The notes under the pieces are model-generated. The model was not told the origin of the DNA, made no database searches, and was given only the letters and a program-made list of their open reading frames with translations. 50,582 bases of DNA from Deltaproteobacteria bacterium. Its GTDB lineage: Bacteria > Bdellovibrionota_C > UBA2361 > SZUA-149 > JAITKM01. Of this stretch, positions 1 to 50,582 are shown piece after piece (within the stretch, counting starts at the first letter, position 1; the number at the start of each line of letters is the position of its first letter). A program made the translations under genes and the position numbers. The stretch lies in the NCBI GenBank assembly GCA_031278395.1, contig JAITKM010000005.1:1-50582 (forward strand), in the 5' to 3' direction.

Positions 1-162
1 TTAGGTAGTAAAACAATTAAAGCGGCAAATTTAGTTAATTCTATTTTATTAACTAAGATGCTTAATATTTTACAGGGTGCATATTATATTAATCGTGCCT
101 CAGATGTTAAAAGCCAAAGGAAATTTATTAAAGGGTGGTTATCTAGAGTGGTAGTTAAATAA
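1..162 (+). CDS. C-terminal end of a phage endolysin (GH108-like), partial
   Basis: The reading frame is open from base 1 and stops with TAA at 160-162, leaving the last 53 residues. The tail contains LQGAYYINR and SQRKFIKGWLSRV, which resemble the C-terminal peptidoglycan-binding part of GH108-type phage lysozymes (typically NPSQ..FLRGWLNRV). Such enzymes cut the peptidoglycan sugar backbone at the end of the lytic cycle. The stop codon overlaps the start of the next gene by one base (TAATG), and small membrane genes of lysis type follow, which fits. The catalytic N-terminus lies outside the window, so the assignment rests on the tail and on context. Confidence 0.6.
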   Translation, partial: LGSKTIKAANLVNSILLTKMLNILQGAYYINRASDVKSQRKFIKGWLSRVVVK

Positions 163-494
163 TGAAAATAATAAAAGATAAGGATGATAAGACCATGAAT
201 TTTGTTTGTATAACAGATGATGAACTTGAATCAAAGAAGGTACTTCATGCCGTGGAGTTCTATTCCGCAATAGAAGAATTTCGGAACTTGAGGAGGGAGA
301 TCTATAAATATGACGCACTACATCATCACTGGGATTTAAATAGATATTCAAAATGGCGTGATGAAAATAAGGAGTATTTAGATGAAGATGAAAAAATAAA
401 CGCGTATCATTATGCTATATCTATTACCGAAGAAGAGATATTAAAAAGAATGGACGATATTTTAAGTAACGCGCCTTACATAGAAGAATACTAA
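162..494 (+). CDS. Small acidic prophage protein, unknown function
   Basis: A 110-residue soluble, charged protein starting at the ATG that overlaps the endolysin stop codon, so it is probably translationally coupled. No signal peptide or membrane segment is visible. It is rich in Asp/Glu and aromatic residues, with a short HHH run in the middle. I do not recognise a family. A broken copy of the same gene lies immediately downstream (516-760), which shows that the family exists in at least two copies in this prophage. Position within the lysis region suggests an accessory (moron-like) or lysis-associated gene, but this is inference. Confidence 0.6.
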   Translation: MKIIKDKDDKTMNFVCITDDELESKKVLHAVEFYSAIEEFRNLRREIYKYDALHHHWDLNRYSKWRDENKEYLDEDEKINAYHYAISITEEEILKRMDDILSNAPYIEEY

Positions 495-515
495 AAGAAC
501 ATATTGTCTTATATT

Positions 516-760
516 ATGGATTTGTTCGCTGAAACAGAAGCATTTTGTAAAAAACAACAAGATCTTTACAGGGACGACAAGTCGTTTAATGATTGGAATT
601 TTGGTAATTTTTAAAAGAGGGATGATGAAGATAAAATATTTTTATACGGGAAAAATAAAATGAGTCCGCATAGTTTTGCTATTTCTCTCGCTAAAAAGAT
701 ATATTAGATTTAGTAAATTATATTATAGATTCAATGTTACCTTTACCATCCGTACTTTAA
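516..760 (+). pseudogene. Broken tandem copy of the preceding acidic gene
   Basis: From the ATG at 516 the frame reads MDLFAETEAFCKKQQDLYRD and continues to a TAA after GNF (612-614). The same frame then continues with DDEDKIFLYGKNKMSPHSF and AISLAKK. A shift at about 700 gives ILDLVNYIIDSMLPLPSVL and a stop at 758-760. Piece by piece this parallels the upstream protein: EFYSAIEEFRNLRREIY, DEDEKINAYHYAISITEEE and ILKRMDDILSN. One in-frame stop and one frameshift are therefore visible in a diverged tandem duplicate. The alignment was made by eye. Confidence 0.6.
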
Positions 761-785
761 TACTATAAATAGGAGAACGAAAATC

Positions 786-971
786 ATGGAAACATTAAAA
801 AACAACGTAGGTAAAATAATGTTTTTAGTAGCGGTTTTGTTAGCAATCTTTGGTTATACACAATACGCGGAGTTAGCGTGTAAGTTTGCGGATAACCCAG
901 AGCTTTGCTTACAAGAGGTGGCAGCTAAGAGCACACCAGAATCAAAAATTACCGAAGTAACAGCACAATGA
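786..971 (+). CDS. Small single-span membrane protein, holin-like candidate
   Basis: 61 residues preceded by AGGAG at about 772. Residues 11-28 form one hydrophobic segment (IMFLVAVLLAIFGYTQYA), followed by a short polar tail with two Cys (C32 and C41). Its place between an endolysin end and spanin-like genes, and its four-base overlap with the next gene (ATGA), fit a holin or another small lysis membrane protein. No specific holin family is recognisable. A cryptic prophage membrane protein with no lysis role is equally possible. Confidence 0.55.
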   Translation: METLKNNVGKIMFLVAVLLAIFGYTQYAELACKFADNPELCLQEVAAKSTPESKITEVTAQ

Positions 972-1180
972 GCGAGCTATTTTTTAAAATAGCAGAATTA
1001 TTGGAACGTATTTTTGCATTTGTGTTAGGTTACAAATTTGCAAATAACCAAAGCGAGCTTCAACGGCAGCAAGAATTAACTAAACAGAAAAAAGAAGCAG
1101 AAATTATCGCAAAACATGTTAATAGTCTTAGCGACGCAGAGGTAATCCGGGAAGCAAAAAAATATGAGCGCCAAACATAA
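968..1180 (+). CDS. Small membrane-anchored coiled-coil protein, inner-spanin-like
   Basis: 70 residues that start inside the stop of the previous gene (ATGA overlap). The first 25 residues are hydrophobic/amphipathic (LFFKIAELLERIFAFVLGYKF), followed by a highly charged helical stretch rich in Gln, Lys and Glu that could form a coiled coil. The following gene, a predicted lipoprotein, starts within the last 17 bases of this one. An inner-membrane-anchored coiled coil overlapped by a small lipoprotein is the layout of Rz/Rz1-type spanin pairs, which fuse the two membranes during phage lysis. The assignment is from architecture and position, not sequence similarity. Confidence 0.5.
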   Translation: MSELFFKIAELLERIFAFVLGYKFANNQSELQRQQELTKQKKEAEIIAKHVNSLSDAEVIREAKKYERQT

Positions 1181-1400
1181 TTTAATTATAGTTTCAACGA
1201 GAGGCTACATTATAAGTTGTGTGATAGTGGTTCTTTTTATTACTTTTGCGTTAATAGCTGGCTGCGCCACTATAATAACACATGACTACTGTGAGTTATA
1301 TGAACCTATAACCTTAGATTTAGCACAAGACACACCACAGACGATACGTGAGGTATTATATAATAACAAACTTTATGAAAAATTTTGTATTCAGCAATAA
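1164..1400 (+). CDS. Small lipoprotein of the prophage, outer-spanin-like
   Basis: 78 residues: a basic N-terminus, a hydrophobic segment (IISCVIVVLFITFALIAGC) ending in a lipobox-like LIAGC at about residue 34, and a short tail with YCELYEPI and ending in YEKFC. Tails of this type (DYC..arPI.., ending in a short C-containing motif) occur in small proteins of alphaproteobacterial prophages. It overlaps the preceding coiled-coil gene by 17 bases in another frame, as outer spanins often do. An earlier in-frame start is not evident. It is the last gene of the lysis group, and the integrase lies in the opposite direction beyond it. Confidence 0.5.
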   Translation: MSAKHNLIIVSTRGYIISCVIVVLFITFALIAGCATIITHDYCELYEPITLDLAQDTPQTIREVLYNNKLYEKFCIQQ

Positions 1401-1442
1401 ATATAATATACCAATTATAAGCTTGATATATTGTTAATAACT

Positions 1443-2633
1443 CTATTTTTCCAATAGTTCTTTAATTTTATTTGCGGTGGCATTAGCTGCCGCTTGCAAG
1501 GGGTCGTTCATAACGTGAGCATATCTTTGTGTTGTTTTTATATCTTCGTGCCTTAAGAGGTCTCTTACGATTGCTAAATCTCGACTCAGTAACCCTGCGT
1601 ATGTTGCAAAACCATGACGTAAATCATTCTTACGTAAGTTTTCTAATCCCGCTTTTTTGCGTATCTGATTCCAAATTTTGTCATTTTTTAAACTCTTATG
1701 TTTGTCAGGTGATACTCCTGGAAAAATATATTTGCTATCATTATTTCTTTCTTTATAGATCTGTTGTAAAAGCTCTATTGCGATGTTGGGAAGCTGCATT
1801 TCCTCATCTGGCTCGTTAGATTTTGGGTCACGAATAGCGTATACTTTTCTTTCCCAATTTACCCATTCCCATTCGCCTTTTATTATCTCACTTTTTCGCG
1901 CTCCGGTATAAAGTAGAAGTTTTATAATCCTAACTTCCTTAGTATAATTTCCTCCATATTCTTCATATTCATTTAATATTTTTCCTAAATGTTGAAGCTC
2001 TTCGTAGGTAGGGTAACGCTTCCTTTTGAATTCTTTTTCTTTTTTTATTCCGAAGCATGGATTACTTCCACGGGGCATATATCCAACTCTCTCGGCAAAA
2101 GAAAAAACCACACTTAATATTGCTGCCGTACGATTATATACAGTCTTATACCCTTTACCTATTTTTAGGAGCATATTCTCAATATCTGATTTTTCGATAT
2201 TGTTTATTTTTTTACCTTTAAATTCTGGGAGAATATACTTATTTAAGGCAACTTTATATTTATTGTATGTTTCTTTTTTCTTTTTTTCTGCATGTTCAGC
2301 AAGAAACATTTCTGCAAGTTCAGCCATAGTAACGCTTTTTTCATCTAATTCATTTTTCTTTTTTATTTCCGCTACCGGATCAATACCTTGATATTTAAGA
2401 CTGTACCATCTGGAAGCTATTTCCCTTGCCTTTTCGGCTGTCATTGTTGGATGTCTTCCGATTGATTTTCTCCGAGATTTCCATTTTGTTAGTCGAATAT
2501 TGATATAATATGTTTTTGTCCCTGACGGGAAAACATATAAGAAAAGACCAGGCGTAATAGTATCCCAAACTTTTACCGCCTTGTTTTCCGGCTTAATATC
2601 GTTTACAAATTTTTGTGTAATTTTTACTTTCAT
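1443..2633 (-). CDS. Tyrosine-recombinase integrase (P4-type, DUF4102 arm-binding domain)
   Basis: 396 residues. Residues 1-90 form the arm-type DNA-binding domain of P4-like integrases (TPGLFLYVFPSGTKTYY, KSIGRHPTMTAEKARE). Residues 100-200 are the core-binding helices and about 205-390 the catalytic domain. Visible catalytic residues are R246 (TGARKSE), R339 (LRHGFAT), H362 (LRHEDIKTT) and Y371 (QRYAHV). The usual His of the HxxR box is Asn336, an uncommon but tolerated change. Length is normal for the family and there is no frame damage, so the enzyme is probably intact. It catalyses integration/excision of the prophage whose lysis genes lie to its left; tRNA-Leu(CAA) lies about 150 bases behind its start. 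Confidence 0.93.
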   Translation of the reverse strand: MKVKITQKFVNDIKPENKAVKVWDTITPGLFLYVFPSGTKTYYINIRLTKWKSRRKSIGRHPTMTAEKAREIASRWYSLKYQGIDPVAEIKKKNELDEKSVTMAELAEMFLAEHAEKKKKETYNKYKVALNKYILPEFKGKKINNIEKSDIENMLLKIGKGYKTVYNRTAAILSVVFSFAERVGYMPRGSNPCFGIKKEKEFKRKRYPTYEELQHLGKILNEYEEYGGNYTKEVRIIKLLLYTGARKSEIIKGEWEWVNWERKVYAIRDPKSNEPDEEMQLPNIAIELLQQIYKERNNDSKYIFPGVSPDKHKSLKNDKIWNQIRKKAGLENLRKNDLRHGFATYAGLLSRDLAIVRDLLRHEDIKTTQRYAHVMNDPLQAAANATANKIKELLEK

Positions 2634-2645
2634 CTTTTTAAAATT

Positions 2646-2681
2646 TCTGGTAGGGGAGGTTATTCTGGTAGGGGAGGTTAT
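2646..2681. repeat. Exact tandem 18-bp repeat upstream of the integrase
   Basis: The unit tctggtaggggaggttat occurs twice without any spacer. It sits 13 bases upstream of the integrase start codon, in otherwise AT-rich DNA. Direct repeats in this position often serve as arm-type sites for P4-family integrases or Xis proteins. That role is inferred from position only. Confidence 0.8.
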
Positions 2682-2784
2682 ATAGAAAAGCGTTGTTGTT
2701 GTAAATGTGTTGCAAATAATAATAACCTATTAAAGATTAATTGTGTAACATATTTAAATTACTATATAATTAGCTATATTTCAT

Positions 2785-2868
2785 GCCTGGGTGGTGGAAT
2801 TGGTAGACGCGTCGGACTCAAAATCCGATAGGGGCAACCCTGTGAGAGTTCGAGTCTCTCCCTAGGCA
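2785..2868 (+). tRNA. tRNA-Leu (anticodon CAA)
   Basis: Acceptor arms GCCTGGG and CCTAGGC pair over 7 bp with one G-T pair. The anticodon loop is CTCAAAA in the stem GTCGGA/TCCGAT. There is a long variable arm typical of Leu, and the T-loop is GTTCGAGTC. The discriminator is A2868 and CCA is not encoded. It adjoins the prophage integrase, but the prophage lies on the 5' side of the tRNA, opposite to the usual 3'-end attachment geometry. Confidence 0.95.
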
Positions 2869-2882
2869 TTTTAGTTTGTAAA

Positions 2883-4223
2883 TTATAATTTCTGACGGAT
2901 TAAAGTTAATTCTGGAATTTCAGTATGTTCTGGCAGGTTCAAGCCCCAGATAATTCCGCCATGAGCTGCAATAACTGTCTCGCCCTTAGCGTTAAGAATA
3001 AACGTAATTTTACAAGTAACAGTTTGATTTTTAAAAATCCATTCTAAAGTGTCGCCTAACTCTAATTTGTTTTTCACCTCAACCCAAGCAATGTTATCTT
3101 CCACTTTTCTAACTATGCCAGCGAAACGATAGGTTAAGGCTGTTGAGGCTCCGTCGGTATAATTTTGTCCATATTCTTCAGGACGTTTGGTTAAAAAACC
3201 AGTCATTAAAGTCCGATTCTGTGTCCCAATTAAATCTTGCAAGTTTTCTTTATTAAAAGATTTGCCAACTAACATGTCGTCAATTGCTCTGCGGTAAGCT
3301 CTGGCTACTACACCAGTGTAATAAGTCGATTTATTGCGCCCTTCAATTTTAAAACTACAAACTCCAGCAGCTTGTAACTCTTTTAATAATTCAATCGCGC
3401 ACAAATCTTTGGAATTCATTAAGTAAGTTCCATGTTCGTCTTCATCAATATTCAGGCGCCCTTCTAAAAATCTTTGCTCTTCAGCAGAATAAACATTTAA
3501 GTAATAGTTAGCTTGTAGTGGGTGATAGGGGATGTTAGCTGTGGAATTGAGCTGTTCTTTAGCGCGTTTAAGTTCATAGTCTTTTAAACTTTCTTCTTCT
3601 ACGGCAAGCTTATATTCCCAGCGGCAGGTGTTAGCGCAAGCGCCTTGATTAGCATCGCGGTGAGTTAAATAATTTGAGAGTAAACAGCGCCCCGAATAAG
3701 CTACACAAATTGCTCCATGCACAAAAGCTTCTAATTCCAGGTCTGGAACTTTTTGGTGAATTTCAGCAATTTCAGTAATTGAAAGCTCGCGTGGCAAAAT
3801 AATTCTTTTTATGCCGCAATCTCGCCAAAATGCTACCGCGGTCCAGTTGGTTACATTAGCTTGGGTTGAGAGATGAATTATAGTTTGAGGACGTAATTTA
3901 AGACACTCGTTAATCAAGCCTGGGTCAACCATAATAAAAGCATCTGGATTTAACTCTGACATTTCACAAAATGAATCCAAGAATTTTGACACCTTGCTGT
4001 TATGAGCATAGATGTTCATGGTGAGATAAATCTTTTTGCCTAGCTGCCGGGCATATTTTAGAGCTTTAATAAGACGTTCTTTATTGAATTCATTTTCCCT
4101 AATTCGCAGTGAAAAAATAGGAACACCCGCGTAGACAGCATCAGCCCCATAATTAAAGGCGACCTGCATTTTTTCAAAGTTGCCAGCCGGCATTAAAAGT
4201 TCAGGGGAAGAATTTATAATCAT
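2883..4223 (-). CDS. trhP: Peptidase U32-family protein, TrhP/YegQ-like tRNA U34 hydroxylation enzyme
   Basis: 446 residues, close to the 453 of E. coli TrhP (YegQ) and well short of RlhA. The U32 signature EAFVHGAICVAYSGRCLLS spans residues 165-183. Cysteines C173, C180, C196 and C200 are candidate iron-sulfur ligands. The C-terminal 90 residues (FAGIVRKVEDN.AWVEVKNKLELGD) match the extra U32 C-terminal domain of the TrhP branch. Family members use prephenate to make 5-hydroxyuridine at tRNA position 34; despite the name they are not known as general proteases. The gene starts 17 bases after the infC stop, so the two are likely co-transcribed. Confidence 0.85.
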   Translation of the reverse strand: MIINSSPELLMPAGNFEKMQVAFNYGADAVYAGVPIFSLRIRENEFNKERLIKALKYARQLGKKIYLTMNIYAHNSKVSKFLDSFCEMSELNPDAFIMVDPGLINECLKLRPQTIIHLSTQANVTNWTAVAFWRDCGIKRIILPRELSITEIAEIHQKVPDLELEAFVHGAICVAYSGRCLLSNYLTHRDANQGACANTCRWEYKLAVEEESLKDYELKRAKEQLNSTANIPYHPLQANYYLNVYSAEEQRFLEGRLNIDEDEHGTYLMNSKDLCAIELLKELQAAGVCSFKIEGRNKSTYYTGVVARAYRRAIDDMLVGKSFNKENLQDLIGTQNRTLMTGFLTKRPEEYGQNYTDGASTALTYRFAGIVRKVEDNIAWVEVKNKLELGDTLEWIFKNQTVTCKITFILNAKGETVIAAHGGIIWGLNLPEHTEIPELTLIRQKL

Positions 4224-4240
4224 AGCTAGCTTTTTTTATT

Positions 4241-4855
4241 TTATTTCTTTTTGCTCATGTGTTTGGGAGCAAAAGTAAGCAGCATTTTTTGTCCGATAAG
4301 TTTGGTTCTTTCATCAACTTGTGCGAACTCTTCAAGTCTAGTAATAATCTGATCGAAAAGTTCGTTACCTAAGTTGGCATACATTGCTTCACGTCCTTTA
4401 AAACGCATTGAAAAACGTGCTTTATCGCCTTCTCCAAGGAATTTAAGAGCATTTTTAATTTTAGTTTCAAGATCATGCACGTCAGTATTATAGCGAATCC
4501 GAAGTTCTTTAGTTTCCTGCACAGCGCTTTTTTTTCTAATTTCAGCGGCTTTTTTTTGTTCTTTGTATTTGAGTTTTCCGAGATCAATAATTTTACAGAC
4601 TGGCGGGTCAGCTTGAGCGGCGACAACAACTAAATCAAGATTTGCATCACTTGCAATTTTTAAAGCATCGACGGTTTTGAGAATACCAAGTTGTTCGCCA
4701 TCAGTACCAATCACTCGCACTTCGCGTGCCGTAATATCTCGATTGACAATATGTCTTTCAGCGTTTGAGTTTTTTTTATTATTAGAATCTTTATTATAAC
4801 TACTATTTTGTGTTCTTATAGGTCTGTTACTTCTAGTATTGCTACTTTCCTGCAT
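4241..4855 (-). CDS. infC: Translation initiation factor IF-3
   Basis: 204 residues. After an Asn/Ser-rich extension of about 35 residues comes the IF-3 N-domain (VNRDITAREVRVIGTDGEQL, then PPVCKIIDLGKLKYKEQKK), a charged linker, and the C-domain (KELRIRYNTDVHDLETKIKN). IF-3 binds the 30S subunit and checks start codons. It starts with ATG behind a strong GGAGGGAC site, not with the rare AUU that autoregulates infC in enterics. The usual partners rpmI and rplT do not follow; a U32-family gene does instead. A good promoter lies about 85-110 bases upstream (4936-4964). Confidence 0.95.
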   Translation of the reverse strand: MQESSNTRSNRPIRTQNSSYNKDSNNKKNSNAERHIVNRDITAREVRVIGTDGEQLGILKTVDALKIASDANLDLVVVAAQADPPVCKIIDLGKLKYKEQKKAAEIRKKSAVQETKELRIRYNTDVHDLETKIKNALKFLGEGDKARFSMRFKGREAMYANLGNELFDQIITRLEEFAQVDERTKLIGQKMLLTFAPKHMSKKK

Positions 4856-4935
4856 GTCCCTCCAATTATCGGGTTAATAAAATGACGTCCTCTATTTTTC
4901 TTAAATTAAATTTAACTGATTCTGCCAGGCTCTCC

Positions 4936-4964
4936 CTTATATAAGAGCTTGTTAGTTTTGACAA
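4936..4964 (-). promoter_or_regulatory. Candidate sigma70-type promoter for infC
   Basis: On the minus strand TTGTCA (4959-4964) and TATAAG (4936-4941) are separated by exactly 17 bases. The -10 box lies inside the palindrome CTTATATAAG. Distance to the infC start is about 80 bases, leaving a short untranslated leader. Confidence 0.55.
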
Positions 4965-5064
4965 TGCTTGTAGGCTTAAGGTTTGTATGATTTGGTTTAT
5001 TGATAATATATTGTAATTATTAACATTTTATATTGTAATTTTTTTCTATTTGCAGGTTGAAATA

Positions 5065-5094
5065 TTAACATTTCGGATAAAAAGAAAATGTTAA
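5065..5094 (-). terminator. Weak hairpin after nrdG, possible terminator
   Basis: A perfect 9-bp inverted repeat (ttaacattt / aaatgttaa) with a 12-base loop lies 20 bases after the nrdG stop codon. The stem is AT-only except for one pair and there is no clean T run after it, so termination is uncertain. Confidence 0.3.
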
Positions 5095-5113
5095 TTCTTT
5101 GTAAGAGGATCTT

Positions 5114-5641
5114 CTACAGAGAAAGTCTATTCAGCGTGACTGGCTGACCAGGTTGAGTTAAGTCTAACTGTCCTAAATGTATAATACGTTGATTTGAGCT
5201 GCCGCAAAATTTTAAATTATGTGACAGCTTGTCAAGTAAGAAACGTCCATCAACTAACGTATCAATATATTGTAAGCAAGCTCTACGTTCAGGGGCGGCT
5301 AATAATTCTTCAAGCGTCCACCCAGTGTAGCACCAAATATTTTGTTTAGTTTCAATTTTTATTATTTTTAATAATTCAATTAAAGACTGAGGATAAAAAA
5401 ATGGATCGCCCCCAGAAAACGTTACGCCGTCTAACATTGGATTGCTACGAATATTTTGGATAATCTTATTTAGCCACTCTCTGGTTAGAGGCATTCCATG
5501 ATTGGGGTTCCAACTTTCTGGATTATGACAACCCGGGCAGCGATGTGCACAACCTGCTAAGTAAATTGAATATCGTAAGCCAGCCCCGTCAACTATTGTT
5601 TCAGGGAAAATTTTTATTATCCGTAAATTATCTTTAAACAT
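5114..5641 (-). CDS. nrdG: Anaerobic ribonucleotide reductase activating protein
   Basis: 175 residues. A radical-SAM cluster motif CxxxCxxC is at C31, C35 and C38 (GCAHRCPGCHNPESW). The family's FSGGDPF motif follows, then the short C-terminal half typical of NrdG. It reduces S-adenosylmethionine to place the glycyl radical on NrdD. It starts 25 bases after nrdD in the same direction, giving an nrdDG operon. It is intact and of normal length (E. coli 154). Confidence 0.93.
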   Translation of the reverse strand: MFKDNLRIIKIFPETIVDGAGLRYSIYLAGCAHRCPGCHNPESWNPNHGMPLTREWLNKIIQNIRSNPMLDGVTFSGGDPFFYPQSLIELLKIIKIETKQNIWCYTGWTLEELLAAPERRACLQYIDTLVDGRFLLDKLSHNLKFCGSSNQRIIHLGQLDLTQPGQPVTLNRLSL

Positions 5642-5666
5642 AAATTAATTTTGATAATCGTTAAGC

Positions 5667-8066
5667 CTAGACATGTTTTACTCGATCCTGTTCTTCTGCA
5701 ATTTTTGCTGAATTCCAAGTAGTTAAATCTCCGGTTAAATAACCTGTAATACGGCGCATACGAATAATGTCCTTGCTTTGGCAGACTGGGCAAGTTGAAT
5801 AAATAACTCCTTTATGTCCGCATTTTTGGCAAGTATCGATCGGGTGATTAATTGAGCCGTAGCCTATCCCAGACTTTTGCATTTGTTGAATAATCTTAAG
5901 GATGACCACAACATTTTTCTTAGCTTCGCCGTCTAGTTCCACGTAAGTAATATGTCCACCGCGAGTTATAGCGTGAAACGGGGCTTCCAGTTCAATTTTT
6001 TGGGCAATTGAAATATGCTCTTTGACGTCAATGTGGAACGAATTTACATAATACGCATTGTCATTAACCCCGTTGATGACGCCGAATTTTTTACGATCGA
6101 GCCTGGTAAAGCGTCCGGCTAAGCCTTCCGCTGGCGTAGCTAAAACGGAATAATTGAGTTTATATTGAGCTTTATATTTCTCTGCGACTTTATTCATTTC
6201 AACAATGGCGTCATAAAGCGTTTGGTAAGCATTTTGGTTTATACCGTGACCTTCGCCATAAATAGCGACCATAGCATTATGACCGCCAATAAATCCTAAA
6301 GCTAGCGTGCCCGATGAAATAACATCCCCAACACAGTCGTTCGTCTGTATTGTATCGCCGCCTTTCCAAATATTATTGCTCATAATAAAAGGAAACTGAC
6401 GGGCTAATGCGGTTCGCTGATATTGATAGCGATTATAAAGCTGGTCTGCCATCATTTCAGTGGTTGAGGCTACTAGTTTAAGAAATATTTCTCGTGCAGC
6501 TTGTTGAATTGTGGTTTTGTCGCCGCTAGGGTGTAATGTTTCAGCTTCCATTTTAGCTTTGATGGCTAAACGTGGCAGGTTGAGTGAGGTAAAGGATATA
6601 TTGCCTCGTCCAATTGAAGATTTTTCGCCGTTAACATTTTCAAAGACACGAGTGCGGCAACCCATCGAGGTTACCTCATAGAGGTAACGTTTCGGATCGT
6701 TAGGGTTCCATTTTTCATTTTGATTGAACTCTGTATCCATAAAGAGAAAGTTAGGGAATAAGGCAACTGCCGTAGTGCGCGCTGCTTCAAGTAGTAAGTC
6801 AAAGTTTGGAGCTTCAAAAGTAAGTTTGCCGGATATGGCGTCGTTAAAATTAGCAATTGTCTTTTCAAAATCGTTGATAGTGTGTGAAACCCCATCTTTA
6901 ACTTTAAAGATTTGAATCGGGAAGACCGGGACTTCTCCGTTACCTAGACCGCTCACCGTTGCGGCAAGTAATTCGCGAATTACCATTCTTCCTTCGGGTG
7001 AAGTATCTGTGCCGTAGTTAATGGAGCTAAACACAACTTGATTTCCGCCACGCGAGTGCATGGTGTTTAAGTTGTGAATAAAGGCTTCCATGGCTTGATA
7101 TGTATCTTTGCGAGTTTTTTCTAAAGCCTCTTGGATGAAGATACTGATAGTTTGTTTGTCGAATAGTTGTTGTCCATGTAATTCGTTTAAAGCGTTAAGC
7201 AATAGGTCTTGTTCTGTTTGAGAAATTTGGATGCTGGTTACAATATCTTGAACAATCTTTTTAATAGTTTCGCAATACGATGGCTTGGCTATGGCATTAA
7301 CGATTTTTAGAGCGAACAGAATATTGGAGATAAGTTGTTTTTTAAATGATTTTAGCACACCTTTTGCCATAAAGAAGTCAAAGGCGGGGATGGATTGTCC
7401 GCCATGTTGTTCGTTTTGGGCGGTTTGAAAGATGATGGTTGCTAATGTTGCGTAGCTAAAAATAGATTGAGGTGTGCGGACACTACCGTTTTTAGTTTTG
7501 AAGCCGCGTTCAAAAATGTCGTCTAAATCATATTGTAGACAGGTTGTAGTTTTGGTTGGGTAATAATCTAGGTCATGAATATGTATATCGCCATCCTTGT
7601 GGGCTTGAGCGTGTACGGTATTAATGAGGTATTTTTCGGCGTAGTCTTTGGTTATTTCTGAAGCGAAAGTCATCATTTGTCCAGCGGGTGTGTTAGATGA
7701 GATGTTAGCGTTGTTTAGGTTGACATCATTTTTTTCAATACAGACAATACCGTCCATAACGTGTTTGAGGTTAGTTTTTTTGTGGCGTTCGATGTTGCGC
7801 CATTCACGATAGATGATATATTTTTTGGCGACGGTTGGGTTATGTCGCATAAGTTCTTGTTCTACTAAATCTTGAACTTCTTCGACTGAGATGTTGGAGG
7901 TGGTGATGTGTGAGGCGGCGGATAAGGCGATATTATATATTTCGCGTTCGGTATCTGGCTGGTTACTGGCTCTGAAAGCTTTAGTAATGGCGTTTTTAAT
8001 TTTTTCGATAGAGAATGTTTCTTGTTTTCCGTCGCGTTTGATGAGCGTAATTTCCGAGAAGTTCAT
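5667..8066 (-). CDS. nrdD: Anaerobic (class III) ribonucleoside-triphosphate reductase
   Basis: 799 residues. An N-terminal ATP-cone for allosteric control occupies about residues 1-95 (ITLIKRDGKQETFSIEKIKN). The catalytic barrel follows, with SRGGNQVVFSSINYGTD among its conserved segments. A zinc-binding pair of CxxC motifs (CQKCGHKG and CPVCQ) comes next, then the glycyl-radical loop RRITGYLTGDLTTWNSAK with the radical Gly at about 775. It makes dNTPs without oxygen and is inactivated by air once activated. nrdG follows. The upstream 400 bases hold a large perfect inverted repeat that may be its control site. Confidence 0.96.
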   Translation of the reverse strand: MNFSEITLIKRDGKQETFSIEKIKNAITKAFRASNQPDTEREIYNIALSAASHITTSNISVEEVQDLVEQELMRHNPTVAKKYIIYREWRNIERHKKTNLKHVMDGIVCIEKNDVNLNNANISSNTPAGQMMTFASEITKDYAEKYLINTVHAQAHKDGDIHIHDLDYYPTKTTTCLQYDLDDIFERGFKTKNGSVRTPQSIFSYATLATIIFQTAQNEQHGGQSIPAFDFFMAKGVLKSFKKQLISNILFALKIVNAIAKPSYCETIKKIVQDIVTSIQISQTEQDLLLNALNELHGQQLFDKQTISIFIQEALEKTRKDTYQAMEAFIHNLNTMHSRGGNQVVFSSINYGTDTSPEGRMVIRELLAATVSGLGNGEVPVFPIQIFKVKDGVSHTINDFEKTIANFNDAISGKLTFEAPNFDLLLEAARTTAVALFPNFLFMDTEFNQNEKWNPNDPKRYLYEVTSMGCRTRVFENVNGEKSSIGRGNISFTSLNLPRLAIKAKMEAETLHPSGDKTTIQQAAREIFLKLVASTTEMMADQLYNRYQYQRTALARQFPFIMSNNIWKGGDTIQTNDCVGDVISSGTLALGFIGGHNAMVAIYGEGHGINQNAYQTLYDAIVEMNKVAEKYKAQYKLNYSVLATPAEGLAGRFTRLDRKKFGVINGVNDNAYYVNSFHIDVKEHISIAQKIELEAPFHAITRGGHITYVELDGEAKKNVVVILKIIQQMQKSGIGYGSINHPIDTCQKCGHKGVIYSTCPVCQSKDIIRMRRITGYLTGDLTTWNSAKIAEEQDRVKHV

Positions 8067-8518
8067 AGTAGAATATCTTTAATAATATCAATAACTTTTT
8101 ATTTTTGTATATTTACAAGCAAAAAAGTGTATTAATTTTTTAGTTTATATTTTTTATTTTTCAGATACGTGTTTTTTTTATTGACACGCTTTAACTACGT
8201 ATAATTAGTATATCTTGTATGTGTTTTGAAAAACACATACAAGATATTGTTATATTTCGTTGCCGCATGTATGACAATTCCCTGAACATGTCAAGAAAAA
8301 AATGGGAGAAAATTAAGAGCTGAAGAATTTTTTTTATTTATCTAGTATGGTGTTATTTTTATTATTTAAAAAATTATTAATTCAGACAGAAAATAAATCT
8401 TAAATTGTAGTTGTTTTTTGTTATTTAAATTGATATATGCAGCGACGGTTGCTTCCAGAGTTTTCGCATGTTTTTTAAATATAGGTTTAAACCCTTTACC
8501 AGGAAAGGATTAACACAA
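8067..8518. other. Intergenic region between nrdD (-) and a small gene (+)
   Basis: About 450 AT-rich bases between divergent genes, with no reading frame I can support. It holds the 36-base palindrome at 8211-8246. A minus-strand TTGACA at 8291-8296 has a TACATG 17 bases further on (weak -10). A plus-strand TTGACA/TATAAT pair near 8180-8205 is only 13 bases apart, so it is unlikely to work as written. Confidence 0.6.
8211..8246. promoter_or_regulatory. 36-base near-perfect palindrome upstream of nrdD
   Basis: Arms tatcttgtatgtgtttt and aaaacacatacaagata are exact reverse complements over 17 bases, separated by only GA. The element lies 145 bases upstream of nrdD and 273 bases upstream of the rightward small gene. 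A T run after the stem is missing on both strands, so a terminator is unlikely. An operator for a dimeric regulator or a leader hairpin is more plausible. Confidence 0.65.
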
Positions 8519-8827
8519 ATGACACAGTTAATCGCAATCGCCCTGATCTTGGATCAGGAAAACAAAATCAAGGATAATTACGTCCTTGATGACCCATGCG
8601 CGTGGGGCTTTGTCGAAGATGGTAGGAAAGTTTTTCTTCCTCCCCAAGACTCAGTTCCTTTAAAAGAAAGAGCCAAGGGTAATAATGTTTTTGTTTCTTT
8701 AAGCGACGAAAGATTTTTCCAACTGTCTAAAGACGACACTTGGATAGAATTTGATGAGAAATATAATATTGAACTGCGAGGTTATATGTCAGCCTCCAGG
8801 ACAAAAGTTTTGTCTCTGGTCGATTAA
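8519..8827 (+). CDS. Small soluble protein, unknown function
   Basis: 102 residues from the ATG at 8519, chosen because AGGAAAGGA lies nine bases upstream; a longer frame from 8468 would have no such site. The protein begins MTQLIAIALILDQENKIKDN and is mixed alpha/beta in appearance, with many Asp and Lys. It has no membrane segment, signal peptide or clear motif, and I do not recognise a family. It is monocistronic: a clear terminator follows, and nrdD is divergent upstream. Confidence 0.65.
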   Translation: MTQLIAIALILDQENKIKDNYVLDDPCAWGFVEDGRKVFLPPQDSVPLKERAKGNNVFVSLSDERFFQLSKDDTWIEFDEKYNIELRGYMSASRTKVLSLVD

Positions 8828-8838
8828 AGAAACTGATT

Positions 8839-8887
8839 GGTGTATCTTAAAGAAGGTTTTAGAAAACTTTGGATACACCTTTCTTTT
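8839..8887 (+). terminator. Rho-independent terminator after the small gene
   Basis: Arms ggtgtatc (8839-8846) and gatacacc (8872-8879) pair over 8 bp around a 25-base loop that itself can fold (ggtttt/aaaact). A T-rich run TTTCTTTT follows. The element starts 12 bases after the stop codon. Confidence 0.7.
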
Positions 8888-9073
8888 AAAAAAATAATTA
8901 TGACCAATCTCCCACTCCGCATTTTTTTTACAACGCAATACCTTTCAAACTTTACTTCAAAAACATACTTGACAAATTGCCCCTCTTTGAGGCTGGTTAC
9001 CCAAATTTAGGAAATTGGAAGCCAGCGAAGTTAAAACAAGGGGAGGATGAAATTATACGATTAGGATTTTATT

Positions 9074-10321
9074 ATGTTCACAATTAATGAAAATTATTTA
9101 AAGTTACAATCTAGCTATCTTTTTGTTGAGATTGCAAAGCGAGTTAAGGAATATCAAACAGCAAATCCAGAGAAAAAAATTGTTCGACTTGGAATTGGTG
9201 ATGTTACTAAGCCATTGACTAGTGAAGTTATTAAAGCTTTACATCAGTCCGTAGACGAAATGTCGCAAGCTGAAACTTTTAAAGGTTATGGACCTGAAAT
9301 CGGTTATGAATTTTTGCAAACAGCAATTTTAGAAAATGATTATAAAAAACGCGGTATTAATTTGGAGTTAGACGAAATTTTTATCAGCGACGGAGCTAAA
9401 AGCGATTTAGGAAATATCAGCGATATCTTGGGACAAGCTAATCGGGTAGCGGTAACTGACCCAGTTTATCCAGCTTACGTAGATGTCAATGTTATGGGTG
9501 GCAGGGCTGGAATTTACCACGATGAACTTCAAAAAAATCCCCAGAAAGGCTGGAGTAATATTGTTTATTTGCCGTGCGTGGCTGAAAATGATTTTGTGCC
9601 GGATCTGCCAAAAGAAAAAGTTCAACTGATTTATTTGTGTTATCCTAATAATCCTACAGGGACAGTCTTAACTAAGACGCAGCTAAAAGTCTGGGTGGAC
9701 TATGCGATAAAAAATCAGGCTCTGATTTTATTCGACAGTGCATATGAGGCATTTATTACGGACAAACAAATACCACACAGTATTTATGAAATAGAAGGAG
9801 CTAAGGAAGTTGCTATAGAGTTTAGAAGTTTTTCTAAAACAGCCGGCTTTACTGGAGTTAGGTGCGGTTACACAATTGTGCCTAAGGCGCTACTTGGATA
9901 TTTATCGAATGGCGAAAAAGTCATATTGAATAAGTTATGGAATCGGCGACAGACAACCAAATTTAATGGCGTAGCTTATATTATTCAGCGAGCAGCAGAG
10001 GCTTGTTATAGCGAGTTAGGGCAACGTGAAATTCGGGCAAATATAGAAGCCTACTTAAACCACGCTAAAATTATTCGAGAAGGTCTACAGGGAATTGGGC
10101 TTACAACATATGGTGGAGTTAATGCACCATATGTTTGGGTGAAAACTCCTCAAGGTATAAGCTCGTGGCAGTTTTTTGATATATTGCTAAATAATATCCA
10201 AGTTGTTGGCACCCCAGGTAGTGGTTTTGGTCCTAGCGGTGAAGGGTATTTTCGTCTGACAGCTTTTGGTAGTTTAGAAAACACTAAAGAAGCCGTAGCC
10301 AGGTTAAAAGATTTGAGATAA
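9074..10321 (+). CDS. dapL: LL-diaminopimelate aminotransferase
   Basis: 415 residues, matching the roughly 410 of known DapL. Fold-type I PLP aminotransferase with YPNNPTGT (190-197), DSAYEAFI (221-228) and the PLP lysine K255 in [15 protein letters not shown], a segment diagnostic for DapL. The N-terminus [20 protein letters not shown] is also typical. It converts tetrahydrodipicolinate directly to LL-diaminopimelate, bypassing the DapC/D/E succinylase steps, and so feeds lysine and peptidoglycan synthesis. No other dap genes adjoin it. Confidence 0.95.
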
Positions 10322-10515
10322 CCGTTTAACCATGACGCCAATTTTCTTTTAGAGTTACAGGGGGCGCCTAGAAAATTATCGAGTTTTTTTTAACAAATCG
10401 AGGCTGAAAATGCTTATGATTTGAGATTATAGGTTGCCAGATTTTAATTTATAGATTAGTCGTTCAAGCTCCGCGTTGTTCATAACTATTGTTTAAAGCC
10501 TAAAAACTGGTGTTT

Positions 10516-12813
10516 ATGAATCTTGTAAAATTTTTTTTAAAACTTCCTCAAGACAAAGCTCAAAGTTCAGAATCAGGGCTAGCCATGTTAGTCTTTGCCT
10601 TTGCTTTAGTGCCAATCATAATTTTTGTTACTTTTGCAGTTGATTTAACTTTTTTAATGACGCAAAGGACTTTTGTTCGAAAAAGTCTGGACAACGCCGT
10701 GCTGGCGGCTATGAATTATAGAGTGCGTACCGGTTGGAGCGCGGTTGATAATGATGTTTTGCTTAGTATCTTAAAAGAAAGAATTTGTATCGAGTTAGGA
10801 GCTGGTGATGAAGAGATTAAAACTAAAGACAACCAATTATTTAGTTGCGGTAATGTTGAGATTAGCAATGTTGCATATGATAAACAAATAGATGAAATAA
10901 CCGCGACAGCCCATAAAACTTTGCAATTAATTTTTTCCACTATTGTAAGAACCTTAACCCAAGTTCCTACAGCTGAGGCTATTATACCCACAGAAATTAT
11001 AGCTGAAGGCAAAGCTAGACTTAATCCAATTATTATTTCTTTAATTGCGGACAATTCGGCTTCGATGCAGGAGCCTGCTTTTTCTAAAAGCGTTCAGAGT
11101 AAAATGGATGTTTTGGCTGCCTCTTTAAAAGAGTTTGCCTTGAGATTTAATCCCTATAGAGACAAAATTAATTTAATAACTTTTAACACTATCGCTAACT
11201 TAAATATTCCTTTGGCTCGTAATCAATATGGGTTTAAGTCTGAGGATTTCACCAATATTAAAGTTAGCTCGGAATATCAAACCAATATTGCAGCAGGTTT
11301 GATGACCGCCTTTGTTGATACTTATAATTATCTTTATAACCTAGCTGGTGGTGCTAATGCTCAATTACAAGAAAGACCCGTAATTGGCGATAGCGTTGAT
11401 TTAGTTTGGCTGCTTTTTACTGATGGCGCTCCTACGGCAGGATTATTTAATTATACAAATTGGAATTATAGCTATTGGGGTTCGCCAGCTATAGATTTAT
11501 GGGCTAACGATACTATTGATTTAGTGAATTATAACCCAGATCCTAGCAAAATTAAGACTACGCTCTTTAATGCGTATACAGGTTTGGTTGCTGCAACGTA
11601 TCCACCAGAGAATTTTTCAATAAAGGTAGAAAACGACGTACAAACTGATAGAGCGAAAGCTGCTGTTGGCCTTAGTCCGGGTCAATACCTTTCAACTGGT
11701 TTTTTAAATTATAAAATAAGTCTTACACCTAACAGTTATGAGCAATCCATTAATCCGCCCTTTGGTTTTGATAAAAAGCAAAGAATAGGTAGAATTCCTG
11801 TCATTTCGCCAATCATGAACCCAGAAACTTATCGAAGTTATCTTGACAGTGGAAGTGTGGGTGTAATTCCAAGCGATGCAACCAATATTAAAATCCCGTG
11901 TAGTAAGGCTCATACAGGCGTAAATTTAACAACAGATACAGTGGACAATGATAACGGTTTGTTTTCTTTAGTTCAGAAGTTGGTTCGAAGAAGTATAGCG
12001 CGTGTTTTTGGTATTGATAATAATTCAATAGGAGGTGAGACAACAGCCTGTTTGATTGATGATAGCGGAGTTGATTATATTGCTGCGTCTAACAAAGGTT
12101 GTATAGAATCACCAGATGATAATACTCCTTATACTCCATCTACAGTTAACCCTTGTATAATTCCAGCTATTGATTTTTGTGTTCCTGACTGCACTTGGCC
12201 CGGAATTATAAATAAGGATGACGGCAAAACATATGCGGATAAAATTATAGTTGAAGTTAATCAAGGTCAAGGTTACGGTAATTACGCTGATACTGATAAA
12301 GATAATATAGCTTTAAAAAGTTATTATATGTTAGCTGTTGCGTGGACTGAATTTTTACGATCTTTAATCGGCGCTAAAATCAGAGGAGAAATAACAATTG
12401 CTTCTTCTAGGGTTTTTACAATTGGTTTAGGTTCTGCGGCGCAATTGCAAGGTCCATATGAACAATTTGGCTGGAAAAGTTTTATCTCAGCTGATGCATC
12501 AGATATATATCCAGATGCTTGGCAGGATATAACCGATGATTTGAGCCGCAAAGATATAGTCTTAGTAAATATGGCTAATGATTATGCTGCTAGTAGTGAC
12601 TATTTTGTAAGGTCAGCAATTAATTTTGCGAAAAATGTTAGCTTTGGCGGAGTAAAGCCTAATTTTTGCGAAGAATTAGATAATCAAGGAGACTTGAAAC
12701 TCAGCATAAATACAAATTCTTGTGGTGAGTATTATCCAGTTAGAACAGCCGGGGACTTAAATGAAGTTTTTTCTTCAATTGCCAGAAAAATCCAGTTGTC
12801 CATGATAAATTAA
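10516..12813 (+). CDS. TadG/TadE-like protein with von Willebrand A domain
   Basis: About 765 residues; a GTG start at 10510 would add two. Residues 20-50 form the hydrophobic helix of Flp-pilus TadE/TadG-type proteins (ESGLAMLVFAFALVPIIIF), followed by the usual charged VRKSLDNAVLAA segment. A VWA domain begins at about residue 172 with MIDAS residues D-N-S-A-S (181-185 counted from GTG), and LLFTDGAPT follows later. The rest is a large exported region with scattered Cys pairs. It resembles TadG/RcpC-neighbour proteins that sit in the envelope and bind metal ions at the MIDAS site. No other tad genes are nearby, so an adhesion or surface role is inferred. Confidence 0.75.
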   Translation: MNLVKFFLKLPQDKAQSSESGLAMLVFAFALVPIIIFVTFAVDLTFLMTQRTFVRKSLDNAVLAAMNYRVRTGWSAVDNDVLLSILKERICIELGAGDEEIKTKDNQLFSCGNVEISNVAYDKQIDEITATAHKTLQLIFSTIVRTLTQVPTAEAIIPTEIIAEGKARLNPIIISLIADNSASMQEPAFSKSVQSKMDVLAASLKEFALRFNPYRDKINLITFNTIANLNIPLARNQYGFKSEDFTNIKVSSEYQTNIAAGLMTAFVDTYNYLYNLAGGANAQLQERPVIGDSVDLVWLLFTDGAPTAGLFNYTNWNYSYWGSPAIDLWANDTIDLVNYNPDPSKIKTTLFNAYTGLVAATYPPENFSIKVENDVQTDRAKAAVGLSPGQYLSTGFLNYKISLTPNSYEQSINPPFGFDKKQRIGRIPVISPIMNPETYRSYLDSGSVGVIPSDATNIKIPCSKAHTGVNLTTDTVDNDNGLFSLVQKLVRRSIARVFGIDNNSIGGETTACLIDDSGVDYIAASNKGCIESPDDNTPYTPSTVNPCIIPAIDFCVPDCTWPGIINKDDGKTYADKIIVEVNQGQGYGNYADTDKDNIALKSYYMLAVAWTEFLRSLIGAKIRGEITIASSRVFTIGLGSAAQLQGPYEQFGWKSFISADASDIYPDAWQDITDDLSRKDIVLVNMANDYAASSDYFVRSAINFAKNVSFGGVKPNFCEELDNQGDLKLSINTNSCGEYYPVRTAGDLNEVFSSIARKIQLSMIN

Positions 12814-12868
12814 ACTTAAATAATGTTGTTACATAAAAGCTAATTGTTCTACCATCTCGAATTTTTGT

Positions 12869-13999
12869 TTATAATGGATTAGTAGTTAATAACGAGTTAT
12901 AAAGAGAAATCAAATTGTTTGCCATTTTATGAGCGTCAAACCGCTTAGCATATTCTTTTCCAGCTTCAATCATCTGCTGACATTTGGTTGGATTATTTAA
13001 TAAATCATTTAAGACATTCGCAAGTTCAGCTTCGCTTTGAGGGTCAATATAAATACTGTTTGGACCACCTGCTTCCTCAAGGCAGGAACCAACAGCCGCA
13101 ACCACTGGCGTTCCTGCTGAAAGAGCTTCGATAATAGGAATTCCAAACCCCTCAAAAAAAGACGGATAAACAAAAATTTTCGCCAGTTGATACAAAGCTG
13201 GTAAGTCTTCAAAATTAATATTATTCAGCAGATGTAAGCGCTCAGTTAGGTTAAATTTTTTAGCTTGTTCTTCAACAATACGTTGATAATTTGTTTTCTT
13301 TCCGACCGCTACTAGATGAATTTTTTGAGGCAAATACTGCAAGGCTCGAACGACTAACAAGAGATTTTTGCGCTCTTCAATACTTCCGACATAAAGCACA
13401 AAAGACGCTGGCAGTTGGTATTTTTCAAGAACAGCAGTTTTTTTAGTAGTACTAACCTCTTCGGCAAATGCCGGATGACAGCCTTGATAGATTACCTCGA
13501 TTTTTTTCGCTGGAACCTGAAAAAATTTTTGTAGATCGCGCTTGGTAGATTCACTAATGGCTATAATTTTGTCTGCATTTCGGCAAGCATAACCGAATTT
13601 CCATTTATATATTAGGCGATCAATTGGTTTATAAAATTGCGGATAGCGCAAAAAAATTAGATCATGAATAGTAACTACCGATTTAACGTTCAACCCAACT
13701 GTAATTTGGTTACAAAGCCCATGGAAAATATCAACTCTGCTTTGAGCAACTGGTTTTGCAAGCCCGCAATGCCTCCATAAAGCTGAAAAAATTTTTGCTA
13801 TACCTTGAGGAAAAATAAACTTTATATTGGGTTGCCTGTAAATCTTTTCCAAGCGAGTATTAGTAATTTGCTTGGGCGCAAAAAGTAAATACTCGTTATC
13901 TGGATAGTATGTTGCTAACGCTTCAATTACATACCGGCTATAGTTTCCTAAACCAGTATTATTTTCTACCGCTCTTTTAGCTTCAAATCCGATCTTCAT
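12869..13999 (-). CDS. Glycosyltransferase family 4 (GT-B fold)
   Basis: 376 residues from MKIGFEAKRAV at 13999, the natural start for this family; a longer frame to 14143 adds 48 Ser/Thr/Asn-rich residues unlike any GT N-terminus. GLGNYSRYVIEAL near the start is the acceptor-side loop. VLYVGSIEERKNLLLVVRAL begins the donor domain. YPSFFEGFGIPIIEALSAG carries the E-x7-E motif that binds the nucleotide sugar. It transfers a sugar from a nucleotide donor onto a growing surface glycan; the sugars cannot be told. Two more surface-glycan genes precede it on the same strand, about 115 bases away. Confidence 0.82.
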   Translation of the reverse strand: MKIGFEAKRAVENNTGLGNYSRYVIEALATYYPDNEYLLFAPKQITNTRLEKIYRQPNIKFIFPQGIAKIFSALWRHCGLAKPVAQSRVDIFHGLCNQITVGLNVKSVVTIHDLIFLRYPQFYKPIDRLIYKWKFGYACRNADKIIAISESTKRDLQKFFQVPAKKIEVIYQGCHPAFAEEVSTTKKTAVLEKYQLPASFVLYVGSIEERKNLLLVVRALQYLPQKIHLVAVGKKTNYQRIVEEQAKKFNLTERLHLLNNINFEDLPALYQLAKIFVYPSFFEGFGIPIIEALSAGTPVVAAVGSCLEEAGGPNSIYIDPQSEAELANVLNDLLNNPTKCQQMIEAGKEYAKRFDAHKMANNLISLYNSLLTTNPL

Positions 14000-14114
14000 A
14001 AATTTTATTTTCTTGTTATTTTTTTTGTGAATTTTGGAAGGCGTTGTTGCATAGAAAGTAAAACTCTGCAAGCTCCATTTATTGTTAGAACAATTGGATA
14101 GAAAATTGGTTGTG

Positions 14115-15191
14115 CTACTTGTTCGCAATGCCGGTTGAGGCAAACACAGCTCGATATGCTTTAGTAATTGCTGCGGCTTCCTTTTGAATAGTGTAATGAT
14201 CGCAAACTCTTTGACGCGCTGCTTTGCCCATCTGGGCAGTCATTTCTGGAGCGGCAAGTAACTTTTCTAAAGCTGCGGCAAGCGCAGTAGTATCGTTACA
14301 AGGAATAATAAAACCGTCCACACCATCGCGAATTAGCGTATCAAAAGCTCCAGTCATAGTGGCAACAACAGCAGCGCCGCTAGCCATTGCCTCCAGACAA
14401 GTGAGTCCAAAGCCTTCATTACGCGAGACCGCTGCCACAATAGATACACAACGAAACCACAGCGGCACTTCCTCCAACTTAAGTTTTCCAAGCCATAAAA
14501 ATCGTTTTTCTAAACCAAGTTTTTTTATTTTATTCTTTAAGCTTATCTCAAAATTTAAAAATTGTGGGGTGGTTTCGCCAACAATAATCGCCGTAAAATC
14601 AGGATGACGCGGCAAAACTTCACATAGTGCATCGACATATTCTTGCACTCCTTTTTGAGGACGAACACGACCGAAAATTCCTATGCCGTATTTTCCGACG
14701 GCTCCACTATTCGCCCATTCGCTCAGACGGTCTTGGGCTGGGTAATATTTGTCTATATTAACTCCGTGTGGGATGATAAAATCTGGAGTGCGTGGTAAAA
14801 AGGTTGCTGTCCGTGGAGATGTGGCAATCAGTGTATCCATTTGTCTAAACAAAAAACAAGTCCACGCCGAATGTATGCGCTGGGCAGCTGAAGTATGCAG
14901 CAGATGAATTTTTCTTCTTAAAATATATTTGAGAATCAGCCCTGTCAGCATTTCTATATTACGACGGGTATGAAAAATTCGCAGGCGTCCGTCGGCAAGC
15001 GGTTTGGCTGTTAGCCTGAAAAGTTGCCTCCAGCTGAGGCGGGGAATATTAATCGGAATTTGATAACCAACTTGAGCAAAGCAAATATCTTGGGTTTGAT
15101 GCGGAACTACAGCCGAAACCGCTCCGGTTACACCTGAAAAACGTCTGTTTAAATTTGGAAGAATAACTTCAATTTCTTCATCTGAGTTCAT
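14115..15191 (-). CDS. lpcC: LPS core mannosyltransferase, LpcC-like (GT4)
   Basis: 358 residues. The N-terminal pattern ILPNLNRRFSGVTGAVSAVV, then FHTRRNIEMLTGLIL, LLHTSAAQRIHSAWT and YGIGIFGRVRPQKGV, is that of LpcC-type LPS-core mannosyltransferases, best known from Alphaproteobacteria. RNEGFGLTCLEAMASG carries the E-x7-E donor motif. The enzyme adds mannose to the Kdo region of the LPS core at the inner membrane. Its start overlaps the stop of the upstream DegT-like gene by four bases, so the two are probably translationally coupled. This is one of the stronger taxonomic hints in the window. Confidence 0.82.
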   Translation of the reverse strand: MNSDEEIEVILPNLNRRFSGVTGAVSAVVPHQTQDICFAQVGYQIPINIPRLSWRQLFRLTAKPLADGRLRIFHTRRNIEMLTGLILKYILRRKIHLLHTSAAQRIHSAWTCFLFRQMDTLIATSPRTATFLPRTPDFIIPHGVNIDKYYPAQDRLSEWANSGAVGKYGIGIFGRVRPQKGVQEYVDALCEVLPRHPDFTAIIVGETTPQFLNFEISLKNKIKKLGLEKRFLWLGKLKLEEVPLWFRCVSIVAAVSRNEGFGLTCLEAMASGAAVVATMTGAFDTLIRDGVDGFIIPCNDTTALAAALEKLLAAPEMTAQMGKAARQRVCDHYTIQKEAAAITKAYRAVFASTGIANK

Positions 15192-16435
15192 ACTACACTC
15201 AACTCCTCACGTTTAGGTAGCGAAAACTCTTTACTTAGTTCCCTATAAGCTTTGTAAATTTCATGACGCGACGTATTAGTGTCGATTGGCAAAATAATAG
15301 TTTTCTGGGCGATTAAGTAACTTTGTTCGTATTCACGCCCAATGATATTTTGGCTAGCTAGTAAATCATAATTTTTCTTACTAATCGGAGTCCTGTCAGA
15401 GAGTTTTTCAATATTAATTTTTAATTTAGAGAAGATAGCTTGAACTTTATTTGCCATTTCTCGGTTAGGTAAAATAATTGGATAACCTATCGGGCAAAAA
15501 GTTTTTTGCAATTCAAGTTTGCGCTGTAAGAATGGTTGCACTACCTGATTGCCAGTCAGTAACTCATGCCAAGTTTTTAAATTATCCAGAAAAACTAACT
15601 TTTGTTGATCTAACTTGCGTAGTCTTGCCAAAGCAGTAAGCATTTGCCAGCTCGTAGCTTGAGTTTGGCTAAACTCTTGTTTACTTTTAGAAGCCAAACG
15701 CTCACTTAAAGAATAACTTAAGTATTTAAAAGAAATAGAAGTGAAGTTTATATTTTGAACATCATCAGTTAAAAAACGAAATTCTTTGGGTAAATCATCT
15801 AAGTTTGCATAACAGCAGATTCCACCACCATCTAAGTAATTCAGACCTAAACTAAAAATAGAGAAAACTTGACTAGTTTGAGTTAACTCCTCTAATTTTG
15901 CATTATTATCTAAAAAAGATTCGCTTGCGTCATAAATAACAAAACAGTTGTCCGGCTTAGCAAAAGCTAAACTATCTTTTAGCCCACATAAATTATCTAT
16001 AATGATACAAACTTTTTTGTTGTGAGCAATATTCTTAGTTGTTGAGTAGTTTGGTTCCAGAGTTAGCGGATTTATTTCTAATGGAAAAATTTGGCAATTT
16101 TTTTGCAAAACAAAATTGGCAATATAGGGTAGACTAAAAAATGAGACTGCAATTGTTGATTCAGGATAGGCTTTGATAAAAGAAATTAAAAACTGCTCAA
16201 TCGCTGAATTAGACGAACCATAAATAAAAGTTTCTTGAGCGGAAGAAATTTTTAAGATTTCTTTTTTGATTTTTAGCAACACTTCCTCAGAAGTGTTTTT
16301 TTTACGAAGTTTGGCAGTTTCTTGAATGTCATTTAGAGCCGAGAGTATATCGACATGAGATAAAATAGCTGGATTCTGAAAATCTTGTGGACGTTTTAAA
16401 AGTTTGTCAGTCCATTTTAGTAATAAGTCACCCAT
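15188..16435 (-). CDS. DegT/DnrJ/StrS-like aminotransferase homologue lacking the PLP lysine
   Basis: 415 residues with the layout of fold-type I PLP enzymes of the DegT/StrS kind. IYGSSNSAIEQFLISFI (71-87) matches the cofactor-side turn. CFVIYDASESFLDN (164-177) matches the EDAAQAFGA segment, with D169 as the pyridine-N ligand. FSIFSLGLNYLDGGG (191-205) sits where the family has FSFhptKnlttGEGG. No Lys occurs in that stretch, so the residue that binds PLP covalently seems absent. It may be a non-catalytic scaffold or a dehydratase-like variant; similarity is weak enough that the family itself needs checking. It is coupled to the LpcC-like gene. Confidence 0.55.
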   Translation of the reverse strand: MGDLLLKWTDKLLKRPQDFQNPAILSHVDILSALNDIQETAKLRKKNTSEEVLLKIKKEILKISSAQETFIYGSSNSAIEQFLISFIKAYPESTIAVSFFSLPYIANFVLQKNCQIFPLEINPLTLEPNYSTTKNIAHNKKVCIIIDNLCGLKDSLAFAKPDNCFVIYDASESFLDNNAKLEELTQTSQVFSIFSLGLNYLDGGGICCYANLDDLPKEFRFLTDDVQNINFTSISFKYLSYSLSERLASKSKQEFSQTQATSWQMLTALARLRKLDQQKLVFLDNLKTWHELLTGNQVVQPFLQRKLELQKTFCPIGYPIILPNREMANKVQAIFSKLKINIEKLSDRTPISKKNYDLLASQNIIGREYEQSYLIAQKTIILPIDTNTSRHEIYKAYRELSKEFSLPKREELSVV

Positions 16436-16606
16436 GATATTTTGTTTTAGTTTTTTAAATGGAACATCTTTTACAACTCGCAGGGAATGGATATATATGC
16501 TAATTTAGTTAATATCGCCACCTATTTTTTATTATCACTAATTATTATAGTGAGTTATAAATTTTTCTTGAATGAACAAGTAATTTAGTGTAGAGGCGGC
16601 TGCCTA

Positions 16607-16692
16607 GCCCGGGTGGTGGAATTGGTAGACACACAGGACTTAAAATCCTGGGGTTGGAAACGACCGTACGAGTTCGATTCTCGTCCTGGGCA
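16607..16692 (+). tRNA. tRNA-Leu (anticodon TAA)
   Basis: GCCCGGG pairs with CCTGGGC. The anticodon loop is CTTAAAA in the stem ACAGGA/TCCTG(G). There is a long class II variable arm (GGGTTGGAAACGACC) and a T-loop GTTCGATTC. The discriminator is A16692 and CCA is not encoded. It lies alone between the divergently placed surface-glycan cluster and the end of murC. Confidence 0.95.
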
Positions 16693-16716
16693 TTTTTCTT
16701 TTTTGTTTTTTAGTTT

Positions 16717-18153
16717 TTAATCACACAGCTGCTTATGCCAGCTGCCGATTGTGCCAGCCCCAATTAACAAAAGTAAGTCATTAGGTCGCAGGATGTTTTT
16801 TAATTCAGCTTGTAAAGCTGAATCTTCTATTAACTTATAACTTTCAATATTAGATTTAACTTCACCAGAATCCAAAAGTCTTTGCATCTCATTATAAATT
16901 AGCTCAGATTTGATATTTAAATCTTCGTTTGCTTCTCTACCAGCTGGGCAATAAACTGGAGTAACCAAAGCTAGATCGGCATTTAACAGCGCTTTGGCAA
17001 ACCCCGTATAATTTTCTTTAGTTCTGGACGGTAAATGCGGTTGAAAAACAGCGATAATCCTTGCTTCTGCAAGACCTAAGACGGATTGCTTAGCCCCTAA
17101 AATAACGCTTGCAACTTCTGCGGGCAGATGAGCATAATCAGTATAGACTTTGGTTTCAGAGATTTTGCCAACCAACTCAAAACGGCGTTGGCTATTTTGG
17201 AAATTTTTAATTGCTATGACCAACTTCTCAATCGCCATAAAGTTTGAACACATTACTAAAGCTGCAACAGCATCTTCGACATTATGTTTTCCATAGAGGG
17301 GAATGGTAACTGAAATTCCTTTTTTACTTTGAAAAAGTTCTAAGAAAAAACCTGTGCCGCCTTCTATAGGTTGGAGGTTACTGGCTTGAGCAATAATTCT
17401 AGGGTCGTGTAGATTTGATTTTTCTAAAGAAAAGAATCTAACATTTTCAGAAAAATTAGGCATGAGATTTTTAATCTCAGCATCATCATAATTTAATAAA
17501 ACAAAATTTTCTTTGTTTTCAGCAATACGATTAATATAAGTAACAAAATATTCTTTAAATTTTTGATAGCTATTATCGAAATGTTCTAAGTGGTCTTTGT
17601 CAATATTTGTAACGATTAGGTGTGTCGGATGATAATGGATTAAGTTACCAAAAGCTTCACAGGCTTCATAAACAAAGCATTTGCCCGAACCAATGCGAGC
17701 ATTGGAGTTCCATTGTGGAAGAATGCCGCCAATTACACAAGTCGGGTCTAAGCTAGTTTCTGTTAACAGGTAAGCTACGATAGAACTGGTTGTGGTTTTG
17801 CCATGAGCGCCGCTAACGGCGATTGAAAATTCTTTAGTTTTTTCGAGGATAGATAACAATTCAGGTCGTTTGTAAATTTTTAGTTGACGCCTAATAGCTT
17901 CTTGGTATTCCAAATTTTCTGGGCTGACGGCATCAGTGTGAATGATGACCATGTCGTCAGTTATGTTTTCTGTAACTTGAGTGTAGTTAATCTGAATACC
18001 TAGTTTTTCTAGCTCTTTGGTAATATGTGTTGCTTGCAGATCTGAGCCGGCAACTTTATAGCCTTCAGCAGCTAAAATATTAGCTAAGGCGGACATTCCA
18101 GCACCGCCAATGCCTATAAAATAGTAACTATTTTTTTTATTTAGTGTTTGCAT
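16717..18153 (-). CDS. murC: UDP-N-acetylmuramate--L-alanine ligase
   Basis: 478 residues, normal for MurC. The Rossmann start YYFIGIGGAGMSALANILA is followed by the ATP P-loop SGAHGKTTTSSIVAYLL. VYEACEAFGNLIHYHPTHL and VTNIDKDHLEHF form the metal/substrate region. The C-terminal domain contains VYTDYAHLPAEV. It adds L-Ala to UDP-MurNAc in the cytoplasm, the first step of the stem peptide. The N-terminal GIGGAGM form separates MurC from MurD/E/F; Mpl is an alternative but less likely. It follows the SPL-like gene by 25 bases on the same strand. Confidence 0.92.
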   Translation of the reverse strand: MQTLNKKNSYYFIGIGGAGMSALANILAAEGYKVAGSDLQATHITKELEKLGIQINYTQVTENITDDMVIIHTDAVSPENLEYQEAIRRQLKIYKRPELLSILEKTKEFSIAVSGAHGKTTTSSIVAYLLTETSLDPTCVIGGILPQWNSNARIGSGKCFVYEACEAFGNLIHYHPTHLIVTNIDKDHLEHFDNSYQKFKEYFVTYINRIAENKENFVLLNYDDAEIKNLMPNFSENVRFFSLEKSNLHDPRIIAQASNLQPIEGGTGFFLELFQSKKGISVTIPLYGKHNVEDAVAALVMCSNFMAIEKLVIAIKNFQNSQRRFELVGKISETKVYTDYAHLPAEVASVILGAKQSVLGLAEARIIAVFQPHLPSRTKENYTGFAKALLNADLALVTPVYCPAGREANEDLNIKSELIYNEMQRLLDSGEVKSNIESYKLIEDSALQAELKNILRPNDLLLLIGAGTIGSWHKQLCD

Positions 18154-18178
18154 AATGGAGCGGGATATATACTAAATA

Positions 18179-19180
18179 TTAAGCGGCGGCAAATAAATTT
18201 AATTGATTTTCATTAGCCTTAGTTAAGTCAAGTTCTGGCAATTCTAACTTGGCTGGGGCGATTTCTTTGAGGGCATTATAAACATTAGCATATGCTAGAG
18301 GTCTTAAAAATTTAACTTGATTATGAAAGGTTAATTTTCCGGCTAATTCTAAGTCACGTAGTTGTATTTCTTCACTTTGAATACCGTTGGCTAAAGAACC
18401 AAAAGAAATATAGTCACTGTGATTATCTAAGACTTCAGCAAAACTCCAAGCATCTCTAAGGTAGTCGCCATATGGTAAAATAGGCGAAACTACGAGATTA
18501 ACTTTAATACCTTGGGTTCTCAAAGAGTCTGCAGCGAGCAGTCGAGCAGTAATTTTAGGTTGCCCCGGCGTATAAAGAGCTACGCTTTTTTCCTGTATTG
18601 TTTCAATATTAATTGCTACTACGGCTTTATTATCCAAGTACTTTAAGAAAGGTAGTGCTGCCAGAACTAGCGCCGAACGTGTTTGGACAACCACAAATCC
18701 GGGTTGATATTTTTCTAGTAAGTTTATGCAACCCATCGTGAGTTGATGTTTTAATTCAAAAGACCAAAATGGATCGCTAGTTAAACCGAAATAAAAAACA
18801 GATTTCTGCAAAATATTTCGCTTGTGATAGTAAGCTAAAAAATGTTCTAACTCTTGCAAAGCATTTTCTTTATAAACGAAAAATTTTCCGTTTGGAATTT
18901 GATAGTCTTTAGTTTCTTTTAATCTGAGATGAAAACTATTAGCTAGAAAGCCTAGCCCATGGCTGGCGGCTCCATCATCGAGGATTTGATTTTGTTTATG
19001 ATGCGCTAAGCTAATACCGTTTGGATAGATACTTAGAGAAAAAATATTTTCAGAAGTTGAATGCCAAACATTTTTTATTTCTGTATTCATAAATTTTTGT
19101 TTTGGGTCGGCGCTAAACGTCGAAAAATTAAAACTGCTGTCAAGATAATTTGTTTTTTTATTTTGCTTTATTGCTTTCAT
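18179..19180 (-). CDS. Radical-SAM-fold protein of the SPL family without cluster cysteines
   Basis: 333 residues, starting behind a strong AGGAGGA. From residue 127 on it reads like the spore-photoproduct-lyase/Rv2578c radical-SAM group: FYFGLTSDPFWSFE, GFVVVQTRSALVLAALPFL, AVVAINIET, YTPGQPKITARLLAADSL, GIKVNLVVSPILP. These are the strands and loops that normally follow the CxxxCxxC cluster loop. Here the whole protein contains a single Cys (C151), and the N-terminal 100 residues have no cluster loop. It therefore cannot hold the radical-SAM [4Fe-4S] cluster and is probably a non-catalytic homologue. murC follows 25 bases downstream, suggesting a shared transcript. Confidence 0.65.
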   Translation of the reverse strand: MKAIKQNKKTNYLDSSFNFSTFSADPKQKFMNTEIKNVWHSTSENIFSLSIYPNGISLAHHKQNQILDDGAASHGLGFLANSFHLRLKETKDYQIPNGKFFVYKENALQELEHFLAYYHKRNILQKSVFYFGLTSDPFWSFELKHQLTMGCINLLEKYQPGFVVVQTRSALVLAALPFLKYLDNKAVVAINIETIQEKSVALYTPGQPKITARLLAADSLRTQGIKVNLVVSPILPYGDYLRDAWSFAEVLDNHSDYISFGSLANGIQSEEIQLRDLELAGKLTFHNQVKFLRPLAYANVYNALKEIAPAKLELPELDLTKANENQLNLFAAA

Positions 19181-19810
19181 ACAAATATCCTCCTGTTATT
19201 AATTTAATAGTCTATTACTGTATTACTTACCAGAAAGCAGGAACGACTATAGCACTTTTTCAATTTAGTTCAAGTTATTTAAATGAAAATAACTTCAAAC
19301 GTATTAAATTAAACTAGTCTAACTTATTAATTAAATTTAAAAATATTTCTCTAGTTTAATATCATACTATAGAATGTGCATTCTTAATAAGATATATCAT
19401 ACTAAAAGTAATAGTAATTATTATTAATTATTTTAATATGTTTTAAACGGAGTAATCGAGAATTTTAGAGATTTATTTCATATTAAAAAAATGATTATAA
19501 AAATATAAACGTTAGCCTTGTCATCAAGTAGCTTTCAATAATTTTGGTAAAAAAATATCAATATATTAATTATTAACTATACTCTTCGAGGAGGATTTCA
19601 ATACAAAGCATTGACAATGTGGACGCCCAGCTTAAGTCAAGTTTAGAAAATTTTCAATCTAGTATGTGACAGCGCGGATTCCAGTATGTCATCCTTGCTA
19701 CCTTCAGATAACGGATAATGTTTTAAGCTGAACACTAGAAAGGGAGCTTTGATTTGTGGTTTACCTACAATAACTAGAATTTTTTTCACATTGATTGTAT
19801 TTTACACAAT
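19181..19810. other. Long AT-rich intergenic stretch
   Basis: Six hundred and thirty bases between the SPL-like gene (-) and the end of the H1-like gene (-). No supported reading frame, tRNA or structured RNA was seen. The first 400 bases are very AT-rich, and 19600-19750 is more mixed and might be decayed coding DNA, but no frame is readable. The promoter of the SPL-murC operon should lie in the first 150 bases. Confidence 0.5.
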
Positions 19811-19844
19811 AAAAAAGCCACTGCTAACTAAATAACAGTGGCTT
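19811..19844 (-). terminator. Rho-independent terminator of the H1-like gene
   Basis: Perfect 9-bp stem aagccactg / cagtggctt with a 12-base loop. On the minus strand it is followed by TTTTTT (19811-19816 as A's on the plus strand). It lies about 60 bases after the stop codon of the 76-residue basic protein. Confidence 0.88.
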
Positions 19845-19903
19845 CTAAAGCAAATATCTTAACTGTTAAGTCAAGATATTTGTATATCTTTTTAAGAAAT
19901 AAC

Positions 19904-20134
19904 TTATTTCTTTTTAGCAACTTTCTTTGTAGCTTTTTTAGCTGGAGCCTTTTTAGCCGGAGCTTTTTTAGCAGGGGCTTTCTTAGCCGGAGCTTTTTTA
20001 GCTGTGCAAGTACAACCACAAGTTGGAGCTGCTTTTTTAGTAGCCTTTTTAGCAGGAGCTTTCTTAGCCGGAGCTTTTTTAGCTGCTGGTTTTTTAGCTA
20101 CTGTTTTTTTAACTGCTTTTTTCTTAGTTACCAT
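19904..20134 (-). CDS. Histone H1-like Lys/Ala/Pro-rich DNA-binding protein
   Basis: 76 residues, almost wholly built of AKKAPAKKA-type pentapeptide repeats in two blocks, as in bacterial H1/Hc-like proteins and the C-terminal tails of some HU proteins. Such proteins bind and compact DNA through charge. Between the blocks (about residues 38-45) lies PTCGCTCT with three Cys as CxCxC, which is not part of the usual repeat and could bind metal or form disulfides. AGGA lies upstream of the ATG and a strong terminator follows, so this is a complete single-gene unit. The mirrored plus-strand Phe/Leu-rich frames are shadows of the repeat. Confidence 0.8.
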   Translation of the reverse strand: MVTKKKAVKKTVAKKPAAKKAPAKKAPAKKATKKAAPTCGCTCTAKKAPAKKAPAKKAPAKKAPAKKATKKVAKKK

Positions 20135-20557
20135 AGTATTTCATTCCTATTTATTTAATATATACCTAATTTTTAAAATGCCTCTAACTACTACGTGTTG
20201 TTTAAATAGGCACAACTATAATAGTTGATTTTGAAGTATATATTAAAAATGTTTATATCAAACTACATACAAAAAAATCTTAACAACACGTGAACAACTT
20301 AAAAATGAGCTTAATAATACGTTTGAAACCTTTTTCTAAATGTACTCAACTCAACAACGCTCGTCCTTATTGCATATTTTAGATGTAAGTTCAAGTAAAA
20401 AGTTACAAAAAAATATTTTTTACAAAAGAAATTTTTGTAAATTTTATTTCGGAAGATGTGTTAATAAACTTAACTAATATTTTTTTATCCATCCTAAAAA
20501 GTTTATTGCATTTAATTGAAATGCCTATAAGCAGCTTTGACAGCGATAATTAGCTAC
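20135..20557. other. AT-rich intergenic stretch upstream of the H1-like gene
   Basis: About 420 bases between the start of the H1-like gene and the end of ychF, both on the minus strand. I found no reading frame, RNA gene or convincing hairpin. It must hold the promoter of the H1-like gene; no clear consensus box was picked out. Confidence 0.5.
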
Positions 20558-21658
20558 TCAAACATTAAAACGAAAATGCACAATGTCGCCATCTTGCATT
20601 ACATAATCCTTGCCTTCAATTCGAGTTTTACCTTTTTCTCTCGCCCCAACTTCACCACCAGATGCAACATAATCTTGATAACTAATAATCTCAGCCCGAA
20701 TAAATCCTTTTTCAAAATCAGTATGAATTCTTCCGGCTGCATGAGGCGCCTTGCTGCCACGAACACAATTCCAAGCATGAGTTTCTTTATCACCAGTGGC
20801 AAAAAATGTGATTAAATTTAATAAGTTAAGTCCGCTACTAGCCAGTCTATCTAGCCCTGAATTTTTTAATCCAAGTGCATCTAAAAATTCTTTTCGTTCA
20901 TCAAGAGGAAGTTGCGCAACCTCTGCTTCAACTTTTCCAGAGAGAACCAAAACCTCACATTTCTGACTTTGGGCAGCTGCATATAGTTCTGAAATATATT
21001 TATGATTTGCTATTTTGGAATCAAGAGCAGCGTCTTCTTCAGTTACATTTGCCAAATATAGAATTGGTTTACTAGTTAAAAGCTGAATTTGTGTTTGTTC
21101 AGGAGTAAATTCTGAGTTTAATCTGACTGGAATTCCTTTTTCAAGTGATGTTTTGGCGATATTTAAAGCGGAAAGTTCGGCAATACTTGCTTTATCTCCG
21201 CCTTTAGCAAGTTTGCTGACCTTATCAAGACGTTTTTCTATCTGTTCAAGATCAGCAAAAATTAACTCCATTTCTATAACCTCAATATCTCTTTTAGGAG
21301 AAATAGAACCATGAACATGTGTAATATTACTATCATCAAAACATCTAACAACATGAATAATAGCGTCAACAGTCCGAATATGACCCAAAAACTGATTGCC
21401 TAGTCCCTCACCTTTTGACGCTCCCTTGACTAAGCCGGCAATATCAACAAATTCAATAACAACTGGAATAATTTTTTTGGAATTATTGATTTTAGCTAGC
21501 ACATTTAGCCGCTCATCTGGCACAGCAACAACGCCAGTATTAGGCTCAATAGTACAAAATGGATAATTTGCTGCCTCGACTTGACTTGCAGTCAAGGCAT
21601 TAAAAATTGTTGACTTTCCAACATTAGGCAGTCCTACGATACCACATTTAAAACTCAT
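20558..21658 (-). CDS. ychF: Redox-regulated ribosome-binding ATPase YchF (OLA1 family)
   Basis: 366 residues, the usual length. G1 motif GLPNVGKST at 9-17; further GTPase-family segments EFVDIAGLVKGASKGEGLGN and FLGHIRTVDAIIHVVRCF; then a coiled coil; then the C-terminal TGS domain beginning near GDKETHAWNC and ending GDIVHFRFNV. YchF is an Obg-class P-loop protein that prefers ATP and binds the ribosome; it is nearly universal. It stands alone, about 110 bases after rpiA on the same strand. Confidence 0.96.
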   Translation of the reverse strand: MSFKCGIVGLPNVGKSTIFNALTASQVEAANYPFCTIEPNTGVVAVPDERLNVLAKINNSKKIIPVVIEFVDIAGLVKGASKGEGLGNQFLGHIRTVDAIIHVVRCFDDSNITHVHGSISPKRDIEVIEMELIFADLEQIEKRLDKVSKLAKGGDKASIAELSALNIAKTSLEKGIPVRLNSEFTPEQTQIQLLTSKPILYLANVTEEDAALDSKIANHKYISELYAAAQSQKCEVLVLSGKVEAEVAQLPLDERKEFLDALGLKNSGLDRLASSGLNLLNLITFFATGDKETHAWNCVRGSKAPHAAGRIHTDFEKGFIRAEIISYQDYVASGGEVGAREKGKTRIEGKDYVMQDGDIVHFRFNV

Positions 21659-21748
21659 AGACGTTAATTATTGTTAATTAAAATGTATGTTGATGATTAA
21701 TTTGCAACTCCTCCTACCTGATTTGAAAATGAAAAGCAAGGAAGTAGC

Positions 21749-21765
21749 CTCCACTTCGAGGGAGG
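21749..21765 (-). other. Short hairpin just after rpiA
   Basis: CCTCC...GGAGG arms around ACTTCGAG lie next to the rpiA stop. On the minus strand a weak T-rich stretch follows after 15 bases. A similar CTTCGAGG-centred hairpin occurs at 47060-47079. It may be a weak terminator or a short dispersed element. Confidence 0.3.
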
Positions 21766-21767
21766 TG

Positions 21768-22475
21768 TCAGCAGCTTTTAGTAGTTGACGGAGGGAGTAA
21801 GCTTTTAATGCCTGCCTGTGTTGCAACCAAGACTTCAGTAGCGAGATTAAAGAATAAACCATTTTCAACAACACCAGTGATAGCATTAATCTGTTGTTCA
21901 AGTTTAATTGTTAAAGGGATAGAAAAAGCAACGTCTAAGAGGAGATTATTGTATTCAGTTGTAAAAAGCTCTTTATTCAGTGAGTTAATCTTTGATCTTA
22001 ACTGACAACTTGTAGCTCCCAGCTTAATTAATTCTGGCTCCACAATAGACTTGGCTTCTGGTAAAATTTCAACTGGCACAGCCATAGTTTTACCCAAATT
22101 CTTAACTAACTTACTCGCATCAATGATAATTACCAAACTGCCACAGCGCCTAGCTAAAATTTTCTCTTTAGTTTGCGCTCCCCAGCCGCCTTTTAGTAAG
22201 TTAAGATTTTCATCAACTTCATCTGCGCCATCAAAGCCCCAGACTGCTTGATATTCAGAGGCTAGCGGTAAAACATTTAGCCCTTGTTCTTTGGCTACAA
22301 TTTCACTTTCCTTAGAGGCGACTAAGGCAGAAACATTAAGTTTTTCTTGGCGGATACGTCTTCCAATTTCTTCAATTGCTAACCAGACTGTTGAACCTGA
22401 ACCAAGACCAATTATTTCGTCAGTTTTTACTCGTTTGGCAATTTCAGATGCAACTTGAGATTTTAAATTGTCCAT
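21768..22475 (-). CDS. rpiA: Ribose-5-phosphate isomerase A
   Basis: 235 residues. GLGSGSTVWLAIEEIG (22-37) is the phosphate-binding loop, WGFDGADEVDENLNLLKGGWGA carries the active-site acids, and EPELIKLGA with later VVENGLFFNL complete the RpiA pattern. It interconverts ribose-5-phosphate and ribulose-5-phosphate in the pentose phosphate pathway. The C-terminal SLLPPSTTKSC extends a little past the usual end. It lies upstream of ychF on the same strand. Confidence 0.94.
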   Translation of the reverse strand: MDNLKSQVASEIAKRVKTDEIIGLGSGSTVWLAIEEIGRRIRQEKLNVSALVASKESEIVAKEQGLNVLPLASEYQAVWGFDGADEVDENLNLLKGGWGAQTKEKILARRCGSLVIIIDASKLVKNLGKTMAVPVEILPEAKSIVEPELIKLGATSCQLRSKINSLNKELFTTEYNNLLLDVAFSIPLTIKLEQQINAITGVVENGLFFNLATEVLVATQAGIKSLLPPSTTKSC

Positions 22476-22796
22476 ATTTATTAATTATAATTAGTATTAA
22501 CCAAAATACGCAATTTCTTCGCCTAACATGTAGTAATACTACATGCAACGCTTTTATACTATCTTCAAGACTTACATCAAACTTTTATTACAGTTTTTGG
22601 CTTACAACATACTGGTTATAGTTTCTTAGTGCAGGCAGAAGTTGTTTTAGATGATTTGTTCTTGTAAAAAAATGGAGGGATATGGAGGGAGGTAGCACAG
22701 GAGGATTACCAGTACTACAATAAATTGTTTGTGCTTGTTTTAGTTGAAATAAACATATATAAGCCACAGCAATTTTTTAATTTAATAAGGATAATT
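22476..22796. other. Intergenic region between divergent rpiA and the M20 peptidase gene
   Basis: About 320 AT-rich bases. A purine-rich tract (ggagggatatggagggagg) lies near 22672-22691. No supported gene or structured element; promoters for both neighbours are expected here. Confidence 0.5.
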
Positions 22797-24167
22797 ATGA
22801 GCAATCTACAAGCATTAAACGAATTATTTGAAATTCATCAAGAAGAAATTTTAAAAGATTATTTCACGCTTTTAAAATTTAAAAGTATTTCGTCTGAGAT
22901 GGAATACAAAGGCGAAATGCTGGCTTGTGCCAGCTGGCTACGCGATTATTTTACACAGGCTGACTTTGCCGTGGAACTGATCGAGACAATTAGCAATCCA
23001 CTAGTGTTAGCAAGTTGGGACAAGGCAGGAACAGATAAGCCGACTCTTTTAGTTTATGGTCACTATGATGTGCAACCAGTTGACCCGCTTGAACTCTGGC
23101 AAACTCCGCCGTTTGAACCAACAATTTGTACAGGGCAAGTGTTTGCACGTGGGGCAAACGACGACAAGGGGCAGTTTTTTTTCGCTGTTTCGGCAATTAC
23201 GACCTTACTCAAGCAAAATAGAACTCTTCCTATAAATATAAAAATTGTCCTTGAAGGCGACGAAGAAACAGGTAGTAATGGGCTGGAAGATATTATCCCG
23301 AAAATCGCTGACAAACTCAAAGCCGACTATCTAGCCATTATTGATGTAGGTCTCAAAAACGAGAATCAGCCGAGCATTACTATTGGCACACGTGGAATTG
23401 TTTCGCTTACCTTTGAACTAACGGAAGGTAATACAGACCTACATTCGGGCACATTTGGCGGAATTGCTTACAATCCCAATCGTGCGTTAGCGGAAATTTT
23501 GGCAAGTTTTTATGATAAAAACGGGCGAGTTTTAGTTAATGGTTTTTACGATGATGTTGTTATGCCAAGTCCGACAGAGCTGGCATTATTAGATATTTCA
23601 CTTAATACAGATGAGTTGAAACGTGAGTATGATTTAGACTGCACGGGTGGTGAGCAAGAATTTAAACTAGAGGAAAGAAAAGTGTTGCGTCCAACGCTAG
23701 AAATTAATGGCATGAGTGGGGGATATTCTGGTTCTGGCTTTAAAACTGTTATTCCGCAAAAAGCCCTAGCTAAAATTTCAGCTAGGTTGGTTCCTAAACA
23801 AGAGGGTAGTAAAATAGTTACCGCAATCTGCGAACATATTAAGGCGCGAGTGCCGGCGGGAATTAAATGCAACATTATTGTGCATGATAATCGTGGGCAG
23901 GCTTTTAGGAGTAACCCTCAAAGTAAAATCTGTCGGGTTTGTTCGCAAGCTTTTGCGGATGTAAATGGCACAACTTGTGCGACAGTTCTAGATGCAGCGG
24001 CAATACCTATTGCTCCGACTTTGGCTAAATATTCTGGGGCTGAGACGGTATTAATTGGTTATGGTTTGGATAGCGATAAAATCCATGCTCCTAATGAACA
24101 TTTTGGTTTAGATCGCTTTAAAGCAGGATTTATTACAATCGGGGAGATTGTAGAGTTACTGGGGTAG
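22797..24167 (+). CDS. M20 family metallopeptidase (dipeptidase/deacylase)
   Basis: 456 residues from MSNLQALNELFEIHQEE at 22797, behind AAGG; a longer frame from 22725 adds 24 hydrophobic residues not typical of the family. Metal-site motifs are YGHYDVQPVDP (His and the following Asp), ARGANDDKGQ (bridging Asp) and LEGDEETGSNGLE (catalytic Glu, metal Glu). A dimerisation insert follows, beginning near TRGIVSLTFELTEG. Two zinc ions hydrolyse a terminal amide bond, probably of dipeptides. It is close to the ArgE/DapE/CNDP dipeptidase group; the substrate is not decidable. A DapE role would be redundant beside DapL. Confidence 0.88.
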   Translation: MSNLQALNELFEIHQEEILKDYFTLLKFKSISSEMEYKGEMLACASWLRDYFTQADFAVELIETISNPLVLASWDKAGTDKPTLLVYGHYDVQPVDPLELWQTPPFEPTICTGQVFARGANDDKGQFFFAVSAITTLLKQNRTLPINIKIVLEGDEETGSNGLEDIIPKIADKLKADYLAIIDVGLKNENQPSITIGTRGIVSLTFELTEGNTDLHSGTFGGIAYNPNRALAEILASFYDKNGRVLVNGFYDDVVMPSPTELALLDISLNTDELKREYDLDCTGGEQEFKLEERKVLRPTLEINGMSGGYSGSGFKTVIPQKALAKISARLVPKQEGSKIVTAICEHIKARVPAGIKCNIIVHDNRGQAFRSNPQSKICRVCSQAFADVNGTTCATVLDAAAIPIAPTLAKYSGAETVLIGYGLDSDKIHAPNEHFGLDRFKAGFITIGEIVELLG

Positions 24168-24189
24168 TAGGTTATTTTTTAGTTTACGC

Positions 24190-24214
24190 GGCTGAGTAAT
24201 GCCTCAGCCTTTCT
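24190..24214 (+). terminator. Hairpin after the M20 peptidase gene, possible terminator
   Basis: Perfect 7-bp stem ggctgag / ctcagcc with a 6-base loop, followed by TTTCT. It lies 23 bases after the stop codon and before murD. The T run is short. Confidence 0.5.
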
Positions 24215-24262
24215 CCATATACTTAGATATTACTCACAAAAATTAATAATTAAAAAAAAGTT

Positions 24263-25591
24263 ATGTTAATTTCAAAATTAGAAGACAAACGAGTTTTAGT
24301 TTATGGCGCAGGACGTGAAGGACTTTCAGCAATCAAGTTAATTCACAATATATTTCCCGAAAAGCAAATTGCTTTGTATGATGACCGAGCAGATTTAAGT
24401 AAAACTGAAGTTTCTGCTGTGTTGGTTAAGGAACTTAGTTTTGACTATGATGTTATTATTAAATCCCCCGGTGTTAGTTATTACGGAGAATTTTTTCAAA
24501 ATGCAATTAAGCAAGGTATTACAATTACATCTGGAACTAACATCTTTTTAGCTGATATTTTAAGTCATGCCCGCCGCCCTAAATTAATTGGCATTACTGG
24601 CACAAAAGGTAAAAGCACAACCTCAAGTTTGGTTTATCACTTTTTAACTGCTTTGAGTAAAAAGGTTGTTTTGGCAGGCAATATCGGAGTTCCGCTACTC
24701 GACGTATTTGGAAAAGTTTATGACCATGACTATGTGGTGATTGAAATGTCTAGTTTTCAGGCAGCTGATTTAGCCTACCCGCTGGATGTGGCGTGTTTGA
24801 ATAATTTACATTCAGAGCATTTGGATTGGCATCTTAACACGGAGAACTATCATCGGGATAAGGTCAATATATTTTTATTAAAAAAACTTGGTGGGGATAA
24901 ATTTCCAGGGGTTGCGATTTTAAATAAATTGGATACGAACAGCCAAAATTTTGCGGCGCAGATTAAAAATATTACTTATTTTAATGTTGTGGACGCAATG
25001 CATGTCAAGGAGCAAGATATTTATGACGGAGATAAGCTGATAATTCACGGGGAAAATATTAAACTTTTAGGGGAGCATAATTTATCTAATCTTGCTGGAG
25101 TAGCGACAATTCTTAAAGTGTGTGGTGAAGATTTAAGTATTATGAATAAAACCATTAGTTCTTTTAACTCCCTAAAGCATAGACTAGAGCCAGTTTGTGA
25201 AAAGGATGGCATTACATTTGTAGATGATAGTATTTCGACTACGCCAATTGCTGTTATTTCAGCGCTTAAAGTTTTTAAAGATAAGCCAACTACAATTTTA
25301 ATTGGTGGCTATGAACGAGGGCAAGTTTTTACAGAGGTAGTTCAAGTTTTAGCGAGTTTAGAGAAGGTCAAGGTTATTTGTATGCCGGATACGGGCAAAC
25401 GAATTTATGAGGCTTTAAAAGAAATTGCGCCAGAGAGAACATTTTTTGCAGAGTCAATGTCGACTGCCGTTCAAAAAGCTAAAGCCATAACTCCTCAAGG
25501 CGGCGTTGTTTTATTGTCGCCATCTGCTCCAAGTTTTAATGCCTACAAAAATTACGAAGAAAGAGGGGAAGATTTTAAAAGAAATATTTAA
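24263..25591 (+). CDS. murD: UDP-N-acetylmuramoyl-L-alanine--D-glutamate ligase
   Basis: 442 residues. The N-terminal VLVYGAGREGLSAIKLI is the UMAG-binding Rossmann start. IGITGTKGKSTTSSLVYHFL (P-loop at 113-120) is the ATP site. LNNLHSEHLDWHLNTENYHRDK supplies the metal-binding His region. FVDDSISTTPIAVISALKVF and ILIGGYERGQ lie in the C-terminal domain; this last pair distinguishes MurD from MurC/E/F. It adds D-Glu to UDP-MurNAc-L-Ala. It is outside any dcw cluster, as is murC 6 kb away. The M15 peptidase gene follows nine bases after its stop. Confidence 0.94.
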   Translation: MLISKLEDKRVLVYGAGREGLSAIKLIHNIFPEKQIALYDDRADLSKTEVSAVLVKELSFDYDVIIKSPGVSYYGEFFQNAIKQGITITSGTNIFLADILSHARRPKLIGITGTKGKSTTSSLVYHFLTALSKKVVLAGNIGVPLLDVFGKVYDHDYVVIEMSSFQAADLAYPLDVACLNNLHSEHLDWHLNTENYHRDKVNIFLLKKLGGDKFPGVAILNKLDTNSQNFAAQIKNITYFNVVDAMHVKEQDIYDGDKLIIHGENIKLLGEHNLSNLAGVATILKVCGEDLSIMNKTISSFNSLKHRLEPVCEKDGITFVDDSISTTPIAVISALKVFKDKPTTILIGGYERGQVFTEVVQVLASLEKVKVICMPDTGKRIYEALKEIAPERTFFAESMSTAVQKAKAITPQGGVVLLSPSAPSFNAYKNYEERGEDFKRNI

Positions 25592-25600
25592 AGGTAAAAA

Positions 25601-26149
25601 ATGAAAATAGTTGTTGATTCTCAACTGAGTTTTGAAGAAGCAATTGCGGGAAGTGCCGCGCCTAGTGAAATAATTGCTAGTCTGGAACTTGTGGAGCTGA
25701 CTTATATTAGCACAGATGGTTTACTTCATCAGGGGCAGATGATGGTCAATCAAGATATTGTCGAAGACTTGCAGGCGGTTTTTAGCTTGATGTGGCAGAT
25801 AAATTTTCCAGTTCATAAAGTTGTGCCGATGTCGTTTTATAATTGGGACGACGATGCTTCGATGGATGATAATAACTCGTCTGCGTTTTGTTATCGTAAG
25901 ATAGACAATACAGATAGAATTTCTATCCATTCTTATGGGCGCGCAATTGATATCAACCCCTTTTTTAATCCTGTTCAATATGTTGATGGGAGACTTGTTC
26001 CGGCTCAGGCGACATATAACCCCAATCTAGCTGGCACTTTATTTGAAGGTTCGTCTGTAGTTGAAGAATTTGTGAAGCGTGGTTTTGTTTGGGGTGGTCG
26101 AACCCGCGAACGTTACTTTGATACACATCACTTTGATAAAGTAGTTTAA
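25601..26149 (+). CDS. M15-family peptidoglycan peptidase (LAS fold)
   Basis: 182 residues. SIHSYGRAIDINPFFNP supplies the zinc His and Asp of the HxxxxxxD pattern. FVWGGRTRERYFDTHHFDKV near the end supplies the downstream His (DxxHF). PAQATYNPNLAGTLFEGS in between fits the M15C-type D,D-/L,D-peptidase group. No signal peptide is visible, so export, or a cytoplasmic role on recycled muropeptides, is open. It lies nine bases after murD and is likely co-transcribed, which supports a cell-wall role. Confidence 0.78.
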   Translation: MKIVVDSQLSFEEAIAGSAAPSEIIASLELVELTYISTDGLLHQGQMMVNQDIVEDLQAVFSLMWQINFPVHKVVPMSFYNWDDDASMDDNNSSAFCYRKIDNTDRISIHSYGRAIDINPFFNPVQYVDGRLVPAQATYNPNLAGTLFEGSSVVEEFVKRGFVWGGRTRERYFDTHHFDKVV

Positions 26150-26198
26150 ACAGATTTTTATCCACGAGTTGTAACGGTTTTCAGTCACCAGAAAGAAA

Positions 26199-26438
26199 TT
26201 ACGCATCAAATATTTTATAGTCTGCTTTAATATCTAGAATAGTTTCGAGAATTGTTGAATCTTGAATTTGATTCAAATTTATTTCACGCACTTTTGAAGG
26301 ATAGTTGGATATTTTGTAACGAATGGTGTTACTATTTTCAGTTAAATTAAACCTAAAATCCAAATCTGGAAAACGATTAGTTAATTCATTAACTACAAGT
26401 ATGGCGTTTTTTCTTACTGATACTTTACTTTGTCTCAT
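26199..26438 (-). CDS. Small protein downstream of fliD, unknown function
   Basis: 79 residues, charged, no membrane segment or signal peptide; contains FPDLDFRFNLTENSNTIRYKI and several Ile/Leu-Asp repeats. It lies about 100 bases upstream of nothing obvious on its own strand: fliD ends beyond its start, so it reads toward the M15 gene. No family is recognised. Its closeness to fliD may hint at a flagellar link, but the ribosome-binding site is weak (AGG). The frame is short enough that it may not be a real gene. Confidence 0.4.
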   Translation of the reverse strand: MRQSKVSVRKNAILVVNELTNRFPDLDFRFNLTENSNTIRYKISNYPSKVREINLNQIQDSTILETILDIKADYKIFDA

Positions 26439-26534
26439 AAAACCTATTTGCGATAAACTAATAAATAAACCTATCTCCGGCAGACTTTAACATATTGGAT
26501 GTCCTAATTTAAATCTGGATTCATTTTTTTTTAT

Positions 26535-27968
26535 TTAATTATTTGACGAGCTAGTTAAGGAATTAAAAACTGAAGTTAAGGTGCTTTGGGTCGATTGCAT
26601 TTTAGAAGTTATCGATTCCAAATTAGCAAACATCAGGCGTAAATTAGTTTCCTGCTCTGCCAGCATTTGTTCTAATCTTTCTATTCTTTCTAAAGTTGTC
26701 TTATTAGACTCATTAGTCGAATTAATATTAGTTAAAATTACACCACTAAATTTACTATATTCATTTAAGACACTGCCAGTATTTCCCAAATCGTCTATTA
26801 AATTTTGCATAATAGAAAAGGTGTCAGTTGGGGACTCGTTAAAAACTTTATCAAACACTGCAGTATCAAAGGCTAAAGTTCCATCTCGATTAGTCGTAAT
26901 TCCAATATCAGCCAAAATGCGTACAGAGTTACTATTAACGCCAGAAGTTACAGCACTTAAACTGCTTTTAATTGAAGTTATGGTTTGCTCGTCAAGTCTA
27001 GTTTTTGCCAAAGCAGAATACACTAAACTGGTTGTCCCCTTTGAATTTGTTACTGATGTAATTGTGTTATTGTCCTGGCTCAGGGTTATAATCTCGTTAA
27101 TTTGATCCACAATGCTTTGAATAGTTTCCTTAGCAGAGTCAGAGTCAGCCGCAGTTGAAAACTGAACTAAATTCTCGCTTTTTTGTTTTAACTCGATAGT
27201 TACCCCTGGAAACAAATCAGTAATTGTGTTGCTTGATCTGGTAATTTCGCCAATCCCGCTGAGAACTAGCTTAGCATCTTTAGCCTGTAGGCTTGTATCC
27301 GTTGAGTCGTGATCCAACACTCCTGTTGTTTCAAGCTCGGGCGCTAAGCTTAGAGAGAGAGAGCCTTTTTCTGTGCCATTTTCTCTACTACTTAGCCCAA
27401 AAGCATAATTGGGTGCTGAGCTTGTGCCAGTATTGATTATTGTGCCGGATACAGCTCCGTTAGTTGTAGAATAAATCGTGTTATTTAGTTGAGCTAAAGT
27501 GGTAGTGTTATCAACTGTAATATTAAAATCCTGTTGGTTAGCTCCTGTGCCGACTGAAATAGTGATTTGACTTTCGCCGGTTAAACTTGGGAAAAGAGGT
27601 GAGTTCGTATCGGGAAAGCGATTAGTAAATAAAATTTTTCCTGGTGTAGCCAGCTGAGTAACTTTAAATTCTGCCGACATGACTGGCGTAGTTGAGTTAG
27701 CGCTAATATTTGCAATGTCAGAATTATTATTAATAACTTTTTTCTCAATAGTTCCGCCAAAATTTGTAGTTTTGGATTTTAAGCTGTTAAAGAGATTTAA
27801 AATTTTAGTGTTTAGCTCATTAAGGGCTGCGTTTTGTTGTTCATTGAAATCTACTTTTTTCGTTAGAGGCGTGATTAAGCTAGCGCGTCTTGCCTCAATA
27901 GTAGCGGAAATAATTGCCTCTGTGTCTATACCTGTTACTAAACCGCCGAAACTAATTTCACCTGCCAT
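26535..27968 (-). CDS. fliD: Flagellar hook-associated protein 2 (filament cap)
   Basis: 477 residues. The FliD N-terminus FGGLVTGIDTEAIISATIEA with a following heptad-rich helix is clear. The middle is Thr/Ser/Asn-rich beta structure, and the C-terminal 90 residues are again coiled-coil (ERLEQMLAEQETNLRLMF and SKMQSTQSTLTSVFNSLTS), as in the family. FliD forms the cap under which flagellin polymerises outside the cell. No other flagellar gene lies within the window, which is unusual since fliD normally sits with fliS or fliC. Codon use and base composition look like the neighbours'. Confidence 0.88.
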   Translation of the reverse strand: MAGEISFGGLVTGIDTEAIISATIEARRASLITPLTKKVDFNEQQNAALNELNTKILNLFNSLKSKTTNFGGTIEKKVINNNSDIANISANSTTPVMSAEFKVTQLATPGKILFTNRFPDTNSPLFPSLTGESQITISVGTGANQQDFNITVDNTTTLAQLNNTIYSTTNGAVSGTIINTGTSSAPNYAFGLSSRENGTEKGSLSLSLAPELETTGVLDHDSTDTSLQAKDAKLVLSGIGEITRSSNTITDLFPGVTIELKQKSENLVQFSTAADSDSAKETIQSIVDQINEIITLSQDNNTITSVTNSKGTTSLVYSALAKTRLDEQTITSIKSSLSAVTSGVNSNSVRILADIGITTNRDGTLAFDTAVFDKVFNESPTDTFSIMQNLIDDLGNTGSVLNEYSKFSGVILTNINSTNESNKTTLERIERLEQMLAEQETNLRLMFANLESITSKMQSTQSTLTSVFNSLTSSSNN

Positions 27969-28361
27969 ATGTTCCCCTTAAAATTATAGATTTACAATAA
28001 TACAACTACTACAAATAGGAAGAAACTTCCCAGCGCTAAGTATTTAAGCATTTTTTAAGCCAAGTCTGTTTTTTAATGATAACTATCTACCGCTATGACT
28101 AACGCCGGGGGCGGTTAATAATGATTGTAACTGGTTAGTCCTCGGTCCTCAATCTATCCTTAAAAAATAAAACCACAGAGTATATAGAGAATTTTTTGTT
28201 ATACTCATTCTCTGTTTCCTCTGTGGTTTAAAAATGGGAGGTGTAAGATAACTAGTTGATGTTACGACCAAAAAGTGAATTTTAATATTTTTTAGACATT
28301 TATAACTAAATCTTATACAGAGCTGCTCCACAAATTTTAAAAAAATATTTAAGGTAAATAT
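27969..28361. other. Intergenic region between divergent fliD and prfB
   Basis: About 390 bases without a supported gene. The notable element is the large hairpin at 28170-28229. The stretch 28095-28145 is GC-richer than its surroundings (gccgggggcggttaat) but codes for nothing I can read. Confidence 0.5.
28170..28229. repeat. Hairpin with CCACAGAG/CTCTGTGG arms
   Basis: Outer arms aaaccacagag and ctctgtggttt are perfect reverse complements over 11 bases. Inside them agagaat and attctct pair again, so the 60-base element folds into a long stepped stem. Sequences with CCACAGAG/CTCTGTGG arms resemble the dispersed hairpin repeats of many bacterial genomes. Only one copy is in this window. Confidence 0.55.
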
Positions 28362-29487
28362 ATGACAGCCATTCTTAATATTTCAGAACTAAAGCAGAGA
28401 GTAGAGAAGCTTAAAACTTCTTTACAGTCTCTGGGAGGTTATCTTTGACTTAGAAAACAAAGAAAGACGCTTACAGGAAATAGCTAACCAATCCGCCATG
28501 CCAGATTTTTGGGATAACGTTGAAACAGCCCAAGTTGTTCTTAAAGAGCGAGGAACTTTATCAGAACAAGTTGAACGTGCCCGGCAGTTGCTAACCATGG
28601 TTAGCGATTGTGAGGTTTTGCTAGAGTTTGTAACTGCGGATGAAACAGAAGCAGCCTTAGCTGAGCTAAATCATGAAATAGAAAAAACCGAGCAAGTTTT
28701 AGCTGATTTTGAATTATCTAAAATGCTTTCAGGTGAGCATGACGTTGCTAGCGCAATTGTGGAAATAAATTCTGGGGCTGGCGGAACAGAGGCTCAAGAT
28801 TGGTGTGAAATGCTGTTGCGGATGTATTTGCGCTGGGCTGAAAAGCAAGGATACAAAGTGCAAATTTTAAGTATTCATGAAGGAGAAACCGCAGGCATAA
28901 AAAATGTTTCAGTTTTAATTGAAGGTGTGAATGCTTTTGGATATTTGCGGGCAGAGCAGGGAATTCATCGTCTAGTTCGGATTTCGCCTTTTGATTCAAA
29001 CGCTAGGCGGCATACATCATTTTCTTCAATTTCAGTTATGCCCGATCTGGATACAGAAATTGATATTGTAATTAACGAGGATGAGCTAAAAATAGACACT
29101 TACCGTTCTAGTGGCGCTGGCGGACAACATATTAATAAGACGGATTCAGCTGTGCGCATTACGCATTTGCCGACTGGAATTGTGGTGGCTTGCCAGACTG
29201 ATCGTTCTCAACATAAAAATAAAGCTCAAGCTCTGAAGATATTAAAAATTAAACTCTATGAACTGGAAGAAACCAAGAAACGCGAAGTGCTAGACCAAAT
29301 GGCTGGCGAAAGGCGCAAAATAGATTTTGGCAGTCAAATTCGTTCATATGTTATGCACCCGTATCAAATGGTCAAAGACCACCGCACTAACTTTGAAACA
29401 GGCGACACGCAGTCTGTCCTGGACGGTGAATTGTGGGGATTTATTAGAGCTTACTTAATGGATGATTACTGGAACAAAGTGAGATAA
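28362..29487 (+). CDS. prfB: Peptide chain release factor 2, with programmed +1 frameshift
   Basis: Two frames, joined as 28362-28445 and 28447-29487, give 374 residues. Frame one ends with GGAGGT TAT CTT TGA C (28434-28449). This is the classic RF2 site: an internal Shine-Dalgarno-like GGAGG, then CTT followed by the in-frame stop TGA. Skipping one base continues as ...GGYL-DLENKERRL. The SPF stop-codon recognition motif (RISPFDSNARRH) and GGQ at about residue 250 (SGAGGQHINKTDSAV) identify a full-length RF2, which releases peptides at UGA and UAA. Low RF2 lets TGA stall and favours the shift, so the gene autoregulates. Confidence 0.97.
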
Positions 29488-29590
29488 CTTTTTTCTACCT
29501 ACCTCATATTTTTTGCGTAACCCAAAATACAGGGTGGTAGAAATTCAGGAAAACGGTAACCGCCTATTATTTATATAGATAAATTAGTAA

Positions 29591-29959
29591 TTATCTGTCA
29601 TCTTCATCGTCATCTTCGTCATCATCGTCTTCATTATACTCTTCTAACTCTTCATCATCTAAATCATAATCGTCGTCATCATCGTCATCGTTTACAAGGT
29701 CTTCAAAGGCGTTAGGATCAATTTCTTCTAAAGCTTCTGTGAACACAGCTAACATTTGAGCAATGTTAGTAGTCGTAATATCACCTTCTTCTAAAATTGA
29801 ATCAAGAACACTCTCGATTGTTTCAACCATTGCACTTGAGTAAGCCTCGTCATCATCGCTATATTTCTTTTCAAGTTGTTCTTCTAAAGCGATGAAAGCC
29901 TGAATTATTTCAGAAAAAGCTTGTTCTAGTTTTGCATTGTCTTTTTTAAGTGCCGCCAT
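29591..29959 (-). CDS. Acidic protein with Asp-rich tail, unknown function
   Basis: 122 residues preceded by AAAGGAAC. Residues 1-85 are predicted helical (KLEQAFSEIIQAFIALEEQLE), suggesting a helical bundle or coiled coil. From about residue 88 the chain is nearly all Asp/Glu with a few Tyr (DDDDDDDYDLDDEELEEY), ending DEDDR. There is no signal peptide. I do not recognise the family; polyacidic tails of this sort are known in chaperone-like, metal-binding and DNA-mimic proteins. It is a single-gene unit, and base composition matches the neighbours. Confidence 0.7.
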   Translation of the reverse strand: MAALKKDNAKLEQAFSEIIQAFIALEEQLEKKYSDDDEAYSSAMVETIESVLDSILEEGDITTTNIAQMLAVFTEALEEIDPNAFEDLVNDDDDDDDYDLDDEELEEYNEDDDDEDDDEDDR

Positions 29960-30250
29960 AATAAATAGTTCCTTTTGAAATTTTAAAAATTATTAATAAA
30001 TTTATTTTTCGCTATACCGAGCTAGTCAAAAATTAAGTGATTCTAAATACTGAAATAAAATATTTTGTCTATGTAAAAATATTTTTTTACTAAATTTTTA
30101 ATAAAATATTATTTTAGTAATAAATATTGGGTAGCAATTTGGCACGGATTTTTAAGGCATTTGCCAACCCCCAATATCGCGCTTTTTCTAGGAATTTACT
30201 TAGGGGCAAACTTGATTAAAACTTTGCGCATGGTGTCGTTGTCGTAGTGA
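29960..30250. other. Intergenic stretch between the acidic gene and the hsdR remnant
   Basis: About 290 bases. The first 150 are very AT-rich and should hold the promoter of the acidic-protein gene. From 30140 the composition becomes more coding-like and merges into the decayed hsdR tail, but stops interrupt every frame. Confidence 0.4.
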
Positions 30251-30463
30251 ACGTCTGCGGCAGGTGCTGGAGATTTACAATACGCGTATAGAATTAAAAG
30301 ACATATTGTAGAGGAATACGCAACGGTGGATTGGTCTAAAAAGCTCAACACTCAAGCTAAAATGCGGATGCAGATTAAACGAGTGCTAAAATATTACAAA
30401 TATCCGCCTGACTATACCGAAGAAGCAATTAGACGTGTCATAGACAAAGCCGAATATATTTAG
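30251..30463 (+). pseudogene. C-terminal remnant of a type I restriction subunit (HsdR)
   Basis: Seventy open codons ending at TAG 30461-30463. The readable part is EEYATVDWSKKLNTQAKMRM, then QIKRVLKYYKYPPDYTEEAI and RRVIDKAEYI. This matches the end of HsdR proteins, which typically read [29 protein letters not shown]. The frame is closed by TGA at 30248 and no start or upstream helicase/nuclease region exists. It is a leftover of a type I restriction system, with hsdM and hsdS absent from the window. Confidence 0.7.
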
Positions 30464-30509
30464 CCCTCTTTCCTTCAAATTTTTTACCCCCAGATGTTTT
30501 AATATTTAT

Positions 30510-31577
30510 TTAAACTGGCATAAGCTGCCAAAAGGAATTTTCTTCGTCTGGAGCAAGGAAACTAATCTTAATCACTAGCTCGTAAAGCTGAACATCTGCA
30601 GTATTATTTTTTAAGAACGAGCGCAGTTTCACCGCATCTTTTGAAGTTACAATCAGTGGTAAAGACATAGCTTGCAAAATTTCTAAATTTTTATCCCAAT
30701 CGCATTTTTTAAAAATATAATGGTCTGGGAAATATTGTTCAGATTGGATAATCAAGCCTAAATTTTTTAAAAGTTGCGAAAAATTTTCAGGCTTAGCAAT
30801 TGCCGATAATGCCCTTACTTCTTGCCCGCTAAAATACTCTAACGGCAAAACCTCTCCACTTTGCACAGCTCTAAAACACACAGCTTGCATTTGAGCTAAA
30901 AAAACTCGACGAGGTTCAATATATCTAATAAGCTTTTGCTTTTGCTCTTCAACAATTTTTACAGCCTCTCTGGTGTCCATCCCTTTATTCACAAACACCA
31001 AAATATCAGTTCTAGATAAAGCTGAGTTTTTGTTTTCCCTAAAATATCCGGCTGGTAAGACCGCCCCCGCTTCCCAAGCTGTTACAGATTCTGCAGAGCT
31101 GATATCAGCTAGCACTATATCCACATTGCGACGTAGTCTGCGATGCTGAAAACCATCATCTAAAATAATCACCTCTGCTAAATTTTCCTGCTCAATCAGT
31201 TTCACTCCCTCCACTCTATCTTTTGCAACCACAACTGCACACCTCTGATTTAAGTTTTGCAGATGCATTAAAGCTTCGTCACCAACCTCAAAAACAGAAC
31301 TTTCAGGATGCACTGTGACAGCCTTCGGCGTCTTACCACCATAACCACGACTTAAAATTGCAGGTCGTCGATTAACTAAATGTTCCGCTAAATAATCACA
31401 AAATGGACTTTTTCCAGACCCACCAGCAGTTAAATTGCCTACAGAAATAACTGGTAATGACGACTGATAAGAATAAAAAACTCTTGAACTATAGGCACGA
31501 TTACGTAATGCCATCAGACCACGATAAACAACCGCCAAAAATTTCAAGCTAGCAATTGGCTTTATCTTATAATTCAT
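30510..31577 (-). CDS. lpxK: Tetraacyldisaccharide 4'-kinase
   Basis: 355 residues from MNYKIKPIASLKFLAVVYRG. This start is chosen because it begins where LpxK proteins begin and overlaps the waaA stop by 11 bases; a longer frame to 31676 lies wholly within waaA. LPVISVGNLTAGGSGKSPF is the P-loop region, followed by ILSRGYGG and IILDDGFQHRRLRRNVDIVL, all LpxK hallmarks. It phosphorylates the lipid A precursor at the 4' position on the inner-membrane face. Third gene of the lpxB-waaA-lpxK operon. Confidence 0.94.
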   Translation of the reverse strand: MNYKIKPIASLKFLAVVYRGLMALRNRAYSSRVFYSYQSSLPVISVGNLTAGGSGKSPFCDYLAEHLVNRRPAILSRGYGGKTPKAVTVHPESSVFEVGDEALMHLQNLNQRCAVVVAKDRVEGVKLIEQENLAEVIILDDGFQHRRLRRNVDIVLADISSAESVTAWEAGAVLPAGYFRENKNSALSRTDILVFVNKGMDTREAVKIVEEQKQKLIRYIEPRRVFLAQMQAVCFRAVQSGEVLPLEYFSGQEVRALSAIAKPENFSQLLKNLGLIIQSEQYFPDHYIFKKCDWDKNLEILQAMSLPLIVTSKDAVKLRSFLKNNTADVQLYELVIKISFLAPDEENSFWQLMPV

Positions 31578-32850
31578 AATGTAAAATATGCTCAATAACT
31601 CTAGCTGTTGCCCCTTGATGTTTTTGCCAAACAGAAAATGCCGTAGTCGCAACAGATTTATAAACGTTTTTAGCATTTAGAAGTTTCATTATTACCCGTA
31701 CTAATTCTTCTTCGTTATGCACTTCAAATATTCCACCAACTTTTTTTAAATCACTTACCACTTCATGCACATTACTATTATATTGTCCCATAATTACAGG
31801 TTTGCAATATGCCGCTGCTTCAAGTGGATTATGCCCGCCAATATTAACTAAACTTCCACCGATAAATGCAATATCCGCAGCACTGTAAAGTTGCGATAAT
31901 TCTCCCAGCGTGTCCAACAACAATACCTGTGTAGCTTTGCCTTCTAAGCTATCATGAGCGTTACTATTCATCTCACTTCTTAATTTAAAATCTAAGCCAG
32001 CGCTTTTTAGTTTTTCTGCCACAGCAGGACAATCCTCAAGATGCCGAGGCGCGATAATTAATTGCAACTCTTGAAAGCCTTTATTTAAAACTTGCTGATA
32101 TGCCTTAATTATCAGCTCATCTTCCTGTGGTCGAATGCTACCAGCAATCAAAGTCGGAGCAGTCGGAGCAAGACCTAAGTTTTCTTTATCAACTGCTGGT
32201 AAGATTTTTTTATCATATTTAGTTGACCCCACTATGTGAATCTTAGCCTGAGTAATTCCTATTTGTTCTAGTCGCTCGGCATCTAATGCAGTTTGAGCTA
32301 AAACTAAATCTAAACAATCTAGTACAGGTCGCAAGATTTTTTTAAACTTCAAATATTTCGGAAAAGAATAATCAGAAATTCGCGCATTAATTAAAATGAT
32401 AGGAATATTATTTTTTTTTAAGGCAAAAAATAAATTAGGCCACAACTCTGTTTCAGTAGCAATAAATAACTTAGGTTGTATCCGAGTTATAACTGTTTTA
32501 ACTATCGCCGGCGCGTCTAATGGCAGTAGCGAATTAAAGTAAGCATATTTTTTATCCCGAACAGTTTGCCAAGCTGTTAAGGTCGTAGTGGTAATAATCC
32601 GTTTGTATTTAGCTAATTGCGGTAGTTCGTTAAATTTTTCAAATACTTCGGCTAAGCCGTTAATTTCACCTACTGAAGCTCCATGTATCCAAATATAATT
32701 ATCTGCTTGAGGCAAACTTTTCCAATTACCTAACCCCAAACGTTCACTGAACGATTTTCGGAGATTCGGTTTAAATTGTGCATAAACACAAAAAAACGGC
32801 AAAGCCAAATAAGTTAAGAATGCAAAAATAATTTTACTCATAATTTTCAA
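31567..32850 (-). CDS. waaA: 3-deoxy-D-manno-octulosonic acid (Kdo) transferase
   Basis: 427 residues. An N-terminal membrane anchor (IIFAFLTYLALPFFCVYA) precedes the GT-B fold. NYIWIHGASVGEINGL, FIATETELWPNLFFALK, INARISDYSFPKY and the C-terminal FIGGSLVNIGGHNPLEAAAY are the KdtA/WaaA pattern. It transfers Kdo from CMP-Kdo to lipid IVA. An ATG two residues in (MSKIIFAF) is an equally good start. It follows lpxB by five bases and overlaps lpxK. Confidence 0.95.
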   Translation of the reverse strand: MKIMSKIIFAFLTYLALPFFCVYAQFKPNLRKSFSERLGLGNWKSLPQADNYIWIHGASVGEINGLAEVFEKFNELPQLAKYKRIITTTTLTAWQTVRDKKYAYFNSLLPLDAPAIVKTVITRIQPKLFIATETELWPNLFFALKKNNIPIILINARISDYSFPKYLKFKKILRPVLDCLDLVLAQTALDAERLEQIGITQAKIHIVGSTKYDKKILPAVDKENLGLAPTAPTLIAGSIRPQEDELIIKAYQQVLNKGFQELQLIIAPRHLEDCPAVAEKLKSAGLDFKLRSEMNSNAHDSLEGKATQVLLLDTLGELSQLYSAADIAFIGGSLVNIGGHNPLEAAAYCKPVIMGQYNSNVHEVVSDLKKVGGIFEVHNEEELVRVIMKLLNAKNVYKSVATTAFSVWQKHQGATARVIEHILHYEL

Positions 32851-32855
32851 TAATG

Positions 32856-34049
32856 TTAAACAGGCTTAACCAACAACTTCTCAATTAGCCCGACTGTACG
32901 TTTTGCCATTGTACTAAAACTGCCAGCTCCTTTTAGTTGTTCTTTAATTTGACGTAAATCATTAATAATTTGTTTTCGCCTGCTGACATTATCTAATAAA
33001 TCTTGTAACTCCTGAGCTATACACTCTGGGTTAACCTGTTCTTGTAAGAGTTCTCGCACAACTTCACGACCTGCAATAATATTAGGCATAGCAAAGTTTT
33101 TAATGCCTGTAACAATTTTTTGACCTAAATAATAAGTCAATGGATGAACTTTATAAACCACAATAAATGGTAGTTCTGCCAAAACACCCTCCATAGTAAT
33201 TGTACCAGACTTAAGCAGTCCAGCATCTACTACCTTGAAAACTCGTCGAATTTCTTGATTATTAACAAAAGCAATTTGTTTTGAATTAATAGTGAGACTT
33301 GCGTTTTTTAAAATTTGCTCCACAAAATTTTTATCAATTGTGCTGGCAATTGGAATAATGGCTTGCAGCTCTGGTTTTTGCGCTTGCAGGCGCAGAAAGG
33401 CTTGACACATTGGCACAAGTAGTTTTTTTATCTCGTCCTTTCTACTACCAGGCAAAATAGCTAACGTCTGGTACTGCGGATTTAAATCCAAAGAGCGTAA
33501 AAATTCATTTCTATCCACTACTAGTTCATGCCTATCGCTAAAAGGATGCCCAACAAAATCAGCTTTAATTCCTAAGTCTCTAAGATATTTTTCTTCAAAG
33601 GGAAAAATGACTGCTACTTGGTCAATATTTTTACGAATTATTTTTGCCCGTCCTTTTTTCCATGCCCAGATTTGCGGACTGATAAAATATAAAATTTTGC
33701 AGCCTATTTTTTTTAAATCTTTAGCGATTCTTAAATTAAAGCCAGGATAGTCAACCAAGATTACTAAATCTGGTTTTTGTTTTTTGGCTAAACGGAGCAA
33801 AGTCTGATACCCTTCAGAGATTATTTTAATTTTTTTAATAACTTCAGTAAAACCCATAACAGAGGCATATGTTTTGATATCTAGTAAAACCTGCATGCCG
33901 GCTTCCTGCAATTTATCTCCACCCATGCCCCAGATTTGAAAATCGGGATATTTATTTTTTAGTTCACGCACGATTAGACTTGCATGTTCATCTCCTGACG
34001 CCTCGCCCGCAATCAGCAAGATAGATTGGTTCTGTTTTATAGCGCTCAT
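32856..34049 (-). CDS. lpxB: Lipid-A-disaccharide synthase
   Basis: 397 residues. ILLIAGEASGDEHASLIV near the start, IWGMGGDKLQEAGM, VLVDYPGFNLRIAK-like segment, YFISPQIWAWKKGRAKII and LAILPGSRKDEIKKLL form the LpxB signature. It joins UDP-diacylglucosamine and lipid X to make the lipid A disaccharide. First gene of the operon lpxB-waaA-lpxK, so its promoter lies in the 320 bases upstream. Confidence 0.96.
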   Translation of the reverse strand: MSAIKQNQSILLIAGEASGDEHASLIVRELKNKYPDFQIWGMGGDKLQEAGMQVLLDIKTYASVMGFTEVIKKIKIISEGYQTLLRLAKKQKPDLVILVDYPGFNLRIAKDLKKIGCKILYFISPQIWAWKKGRAKIIRKNIDQVAVIFPFEEKYLRDLGIKADFVGHPFSDRHELVVDRNEFLRSLDLNPQYQTLAILPGSRKDEIKKLLVPMCQAFLRLQAQKPELQAIIPIASTIDKNFVEQILKNASLTINSKQIAFVNNQEIRRVFKVVDAGLLKSGTITMEGVLAELPFIVVYKVHPLTYYLGQKIVTGIKNFAMPNIIAGREVVRELLQEQVNPECIAQELQDLLDNVSRRKQIINDLRQIKEQLKGAGSFSTMAKRTVGLIEKLLVKPV

Positions 34050-34372
34050 TTTTATTAAAATCTTAGGGAGGCAGTTTATAAAAAAAAACTTTAAAAGCGA
34101 TAACCTTAGCAGTTATTTAGTTTTAAAGCAATAACTCGGCGCATCCATCTCGATGTAGGAATTTTATGATTATTACGCGTTGTGTAGGGCGGACAAAATT
34201 CGTACATGTTAAACGACAACGCAAAGTTGACCATAATAAATTTTTGTTTACTCTACAAAATGTGTCATCATGAAAAAATTCCAATCCTATCATATGGGGA
34301 TTGCAAAAAATGCAAAATCTCTATATATCGCCACACCATAATTTATAAAAGTTAATACAGACTACAAATTTT
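34050..34372. other. Intergenic region between divergent lpxB and the GH57-like gene
   Basis: About 320 bases with no reading frame, RNA or strong hairpin that I can support. Promoters for both flanking units must lie here; I could not pick out convincing paired boxes. Confidence 0.5.
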
Positions 34373-35830
34373 ATGGCAACCATACCTGAAACACTTAACA
34401 ACTTACCTTGTATTTGCGGTTTTGAAAAAGAAATTGAAGAAGCTACAACCCATAACCTTGCACTTTATAGTTCTGGAGCTGATTTTGATTCCGATATTGC
34501 CTTTGACAATATTAAATCTTGCGCCACTGTCGCCCTACATATGCAACAACCTCTGATCCCTGCCGGAAGTAATGACTTACAAAGCGCAGAAATTATTTCT
34601 AACCTTAAATACATGTTCGAACATCTAGCTGAAGGTGACAATCACAATGCCGGCGTTTTTAAATGGTGTTACGAACGTCTGGGTGAATTTATTCCACAAC
34701 TTGTAGCAGAAGGTAAAAAACCACGCATCATGTTGGAATATACAGGATGCTTGCTTTACGGGCTACGACAAATGGGAGCTAACGAAGTTATTGAAAAACT
34801 ACAACTCCTAGTTAAAAACTATTCGCGAAATGTTGAATGGTTAGGTTGCCCGTGGGGGCATGCGGTTGCGCCATCAACACCAGTTCAGGACTACAAACTC
34901 CAGGTTAGGGCTTGGCAACATTATTTTGCTGGACTTTTTGGACTTGACGCTTTGGCGCGAGTTAAAGGCTTTTCTCCGTCTGAAATGGCTTTACCTAACC
35001 ACCCAGATATAGCATATGAATTTGTTCGCACTTTAAAAGAGTGTGGTTTTCTTTGGGTCTTAGTGCAAGAGCATACAGTTGAACGTCCTGAAAACGGTTA
35101 TTGTCCAGAATTGCGTCATTTTCCACATCGTTTAGTTTGCCGAAATTCTAAAGGTGAAGAGGCAAGTATTATTTGCCTGATTAAAACGCAGGGTAGCGAT
35201 ACAAAACTTGTTGCCCAAATGCAACCTTGGTATGAAGCAATTTGCTTGCAACGTTTGAATTATCAAAACAAATCCCTCCCTCAAATTGTAACTCAAATTG
35301 CGGATGGTGAAAATGGTGGTGTCATGATGAACGAATTTCCGCCCAAGTATTTAGAAGTAGTTCGCAATAGTTCTGATACCGAGACCCCGCTAGTTAATGG
35401 CACCGAATACTTAGAATATTTATTTTCACAAGGTTTAACAGAAATGGATTTTCCTGTCTTGCAACCGATTATGCAAAAAAGGATTTGGGAGCGTTTTACT
35501 CCGGGCGATGGTCCAGAAAAGCTTCAGCAAGTCATCGAGGATTTAAAAAAGGAAGATGGGCGTTTTCATCTGGATGGTGGGAGTTGGACTAATAACATTT
35601 CGTGGGTGCATGGTTATGATAGCCTACTAGGACCGATGGAACGTGCGAGCAGTGTTTTTTTTGAACAAATAGTAAAAAAAGGTGTGCCAACTAATGATAA
35701 AAAATACCAAACTGCTCTTTTCTATTTATTATGTTCACAAACGAGTTGTTATCGTTATTGGGGACAAGGAATCTGGACTGATTATGGTCGAGAAATTTGT
35801 CGCCGAGCAATTGTTACTATGAATGGGTAA
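34373..35830 (+). CDS. Glycoside hydrolase family 57-like protein
   Basis: 485 residues. ATVALHMQQPLIPAGS near residue 45 fits the first conserved HxHQP-type region in altered form (HMQQP). EYTGCLLYGLRQMG, WLGCPWGHAVAP, and GFSPSEMALPNHPDIAYEFV with the Glu of GH57 motif 3 follow. DLDGG-type and EFPPKYL segments complete the pattern. GH57 enzymes are retaining alpha-glucan-active enzymes (amylases, branching enzymes). There are no glycogen genes nearby and no signal peptide, so a cytoplasmic glucan role is inferred. It ends eight bases from the convergent thyX stop. Confidence 0.75.
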   Translation: MATIPETLNNLPCICGFEKEIEEATTHNLALYSSGADFDSDIAFDNIKSCATVALHMQQPLIPAGSNDLQSAEIISNLKYMFEHLAEGDNHNAGVFKWCYERLGEFIPQLVAEGKKPRIMLEYTGCLLYGLRQMGANEVIEKLQLLVKNYSRNVEWLGCPWGHAVAPSTPVQDYKLQVRAWQHYFAGLFGLDALARVKGFSPSEMALPNHPDIAYEFVRTLKECGFLWVLVQEHTVERPENGYCPELRHFPHRLVCRNSKGEEASIICLIKTQGSDTKLVAQMQPWYEAICLQRLNYQNKSLPQIVTQIADGENGGVMMNEFPPKYLEVVRNSSDTETPLVNGTEYLEYLFSQGLTEMDFPVLQPIMQKRIWERFTPGDGPEKLQQVIEDLKKEDGRFHLDGGSWTNNISWVHGYDSLLGPMERASSVFFEQIVKKGVPTNDKKYQTALFYLLCSQTSCYRYWGQGIWTDYGREICRRAIVTMNG

Positions 35831-35838
35831 GAGTTATC

Positions 35839-36459
35839 TTATAGCTCATCAAAAATAATTGGTATTAACTTTTTAAACTCTTCTTTTAACGGCTGCATAA
35901 TTCGACGAATATCAGGGTGAGCTGCTGGAGCGGTTCGCATTGTAAAAATGTGGCGCCACTCACGTAGATTAGCTGAAGCTACAATTTCGGTTTTAAGTCC
36001 ATTTGGTAAAATAGACCTGGCAACCTCAGCCTTCACGCCCATATTAATCAATTCCATATATTGCTTTTCAGCGAAATTAATCGCGGTTAACCAGACTTGA
36101 TATTCTGGTGTTCCCTCTTCCAAGCCAGTTGGGCGAATGACAGTAATTTCATTACCAAACTTATCCTTACTATAATTACAATACCTAGTGCTTTCTTGCG
36201 AATATGAAGCTAAACGATGTCGCACAAGCTCATGTGTTACGCCGCGATCAGTAATAAATTTTACACTTACGCTAAAATGTTCAATTACTGATTCATGATG
36301 TCGCTCTACAACGTGGCTGACAAATTTTAAATGAGTGTCGTCTCCAATTTTTTCAAATGATTGATAACAAGTGCGACCACATCTTTCGATATGTCTTAGA
36401 ACTGTAAGACTATCAATCGGGGTTAAAATTTCATATGATGGTTCTATTACTTTTGCCAT
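35839..36459 (-). CDS. thyX: Flavin-dependent thymidylate synthase
   Basis: 206 residues. The ThyX signature RHRLASYSQES occupies 80-90, followed by TRYCNYSK. ARSILPNGLKTEIVASANLREW, with its terminal RMTAPAAHPDIR-like segment, completes the FAD/dUMP site. It makes dTMP from dUMP with methylene-tetrahydrofolate and NAD(P)H. It replaces classical ThyA in many Alphaproteobacteria and anaerobes. A perfect 19-bp inverted repeat lies about 140 bases upstream of its start. Confidence 0.95.
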   Translation of the reverse strand: MAKVIEPSYEILTPIDSLTVLRHIERCGRTCYQSFEKIGDDTHLKFVSHVVERHHESVIEHFSVSVKFITDRGVTHELVRHRLASYSQESTRYCNYSKDKFGNEITVIRPTGLEEGTPEYQVWLTAINFAEKQYMELINMGVKAEVARSILPNGLKTEIVASANLREWRHIFTMRTAPAAHPDIRRIMQPLKEEFKKLIPIIFDEL

Positions 36460-36815
36460 TTTAGTTTCCTTTATTTTTGCAACATATAAGTTTATAACTT
36501 AAAAGGAATTTAAAAGGGGGGCTAATACAGATTATGGTTATCAAAGTAAATACTTGAAGCAAATAAAATATTATAAAGTATTTTTATGTATAAATTATAT
36601 ATTTGCTATAATATTTAGTTCTATTGAAATATTATAGCAAATATAATAAGTATCTCGACCTTTAAAGTCATACCATGTTTTGTTGAGCGAACAAAAATTA
36701 CTGATGACCAATTGTGGTAAATCGTAATTTATTGGCTGTAATTTTTGGCATGCCCTGCACAATGTATCGGAGTTTGGTTGTTATTCTTTAATATTAATTT
36801 TTAAAAATTTTTTTC
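36460..36815. other. Intergenic region between divergent thyX and the DedA gene
   Basis: About 355 AT-rich bases with one strong element, the inverted repeat at 36598-36645. The rest (36650-36815) is more mixed in composition but holds no readable frame. Confidence 0.55.
36598..36645. promoter_or_regulatory. Perfect 19-bp inverted repeat between thyX and dedA
   Basis: Arms tatatttgctataatattt (36598-36616) and its exact reverse complement (36627-36645) flank a 10-base loop. The plus-strand left arm contains TATAAT, so the symmetry places a -10-like box on each strand. No T run follows, so it is more likely an operator or paired promoter element than a terminator. Confidence 0.6.
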
Positions 36816-37472
36816 ATGGTTGAAAATGAAGTTTTTAATTGGTTAGTGAACGACAGCGGTTTTGGCACATACTTATCTGTCCTAATTATGTTACTTTTGG
36901 GTGGAATTGGTTTTCCTATGCCTGAAGATATCCCACTTGTTTTAGCTGGCATTGCCATTTCAAAAGAAGTTGTCTACCCACCATACATACTTTTAATTTG
37001 TTATTTTGGAGTTATTTTCTCTGACCAAATTTTGTTTCTGGTTGGCTACTATTTTGGCAATAAACTACTGAATATAGAAGCTGACCAAAATTCGGCAATT
37101 TCTTTATTTATTGCTAAGGAGCAGGTCAATAAAATTCGAAATGGACTGCGGCGTAAAAGATTTTTATATATTTTTATAGGGCGCCATCTTTTCCCGGTTA
37201 GAACTGCTACTTTTTTAATTGCTGGTTCATTAAGAATGCCATTTTTAGAATTTTTCATTTCAGATCTGCTGGCTGGCTTTATTAGCGTTTCATTAATTGT
37301 ATTTTTAGGTTGGTTAATTGGGCAGCAACTTCTTGATGAAGAGGTTTTTAAACATCTTAGTCGTGAATTTCCGTTATATATTATGGCAATTATTTTCTTA
37401 ATGTTAACGCCAGTTATATATAAAAAATTTAAGTATTGGCGTATTATAAGAAAAAGAAAAAATCGAAATTAA
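36816..37472 (+). CDS. DedA-family membrane protein
   Basis: 218 residues with four to five hydrophobic segments. GGIGFPMPEDIPLVLAGI near the start holds the conserved E/D positions of DedA. VGYYFGNKLL and GRHLFPVRTATFLIAGSLRMP (motif [F/Y]-x-x-R-x-x-P-x-x-R) are the re-entrant-loop motifs. DedA proteins are inner-membrane proteins linked to undecaprenyl-phosphate and phospholipid flipping. It has one base between its stop and the next start, so it forms an operon with the CNNM-type gene. Confidence 0.88.
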   Translation: MVENEVFNWLVNDSGFGTYLSVLIMLLLGGIGFPMPEDIPLVLAGIAISKEVVYPPYILLICYFGVIFSDQILFLVGYYFGNKLLNIEADQNSAISLFIAKEQVNKIRNGLRRKRFLYIFIGRHLFPVRTATFLIAGSLRMPFLEFFISDLLAGFISVSLIVFLGWLIGQQLLDEEVFKHLSREFPLYIMAIIFLMLTPVIYKKFKYWRIIRKRKNRN

Positions 37473-37473
37473 T

Positions 37474-38517
37474 ATGTTACTTTTAATTTGCCTAGTTGTT
37501 TTTGTTTCAGTAGCTTTTTCATTTTTTTGTTCTCTGATGGAAGCAATTATTTTTACTGTGTCTGTAGCCTTTGCTAAGGCCGAAGCAGATAAGGGGAATA
37601 AAGCTGCTAAGATAATTCTTAATTTTAAAAATGATGTTAGCCGTCCGATTTCGGCGATTTTAATTCTAAATACTTGTGCTAATACAATTGGGGCGGCAAT
37701 TGCTGGTAGTCTATTTTCAAAATACACTGACAATGATGAATTGTTAGTTATCTTTTCAATTATATTTGCTTTTCTAATTCTAACTATGAGTGAGATTTTG
37801 CCTAAGCGATTGGGCACGATTTATAATCGTCAAATTGCCCTTTATATAGCGTACCCATTACAATGTATTGTTAAGGTTTTATCTCCTATTATTACTATAA
37901 CCAATAAATTTTTTAATTTGCTAATTAAAAATAGTAGACAAGACGTAGAATTTACAGAGCAAGAGTTTCTTTCTTTTTCTAAGATAGGGGTAGAAGACGG
38001 GGTTTTAGATGATTTAGAAGGCTCGGTAATTCAAAATATTGTAGGGTTAGACAAAATAATTGTTAAAAAAATTTTAACTCCTCGTATTGTAGTGTTTAAG
38101 TTGTCCGAAACAGCGAGTATTTCTAAATTTAGGACCGATATTTTTAATTGGAATTTTACTAGAGTGCCGATTTATGCTGCTGGCAATGAAGAAGATATTA
38201 CAGGTTATATTATACAACGTGATATTTATCGTGCTTTGTTACGAGGAGAGTATGACCGCCAATTAAAAGAATTTAAGCGCGAAATTTATACTGTTACAGA
38301 TCAAATGCGTGTGGATAGGTTATTCTTGCAAATGTTTGAGCATAAGACAGCCATTTGTTCAGTGGTAGATGAGCATGGTGGTTTTGCAGGAATTGTAACA
38401 CAGGAAGATATTTTTGAGAAAATTGTTGGTCGTGAAATTGTTGACGAATATGATTTAATAAGCAATCTTCGAGCCTATGCTAATGCTTTATACAAAAAAA
38501 AGCGTGGCGAAAAGTAG
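37474..38517 (+). CDS. CNNM/CorC-type protein (DUF21 plus CBS pair)
   Basis: 347 residues. Residues 1-150 form the DUF21/CNNM membrane domain (LICLVVFVSVAFSFFCSLME and ILILNTCANTIGAAIAGSLF, then LTMSEILPKRLG). The CBS pair begins near KILTPRIVVFKL and includes DEHGGFAGIVTQEDIFEKIVG. The family covers magnesium/cobalt efflux proteins and hemolysin-C-like proteins. There is no C-terminal CorC_HlyC domain, so this is the short form. It follows the DedA gene by one base. Confidence 0.88.
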   Translation: MLLLICLVVFVSVAFSFFCSLMEAIIFTVSVAFAKAEADKGNKAAKIILNFKNDVSRPISAILILNTCANTIGAAIAGSLFSKYTDNDELLVIFSIIFAFLILTMSEILPKRLGTIYNRQIALYIAYPLQCIVKVLSPIITITNKFFNLLIKNSRQDVEFTEQEFLSFSKIGVEDGVLDDLEGSVIQNIVGLDKIIVKKILTPRIVVFKLSETASISKFRTDIFNWNFTRVPIYAAGNEEDITGYIIQRDIYRALLRGEYDRQLKEFKREIYTVTDQMRVDRLFLQMFEHKTAICSVVDEHGGFAGIVTQEDIFEKIVGREIVDEYDLISNLRAYANALYKKKRGEK

Positions 38518-38847
38518 TGGCATATGTATTTTAAAATCTTTTAATACACACGTTTCAAAAGTAGAAAATCATCCGCTAATTTTTACGCCTGTTGCGTTGA
38601 AAATTATTAAGCGGGAGGCGCTTTCCTTTTTTAAGACGTATTATTTTTTCTACCAATATAGATTTTTTAAAATACCAATATATAAAGATATCTTGAAAAG
38701 ACGCGGAATTATACTTTAACTTTAGAATTAATCAAGCGAAATATACTATTTTTTATAAAAAATTTTATCAGTTCAAAACAAAATATTATTTTATAAATCT
38801 ACTTGAATATTAAATTATTATCTGCTAGAGGGGTTGACGTTTTTTAT
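38518..38847. other. Intergenic region before tRNA-Tyr
   Basis: About 330 bases. A frame (38477-38719, 80 codons) overlaps the end of the CNNM-type gene but has no ribosome-binding site, resembles no family and is not supported. The last 100 bases are AT-rich and should hold the tRNA promoter. Confidence 0.45.
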
Positions 38848-38933
38848 GGAAGGGTGCCCGAGTGGTTAAAGGGGACGGGCTGTAAACCCGTTGACTCACG
38901 TCTACGTAGGTTCGAAACCTACCCCTTCCACCA
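38848..38933 (+). tRNA. tRNA-Tyr (anticodon GTA)
   Basis: GGAAGGG pairs perfectly with CCCTTCC. The anticodon loop CTGTAAA lies in the stem GGG../..CCC. There is a long variable arm (class II Tyr) and a T-loop GTTCGAAAC. The discriminator is A38930 and CCA is encoded at 38931-38933. Confidence 0.96.
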
Positions 38934-38943
38934 TTTTTATTAC

Positions 38944-39020
38944 GCGGGAATAGCTCAGCTGGCTAGAGCATTAGCCTTCCAAGCTAAGGGTCGCGGGTTC
39001 GAATCCCGTTTCCCGCTCCA
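38944..39020 (+). tRNA. tRNA-Gly (anticodon TCC)
   Basis: GCGGGAA pairs perfectly with TTCCCGC. The anticodon loop CTTCCAA lies in TTAGC/GCTAA, and the T-loop is GTTCGAATC. CCA is encoded (39018-39020). Ten bases after tRNA-Tyr, so one transcript. The usual tRNA-Thr and tuf neighbours are absent. Confidence 0.96.
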
Positions 39021-39210
39021 AAATTCTTTTATTTAAAATTTAGTTACGTTTTAAGATTTTTTTATGTAAATAAAAATCTTAAATTTATTTTTTCAGACCA
39101 AAGAGGATAAAAAAATAAAAACAATGGAGTGTCGGTCTTGTTTTTAGTTAAGAAAAGCTATGTATTGTAATTACTAATATTAGTATTTTTTTCGTAGGAT
39201 ATTTACTTAA

Positions 39211-40935
39211 ATGGAATGTTTTTCAATAGACGATAATAAGTCGGCGCGTTTCTCTCTTAGAGATTTACTAATTGTTTTGAGTTTAGTAATTTTAGTTTTT
39301 TGCGTTTATTTCACAGGGCTTGGAAATTTAGAGTTTTTTAGACATACCGAAGCAGATCGGGTTTTAATTGCTTGGGGTATGGTCGAAAGTGGAAACTATG
39401 TTATCCCGTCAATTTTAGGTGCAGAGATTTTTACTAAACCGCCGCTTTTTTATTGGCTGGTGGCTGGAGCAATTATGCTTTTGGATAGCGTGCAAGAGTG
39501 TGTCGTGCGGTTGCCGAATGTGATATTTGCCAGTTTGCTTGTGATGGTGCAGTATTTAACTCTGAGAAAAGTAGGTTTTAATTATTTCTTTAGTGCTGTT
39601 GGAGCTTTGTTTTTGGCGTCCTGCGGACAATTCTTTCTTTTAACTGGAACAGCTGAGATTGATTTAGTTTTTGTTTTCTTTTGTTCGGTGTCATTATATT
39701 TAATGTTCTTTGCTCTCAATAAACCTTCGCTCAAAATTTTAATTTTTTCCTATATTTTTTCAGCTTTGGCTTTTTTAACCAAAGGTTATCCGATTATTGG
39801 TTTAGTTGGCGGTATTACGTTGGCTTATTGGATCAGTAGCCGAATTTTTAAAAGGGAATCTCTAAAAGGTAAAGCCTCGAATTTGGAATTTTTAGAGGTT
39901 CACCCAATAAGCTTTGGGAAATTTGTTGTTTGGAATTTGTGTGGAGCTTGTGTCTTTTTAGGTCTAATTGGAATTTGGATTTATTTTGTCTTGAACCATG
40001 AGTATGGCTGGAACTATTTAAGTGAATACGTTAACGGCGAGTTTAACAAGCGTATTGTGAGTAATGGCAGAGAAGAAAGCGTCTTTTTTTATTTGCCTGC
40101 AGCTCTAATTAATACCGCTCCTTGGAGTATTTTTTTGGTTTTGGGACTTGGTAGTTTTCTTTTGAATAAATTCTCACATTTTTCGCGGCACAAGACAGTA
40201 ACAAACATAACTACTACTCAAACCCAAGCAAATCAAGAAGCGCCTGTGGCAACTTTGCCAGATAGAAATTATTTCCAGAGTGATATTTGTCGAGAGTTTT
40301 TTATTTTTAATTTAGTTGGATTAGTGATGGGAATAATTTTGCTTTCAATTCCAGCGGGTAAGGCAGAGCGATATTTTGCGCCTCTACTTGGAGTAACAAG
40401 CAACTTAATTTTATTTGGAGTGTGGCAGCTGTTTTATCGTAAACCAACGCTTATCAGCAATAAGAAAAAGATTTTTAGTATTTTGGCAATTATATTTATT
40501 CTGGTTTTAGCTAGAGGTGTTATGGTTTATCCAATTGCGAAATATCGTAATCAACAATGGACAGTGAAACCTTTTATTTCTTTAATGCAAAGATCATTAC
40601 CAGCCGAGGCGCCGATATATTTTGAGATGGGCACAGTTGAGCGCTGGGTTGCTTACTATTTAAAACGAGATGGACGCAAAGTATTTATTTTAACTTCGCA
40701 ATTGGTTGAAGAAAGAAAAAATCATGATGGTGATAGTTATGTAATTGTTAGTTTTAATGCTTGGCAAAAACTCTCAAGTAAATTTAATCAAAACGGTATA
40801 GAATATAAAGAGGTAGCGAGTAATGTTCATCAATTAAGTGGTAAGAACAGCAGCCGACGGGCTGTAGTTTTAATCAAGCTTAATAACGCAGATTTAGATC
40901 AACTTCCAAGTAAACAATATATAGAGTGGATTTAA
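39211..40935 (+). CDS. ArnT-like glycosyltransferase (GT83), membrane
   Basis: 574 residues with about 10-12 hydrophobic segments. The first outer loop HTEADRVLIAWGMVESGNYV, then PSILGAEIFTKPPLFYWLVA, is the hallmark of ArnT/PMT_2 enzymes (DEaRya..areMl.sGdw..P...g.py..KPPl.yW), with an acidic residue as catalytic base and a KPP motif. These enzymes use polyprenyl-phosphate-linked sugars on the periplasmic side, for example L-Ara4N onto lipid A. The sugar cannot be deduced, and no arnB/C/A genes are nearby. Consistent with the lipid A genes elsewhere. Confidence 0.85.
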   Translation: MECFSIDDNKSARFSLRDLLIVLSLVILVFCVYFTGLGNLEFFRHTEADRVLIAWGMVESGNYVIPSILGAEIFTKPPLFYWLVAGAIMLLDSVQECVVRLPNVIFASLLVMVQYLTLRKVGFNYFFSAVGALFLASCGQFFLLTGTAEIDLVFVFFCSVSLYLMFFALNKPSLKILIFSYIFSALAFLTKGYPIIGLVGGITLAYWISSRIFKRESLKGKASNLEFLEVHPISFGKFVVWNLCGACVFLGLIGIWIYFVLNHEYGWNYLSEYVNGEFNKRIVSNGREESVFFYLPAALINTAPWSIFLVLGLGSFLLNKFSHFSRHKTVTNITTTQTQANQEAPVATLPDRNYFQSDICREFFIFNLVGLVMGIILLSIPAGKAERYFAPLLGVTSNLILFGVWQLFYRKPTLISNKKKIFSILAIIFILVLARGVMVYPIAKYRNQQWTVKPFISLMQRSLPAEAPIYFEMGTVERWVAYYLKRDGRKVFILTSQLVEERKNHDGDSYVIVSFNAWQKLSSKFNQNGIEYKEVASNVHQLSGKNSSRRAVVLIKLNNADLDQLPSKQYIEWI

Positions 40936-40957
40936 TTATTAATATTTGGATAACTTA

Positions 40958-41087
40958 AGGGAAGATTTAATCGAGAAGCTCACCACCCAGAAGTTTAAAA
41001 ATAAGCCAGGCAGAGCTGGAAAAAGATTTTGCGGTAATTCAAGCTCGAACTGAAGTTGGAGTTAAAAATATTCTAGCTGAAAAATAA
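40958..41087 (+). pseudogene. Degenerate reading frame after the ArnT-like gene
   Basis: EDLIEKLTTQKFKN in one frame passes to SQAELEKDFAVIQARTEVGV and KNILAEK (stop at 41085-41087) in another. This is protein-like and has no start codon. The family is not recognised. It may be the end of a gene lost by deletion. Confidence 0.3.
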
Positions 41088-41155
41088 GAGTTAGATATTA
41101 AAATTTAAGACAGGGGGGGGAGTAGAGTGAATAATAATGTTTTTTAAGGAAAACT

Positions 41156-42265
41156 ATGAATAAACAAACGCTGGATAATTTTGATAGTAGTTTTAAATTG
41201 ATTGTTTTTCATTACAGAAAATTGCTCATTTGGGGAGTGGTGTTAGGATTATTGGTGTGGCTGTGTCTGGCAGTGCAAGAGATTGCATTTTTATTTGTGG
41301 CGTCATATGGAATTTCGCTGTTACTTGACCCGCTAGTAACTAGATTGGAAACCAAAGGTATTGCACGAAGTGTTTCTATCTTAGCTTTAATGTTTTTGTT
41401 AATTTTTATTTTAGTTTTAGTGGTGATTCTAGCTATTCCGGTTGTGATAGAAGAATACCAAAATTTGGTAAATATTATAACGAACGATTTTGCAAACATT
41501 AGCTATAAAATTGAGCAAACGTTACTTAATTTGTTTGGTATAGAGCTTGAATTAAATTTGCTTGCTATTTTTGAAAATTTTAAAGAACGGGCGCTTAACT
41601 CTTCGGCTGAACAAAGGCAGGAACTAGCCAGTATTGTAAAAAATACTTTATTTAAAGGTTATTCTGCAACTCTTACAATTCTCAATTTAATCATGACGCC
41701 GTTTTTTGTTTTTTATATGACACGAGATTTAGATAAAATTCATATTGTAGTTGGAAATTTTCTACCTGAAAATATTCGTCATAAAGTCGCAATTACTGCC
41801 CAGGAAGTTTTAAATTATGTATATGCTTTTTTTAAAGGGCAATTGACTGTAGGGATTATTATGGCATTTTTATACTCAATTACGCTTTGGATAGCAGGGG
41901 TTCATTTTGCTTTCTTAATTGGTTTTATAGCTGGAATTTTGGGTATTGTTCCATATTTAGGTGTTATTTTAGGTTTGTTGATCGCGTTTTTAGTTACAAC
42001 AATCTATAATCCGAGTTGGTCTCAATATTTTTATGTTGTTCTTGCCTTTATTATTCCTAACTTGTTGGAAAGTTTTGTCTTGCAACCTAAGATTGTAGGT
42101 AAGAGTGTAGGTTTTAATCCATTTACAGTGATTATAATTTTACTAATTGGCGGACAATTATTTGGGTTACTTGGTTTATTACTTGCGATTCCAGTTGCTG
42201 CGGCAATTATGGTTATTTTGCGTAATATTTTTAAAGAAGTTGGGATACAGACTGACCACAAATAA
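41156..42265 (+). CDS. AI-2E/PerM-family transporter
   Basis: 369 residues behind AAGGAAAACT. There are about eight hydrophobic segments in three blocks. LDPLVTRLETKGIARS after the first pair, then IMTPFFVFYMTRDLDKI, FFKGQLTVGIIMAFLYSI, GILGIVPYLGVILGLL and GKSVGFNPFTVIIILLIGGQLFGLLGLLLAIPVAAAIMV, are the AI-2E_transport/PerM pattern (quoted in parts). Members export autoinducer-2 or act as Na+/H+ antiporters or permeases of unknown substrate. No quorum-sensing gene is near. The fragment region starts 30 bases after its stop. Confidence 0.88.
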   Translation: MNKQTLDNFDSSFKLIVFHYRKLLIWGVVLGLLVWLCLAVQEIAFLFVASYGISLLLDPLVTRLETKGIARSVSILALMFLLIFILVLVVILAIPVVIEEYQNLVNIITNDFANISYKIEQTLLNLFGIELELNLLAIFENFKERALNSSAEQRQELASIVKNTLFKGYSATLTILNLIMTPFFVFYMTRDLDKIHIVVGNFLPENIRHKVAITAQEVLNYVYAFFKGQLTVGIIMAFLYSITLWIAGVHFAFLIGFIAGILGIVPYLGVILGLLIAFLVTTIYNPSWSQYFYVVLAFIIPNLLESFVLQPKIVGKSVGFNPFTVIIILLIGGQLFGLLGLLLAIPVAAAIMVILRNIFKEVGIQTDHK

Positions 42266-42298
42266 TTAAGAGAAGAGTAGATCATGAAACATCTTTTT

Positions 42299-42708
42299 TC
42301 AGTAACCCAATTTACTAAATTGCTGTTTTAGGTGAGCGAATACTGGCTTAATGACCTGCAAAAACGCACCCATTTTAGCGCCGATGCCGCCCGCCAGCGA
42401 CTGCATTTCCAATAAATTATCAGACCGCCAGAGACCTTTGTCGTCATTGTCGTCATGGATATAAGGTTTGTTCATTTCAGCGGTTCGTGGTAGGAGATTT
42501 CTTTCGAATGCAGTGCTTTTCTGGTACACCACAATGTAATCATGGGTAGTAGAAAAACCTTTGGCATCATTGGTTGCGGCATATTTTTTCTGCCAGACAA
42601 TTTGGGCAAGAAAATTTTCTTCCCCGAATACCTCATCGCACAATCTTCTCAAATTGGTGACCTCGTTGTCGTCAATAGTTAATAAAAGGTTTTTTGCCGA
42701 TAATTGCC
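42299..42708 (-). pseudogene. Internal fragment of a type III restriction methyltransferase (Mod)
   Basis: Frame reading NLLLTIDDNEVTNLRRLCDE, then VFGEENFLAQIVWQKKYAAT, NDAKGFSTTHDYIVVYQKST and DNDDKGLWRSDNL. This is the segment after the catalytic DPPY motif of Mod/N4-N6 adenine methylases (LLISIDDNE...L..l.dEvFGeeNF...ivW.k). The catalytic motif itself is missing upstream. After GLWRSDNL the sequence departs from Mod (LEMQSLAGGIGAKMGAFLQV, then a stop), which suggests a second junction. Its fusion to an argS piece at 42710 shows it is debris, not a gene. Confidence 0.7.
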
Positions 42709-42710
42709 TG

Positions 42711-42783
42711 AGCGAAGGTGTCCTACATGCATTTCTTTGGCTATATTCGGGCCACCGTAATCAATCACAATTAAAACACAGGA
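42711..42783 (-). pseudogene. argS: Fragment of arginyl-tRNA synthetase (HIGH-motif segment)
   Basis: On the minus strand, reads VLIVIDYGGPNIAKEMHVGH then LRSG (about 42713-42780). This is the ArgS active-site segment (vDYs.PNvAKeMHVGHLRS) with the HVGH form of the HIGH ATP motif. The stretch before it does not continue as ArgS and the stretch after it changes to Mod. Only about 22 residues survive. It lies 330 bases from tRNA-Arg(ACG), whether by chance or not. Confidence 0.8.
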
Positions 42784-42957
42784 GCATACAATTCTTGGAA
42801 TTGGATACCTTTTTCGAAAGGAACATTTATGATGGTGGGGTCAACCACCTTTGTGCTAAAGTTTATGTTACCACCTTGCAGGATACCAACTCTGTTATTC
42901 AACAGGAATTTAGACAGCTCCTTCAATCTCTTCCATAAAAATCTCTCTTGTTCCAAA
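42784..42957 (-). pseudogene. Unassigned coding fragment next to the argS/Mod debris
   Basis: An open minus-strand frame reads LSKFLLNNRVGILQGGNINF, then STKVVDPTIINVPFEKGIQF, and stops at 42775-42777. It is protein-like but runs into the tRNA-Ser gene upstream with no start. A short ATG frame in another register (MEEIEGAV) stops at once. The family is not recognised. Most likely the third piece of the rearranged region. Confidence 0.4.
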
Positions 42958-43049
42958 TGGCGGAGAGAGAGGGATTCGAACCCTCGGTGCGGTATTACCC
43001 ACACACTCGCTTAGCAGGCGAGCCCCATCGGCCTCTCGGGCATCTCTCC
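42958..43049 (-). tRNA. tRNA-Ser (anticodon GCT)
   Basis: GGAGAGA pairs with TCTCTCC. The anticodon loop reads ..TGCTAAG.. with GCT. There is a long variable arm (GTGTGTGGGTAATACCGCAC) and a T-loop GTTCGAATC. The discriminator is G and CCA is encoded (42958-42960 on the plus strand as TGG). Confidence 0.95.
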
Positions 43050-43118
43050 AAAATAAAATAGCACTCCGCAAATTTTTTAATTTGCGTAACTAATTATTTT
43101 ATAGGTTTTCTTTTGAAA

Positions 43119-43192
43119 TGCACCTGGAGCGATTCGAACGCCCGACCTATTGATTCGTAGTCAATTGCTCTATCCAACTAAGCTACAGATGC
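43119..43192 (-). tRNA. tRNA-Arg (anticodon ACG)
   Basis: GCATCTG pairs with CAGGTGC (one T-G pair). The anticodon loop CTACGAA lies in TTGA/TCAA, and the T-loop is GTTCGAATC. A34 would be edited to inosine by TadA. CCA is not encoded, unlike the neighbouring tRNA-Ser. Confidence 0.95.
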
Positions 43193-43345
43193 ACACAAGG
43201 TTGAGTCTTGTAGCCTTAAATTAATTATAAATCAATAGAGAATTTTAGTTTAATAATTTACTAGAATCACTATAACTAATTTTTTATATAAGATAATTTA
43301 GTTTTAATTATTGTGATTATTATATTACCTAATTATGCCCCTTTC

Positions 43346-43374
43346 TTGACAATAATTTTTGCTTCTATTATTCT
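43346..43374 (+). promoter_or_regulatory. Candidate promoter for the AsmA-like gene
   Basis: TTGACA (43346-43351) and TATTCT (43369-43374) are 17 bases apart, about 80 bases before the ATG. The -35 is perfect and the -10 matches four of six positions. Confidence 0.55.
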
Positions 43375-43455
43375 ACCCCCTTTGGGTTAAATTTTCGATT
43401 TAATTTAAAAGACTTAAACTCTGATTAAACAATAGACACAAGTTTTGGAGGAAAA

Positions 43456-45240
43456 ATGAAAAAACTAATTACATTTATTTTATTTTTAATTGTTTTACTT
43501 GTTATTTTGTTAGTTGTGGGGCTGATTTATATCAATCCAATTTTAGAACAACAGAAACCGCAGCTTGAGAGTTTTTTGTCAGAAAAATTAAATAATGAAG
43601 TTACGATAGGGAAAATTGAATTTAATCTATACCCCAATCCCGCAATTAAAATTAACGATGTTGAACTAAAAAGTAAATCTAAGAAAAGTTTAAAACTTGG
43701 CTATTTTGTTTTAGATATGTCTCTACTACAAATCTTTTCCAAAAAAATCACTATTAATAGTTTATTAGTTGTCGACTTAAATCTTGAGTTGACTAGAACT
43801 GCTAGCGGGAAAATTTTGGCTAACGGTCTTGATTTTGAAAAAGAATTAGCTGGGGAGCAAGCCGCTAAGGCTCCCGAAACAGCGGCTGGTAATTCTAAAA
43901 AATTTGATATTCAAGTTACTAAAATCAATTTTAGAGATATTAATTTAACATTAATTGACCAGACAGTTAAGCCAGAACTCAAAATTCCTCTGAGTATTAC
44001 TAAAATTGATTTAGGTAATATTGTCTTGGAACCATTTGAGTCCGACTTTAATGTAGTCTTGTCTTTATTAGGAACCAAAAAAAATAACTTTACATTTTCT
44101 GGCGGAGCAAAATTTCAAACAGGAGACCCTCTTAAGTCGGATTTAGATTTAAACTTAGAATTAGCTAATTTCGATATTGCCAAGCTTAAAGCGGTAGTGA
44201 AGGCTTACAGCGGCGTAGATTTAAACGTTATTCCTTTAGATAATAATGCGGCGGTTAAGCTAGTGTTTAAATACCCTGGTGTAGCAACTGGAGTTAATTT
44301 AAATTTAAATTTAGTCTTGCAAAGTAATCCCACCTCAAAGGCTAATGCCCTTTTAAAGTATGTAAAAGATAGATTTAACTTAGTTTTAGATTTAATTTTT
44401 AAGGGGACAGCATTTAAATTAGATTTAAATTTCAATACAGACTTAAAAAATAATCTTGATATTTTCCCAAGTCAGCTAAATCTTTTTAATGGGCAAGTTA
44501 ATTTTCAGGCTACATATGGTTTAATGAATAAAAATTTAAATTTTAACGCCAAAGCTTTGGGGTTAGACGTAGCTCAGATTTGTAAATTTGTTGCTCCAGA
44601 GCAAAAAGATCTTTCTTTTTCAGGAACTATCCAAAATTCTGAAATTAACCTCAAAGGCAATACAGGAAAGTTGTCAAAAACAATTACAGGTAATCTTAAT
44701 ACAGTGGTGAAAAATGGTGCAGTTGAGGGAATCAACATGTTGACTAAGTCTTTAGAGACTTCTTTAAAAGTGCCTGGTTTAACTTCAGCATTGGCTGAGT
44801 ATCTTCCAGAAAAATATAAAAGTTTGCTTAAGAATGAGCGGACTGTTTTTGAAACAATGCAATTAGTAACCACGTTAAGAGAGCAGAAAATTCAAGTTAC
44901 TAAGTTTTTATTAACGCATCCAGATTATGAAATATCTGGAAGTGGTGAAGTAACTTTTGCTGGTAAGCTTGCGCTCAAGGCTTTGTTGCGTCTGAATAAG
45001 GAAACTTCAGACCATATAATAAAAAAGAATGTAAAGTTAAAGTTTTTATTAGATACTGAAGAACGGATTGCTATTCCAGTTTTAATTTCTAAGTCTGCGG
45101 TTGGCAAACCTGTAGTTCTACCAGATGTAGAAGAATTAACTCAGCGTGCAACCAAAGGACTAATCGCTGAAAAAGCAGAAGTTATCACTGAAAAGCTGGA
45201 CAAAAAGTTAAATAAACTTTTTGGTGGCAGCAAGAAGTAA
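43456..45240 (+). CDS. AsmA-family envelope protein
   Basis: 594 residues behind GGAGGAAAA. A single N-terminal membrane anchor (LITFILFLIVLLVILLVVGL) is followed by INPILEQQKPQLESFLSEKL. NNEVTIGKIEFNLYPNPAIK then gives the AsmA N-terminal domain, and the rest is repetitive beta-strand sequence with a C-terminal AsmA-like region (SGTIQNSEINLKGNTG and GAVEGINMLTKSLET). AsmA-like proteins are periplasmic, chain-like lipid carriers or envelope-biogenesis factors anchored in the inner membrane. The tail ends in Lys/Ala-rich helices. Single gene with its own promoter and terminator. Confidence 0.85.
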   Translation: MKKLITFILFLIVLLVILLVVGLIYINPILEQQKPQLESFLSEKLNNEVTIGKIEFNLYPNPAIKINDVELKSKSKKSLKLGYFVLDMSLLQIFSKKITINSLLVVDLNLELTRTASGKILANGLDFEKELAGEQAAKAPETAAGNSKKFDIQVTKINFRDINLTLIDQTVKPELKIPLSITKIDLGNIVLEPFESDFNVVLSLLGTKKNNFTFSGGAKFQTGDPLKSDLDLNLELANFDIAKLKAVVKAYSGVDLNVIPLDNNAAVKLVFKYPGVATGVNLNLNLVLQSNPTSKANALLKYVKDRFNLVLDLIFKGTAFKLDLNFNTDLKNNLDIFPSQLNLFNGQVNFQATYGLMNKNLNFNAKALGLDVAQICKFVAPEQKDLSFSGTIQNSEINLKGNTGKLSKTITGNLNTVVKNGAVEGINMLTKSLETSLKVPGLTSALAEYLPEKYKSLLKNERTVFETMQLVTTLREQKIQVTKFLLTHPDYEISGSGEVTFAGKLALKALLRLNKETSDHIIKKNVKLKFLLDTEERIAIPVLISKSAVGKPVVLPDVEELTQRATKGLIAEKAEVITEKLDKKLNKLFGGSKK

Positions 45241-45289
45241 AGATTTATATAATTCAATTTTTGAACATTTTTTAATCTGAAAATTGTAG

Positions 45290-45315
45290 AAGTCGACTAT
45301 TTCTGGTCGACTTTT
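45290..45315 (+). terminator. Terminator-like hairpin after the AsmA-like gene
   Basis: Perfect 8-bp stem aagtcgac / gtcgactt with an 8-base loop, followed by TT(A). It starts 50 bases after the stop codon. The T run is short. Confidence 0.55.
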
Positions 45316-45445
45316 ACCAGTCCCGGTGTTTTTCAAAGTATAAACCACTCCCATACCAGAAAAGAGCTTAATAAATTTTTGTTACTTAATTTTTTCAGAT
45401 AGCACACCCAGTATATTTTTTTACCACTTGTCTATTTTTTTTTTT

Positions 45446-45473
45446 TTGATAGCACGCCTCAAGAATCTATAAT
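45446..45473 (+). promoter_or_regulatory. Candidate promoter for the EF-hand protein gene
   Basis: TTGATA (45446-45451), 16 bases, then a perfect TATAAT (45468-45473). A second TATAAT follows at 45475-45480. A T run of more than ten bases precedes the -35 box. The gene's ATG is about 60 bases downstream. Confidence 0.65.
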
Positions 45474-45532
45474 GTATAATGGGTTCTTTTTGCCTTTATT
45501 ATTGGAAAATTTAAAATTGAGGAAATAAATTT

Positions 45533-47017
45533 ATGAAAAGAAGAAAAAATCGAATACAGTTACTTGCTTTAACTTTATTAATTGGTTTGTCGATTGGTGG
45601 ATATAAAGTTTATGCAGAAGATGCAGAAGTAACACTAACAACAAGTGAATACCAAAAAAATTGTCTATTTGACATTGGAAATTATGCGATTAGATCTTGT
45701 GGTGGGATTAATTGGGAAGAAATTTGTAAGCCATATATTGATGAATTATGCAAAAATTGCGAACCAAAAGATAAAACTTGTTATTTACTTCAAGTAGCTT
45801 GGAACTCCAAAGCTGATAATGTTGCGGGTGATATTCCATGTCTTATGTTGAATAATAACCAAAAGGAGACGTTAAGTGGTAGTTATTTTGCCTCTGATTT
45901 AACAAAGAAGATTAATGAAGGTGATTTTCATGCTCAGCAAAAGGCAGTTTTAGATCAGCTAACAGGTAGAGATCAAACTCTTTATTTAGATGCTAAGTGT
46001 AATGTAATCAGTGAGGATGAGTCTAAGGAGTTATGTGATCCGACTACAATAGATACGGAAAATCCTAACTTGTTGATTAATATTTATGACCCAGTAGTCT
46101 TGGCTTGGGATAAAGACAATATAAAACCAACTGTTATACAAAAAGACAATAAATGGATTATTTGGCGAGGTAGTGAGCATTCACCATTATTAGTGTTTGA
46201 TCCACAGAAAAACGGAAACATCACCTCAGATACTCAATTGTTTAGTCAAAACTCCTTTGGTAAAAAATGGAAAGATGGTTTTGTTGCTCTGGCTAGCCTT
46301 GATAAAAATAAAGATGGCAAAATTTCTGGAGCTGAATTAACTGATATATCATTGTGGTTTGATAAAAATCAAAATGGTATTTCAGAAGTTGGTGAAGTTG
46401 TGGATAGTCGTAAAACTGGATTGTTTGAATTATCTTATATAGAAGACGGGGCTAACGTTAATACTGGAGATATTATTGTCAGTCGAGGTTTTTCTCGTTA
46501 CAAAAATAAATCTAAGGTTGTTATTGGTGAAGCTAGGGACTGGTTTAGTAAATTTTATTTTTCCAAAGCAGAAGCAGAGCTTGCTTTACTGGAGAGTAAT
46601 AAAGTAGCTCAACTAGCCACGGGTCAAGAGTATAAAGGTATTTGGGCTTGGTCGATTGATAAAGAATCACTTGTTAAAGAAATGGCTAATGTCAACGGTT
46701 TCTTATCCTTGAACGAGGAAGATGGTAAAATTGTTGGTAATAGTATTATTGAGTTAAGTCTTGCAAAAAATGACAAAAAACTTAAGTCAGCTTTGGTATC
46801 AAATCAAATCAAAGATGCAACTACTAACTTTGGCAATAAGTCATCACAGATTAAGTTTAATGTAGTTAAAAATGGTCTGGTTACGGAGAATGTATGTGAA
46901 ATTTTAGCAGACGGACGAACTATGAACGGTGTGTCAAGGGCTGAAATAATTAATCCTAAAACAAAACAAAAACAAACTCTGCATTATACTTGGAAAGCTA
47001 AAAAGTTAGAAATGTAG
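45533..47017 (+). CDS. Secreted protein with EF-hand-like calcium sites
   Basis: 494 residues behind GAGGAAAT. A signal peptide (KRRKNRIQLLALTLLIGLSI, then GGYKVYA-ED) predicts export with cleavage at AxA. A Cys-rich section follows (about residues 40-105, with C-x2-C-like groups that suggest disulfides). At about 256 DKNKDGKISGAEL, and 20 residues later DKNQNGISEVGEV, are EF-hand/dockerin-type calcium loops with Asp/Asn at positions 1, 3 and 5. The fold outside these loops is not recognised. It is probably a periplasmic or surface calcium-binding protein. Single gene with its own promoter and terminator. Confidence 0.7.
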   Translation: MKRRKNRIQLLALTLLIGLSIGGYKVYAEDAEVTLTTSEYQKNCLFDIGNYAIRSCGGINWEEICKPYIDELCKNCEPKDKTCYLLQVAWNSKADNVAGDIPCLMLNNNQKETLSGSYFASDLTKKINEGDFHAQQKAVLDQLTGRDQTLYLDAKCNVISEDESKELCDPTTIDTENPNLLINIYDPVVLAWDKDNIKPTVIQKDNKWIIWRGSEHSPLLVFDPQKNGNITSDTQLFSQNSFGKKWKDGFVALASLDKNKDGKISGAELTDISLWFDKNQNGISEVGEVVDSRKTGLFELSYIEDGANVNTGDIIVSRGFSRYKNKSKVVIGEARDWFSKFYFSKAEAELALLESNKVAQLATGQEYKGIWAWSIDKESLVKEMANVNGFLSLNEEDGKIVGNSIIELSLAKNDKKLKSALVSNQIKDATTNFGNKSSQIKFNVVKNGLVTENVCEILADGRTMNGVSRAEIINPKTKQKQTLHYTWKAKKLEM

Positions 47018-47053
47018 CACAAGTTTTTCTTGCTGGGTGTTGTGCTTTATTTT
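47016..47053 (+). terminator. Terminator after the EF-hand protein gene
   Basis: Stem agcacaa / ttgtgct (7 bp) with a 17-base loop and TTATTTT after it. The left arm overlaps the stop codon, an economical but not rare arrangement. Confidence 0.65.
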
Positions 47054-47151
47054 GATAAGCCTCCTCTTCGAGGGGAGGGGGATCTCGGCATATTTTTGAC
47101 TTTTAGCGGGCGGTGCATTTCGTGTGTTTTTGTTACAACGCAAACGCCGCC

Positions 47152-50100
47152 CTACTTACTTACCAACTCCCACAGCCTGTCGTAGCTGTTCACAATATCA
47201 TACTTCACATTATCGCCGCTGATAGCGCGAAAATGCTCGCGGGCGCAGTGGGCTTTTGCCTTTTCAATATCACGTAGTTCCAAGGAGGACATATTACCCT
47301 TAGTCTCAGCGACAAAGTAAATGTGCTTGACCTTTCCCTCGTAGAACGCTATCGCCCAGTCCGGGTTATACTTGCCGACGGGAGTGCTGATATAAAAGCC
47401 CTTCGGCAACTTCACATAGACCTCGACCTCTCCACTGTGAGTTTCGAGTTCGGCGGCAAAGTCACGCTCGGTGGTGGAGTCGTAGATAACATAGTTATAA
47501 AGATGCCGTCCGGTTGCCATAGTGTTTACACCCAATGCTCCCTTTTTTAGGTCAGGCTCGGTAAAGATGTCCGTGCTGAATACCTCAGTCAGCTTGTTGT
47601 AGGTGATGTGTTCGATAATCGTCGTGGCTTTCTGCTCGTTTATGATGTTGGCAGCGCGGATAATAAACTCTTCAGGGTTGTTGCTGAACTGCTCAAAGAC
47701 AGCCTTTTCAATGCTGGTCAGGATAGCAACCACGGCTTGACGGGTTAGTCCTGTTTCACTGACAATTTTCCCCACAAGGTCATAGCGAACCGAGTTGCTC
47801 GCCTTCATTGCTGTATAAGCTGATGCTTTCTCACGCACCATAGTGGCGTGGACAAAGCCCTCGCCCGAAAGAAGTTGATCTTTGGAAGTGAGTGTTTTTG
47901 CCTGTTCACCTTGCTCAACCTTGAAGTAAATTTTTGATACCCGGAGCCGCTTGTTCAATTCAGCAATTGCTTTACTCACCAGTTCGTCCTCGTCAAAGCC
48001 GACGATGTAATAACTTCTGCCGTTGATGTGCGACCAAAGTTCTTGAAACGCCTTGTTGTTCAGCTTGGACTGGTCGAGCGTGAGCTCCACATTGTTCTTG
48101 CGGGCATTCTCCGGCTTGCTCACGTTCGGGTCGTAGACGGAATCCAGCACGGCGATAATGTCGGCGGTTCTGCCTTTTGCTTCCTCCGCCATTTCGAGCG
48201 TTCCGTTTTTCTTTGCTTCGTAATATTTCTCGGTGAGTTCACTGCGCTTCACATACCCGTTTTTAATCAGGCTTTCGTGGATAACAACGGCGGCATCCTC
48301 ACCGAATTTTTCTACAAACAACTTTGCCTCAACCTTGCGCGGACGGTCGGCGACCGCCTCAGCAATCTCGCTTTGCAAGCCCTTAGCAAAACTATCATAG
48401 CTTTCGTTAGCGATGACGGTCAGGACATTGACATTGTGTATCTCGTCGCGGGTGAGGACGTTCTCATCCATGCGTTCACCGTTCTGGTTGACTGCAAGGC
48501 GCAAGCCCCGCCCGACTTCCTGACGTTTGCGGACATCGCTGCCGCTTTGCTTCAGGGTGCAAATCTGGAACACGTTTGGGTTATCCCAGCCTTCGCGCAG
48601 CGCGGAGTGCGAGAAGATAAATCGCACAGGCTCGCGACGGTCAAGCAAACGCTCCTTGTCCTTCATAATCAGGTCATAGGCGTCGGCATCGTCGGAGGTG
48701 CGTTCCTTCTTGTCGCCGAGTTTGCTGTCAATCATGCGCCCGCTTTTTTTATCAATGGAGAAATACCCTGCGTGTGTCCGCTCTGCAGATATGCCTGATA
48801 GGTATTCCAAATACTCCGGCGAGTTCTCAAGGGACAACTGCATATTACTGATGACAGCTTTATACTCTTCCTCGAAAATCTGTGCGTATGTGCCGCCTAT
48901 TGCATTGTCGTGGGCGTCGTATTGCTTGTACTTTGCCACTTCGTCGATGAAGAACAGGGACAGGACTTTGATACCCTTGGCGAAAAGCTGACGCTCGCGC
49001 TCGATGTGTGAGAGGATGGTTTCCCTTATCTGAATGCGGCGCAGTCGTTCCTCGGAGACCGAGCCGATGACGTCCCCCGCAAACAACTTCTTGCCATTAG
49101 TGAATTCCACGGAGGAATCACGTCCGTCAATTCGTAGGACGGTATAGCCGTCTTTGTACTCGGCAAGTTCGCCGGAGTTGTCAAACAGGCTGTAGCCTTC
49201 GCTGACCACGCGTGAGGCTTTTCGTATTCCCGTGCCGCCTTTCACGTCAAACTCAATCGTCGCCGTGGGGTTTCCCTTGGAGAGGTTGATTCCCTGAATA
49301 TAGACATAGCCTTCGGTGGCAGTACTACCAGAAACGGAAATGCCCTTGACGGCTATCTTTTTTACGAGCCGCTTGTTGTAAGCTTCCAGAGCGTCGAGGC
49401 GATAAATCATGTTGTAAATGCTATCTACTCTGTGGGTTGCTGAATAGCGGAGAGTGACAAGCGGAGCGAACTCTTTCAACCTCTCTTTAGTTGCCGCGCC
49501 TTCCACGGACTGCGGCTCGTCGATAATCAGAATCGGGTTCGTCTTTGCCAAAATGTCAATCGGGCGGCGGGAGCGGAACTCGTCCAGCTTCATATAAATG
49601 CGTCGCGCATCCTTGCCCCGGACATTAAACGCCTGGCTGTTAATAATCATCACGTTGATTGCGCTGTCTGAGGCAAAGCGGTCTATCTCTGTCAGCTGCG
49701 CGGAGTTGTAGATGAAGAAGCGAATTTTCTTTCCGTAGTCCTCGGCAAAATGCCCCTCAGTCATCTGGAAGGACTTATATACTCCCTCGCGGATGGCGAC
49801 GCTCGGCACGACGATAATGAACTTGCTCCACCCGTAACGCTTATTGAGTTCATACATCGTCTTGATGTAGGTGTATGTCTTGCCCACGCCTGTTTCCATC
49901 TCAATGCAGAGTTGCAGACTATCGCTCTTTTCAGTTTTTTTTATCTTCCCCTTGCCTTTTTCTTCAACTTTTTTGTTGTGTTCCGTAGATCTTAAACTTA
50001 ACTCCGATGTATATAGATCTTCTGATGGTTTGATGCGTCCGGCGCGTTGGATCGTGCGGATATTTTCCAAAACCTTGTTGTCGCTGATAGCCACGGGCGC

Positions 50101-50262
50101 ATTATTAAAGCCCGTGAACTTTTTTGTATCGTCAAGGCTCATTTGACCTAAGCCACGGTCAATCATATATGTCGGCGCGTGGAACGGCTGCCCCGCGAAC
50201 ACATTGCAGACGGCGGTTGCTGCGTCTGACTGGAATTGCTGATGTCTAAACTGTAATTTCAT
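47152..50262 (-). CDS. Type III restriction enzyme Res subunit (helicase-nuclease)
   Basis: 1036 residues, full length for Res. Walker A ETGVGKTYT (G125-T129) and Walker B IIDEPQ (D248-Q251) belong to the SF2 helicase core. RQEVGRGLRLAVN is motif VI. Near the C-terminus NPDWAIAFYEGKVKHIYFVAETKGN (read as parts NPDWAIAF and FVAETKGN) is the PD...(D/E)xK nuclease site. With a Mod subunit it cuts DNA between two unmodified sites using ATP. Its start overlaps the stop of the YhcG-like gene by four bases (ATGA). The region is clearly GC-richer than the rest of the window, suggesting recent transfer. No intact mod gene lies within the window. Confidence 0.93.
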   Translation of the reverse strand: MKLQFRHQQFQSDAATAVCNVFAGQPFHAPTYMIDRGLGQMSLDDTKKFTGFNNAPVAISDNKVLENIRTIQRAGRIKPSEDLYTSELSLRSTEHNKKVEEKGKGKIKKTEKSDSLQLCIEMETGVGKTYTYIKTMYELNKRYGWSKFIIVVPSVAIREGVYKSFQMTEGHFAEDYGKKIRFFIYNSAQLTEIDRFASDSAINVMIINSQAFNVRGKDARRIYMKLDEFRSRRPIDILAKTNPILIIDEPQSVEGAATKERLKEFAPLVTLRYSATHRVDSIYNMIYRLDALEAYNKRLVKKIAVKGISVSGSTATEGYVYIQGINLSKGNPTATIEFDVKGGTGIRKASRVVSEGYSLFDNSGELAEYKDGYTVLRIDGRDSSVEFTNGKKLFAGDVIGSVSEERLRRIQIRETILSHIERERQLFAKGIKVLSLFFIDEVAKYKQYDAHDNAIGGTYAQIFEEEYKAVISNMQLSLENSPEYLEYLSGISAERTHAGYFSIDKKSGRMIDSKLGDKKERTSDDADAYDLIMKDKERLLDRREPVRFIFSHSALREGWDNPNVFQICTLKQSGSDVRKRQEVGRGLRLAVNQNGERMDENVLTRDEIHNVNVLTVIANESYDSFAKGLQSEIAEAVADRPRKVEAKLFVEKFGEDAAVVIHESLIKNGYVKRSELTEKYYEAKKNGTLEMAEEAKGRTADIIAVLDSVYDPNVSKPENARKNNVELTLDQSKLNNKAFQELWSHINGRSYYIVGFDEDELVSKAIAELNKRLRVSKIYFKVEQGEQAKTLTSKDQLLSGEGFVHATMVREKASAYTAMKASNSVRYDLVGKIVSETGLTRQAVVAILTSIEKAVFEQFSNNPEEFIIRAANIINEQKATTIIEHITYNKLTEVFSTDIFTEPDLKKGALGVNTMATGRHLYNYVIYDSTTERDFAAELETHSGEVEVYVKLPKGFYISTPVGKYNPDWAIAFYEGKVKHIYFVAETKGNMSSLELRDIEKAKAHCAREHFRAISGDNVKYDIVNSYDRLWELVSK

Positions 50263-50582
50263 TTGTTGTCACCTCCGTGTGTTTCCTCGAACTCCTCGAC
50301 CCACTCAGCCAGCTTGCGCTGCAAAACGGCCTTGTCCGGCAAATACAGGCTGTATTCGGAGGCATAAATATTGCTGTCTTGCGGGAGCGTCAACTCGACA
50401 ATGTTATCGTTCTTCTCTTGGCATAGCAGGATACCGACCGACGGCTTCTCAAAGTCTTTCTTGACGTAGCGGTCAAAGTAGTTGACATACATCTGCATTT
50501 GTCCCAAGTCCTGATGGTGAAGTTCGCCCGTCTTCAGGTCAATGAGAACATAGCATTGCAAAAGGCGGTTGTAGAACACCAA
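50259..50582 (-). CDS. DUF1016/YhcG-type PDDEXK nuclease, C-terminal part
   Basis: The frame is open at the right edge, so only the last 107 residues are present. VFYNRLLQCYVLIDLKTGEL, then HHQDLGQMQMYVNYFDRY, is the conserved core of DUF1016/YhcG-type nucleases (DLVFYh..L.cyVlIDLK.g...h.d.GQM..Yv.y), with the D-x-K pair (IDLK) of a PD-(D/E)xK active site. YhcG-like proteins occur beside restriction-modification and other defence genes. It overlaps res by four bases, so the pair is translationally coupled. It shares the higher GC of res. Confidence 0.88.
   Translation of the reverse strand: MVFYNRLLQCYVLIDLKTGELHHQDLGQMQMYVNYFDRYVKKDFEKPSVGILLCQEKNDNIVELTLPQDSNIYASEYSLYLPDKAVLQRKLAEWVEEFEETHGGDNK

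Follow-up and report, generated by a model that had tools for sequence, protein, structure and literature searches.

Spore photoproduct lyase (SPL) repairs the spore photoproduct through radical chemistry, and its structures (PDB 4fhc-4fhg, 4k9r and 4rh0) are the closest structural neighbours of the protein considered here (Foldseek prob 1.00, TM about 0.36-0.43), which differs from SPL in having no cluster and an identity of 14-21 %. Also related are the PA0069 (NF033668) and Rv2578c (NF038135) proteins, a large and unexplained radical-SAM group of proteobacteria and actinobacteria that has in common with our protein a central barrel (residues about 100-237), the motifs TDPY/F, QTRSP and LP, and a C-terminal QLxLF-type tail, but that, unlike it, keeps the cluster loop CX3CX2C. 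The tail brings in a further set of described systems. The consensus for binding to the beta sliding clamp is QL[S/D]LF or QxxLF, with positions 1, 4 and 5 being critical (PMC12309361), and the motif is often C-terminal (PMC4549789). PolC and many transposases are clamp clients with the same QLxLF sequence in the same near-C-terminal place (PMC12309361, PMC4549789), although their folds are unrelated to that of the cluster-less family, whose own clamp binding is putative. Finally, Escherichia coli Hda, which inactivates DnaA using its clamp-binding site, is a clamp-docked factor that is not a polymerase, as is proposed below for the cluster-less protein, along with a possible link to dnaA; Hda, however, is an AAA+ protein with an N-terminal clamp site (PMC5742627), so the analogy is one of logic only.

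The window, i.e. the whole stretch of DNA that was analysed, is a contig of 50,582 nt (JAITKM010000005.1, assembly GCA_031278395.1) from a Deltaproteobacteria bacterium within the GTDB class UBA2361, and this lineage is, to our knowledge, represented only by metagenomes. The gene, its expression signals and its downstream neighbour are as follows.

18179-19180, minus strand: cluster-less SPL-like radical-SAM-fold protein, an intact ORF of 333 codons with an ATG start (333 aa), based on the ORF, partial NCBIfam matches, AF2 plus Foldseek, and presence in 37/45 class genomes
19189-19194, minus strand: Shine-Dalgarno AGGAGG, a strong ribosome-binding site, from the sequence
19246-19273, minus strand: promoter-like TTGAAC-16-TATAGT, a consensus match found by eye
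19294-19308, minus strand: operator copy 1, TTTAATACGTTTGAA, from the core-site scan
19269-19283, minus strand: operator copy 2, TTTAAATAACTTGAA, overlapping the -35, from the core-site scan
16717-18153, minus strand: murC (ORF; profile match to TIGR01082, 381 bits), 25 nt downstream and not a conserved neighbour

The initial annotation of this ORF had described the post-cluster body of the SPL/Rv2578c radical-SAM group, without a CxxxCxxC loop and with one Cys (C151) in 333 residues. The single Cys and the absence of CX3CX2C were confirmed, all four of the motifs quoted in its support are present, and the radical-SAM kinship is real, being weak by sequence and clear by predicted structure. 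Among NCBIfam models, partial matches were obtained to PA0069 (4e-11, residues 102-236) and Rv2578c (1e-7); at 42.5 bits, the match to NF033668 lies under the curated cut-off of 360 bits and the protein is not assigned to that family. The window protein had no Pfam match and, by sequence, no PDB match of note. Within the wider family, PF04055 (Radical_SAM) was matched by 16 of 30 members (best 3e-6), and the SPL model PF20903 by four of 30 (best E 0.012), the window protein not among them, which places it outside SPL proper. The AF2 model of the window protein (pLDDT 85.7, pTM 0.84) returned SPL first when compared with the PDB using Foldseek (E 4e-5, prob 1.00), and nearly all top structural matches by Foldseek and VIA-align were radical-SAM proteins, pointing to a radical-SAM barrel. 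A second model built from 22 cluster-less sequences only (pLDDT 76.7) again had radical-SAM proteins, viperin and others, as its first structural matches; hence, cluster-bearing sequences in the alignment are not what produces the fold.

Such a homologue had been thought rare, a view that the class sample overturns. Among 45 genomes, i.e. the window's own, 14 from the same order and 30 from the same class, 37 encode a homologue, and the eight that do not include several small genomes. CX3CX2C is absent from all 30 homologues read, and no Cys is conserved anywhere in the cluster-less family. When 22 cluster-less members were aligned with 28 cluster-bearing relatives, the column of the first cluster Cys was Ile in 22/22 cluster-less members, the three cluster columns reading I, variable and F-Y-L. 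Three aligned positions are given here for the window protein.

19013-19018, minus strand: G55-I56, where cluster-bearing relatives have G-C, the first cluster Cys
18773-18775, minus strand: D136 (TSDPF; TDPY in relatives), invariant in both groups
18674-18685, minus strand: Q166-T167-R168-S169, invariant in cluster-less and cluster-bearing proteins

Besides D136 and QTRS, P205, R213, P233 and LP are common to both groups, and the SAM-pocket residues are in part kept and in part lost. Only the cluster-bearing proteins are near-invariant at positions 97 (W), 142 (E), 149 (R), 175 (D) and 200 (R), and since conservation is missing there in the cluster-less members, these may no longer bind the ancestral ligand. 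On the other hand, the family has acquired invariants of its own, namely E112, G132, F138, F141, Y237-G238-D239, L283, L292, Q326 and F330, and dN values of 0.07-0.31 with saturated dS among its members indicate purifying selection. In a maximum-likelihood tree, all of the cluster-less proteins, including the second paralogue (B) described below, form a single clade, which a branch with 100/100 support and a length of 1.69 separates from all cluster-bearing relatives, a topology that fits a single old loss of the cluster. A cluster-bearing PA0069 gene scored above cut-off in only five of 57 genomes searched; since these five also hold a cluster-less protein, the two kinds can coexist. No radical-SAM barrel lacking its cluster and conserved throughout a class was described in the literature searched.

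A near-invariant feature of the family lies at its C-terminus, where two elements can be recognized.

18191-18205, minus strand: QLNLF, residues 326-330, a putative sliding-clamp-binding motif, Q and F being invariant in 30/30 aligned members
18182-18190, minus strand: terminal AAA (mostly -AA in the family), a possible ClpXP-type degron; -AA in 23/32 first copies (A) and 6/6 paralogues B, base rate 6/281

The tail motif Q[LMVI]x[LMI]F was present in 30 of the 31 family members, the remaining one being truncated by a contig end, whereas the 309 other ORFs of these neighbourhoods all lacked it. Its Q and F are invariant while the linker before them varies, and the tail blocks of the AF2 model have a pLDDT of about 71-73, i.e. 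the conserved motif sits in an accessible tail. Taken from the sequence, this suggests that the protein would bind the beta sliding clamp, although the motif is only five residues long, which counts against such a reading. Of 14 distinct cluster-bearing PA0069/Rv2578c proteins, 13 have a tail ending in Qxx[LM][FL] (motif scored at loci L294-L301, L303, L062, L064, L065 and L067), the 14 having been drawn from Sinorhizobium, Aeromonas, Paracoccus, Legionella, Sphingomonas, Azospirillum, Methylobacterium, Tsukamurella, Streptomyces and the window's class; nothing linking PA0069/Rv2578c-group radical-SAM proteins to the sliding clamp was found in the literature searched. The -AA ends, which are missing from most members of one family, resemble the C-terminal alanines recognized by Clp proteases (PMC9775585), making a ClpXP degron possible.

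Upstream of essentially every copy of the cluster-less gene is the palindrome ACTTYAAN5TTRAAGT, which in the wider class often occurs as two copies spaced by about 42-43 bp, TTGAAC being a possible -35. There were 50 core sites in the 350-bp upstreams of 32 genes, two of them in the window, vs 14 in 480,751 bp elsewhere; the gene starts of the two upstreams without a site were probably set too early. Genome-wide, in a survey that was a sample of class genomes, strict sites were seen before mraZ, dnaA, smc, scpA, parB, recJ and a few others, with genes named by sequence reading and mraZ, dnaA, recJ and parB confirmed with family models. A loose-pattern scan was too noisy on its own. A matrix scan was compared with dinucleotide shuffles. 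At 15 bits or more, sites preceded mraZ in 10/30 cases (0.07 expected from shuffles), dnaA in 8/30 (0.05), recJ in 4/29 (0.05) and parB in 2/30 (0.07). At 12 bits or more, mraZ sites were spread over five families and recJ sites over three, and most dnaA sites came from a single genus. The window's own genome has no operator site at mraZ and only a degenerate one at dnaA, and the smc, scpA and parB sites, being single or few cases, are not claimed as part of the regulon. The promoters of lexA have a box of their own, and Y-family polymerase (polY) upstreams had no operator at 15 bits or more (0/19); SOS/LexA control of the cluster-less gene was therefore rejected. That other box, a TAGTAT-N8-ATACTA-like element seen by eye upstream of lexA (L210-L225), is likely the lexA box of the class. 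Operator sites of at least 15 bits did occur at 2/17 lexA genes, in both cases before a divergent small gene, which encodes a conserved protein of 107-111 aa (L210, L226) with the operator in its promoter.

Based on these data, it is reasonably likely that the cluster-less protein is a non-radical, clamp-tethered pseudo-enzyme that is controlled with replication and division and acts at the replication fork. In such a scheme, an ancestor related to SPL-like radical-SAM proteins would have lost the [4Fe-4S] loop once, early in the class; the barrel, together with some of the ancestral pocket, would have stayed, probably to bind DNA or a ligand resembling a nucleotide. The flexible C-terminal QLxLF peptide would dock the protein on the beta sliding clamp, allowing it to work at or behind the fork without radical chemistry; the operator in common with mraZ, dnaA and recJ would put its synthesis within the replication/division programme, and the terminal -AA may permit its removal by ClpXP, by which it would be turned over. 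The step controlled would be either fork-coupled lesion sensing or replication control, these being the two main sub-hypotheses within the clamp reading. The common operator gives a way into the study of the cell cycle and its control in a lineage represented, as far as we know, only by metagenomes. A broader proposal, which we put forward tentatively and at less than an even chance, is that an undescribed replication/division regulon (mraZ, dnaA, recJ and perhaps parB, smc and scpA) of an uncultivated class includes this protein as a dedicated clamp-docked replication factor made from a radical-SAM fold, and that its cluster-bearing PA0069/Rv2578c cousins are clamp-tethered DNA-repair enzymes. 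The clamp-type tails would connect the PA0069/Rv2578c group to DNA replication, a link through which the function of these enzymes can be tested directly.

As a lesion-sensing adaptor, the ex-SPL barrel would recognize damaged bases, ride the clamp and recruit repair or bypass factors. This possibility, which we regard as open to considerable doubt, draws on a fold and sequence nearest to SPL/PA0069, on the retention of QTRS, D136 and R213, on the operator at recJ and on two records of PA0069 relatives beside PolX or near dnaE; against it are the loss of several ancestral pocket residues, the lack of the operator at polY genes and the difference of the lexA box. As a replication-timing regulator, the protein would be clamp-bound and act on DnaA or the replisome, Hda-like in logic and not in fold. 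The operator at dnaA and mraZ, the clamp-type motif, the -AA end and the precedent of Hda count in favour of this rather unlikely alternative, but profile searches found no ATPase domain, and good support for the dnaA operator comes mainly from one genus.

Outside of the clamp reading, the protein could act in the envelope, either with murC or with the LPS-core genes found downstream in the same order. The 25-base gap to murC that had prompted the suggestion of a cell-wall or nucleotide-binding role without need of radicals is as described, and because of it, murC is probably cotranscribed with the cluster-less gene in the window organism and may share the operator-controlled transcript. However, murC adjoins the gene in the window only (1/32 neighbourhoods). 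Within the order, the gene is usually followed by gmhB, an epimerase gene and heptosyltransferase genes (about half of the genomes), and in other genomes of the class it has trxA divergent to it and a thiolase gene downstream. With murC unique to the window and neighbours differing across the class, a cell-wall role has no support from synteny, and what stands of the suggestion is a role without radicals. The gene is accompanied by its own operator and the clamp-type tail rather than by constant neighbours. Among these there was no replication or repair gene, which counts against the clamp reading. The operator is found at mraZ, which heads the division and cell-wall cluster, but the conserved feature of the protein is a C-terminal clamp-type motif, and we consider the envelope explanation improbable.

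It is very improbable that radical chemistry persists in the protein by means of an unconventional cluster or one provided by a partner, for although the barrel and some pocket residues remain, the family has no conserved Cys, the window copy has a single Cys, and only in the five of 57 genomes noted above did a cluster-bearing PA0069 gene exceed the cut-off. A decayed pseudogene of a radical-SAM enzyme, the outcome that the initial annotation had named as damaging to its case and for which the lost cluster cysteines might speak, is the least credible explanation of all, as the cysteines are absent from all class homologues, the frames are open throughout, and low dN, saturated dS, new family-specific invariants and the 100/100 branch contradict it.

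Several further observations concern the family and the window. Paralogue B is a second, fast-evolving cluster-less protein (L040 2965-3753, L039 3481-4260, L031 6839-7627, L041 6131-7087, L036 8557-9375 and L063 6792-7664) whose gene is divergent from and adjoins the first copy in five genomes; it has no QLxLF, but a -AA end and the operator of the first copy are present in all six. Because this adjacent divergent paralogue in those five genomes is cluster-less too, the idea that a neighbouring gene encodes a catalytic partner was rejected. The Legionella PA0069-type gene adjoins PolX, and the Sphingomonas one lies near dnaE. Some cluster-bearing SPL-like proteins (L149, L156, L157, L162, L165, L167 and L168), several of them in a sister group of the PA0069 clade, instead have a QISLF/QASLF/QFELF/QIKLF-type motif near the N-terminus, another possible clamp motif. 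A defence system was ruled out by the lack of a PADLOC match, and a viral origin by the lack of a viral-contig relative, there being one weak phage record. Upstream of the cluster-less gene, positions 19904-20134 (minus strand) encode a 76-aa histone-H1-like Lys/Ala/Pro repeat protein. At 47152-50262 (minus strand), within a stretch of 51 % GC vs about 36 % around it, is a gene for a 1036-aa helicase-like protein that resembles a type III restriction subunit and was probably acquired.
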